From contig JALGZO010000511.1 of the NCBI GenBank assembly GCA_025774865.1, positions 1 through 6,683 on the forward strand: 6,683 nucleotides of DNA, read 5' to 3'. Of the stretch, positions 1 to 6,683 are shown in pieces. Both the position numbers and the translations under genes were made by a program. The notes under the pieces were generated by a model, which was not told the DNA's origin, ran no database searches, and saw only the letters and a program-made list of their open reading frames with translations. This stretch comes from a bacterium (GTDB lineage: Bacteria > ARS69). Position 1 is the first letter of the stretch. Each line of letters opens with the position of its first letter.

Positions 1-2172
1 AATCGAGCTCGCCCCGAGAACGTGATTCATCGCGAGTCCGGCGAACCGGTCCGGATCGCTCGCCCCGAGCCCCGCTCCTCCGAGACAGATCTTGGCCTGT
101 GACTTGTCCGGCCTAGTACTCACCAGCGAGAGCTCCGCGGTCGGCGGCAAGGTCGCCACTGGCTCGCGCACGGATCCTCCCGCCGTGAGCCGGCCGAACC
201 GCTCCGCCAGCAACCTCTCGACTTCTGCCTCGTCGAAGTCACCCACGATCGTCATGTGCGCCCCGTCGGCGCGGAACGCTTCACGGTGGAACGCGCGCAG
301 GTCGTCCGTCTCGATGGCGGAGAGGCCCTCCCGGGTGCCGTGCGGGAGGTTCGCGTAGGGGTGGGACTGCGCGACGCCGCGGAAGAAAGCGTCCTCGGCG
401 ACCTCGTCGAGGTCGTCTTCGCGAGCCTCCAGATCGTTCAGCGCCAGGGCGCGCGTGACCTCCAGGTCGTCGGCGCGGTATCCCGGATCTTCCAGGAGGT
501 CGGCGACCAGACTCAGACCGGTCGTCAGGTGCCGCGCCAGGAACATGGCATTGCCGTGCACGAGCTCCGTTCCGGAGTCCAATGAGAAGTCGCTGCCGAT
601 TCGCTCGAAGCGACGACTGAACTCCACGAAGTCGAGCGACCTCGTGCCCCGCTCGAGCGTGCTCGCGGTGAGGCTGGAAAGCCCGGAACGTCCCGGAGGA
701 TCGAGGAACGCCCCACCGTGAAAGAGAAGCGCGACCGCCACGATGTGATCGGTGTGGTCCGGCTGCAGCGTCACGTTCATTCCGTTGTCGAGCGTGATCC
801 GGCGAGACGTCGGAATGCTCGCGAGCCCCGACCGGAAGCGACGCCGAGGGCTGGACACTCCGGTGAGGCCGAGCCCGCTTCCCGGCGCCGCCAGGGAGGC
901 CGGCCGGCCGCCACCAGCGCCGTCCTCGACGGGATTCAGCCGGGCCGTCCCGCAACACCCCCGGACGAAATGACTCTGAGCCGCCTCCCGCAACTCCGCC
1001 GGTGTCCGCGACCGCAGCTTCTCCACGATCTGATCGGCGTACGCGGCGTCGCCCAGCGCTTCGTGCCAGCCGAGAAGAAAGCCGCGGTTCGAGGGCGACT
1101 GGTTCGCGTAGAGGCGATGAGCCTCCACCTGGTTCAGCGACCGGTCCAGCTCCTCGGCTTCGATCTCTTCCGACTTCAGACGGTCGAGCTCCCGCCAGAC
1201 GATGTCTTCCACTTCGTCGAGAGGGACGCCGGGCACCCCCTCGACCTCGATCACGAATCCCGACGGATCCGTCTTCGCGTGGTAGTACACATGCACGTCG
1301 CCCGCTCGTCTCGTCTCGAGAAGTGCGAGGTCGAGCCGCGACGTCTTCGTCCCGGTCAATACGGTCGCGAGCAGGTAGAGGGCTTCCGACTCGGGCGTCG
1401 CGATCGCCGGGGCGCGGAACATGAGCTGCAGCTGAGGGAGGCTCGCGGGCTTCGAGAGGTCGATCCGGGTGGCCGCCTGCCACGGCGGTTCGACCGGGAT
1501 CCTCCGCTCGAAGGACGGGGCGGGCGGGATCGATCCGAAGCGCTCCTGGGCGGCGGCGAACACCTCGTCCGGACCCACGTCGCCCACGACGACGAGCACG
1601 GCGTTGCCCGGTGAGTAGTAGCGCTGGTAGTGGGCCATGACATCGTCGCGCGAGATGGCCTCGATGTCGGCCTCCCACCCGATGATGGGCCACCGGTAGG
1701 GGCTTTCGCGAAACGTGGCGGCCATGAGCCCCTCCGAAAGCTCCATCGCCGGGATGTCCCGGTACATGACACGCTCTTCGAGGACCACCCGCCGTTCGGA
1801 GTCGAGCTCCGCCGAATCGATCTTGAGGCCCGTCATGCGCTCGGACTCGATCTCGAGGGCGAGCTGCCAACGGTCCTTCGCGAAGACCTCGTAGTACATC
1901 GTGGCGTCTTCTGACGTGAAGGCGTTGAGCTCACCGCCGTTTCGCTCGACGAGCGCCGCGACTTCCCCCTTTCCGTACTTCTCGGTCCCTTTGAACATCA
2001 TGTGTTCCAGGAGATGGCTGATCCCGGTGATCCCGGGACGCTCGTCGCGGGAACCGACCCGATACACCACACCGCTGAACACGACGGGGCCGAGCCCCCG
2101 CCGCTCCGTGAGAACCGTCATCCCGTTGTCCAGGGTTCGTCGGGCGATCGTCGAACCGGGGCGCTCGCTCAC
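1..2172 (-). CDS. M16 family zinc metallopeptidase (pitrilysin/insulinase-like), two-domain, 3' end outside window
   Basis: The reading frame is open for 724 codons from a GTG at 2172 to the left edge, so the C-terminus is missing. The first M16 domain (about residues 10-412) carries the inverted zinc motif HLLEH at 53-57, with E56 as the catalytic base. The E126/E133 pair matches E162/E169 of pitrilysin, E133 being the third zinc ligand. A Gly/Pro/Ala/Arg-rich linker (about 413-450) leads to a second M16 domain starting near 455 (ITLDNGMNVTL) with no HxxEH, as is usual for the non-catalytic half that closes the peptide chamber. By comparison with two-domain relatives roughly 150-200 residues lie beyond the edge. 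The GTG start is chosen because it overlaps the nrdR stop (GTGA) and leads directly into the conserved RRTLDNGMTVL strand; the next in-frame ATG (residue 18) would cut that strand. No signal peptide is seen, so a cytoplasmic peptidase or processing protease is inferred. Exact substrate unknown. Confidence 0.93.
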   Translation of the reverse strand, partial: MSERPGSTIARRTLDNGMTVLTERRGLGPVVFSGVVYRVGSRDERPGITGISHLLEHMMFKGTEKYGKGEVAALVERNGGELNAFTSEDATMYYEVFAKDRWQLALEIESERMTGLKIDSAELDSERRVVLEERVMYRDIPAMELSEGLMAATFRESPYRWPIIGWEADIEAISRDDVMAHYQRYYSPGNAVLVVVGDVGPDEVFAAAQERFGSIPPAPSFERRIPVEPPWQAATRIDLSKPASLPQLQLMFRAPAIATPESEALYLLATVLTGTKTSRLDLALLETRRAGDVHVYYHAKTDPSGFVIEVEGVPGVPLDEVEDIVWRELDRLKSEEIEAEELDRSLNQVEAHRLYANQSPSNRGFLLGWHEALGDAAYADQIVEKLRSRTPAELREAAQSHFVRGCCGTARLNPVEDGAGGGRPASLAAPGSGLGLTGVSSPRRRFRSGLASIPTSRRITLDNGMNVTLQPDHTDHIVAVALLFHGGAFLDPPGRSGLSSLTASTLERGTRSLDFVEFSRRFERIGSDFSLDSGTELVHGNAMFLARHLTTGLSLVADLLEDPGYRADDLEVTRALALNDLEAREDDLDEVAEDAFFRGVAQSHPYANLPHGTREGLSAIETDDLRAFHREAFRADGAHMTIVGDFDEAEVERLLAERFGRLTAGGSVREPVATLPPTAELSLVSTRPDKSQAKICLGGAGLGASDPDRFAGLAMNHVLGASSI

Positions 2173-2636
2173 TCGTCCTCCTTTCGCGACATCAGAGTCT
2201 TCCTGATCTCCTGCATGAAGTCGTTCACGTCCCGGAACTCGCGATACACGCTGGCAAACCGGACGTACGACACTTGATCCAGCCGAGCGAGCTCCGCCAT
2301 CACGATCTCACCGACCTGGCGACTCTCGACCTCATTCTGCCCCATTGCCTGAACCGAGGCTTCAACACGATCGAGAAGCGACTCGATCGCCTCTCGGGGG
2401 ACCGGTCGCTTCCCGCAGGCCGTCGAGACTCCCGCATCCAGCTTCTCTCGCCGGAACGGTTCGCGCCGGCCGTCCTTCTTGATGACGAGTACTTGCGTTC
2501 GCTCGATCTGCTCGTACGTCGTGAAGCGGGCCCCGCACGCATCGCACTCGCGACGCCGCCGGATCGCGTCCCCTTCCTTCGCCGTCCGGGAGTCGACCAC
2601 TTTGTTCTCGGAGGCGCTACACGCAGGGCACTTCAT
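2169..2636 (-). CDS. nrdR: Transcriptional repressor NrdR
   Basis: A 155-residue protein of normal NrdR length. The N-terminal zinc ribbon uses C3, C6, C31 and C34 (MKCPAC and CDACG), separated by the conserved stretch VVDSR followed by RRRREC. An ATP-cone domain follows from about residue 49 (VLVIKKDGRREPF) to about 140. The family senses ATP/dATP through the cone and represses ribonucleotide reductase operons by binding paired NrdR boxes. The start at 2636 is fixed by the zinc-ribbon methionine and by its ATGA overlap with the stop of the upstream MBL gene. The frame is open further upstream, but that extension is Arg/Gly-rich and is the shadow of the MBL coding sequence. The gene ends inside the GTGA that starts the M16 gene, so it is translationally coupled on both sides. 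No ribonucleotide reductase gene or recognisable NrdR box is present here, so its targets lie elsewhere. Confidence 0.97.
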   Translation of the reverse strand: MKCPACSASENKVVDSRTAKEGDAIRRRRECDACGARFTTYEQIERTQVLVIKKDGRREPFRREKLDAGVSTACGKRPVPREAIESLLDRVEASVQAMGQNEVESRQVGEIVMAELARLDQVSYVRFASVYREFRDVNDFMQEIRKTLMSRKEDE

Positions 2637-3514
2637 TCCGCCCCCGGCGGCGCCGGCGCCACGAGCGACGGTGCGGCCAGGACTTCCTCGACCCCGAAGC
2701 TCTTCCCGTCCCGGTGGATCTTCACCGCCCCCACCAGAGGATCGTGCTCCAGTATGACGGTCCACTCCTCGTCCACCGCGCGACCGAGGAACCGTTTCTT
2801 GAACGCGACGGTGTCGTTCGGATAGAGATCGAAGCCCATCACCCACGGTACCGGCACATGCGCCGCCGTAGGCAGGTTGTCCGAGGGATAGACGGCCTTC
2901 TCTCGTCCGGACTCGATCACGACTCCGGCGAGCTCACGCACGTGGCCCTTCGCGACGAACGTACGGACACCCGGGGCGAGCTCCGTCTCGCCCTCGACGA
3001 CGTCCAAGAGCCCCCCCTCCTGCAGGGGGCGCCAGTTCTCGGCCACGTAGCTCACTCGCGAACGCTCCGACGGGTTCTCGGCGTCCTCCAGCTCGGCCGC
3101 CTGGACGATGTGGCGCGCATTCGGGAACACCGGCACCGCTCGCCCGTCCGGGTCGAGACGCGTGCCCCCGCCCGAATGATCGAAGTGGAGATGCGTGTAG
3201 ACGACCGTGTCGACGTCGCCGGGCGCGACGCCGTGCTCCGCGAGGGAACGGACGATATCGGTCTCGTCCCCGATGGCGAAGATCTCGGGGAAGCGACCCG
3301 ATTCCTTCCGACCGATCCCGTTGTCGACGAGGATCGTGCGACCGCCCGAACGCACGAGTAGCGCATTCAACCCGAGCGTGATCCGATTCTGCTCGTCGGG
3401 CGGAGCCTTCTTCTCCCACAGAGGCTTCGGGACGATTCCGAACATGGCGCCTCCGTCGAGGCGGAACGTCCCGTCCGAGACGAGTGCCCACTCGACGGTG
3501 CCGGTCTTCATCAT
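2633..3514 (-). CDS. MBL-fold metallohydrolase, substrate unknown
   Basis: A 293-residue metallo-beta-lactamase-fold enzyme. The signature THLHFDHSGG gives H108, H110, D112 and H113. H191 in AKGHVRELAG, D212 in YPSDN and H257 in EHDP fit the remaining ligands of a dinuclear metal site, so it should be active. An N-terminal part (residues 1-60) with TLGLNALLVRSGGRTILVDNG is typical of the lactonase/glyoxalase-II-like hydrolases in this superfamily. No signal peptide or membrane segment is seen. The start is the first of two tandem ATGs (ATGATG); it overlaps the pepA stop by 4 bp and has AGGA ten bases upstream. The stop overlaps the nrdR start (ATGA). A longer open frame to 3877 exists but is Arg-rich pepA shadow. 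Possible roles include lactone or thioester hydrolysis; the sequence does not decide between them. Confidence 0.92.
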   Translation of the reverse strand: MMKTGTVEWALVSDGTFRLDGGAMFGIVPKPLWEKKAPPDEQNRITLGLNALLVRSGGRTILVDNGIGRKESGRFPEIFAIGDETDIVRSLAEHGVAPGDVDTVVYTHLHFDHSGGGTRLDPDGRAVPVFPNARHIVQAAELEDAENPSERSRVSYVAENWRPLQEGGLLDVVEGETELAPGVRTFVAKGHVRELAGVVIESGREKAVYPSDNLPTAAHVPVPWVMGFDLYPNDTVAFKKRFLGRAVDEEWTVILEHDPLVGAVKIHRDGKSFGVEEVLAAPSLVAPAPPGAE

Positions 3515-5049
3515 GGTCGCTTCGTCCTGCGGCCGGCCCTCCCTCTCCTCCTCGGCCGCGGCCACGACATGAGGCTCTCCACGAGCAGCCGAACGCCGAA
3601 GCCGGTCGCGCCGATCTTCGGATCTCGGCGATCGCGGGACACGTTCGCGATGTCGAGGTGCGCCCACGGCACGTCCCCCACGAAGCGTTCCAGGAACGCT
3701 GCGCCGGCGATGGAGCCCGCGCCGCCGGCCCCCGTGTTCCGGACATCGGCGTTCGGGGTGTCGACGTCGCGGCGGTACGCATCCCACAGGGGCAGCCGCC
3801 AGACGGGTTCGCCGACCGCCTCGCCGGCGGAGTGGAGGCGTTCCACGAGTCCGTCGTCGTTCCCGATCAAAGGGCAAGCATGGTCACCGAGCGCGTGGTA
3901 GGCGGCGCCGGTGAGCGTGGCGACGTCGATCACGGCGCGCGGCGAGTACTTCGTCACGGCGTAGTCGAGTCCGTCGGCGAGAACGATGCGCCCCTCGGCG
4001 TCGGTGTTGAGGACTTCGATCGTCTTGCCGCTGCGTGAACCGATCACGTCGCCGGGGCGGTAGCTCTCCCCCGAAATACTGTTCTCCACCGCGGGCACTA
4101 CGGCGACCACGGGGAACGGCGGCGCGAGCTCCGCGATCGCGCTCATCGCGCCGATCACGACGCAGGCGCCGCACTTGTCGAACTTCATCTCCCCCATGCT
4201 GGAGCCAGGCTTGATGTTCAGACCGCCGGTGTCGAACACCAGCCCCTTGCCGACCAGCGCGATCGGGGCGAGCCCGCTTCCGGATGCGCCCGGATCGTAC
4301 TCGAGGACGATGAGCCGTGGCTCGCGGGCCGAGCCGCCGCCGACCGTCAGAATCCCCTCGCACCGCTCCCGGACGAGCGCCGCCTTCCCGAGAACCCGCG
4401 CCGTGAGACCCGCCTTCTTGGCGGCCGTGCGCGCTCGGTCCGCGAGCTGAGCCGGGCTCATCCGGTTGGCGGGCTCGTTCGCGAGGGTCCGCGCGAGCGA
4501 GACGGCGGACGCCAGCACCCGCCCGCGCTCGACGCCGGATTCGACCCGCGCCGCCGTCCGTGTTTCTCCCAGGAAAGCGAAACGTCCGGGCCGCGGGCCC
4601 TTCGGCGTCGTGGCGGCCGACCACCGGTACGTGCCGTGTGCGAGCCCGTCCACGGCCGCCGTGACGTTCTGAGAGAGCTCCCGCCCGGACCCGAGCGCCG
4701 AGTCGCTGAGCACCACGACGGAATCGACGTTCTCGAGGACGGGATCCTTCGCGGCCGCGATGAATACCTTTCGGACGCCTGCCGGCGTTCGATCCGCCGG
4801 CGCGCCGAGCCCGACGAGGAGAATACGCGGGAACCGTTCGAACCCCCGAGAGTGGACGAGCAGCTTCCGCCCGGTGCTCGGCTCGAAGTCTCCGAGATCG
4901 ATCGCGCGGATGGTGGCGTCGACGACGCCACGCCCGAGTCGGCCCAGGCGCCGCGGAAGGTCGCCGGCCGACGATGTCACCGGCACGATGAGAAGATCCG
5001 CTCCGACCGACTCGTCCGTCAGTGGGGTGTGTGAGAGAAAGGCGGGCAT
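3511..5049 (-). CDS. pepA: Leucyl aminopeptidase (M17 family, PepA-like)
   Basis: A 512-residue M17 aminopeptidase that removes N-terminal residues from peptides in the cytoplasm, normally as a hexamer. The N-terminal macro-like domain spans about 1-165. The catalytic domain contains VGKGLVFDTGG (K268, D273), NIKP (K280), MKFDKCGA (D291) and the family signature NTDAEGR (D350, E352, R354). These correspond with a constant offset of two to E. coli PepA K270, D275, K282, D293, D352, E354 and R356, so both metal sites and both catalytic residues are intact. The ATG at 5049 is preceded by GGGAG six bases upstream. It follows trxB by 26 bp and ends in a TGA overlapping the ATG of the MBL gene. After the usual C-terminal strand (FGVRLLVESL) there is an extra basic tail, about residues 498-512, rich in Arg. 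E. coli PepA is also a DNA-binding regulator through its N-terminal domain; nothing here shows that activity. Confidence 0.96.
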   Translation of the reverse strand: MPAFLSHTPLTDESVGADLLIVPVTSSAGDLPRRLGRLGRGVVDATIRAIDLGDFEPSTGRKLLVHSRGFERFPRILLVGLGAPADRTPAGVRKVFIAAAKDPVLENVDSVVVLSDSALGSGRELSQNVTAAVDGLAHGTYRWSAATTPKGPRPGRFAFLGETRTAARVESGVERGRVLASAVSLARTLANEPANRMSPAQLADRARTAAKKAGLTARVLGKAALVRERCEGILTVGGGSAREPRLIVLEYDPGASGSGLAPIALVGKGLVFDTGGLNIKPGSSMGEMKFDKCGACVVIGAMSAIAELAPPFPVVAVVPAVENSISGESYRPGDVIGSRSGKTIEVLNTDAEGRIVLADGLDYAVTKYSPRAVIDVATLTGAAYHALGDHACPLIGNDDGLVERLHSAGEAVGEPVWRLPLWDAYRRDVDTPNADVRNTGAGGAGSIAGAAFLERFVGDVPWAHLDIANVSRDRRDPKIGATGFGVRLLVESLMSWPRPRRRGRAGRRTKRP

Positions 5050-5075
5050 CGCGCTCTCCCGGAGGTTACGTTCTC

Positions 5076-6008
5076 CTAGTCCGCCTGCGCCTCGAGCCAG
5101 CGCTCCGCGTCGATGGCGGCCATACAGCCGGTCCCCGCCGCCGTTACCGCTTGGCGGTACACGTGATCCGCGACGTCGCCGCTGGCGAAGACGCCCTCGA
5201 CATTCGTCATGGTGCCCGATCCATCAAGCTTCACGTATCCGTTCTCGTCCAGGTCGATCTGCCCCTCGACGAGCGATGTATTCGGAATGTGTCCGATCGC
5301 GACGAAGAGCCCCTTCACGGGGAGCTCGGTCGTCTCGTTCGTCTTGACGTTTCTGAGGCTGACCGCGCGCACCGTGCCGTCGTCGCCCCCGAGAACGTCG
5401 TCGACCACGGTGTCCCAGTGTATTTCGACCTTGTCGTTCTTGAAGGCGCGGTCCTGCATGATCCGGGACGCCCGCAATTGGTCACGGCGGTGAATCAGGT
5501 GCACTTTGGTCGCGAACTTCGTCAAGAACGTGGCCTCTTCCAAGGCCGTGTCGCCGCCGCCCACCACGGCGATCTCCTCACCGCGGAAGAAGAAGCCGTC
5601 GCACGTCGCGCAAGTCGACACGCCGTGCCCCAGGAGCTTTTTCTCGTTGGGTAGGCCGAGCATGCGCGCAGTGGCGCCGGTCGAGAGAATCAGCACGTCG
5701 CACGTCAGCTCACCCTCGCCGAAAACGATACGGAAGGGGCGGCTCGACAGATCGAGCGAGACGACGTCGCCCTGCACGAATCTCGTTCCGAAGCGCTCGG
5801 CCTGGCCCCGGAAGTTCTGCATCAGCTCGGGGCCCATGATGCCGTCGGGGAAGCCCGGATAGTTCTCGACGTCGGTGGTGGTCGTCAGCTGTCCGCCGGC
5901 TTGGACGCCCTCGATGACGACGGGCTCCAGGTTGGCCCTCGCCGTATAGACGGCGGCGGTGAGTCCGGCTGGGCCCGACCCGATGATCGCGACTCGCACG
6001 TGTTCCAT
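5076..6008 (-). CDS. trxB: Thioredoxin reductase (NADPH, FAD-dependent)
   Basis: A 310-residue low-molecular-weight thioredoxin reductase, which passes electrons from NADPH through FAD and a redox disulfide to thioredoxin in the cytoplasm. The FAD dinucleotide motif GSGPAG is at 10-15. The redox pair CATC is C133/C136 (E. coli C135/C138). The NADPH domain has GGGDTA at 150-155 and HRRDQLRA at 173-180, the latter marking NADPH rather than NADH preference. The FAD-binding GDVAD is at 277-281, followed by RQAVTAAGTGCMAA at 285-298. Length and all motifs are canonical. The ATG at 6008 has GGAG nine bases upstream, partly inside a 14-bp palindrome. It is probably the first gene of the operon continuing into pepA, MBL, nrdR and M16. 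The link with nrdR is meaningful because thioredoxin is a common reductant of ribonucleotide reductase. No thioredoxin gene is in the window. Confidence 0.97.
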   Translation of the reverse strand: MEHVRVAIIGSGPAGLTAAVYTARANLEPVVIEGVQAGGQLTTTTDVENYPGFPDGIMGPELMQNFRGQAERFGTRFVQGDVVSLDLSSRPFRIVFGEGELTCDVLILSTGATARMLGLPNEKKLLGHGVSTCATCDGFFFRGEEIAVVGGGDTALEEATFLTKFATKVHLIHRRDQLRASRIMQDRAFKNDKVEIHWDTVVDDVLGGDDGTVRAVSLRNVKTNETTELPVKGLFVAIGHIPNTSLVEGQIDLDENGYVKLDGSGTMTNVEGVFASGDVADHVYRQAVTAAGTGCMAAIDAERWLEAQAD

Positions 6009-6020
6009 TGCCTTTCTCTC

Positions 6021-6034
6021 CGGTCGATCGACCG
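6021..6034. promoter_or_regulatory. Perfect 14-bp palindrome, candidate operator of trxB
   Basis: CGGTCGATCGACCG is fully self-complementary. It lies four bases downstream of the candidate -10 box, over the predicted transcription start. Its last base is the first G of the trxB Shine-Dalgarno GGAG. A repressor bound here would block initiation; in the mRNA the same sequence could pair with itself or dimerise next to the ribosome site. No regulator family is recognised from this sequence. Confidence 0.45.
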
Positions 6035-6037
6035 CTC

Positions 6038-6066
6038 AGAATATCAGTCCCGCCCCGAGATGGCGA
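6038..6066 (-). promoter_or_regulatory. Candidate sigma-70-type promoter of trxB
   Basis: On the minus strand TCGCCA (6066-6061, 4/6 to TTGACA) is separated by 17 bp from TATTCT (6043-6038, 4/6 to TATAAT), which carries an extended -10 TGA just upstream. The predicted start falls near 6031, leaving a leader of about 23 nt before the trxB ATG. The element is AT-rich against a strongly GC-rich background. The call rests on consensus alone. Confidence 0.5.
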
Positions 6067-6162
6067 GACATCGCCGTGTCCTTGGATGCGCGGCGACGGT
6101 CGGGGATTCGTGAGGCAGGCCCCTGGTGTGCCGTCCGGAAGGTCATGATCCGTTCCGCGATT

Positions 6163-6272
6163 CGCCCGAGACCGGGGATCCCCTCGCGCGCCGTTACTGC
6201 TCGGCTCGCGAAGGGAATTGTAGCTCGCCTGCGCTGCGCTGACGCGTTCGAGGGGATCCCCGGCCTCGGGCG
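6163..6272 (-). repeat. Structured palindromic repeat, copy A (110 nt)
   Basis: Read on the minus strand, 24-nt arms (6272-6249 and 6186-6163) pair over their whole length, with 23 Watson-Crick pairs and one G-U. They enclose a 62-nt core. The core starts AACGCGTCAGCGCAGCGCA, then GGCGAGC (6229-6223), a 13-nt loop, GCGAGCC (6209-6203), and ends GAGCAGTAACGGCGCG. GGCGAGC and GCGAGCC pair as GGC/GCC and GC/GC around a tandem G-A mismatch. Blocks 6254-6227 and 6209-6181 match copy B at 28/28 and 27/29 positions. The outer arms contain GGGGATCCCC and bear no resemblance to those of B. Strand is assigned from the shared core orientation. It could be a non-coding RNA, an untranslated-region structure, or a foldback mobile element; no known family is recognised. 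Confidence 0.85.
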
Positions 6273-6284
6273 GCTCGGCGTCCC

Positions 6285-6318
6285 CGGCCGGGAGCGGGAT
6301 GCGAGTTCCTCCCGGTCG
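6285..6318. repeat. Hairpin in the spacer between repeat copies A and B
   Basis: CGGCCGGGAG (6285-6294) and CTCCCGGTCG (6309-6318) form a 10-bp stem with a 14-nt loop. The single non-Watson-Crick pair is G-U on the plus strand (g6287 with t6316). No T-run follows on either strand, so a plain intrinsic terminator is unlikely. It shares no clear sequence with the repeat core. Confidence 0.5.
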
Positions 6319-6328
6319 TCGAGCGTCA

Positions 6329-6374
6329 CTCCTGCGCCTGCTGGGTGCCGCGACGGGTTCGAGGGCATCAGGAG
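6329..6374 (-). repeat. Possible degenerate third copy of the repeat (5' half only)
   Basis: On the minus strand, 6368-6351 reads ATGCCCTCGAACCCGTCG, which matches the arm/core boundary of copy A with two substitutions over about 17 positions. It sits in the 5' half of an imperfect hairpin with its own arms: CTCCTG (6374-6369) with CAGGAG (6334-6329), plus an inner GCC/GGC. The interior is only about 25 nt, and the GCGAGCC block and 3' core are absent. It may be a decayed or minimal member, or chance similarity in GC-rich DNA. Confidence 0.35.
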
Positions 6375-6422
6375 CGCCGTCGCTGGCCGGCATGACCGAG
6401 GTCAGGTCGCCATCCGGAGGAG

Positions 6423-6545
6423 CCGGGCTTCGCGAGGTGGGCGGGTACCCTCGAACGCGTCAGCGCAGCGCAGGCTCGCTTCGATGTTTCTGCGAGCCGA
6501 GCAGCAACGGCGGGCGAGGGTACCCGCCTACCTCGCGAAGCCCGG
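6423..6545 (+). repeat. Structured palindromic repeat, copy B (123 nt), opposite orientation to copy A
   Basis: Read on the plus strand, 31-nt arms (6423-6453 and 6515-6545) pair completely, with 30 Watson-Crick pairs and one G-U. They enclose a 61-nt core. The core starts with the same 22 nt as copy A, then a GGCTCGC/GCGAGCC stem (6473-6479 with 6492-6498, 7 perfect pairs) closed by a 12-nt loop, and ends GAGCAGCAACGGCGGG. The arms include GGGTACCC and TTCGCGAGGTGGGC, unrelated to the arms of copy A except for the last six bases (CCCTCG/CGAGGG). The copy ends 36 bp beyond the ferredoxin stop, so its stem, read on the minus strand, could also shape the 3' end of that transcript. No target-site duplication is evident at its edges. 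Confidence 0.85.
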
Positions 6546-6581
6546 ACTCAAGGGGCAGTCCCGGCTCGGGAGACAGCACAC

Positions 6582-6683
6582 TTAGGAGGATGCGCTGGCC
6601 GCTTCGGCCTCGTTCGCCCCGTCGTCGCCGATCGCCTCGACCGGGCAGCTCTCGAGCGCCTCCTCGCAGGCGCCCCGCTCGGG
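6582..6683 (-). CDS. Small 4Fe-4S (or 3Fe-4S) ferredoxin, C-terminal 33 residues only
   Basis: The frame is open from the right edge to a TAA at 6584-6582 and encodes the last 33 residues of a protein whose start lies outside the window. ACEEALESCPVEAI followed by an acidic, Ala-rich tail (GDDGANEAEAASASS) is the typical C-terminal helix and last cluster cysteine (CP) of single-cluster bacterial ferredoxins of about 60-80 residues. C13 of the fragment should be the final cluster ligand; C6 may be a structural cysteine. The CxxCxxC part is not visible, so cluster type cannot be decided. It is transcribed in the same direction as trxB but is separated from it by 573 bp of hairpin-rich DNA, and trxB has its own candidate promoter, so a shared transcript is doubtful. 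Confidence 0.8.
   Translation of the reverse strand, partial: PERGACEEALESCPVEAIGDDGANEAEAASASS

Follow-up and report, generated by a model that had tools for sequence, protein, structure and literature searches.

The integron attC site is an imperfect hairpin with a variable part and conserved outer ends, and bcr1 of Bacillus cereus is a repeat that combines the features of a mobile element with a foldable or transcribed RNA. Mobile-element features and folding or transcribed RNA also come together in the Bordetella repeat at bprJ (PMC3110155). Most REPs are situated downstream of genes, in gaps flanked by convergent or unidirectional neighbours (PMC3733652). Among transposons, ISRe46/TnRErm46 of the IS481 family is flanked by NCTAGN direct repeats, carries the inverted repeat TGTTGCGGGTCATGACGTTG and reuses a stop codon at its insertion site (PMC6794481). 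CTAG repeats may, in addition, come from IS5-group elements (PMC9241763).

The window analysed here is a bacterial contig of 6,683 nt (C515) from a 4.7 Mb genome in 785 contigs, which is 92.65% complete with 8.3% contamination. Between positions 6163 and 6545 it carries two hairpins that, like REP, BIME and REPIN elements including heterodimers, form an inverted pair with a common core and variable stem and loop at gene 3' ends (PMC3733652). Unlike these elements, however, the hairpins are 110-123 nt long instead of 20-40 nt, and their core is central and not terminal. As in attC sites, the hairpin is imperfect and has a variable part, whereas the conserved part is here the centre, and no cassette array or integrase context is seen in the window. 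The mobile features resemble those of the bcr1 and bprJ repeats; this likeness concerns their general features, and no Rfam match links them. With the IS481 family, and with MITEs that might derive from it, the element shares TGT...ACA ends, a CTAG target and a flanking CTAG that supplies a stop codon (PMC6794481); it differs in having no transposase, another inverted-repeat sequence and internal twin hairpins. The hairpins are the halves, or inner parts, of one small mobile DNA element and not a stand-alone RNA repeat. This element is very probably a non-autonomous MITE-like transposon that inserts at CTAG and whose TGT inverted-repeat ends enclose inverted hairpins with a conserved core. The family with its CTAG specificity is apparently undescribed, but ordinary in its basic nature.

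Twin hairpins inside a CTAG-flanked element

Hairpin B occupies 6163-6272 on the minus strand (24-position stem, conserved core and apical loop) and hairpin A occupies 6423-6545 on the plus strand (31-position stem, conserved core and apical hairpin), exactly where the initial annotation of this DNA had placed them. Both are supported by folding and by a covariance model, which matches hairpin B at 6158-6276. The hairpins share an identical block of 28 nt, CCCTCGAACGCGTCAGCGCAGCGCAGGC, which is the longest that they have in common, and a second block of 29 nt with two differences, both as first described. The stem lengths of 24 and 31 likewise hold, whereas the description of the stems as fully paired is true only if G.U is counted, as each stem has one non-Watson-Crick position, a G.T on the core strand. 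Folding as DNA gives z scores of -10.2 and -6.5 for the two hairpins relative to shuffled sequences, with no shuffle as good, and folding as RNA gives -12.9 and -8.3. These scores, the number of core copies in the genome and the covariation of the stems rule out a chance origin of the hairpins. The core was said to belong to no recognised family, and an Rfam search indeed returns no match at the gathering score. The hit to MIR1151 (40 bits versus a cut-off of 90) reflects chance similarity with a GC-rich hairpin.

Two other statements of the initial annotation have to be revised. The stems had been considered private to each copy, but type A arms recur at full length with 85-90% identity in at least eight loci according to BLAST in the host genome. 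The arms are thus of two types, A and B, and the variation within each type consists mostly of paired changes. Moreover, the repeat had been set apart from MITE-type repeats, while the hairpins in fact sit in an element that has terminal inverted repeats and CTAG flanks and for which a sister genus offers an empty site, features by which a MITE is defined. A core inside a known mobile element had been named as a finding that would speak against the original reading; the core does lie in a mobile element, but in an undescribed one.

Alignment of the loci reveals the order CTAG, terminal repeat (family consensus TGTTCCGTCTCGAAAGTC), hairpin B (minus), a spacer of ~140 nt, hairpin A (plus), inverted end and CTAG. 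The full-length family element measures ~430-450 nt. Like a MITE, it is short, non-coding and multi-copy and has terminal inverted repeats, which here are imperfect. In the window, the element spans 6127-6580 (454 nt) and is flanked by CTGG and CTTAG. Alignment and sequence place the left terminal inverted repeat, TGTGCCGTCCGGAAGGTC, at 6127-6144 on the plus strand, directly after the target-site-like CTGG (6123-6126), which corresponds to the CTAG consensus of the other copies. The spacer between the hairpins covers 6273-6422 (plus). The right terminal inverted repeat at 6562-6580 is degenerate and reads TGTGCTGTCTCCCGAGCCG on the minus strand. It is followed by the target-site-like CTTAG at 6581-6585, which includes the TAA stop codon (6582-6584, minus) of an upstream ferredoxin gene. 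The 3' end of this gene is present at 6582-6683 (minus, partial); its Fer4_13 match is weak and below the cut-off, and it matches the ferredoxin C-terminus in relatives. Downstream of the element, a thioredoxin reductase (trxB-like) gene lies at 5076-6008 on the minus strand. With at most three mismatches allowed, the genome yields 15 sites that combine the terminal repeat with CTAG, compared with 0 for the reversed control and 0 in four relatives. CTAG is present at both element ends in two copies (C406 and C381), where duplication of the palindromic CTAG is indistinguishable from a longer inverted repeat.

Family copies and insertion at CTAG

Copies were gathered by searches of the host genome. 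The 19-nt core has 21 matches there (0 for the reversed control), a BLAST search with the 123 nt of hairpin A gives 34 matches at E <= 0.001, and a covariance model built on 18 hairpins recovers 22 hairpins (E <= 1e-11) on the strand that was modelled. These 22 hairpins are spread over ~20 loci, in addition to deleted remnants. The description of a multi-copy repeat with a conserved centre in variable paired stems is thus upheld by the copy search and by covariation. The covariance model finds 0 hairpins in four other genomes of the phylum, all of the same family, and DNA searches of relatives also find no copy. Exact core matches elsewhere (18 hits in genome contigs and 5 in viral contigs) come without the second block and are attributed to chance. 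A plasmid search gave no matches, and five phage matches, short (41-49 nt, E = 3e-3) and located in genes for terminase or for a hypothetical protein, are likewise taken as chance.

The ferredoxin-trxB gap measures 159 nt without the element in the sister genus G004, compared with 573 nt here. The ferredoxin gene of G004 ends in GGCTAG, and its stop codon lies in GACGGCTAGGACG, which provides an unoccupied CTAG at the position where the element begins in the window. In G002, ferredoxin adjoins trxB and the element is absent. As a sequence comparison between genera and not within a strain pair, the empty site of G004 strongly supports insertion, short of proving a duplication. CTAG is very rare in the host: 104 kb of contigs picked without regard to the element contain it 29 times, whereas seven other palindromic tetramers occur 216-1204 times. 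Ten of these CTAG positions are at stop codons, 14 are intergenic and 5 are in genes. Because the scarce CTAG is largely confined to stop codons and intergenic DNA, the element gathers at gene 3' ends. Of the 12 resolved insertion loci, 8 are flanked by convergent genes and the other four lie between tandem genes; among 84 background gene pairs, only 9 are convergent (p = 6e-5, with gene calls from a simple codon-usage finder). At C729, both convergent genes stop at the TAG of a flanking CTAG. CTAG targeting combined with the loss of in-gene insertions makes a position between convergent genes expected even without a regulatory role. The family is a clear case of a rare target that directs transposon insertion to stop codons between convergent genes.

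An IS481-type transposase acting in trans may have moved the element, although CTAG can also serve as a target of IS5-group elements (PMC9241763). Upon insertion at CTAG, the flanking CTAG would supply or preserve the stop codon and do little harm at gene 3' ends. The IS481-type DDE transposase profile NF033577 has only sub-threshold hits in the genome, which are fragments without the ends of the element. PF00665 yields an IS3/IS481-like fragment and a broken element, both also without these ends, and the profiles PF01609 and PF01797 have no match in the host genome. Beyond the known loci, a looser end pattern finds only in-gene matches at about the control rate. For the transposase families searched, this incomplete and fragmented genome yielded no autonomous parent that has these ends, and we infer a parent transposon. 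Contig C702 carries a broken rve-type transposase gene beside an IS630-like transposase reading frame, which suggests nested insertion sequences.

Core conservation, stem pairing and competing explanations

The core blocks have a mean identity between copies of 100% and 98% in hairpin A and of 97-98% in hairpin B, compared with 78% in the spacer, 75% in the left end and 82-89% in the loop between the core blocks (C704, which has no hairpin B, is left out). Variation is seen in just 1 of 38 core columns but in 228 of the 341 remaining ones (p ~1e-15 if the columns are taken as independent). With a core at ~98-100% next to a spacer and terminal repeat at 75-78%, something must maintain the core. 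Since the loop is more variable than the core blocks that surround it, whole-hairpin gene conversion explains this conservation poorly. Finding copies partly by their core biases the estimate of conservation. A mutated core would, however, have been caught by the search for ends or by BLAST with the 123 nt of hairpin A, and the altered copies that were seen carry deletions instead.

In the stems, both partners have changed in 15 of the 37 pairs and 97.6% of the cells are paired, which none of 500 shuffles equals; a slid control comes nowhere near the observed covariation measures. The covariation reflects in part a single difference between types A and B, yet it is also present within A and within B. 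Half-changes were counted on the aligned stems. On the core strand of the A stems, they amount to 10 G.U and 0 A.C (p = 0.002 on the assumption of independence, which does not fully hold because some are shared by descent), whereas the B stems have 9 G.U and 6 A.C; the signal is thus small overall and weak in B. If selection acts on an RNA fold, G.U half-changes are expected over A.C on the transcribed strand. Furthermore, C>T and G>A changes on the same strand stand at 18:7 in hairpin A but at 20:37 in the spacer, and these opposite ratios argue against a mutation bias of the whole element. The stems, above all those of type B, also exhibit clustered compensated changes, C-G to G-C transversions and matched length changes. 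Selection on the RNA fold and template switching may both act on the stems. With ~20 natural copies of one hairpin, the family makes selection on an RNA fold separable from stem repair by template switching.

The arms might be paired purely by mutation, with template switching copying arm onto arm and no selection on folding. Template switching is known to create and maintain hairpins (PMC8794818), and the clustered compensated changes, the transversions and the matched length changes point to it. As the only process, we nevertheless consider it somewhat unlikely: it leaves unexplained why the core is near-invariant, unpaired positions included, next to a variable loop, arms, spacer and ends, and why G.U and A.C half-changes in the A stems stand at 10:0. 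A free-standing family of structured non-coding RNAs that multiplied by duplication, and to which the terminal repeats are incidental, would agree with the strong covariation, with a core conserved above ends and spacer, with half-changes in the A stems that are all G.U on one strand and with the divergent C>T to G>A ratios of hairpin A and spacer. However, the same ends and CTAG-like flanks recur at most loci with readable boundaries, neither a promoter nor an Rfam family was found, and the hairpins are absent from four genomes of the same family; such an independent RNA family is unlikely.

A location between convergent genes and beside stop codons would also suit a bidirectional transcription terminator exapted at these sites. 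Yet CTAG targeting is enough to predict the position, the genes are in tandem at 4 of the 12 sites, and the hairpins have no following T-run; a search for intrinsic terminators or promoters found none, which makes a terminator decidedly improbable. In a REP/REPIN-like element, a tyrosine (Y1/RAYT) transposase would recognise the hairpins as single-stranded DNA. The inverted pairs, whose core is common and whose stems differ, are reminiscent of REP heterodimers, and REPs are likewise found downstream of genes in convergent or unidirectional arrangement (PMC3733652). Despite this resemblance, we regard a REP/REPIN-like nature as highly implausible, given the length of the hairpins, true terminal inverted repeats that lie outside of them, the absence of a terminal GTAG/CGTC tag and the lack of a Y1 transposase match (PF01797) in the genome.

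For the MITE-like transposon that we favour, a structured-RNA role of the core is plausible, with weak evidence from G.U on the core strand. The core hairpin might be kept because it acts in folded form, most likely as RNA from the core strand at transcript 3' ends, with mRNA protection, processing and protein binding as candidate roles, while arm-to-arm template switching would help the stems to stay paired. Only tentatively, and with considerable doubt, do we suggest that the core hairpin could be a functional RNA that was spread by the CTAG transposon and kept at 3' ends after the transposon ends had decayed. As such a mobile 3'-UTR module, the two opposite hairpins would give either convergent gene one in core orientation.

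Variant loci and remnants

C618 retains hairpin A only, and joined or deleted hairpins are found on C60, C122, C235, C639 and C703. The hairpin at C122:93-342 is a fusion of half B and half A, which fits a deletion between inverted copies or a mis-assembly. C477, C235 and C639 look like strain variants of the loci C60, C729 and C501, respectively, with hairpins partly or wholly deleted, for which mis-assembly is another possible origin.

The element ends vary as well. Directly after the element at L167:346-375 (contig C713) lies the palindrome CTAG-TGTCCCGTCTCGCGACGGGACA-CTAG, that is, two terminal repeats back to back and empty inside. At C729:404 and C235:10364 (one locus in two variants) and at C703:1613, the right end has no terminal repeat and instead reads CACCAGGCA(A/GT) followed by CTAG. 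At these two independent loci, either an alternative right end may have been used or the same deletion may have recurred. At C704 (~13050-13330), a different repeat of ~150 nt (GCGCCGGGTACGCGGGTTGAAACATCGCGCCGGTGAGAGGGCCGGTGCC...) is present in two tandem copies beside hairpin A, in the place normally taken by hairpin B.
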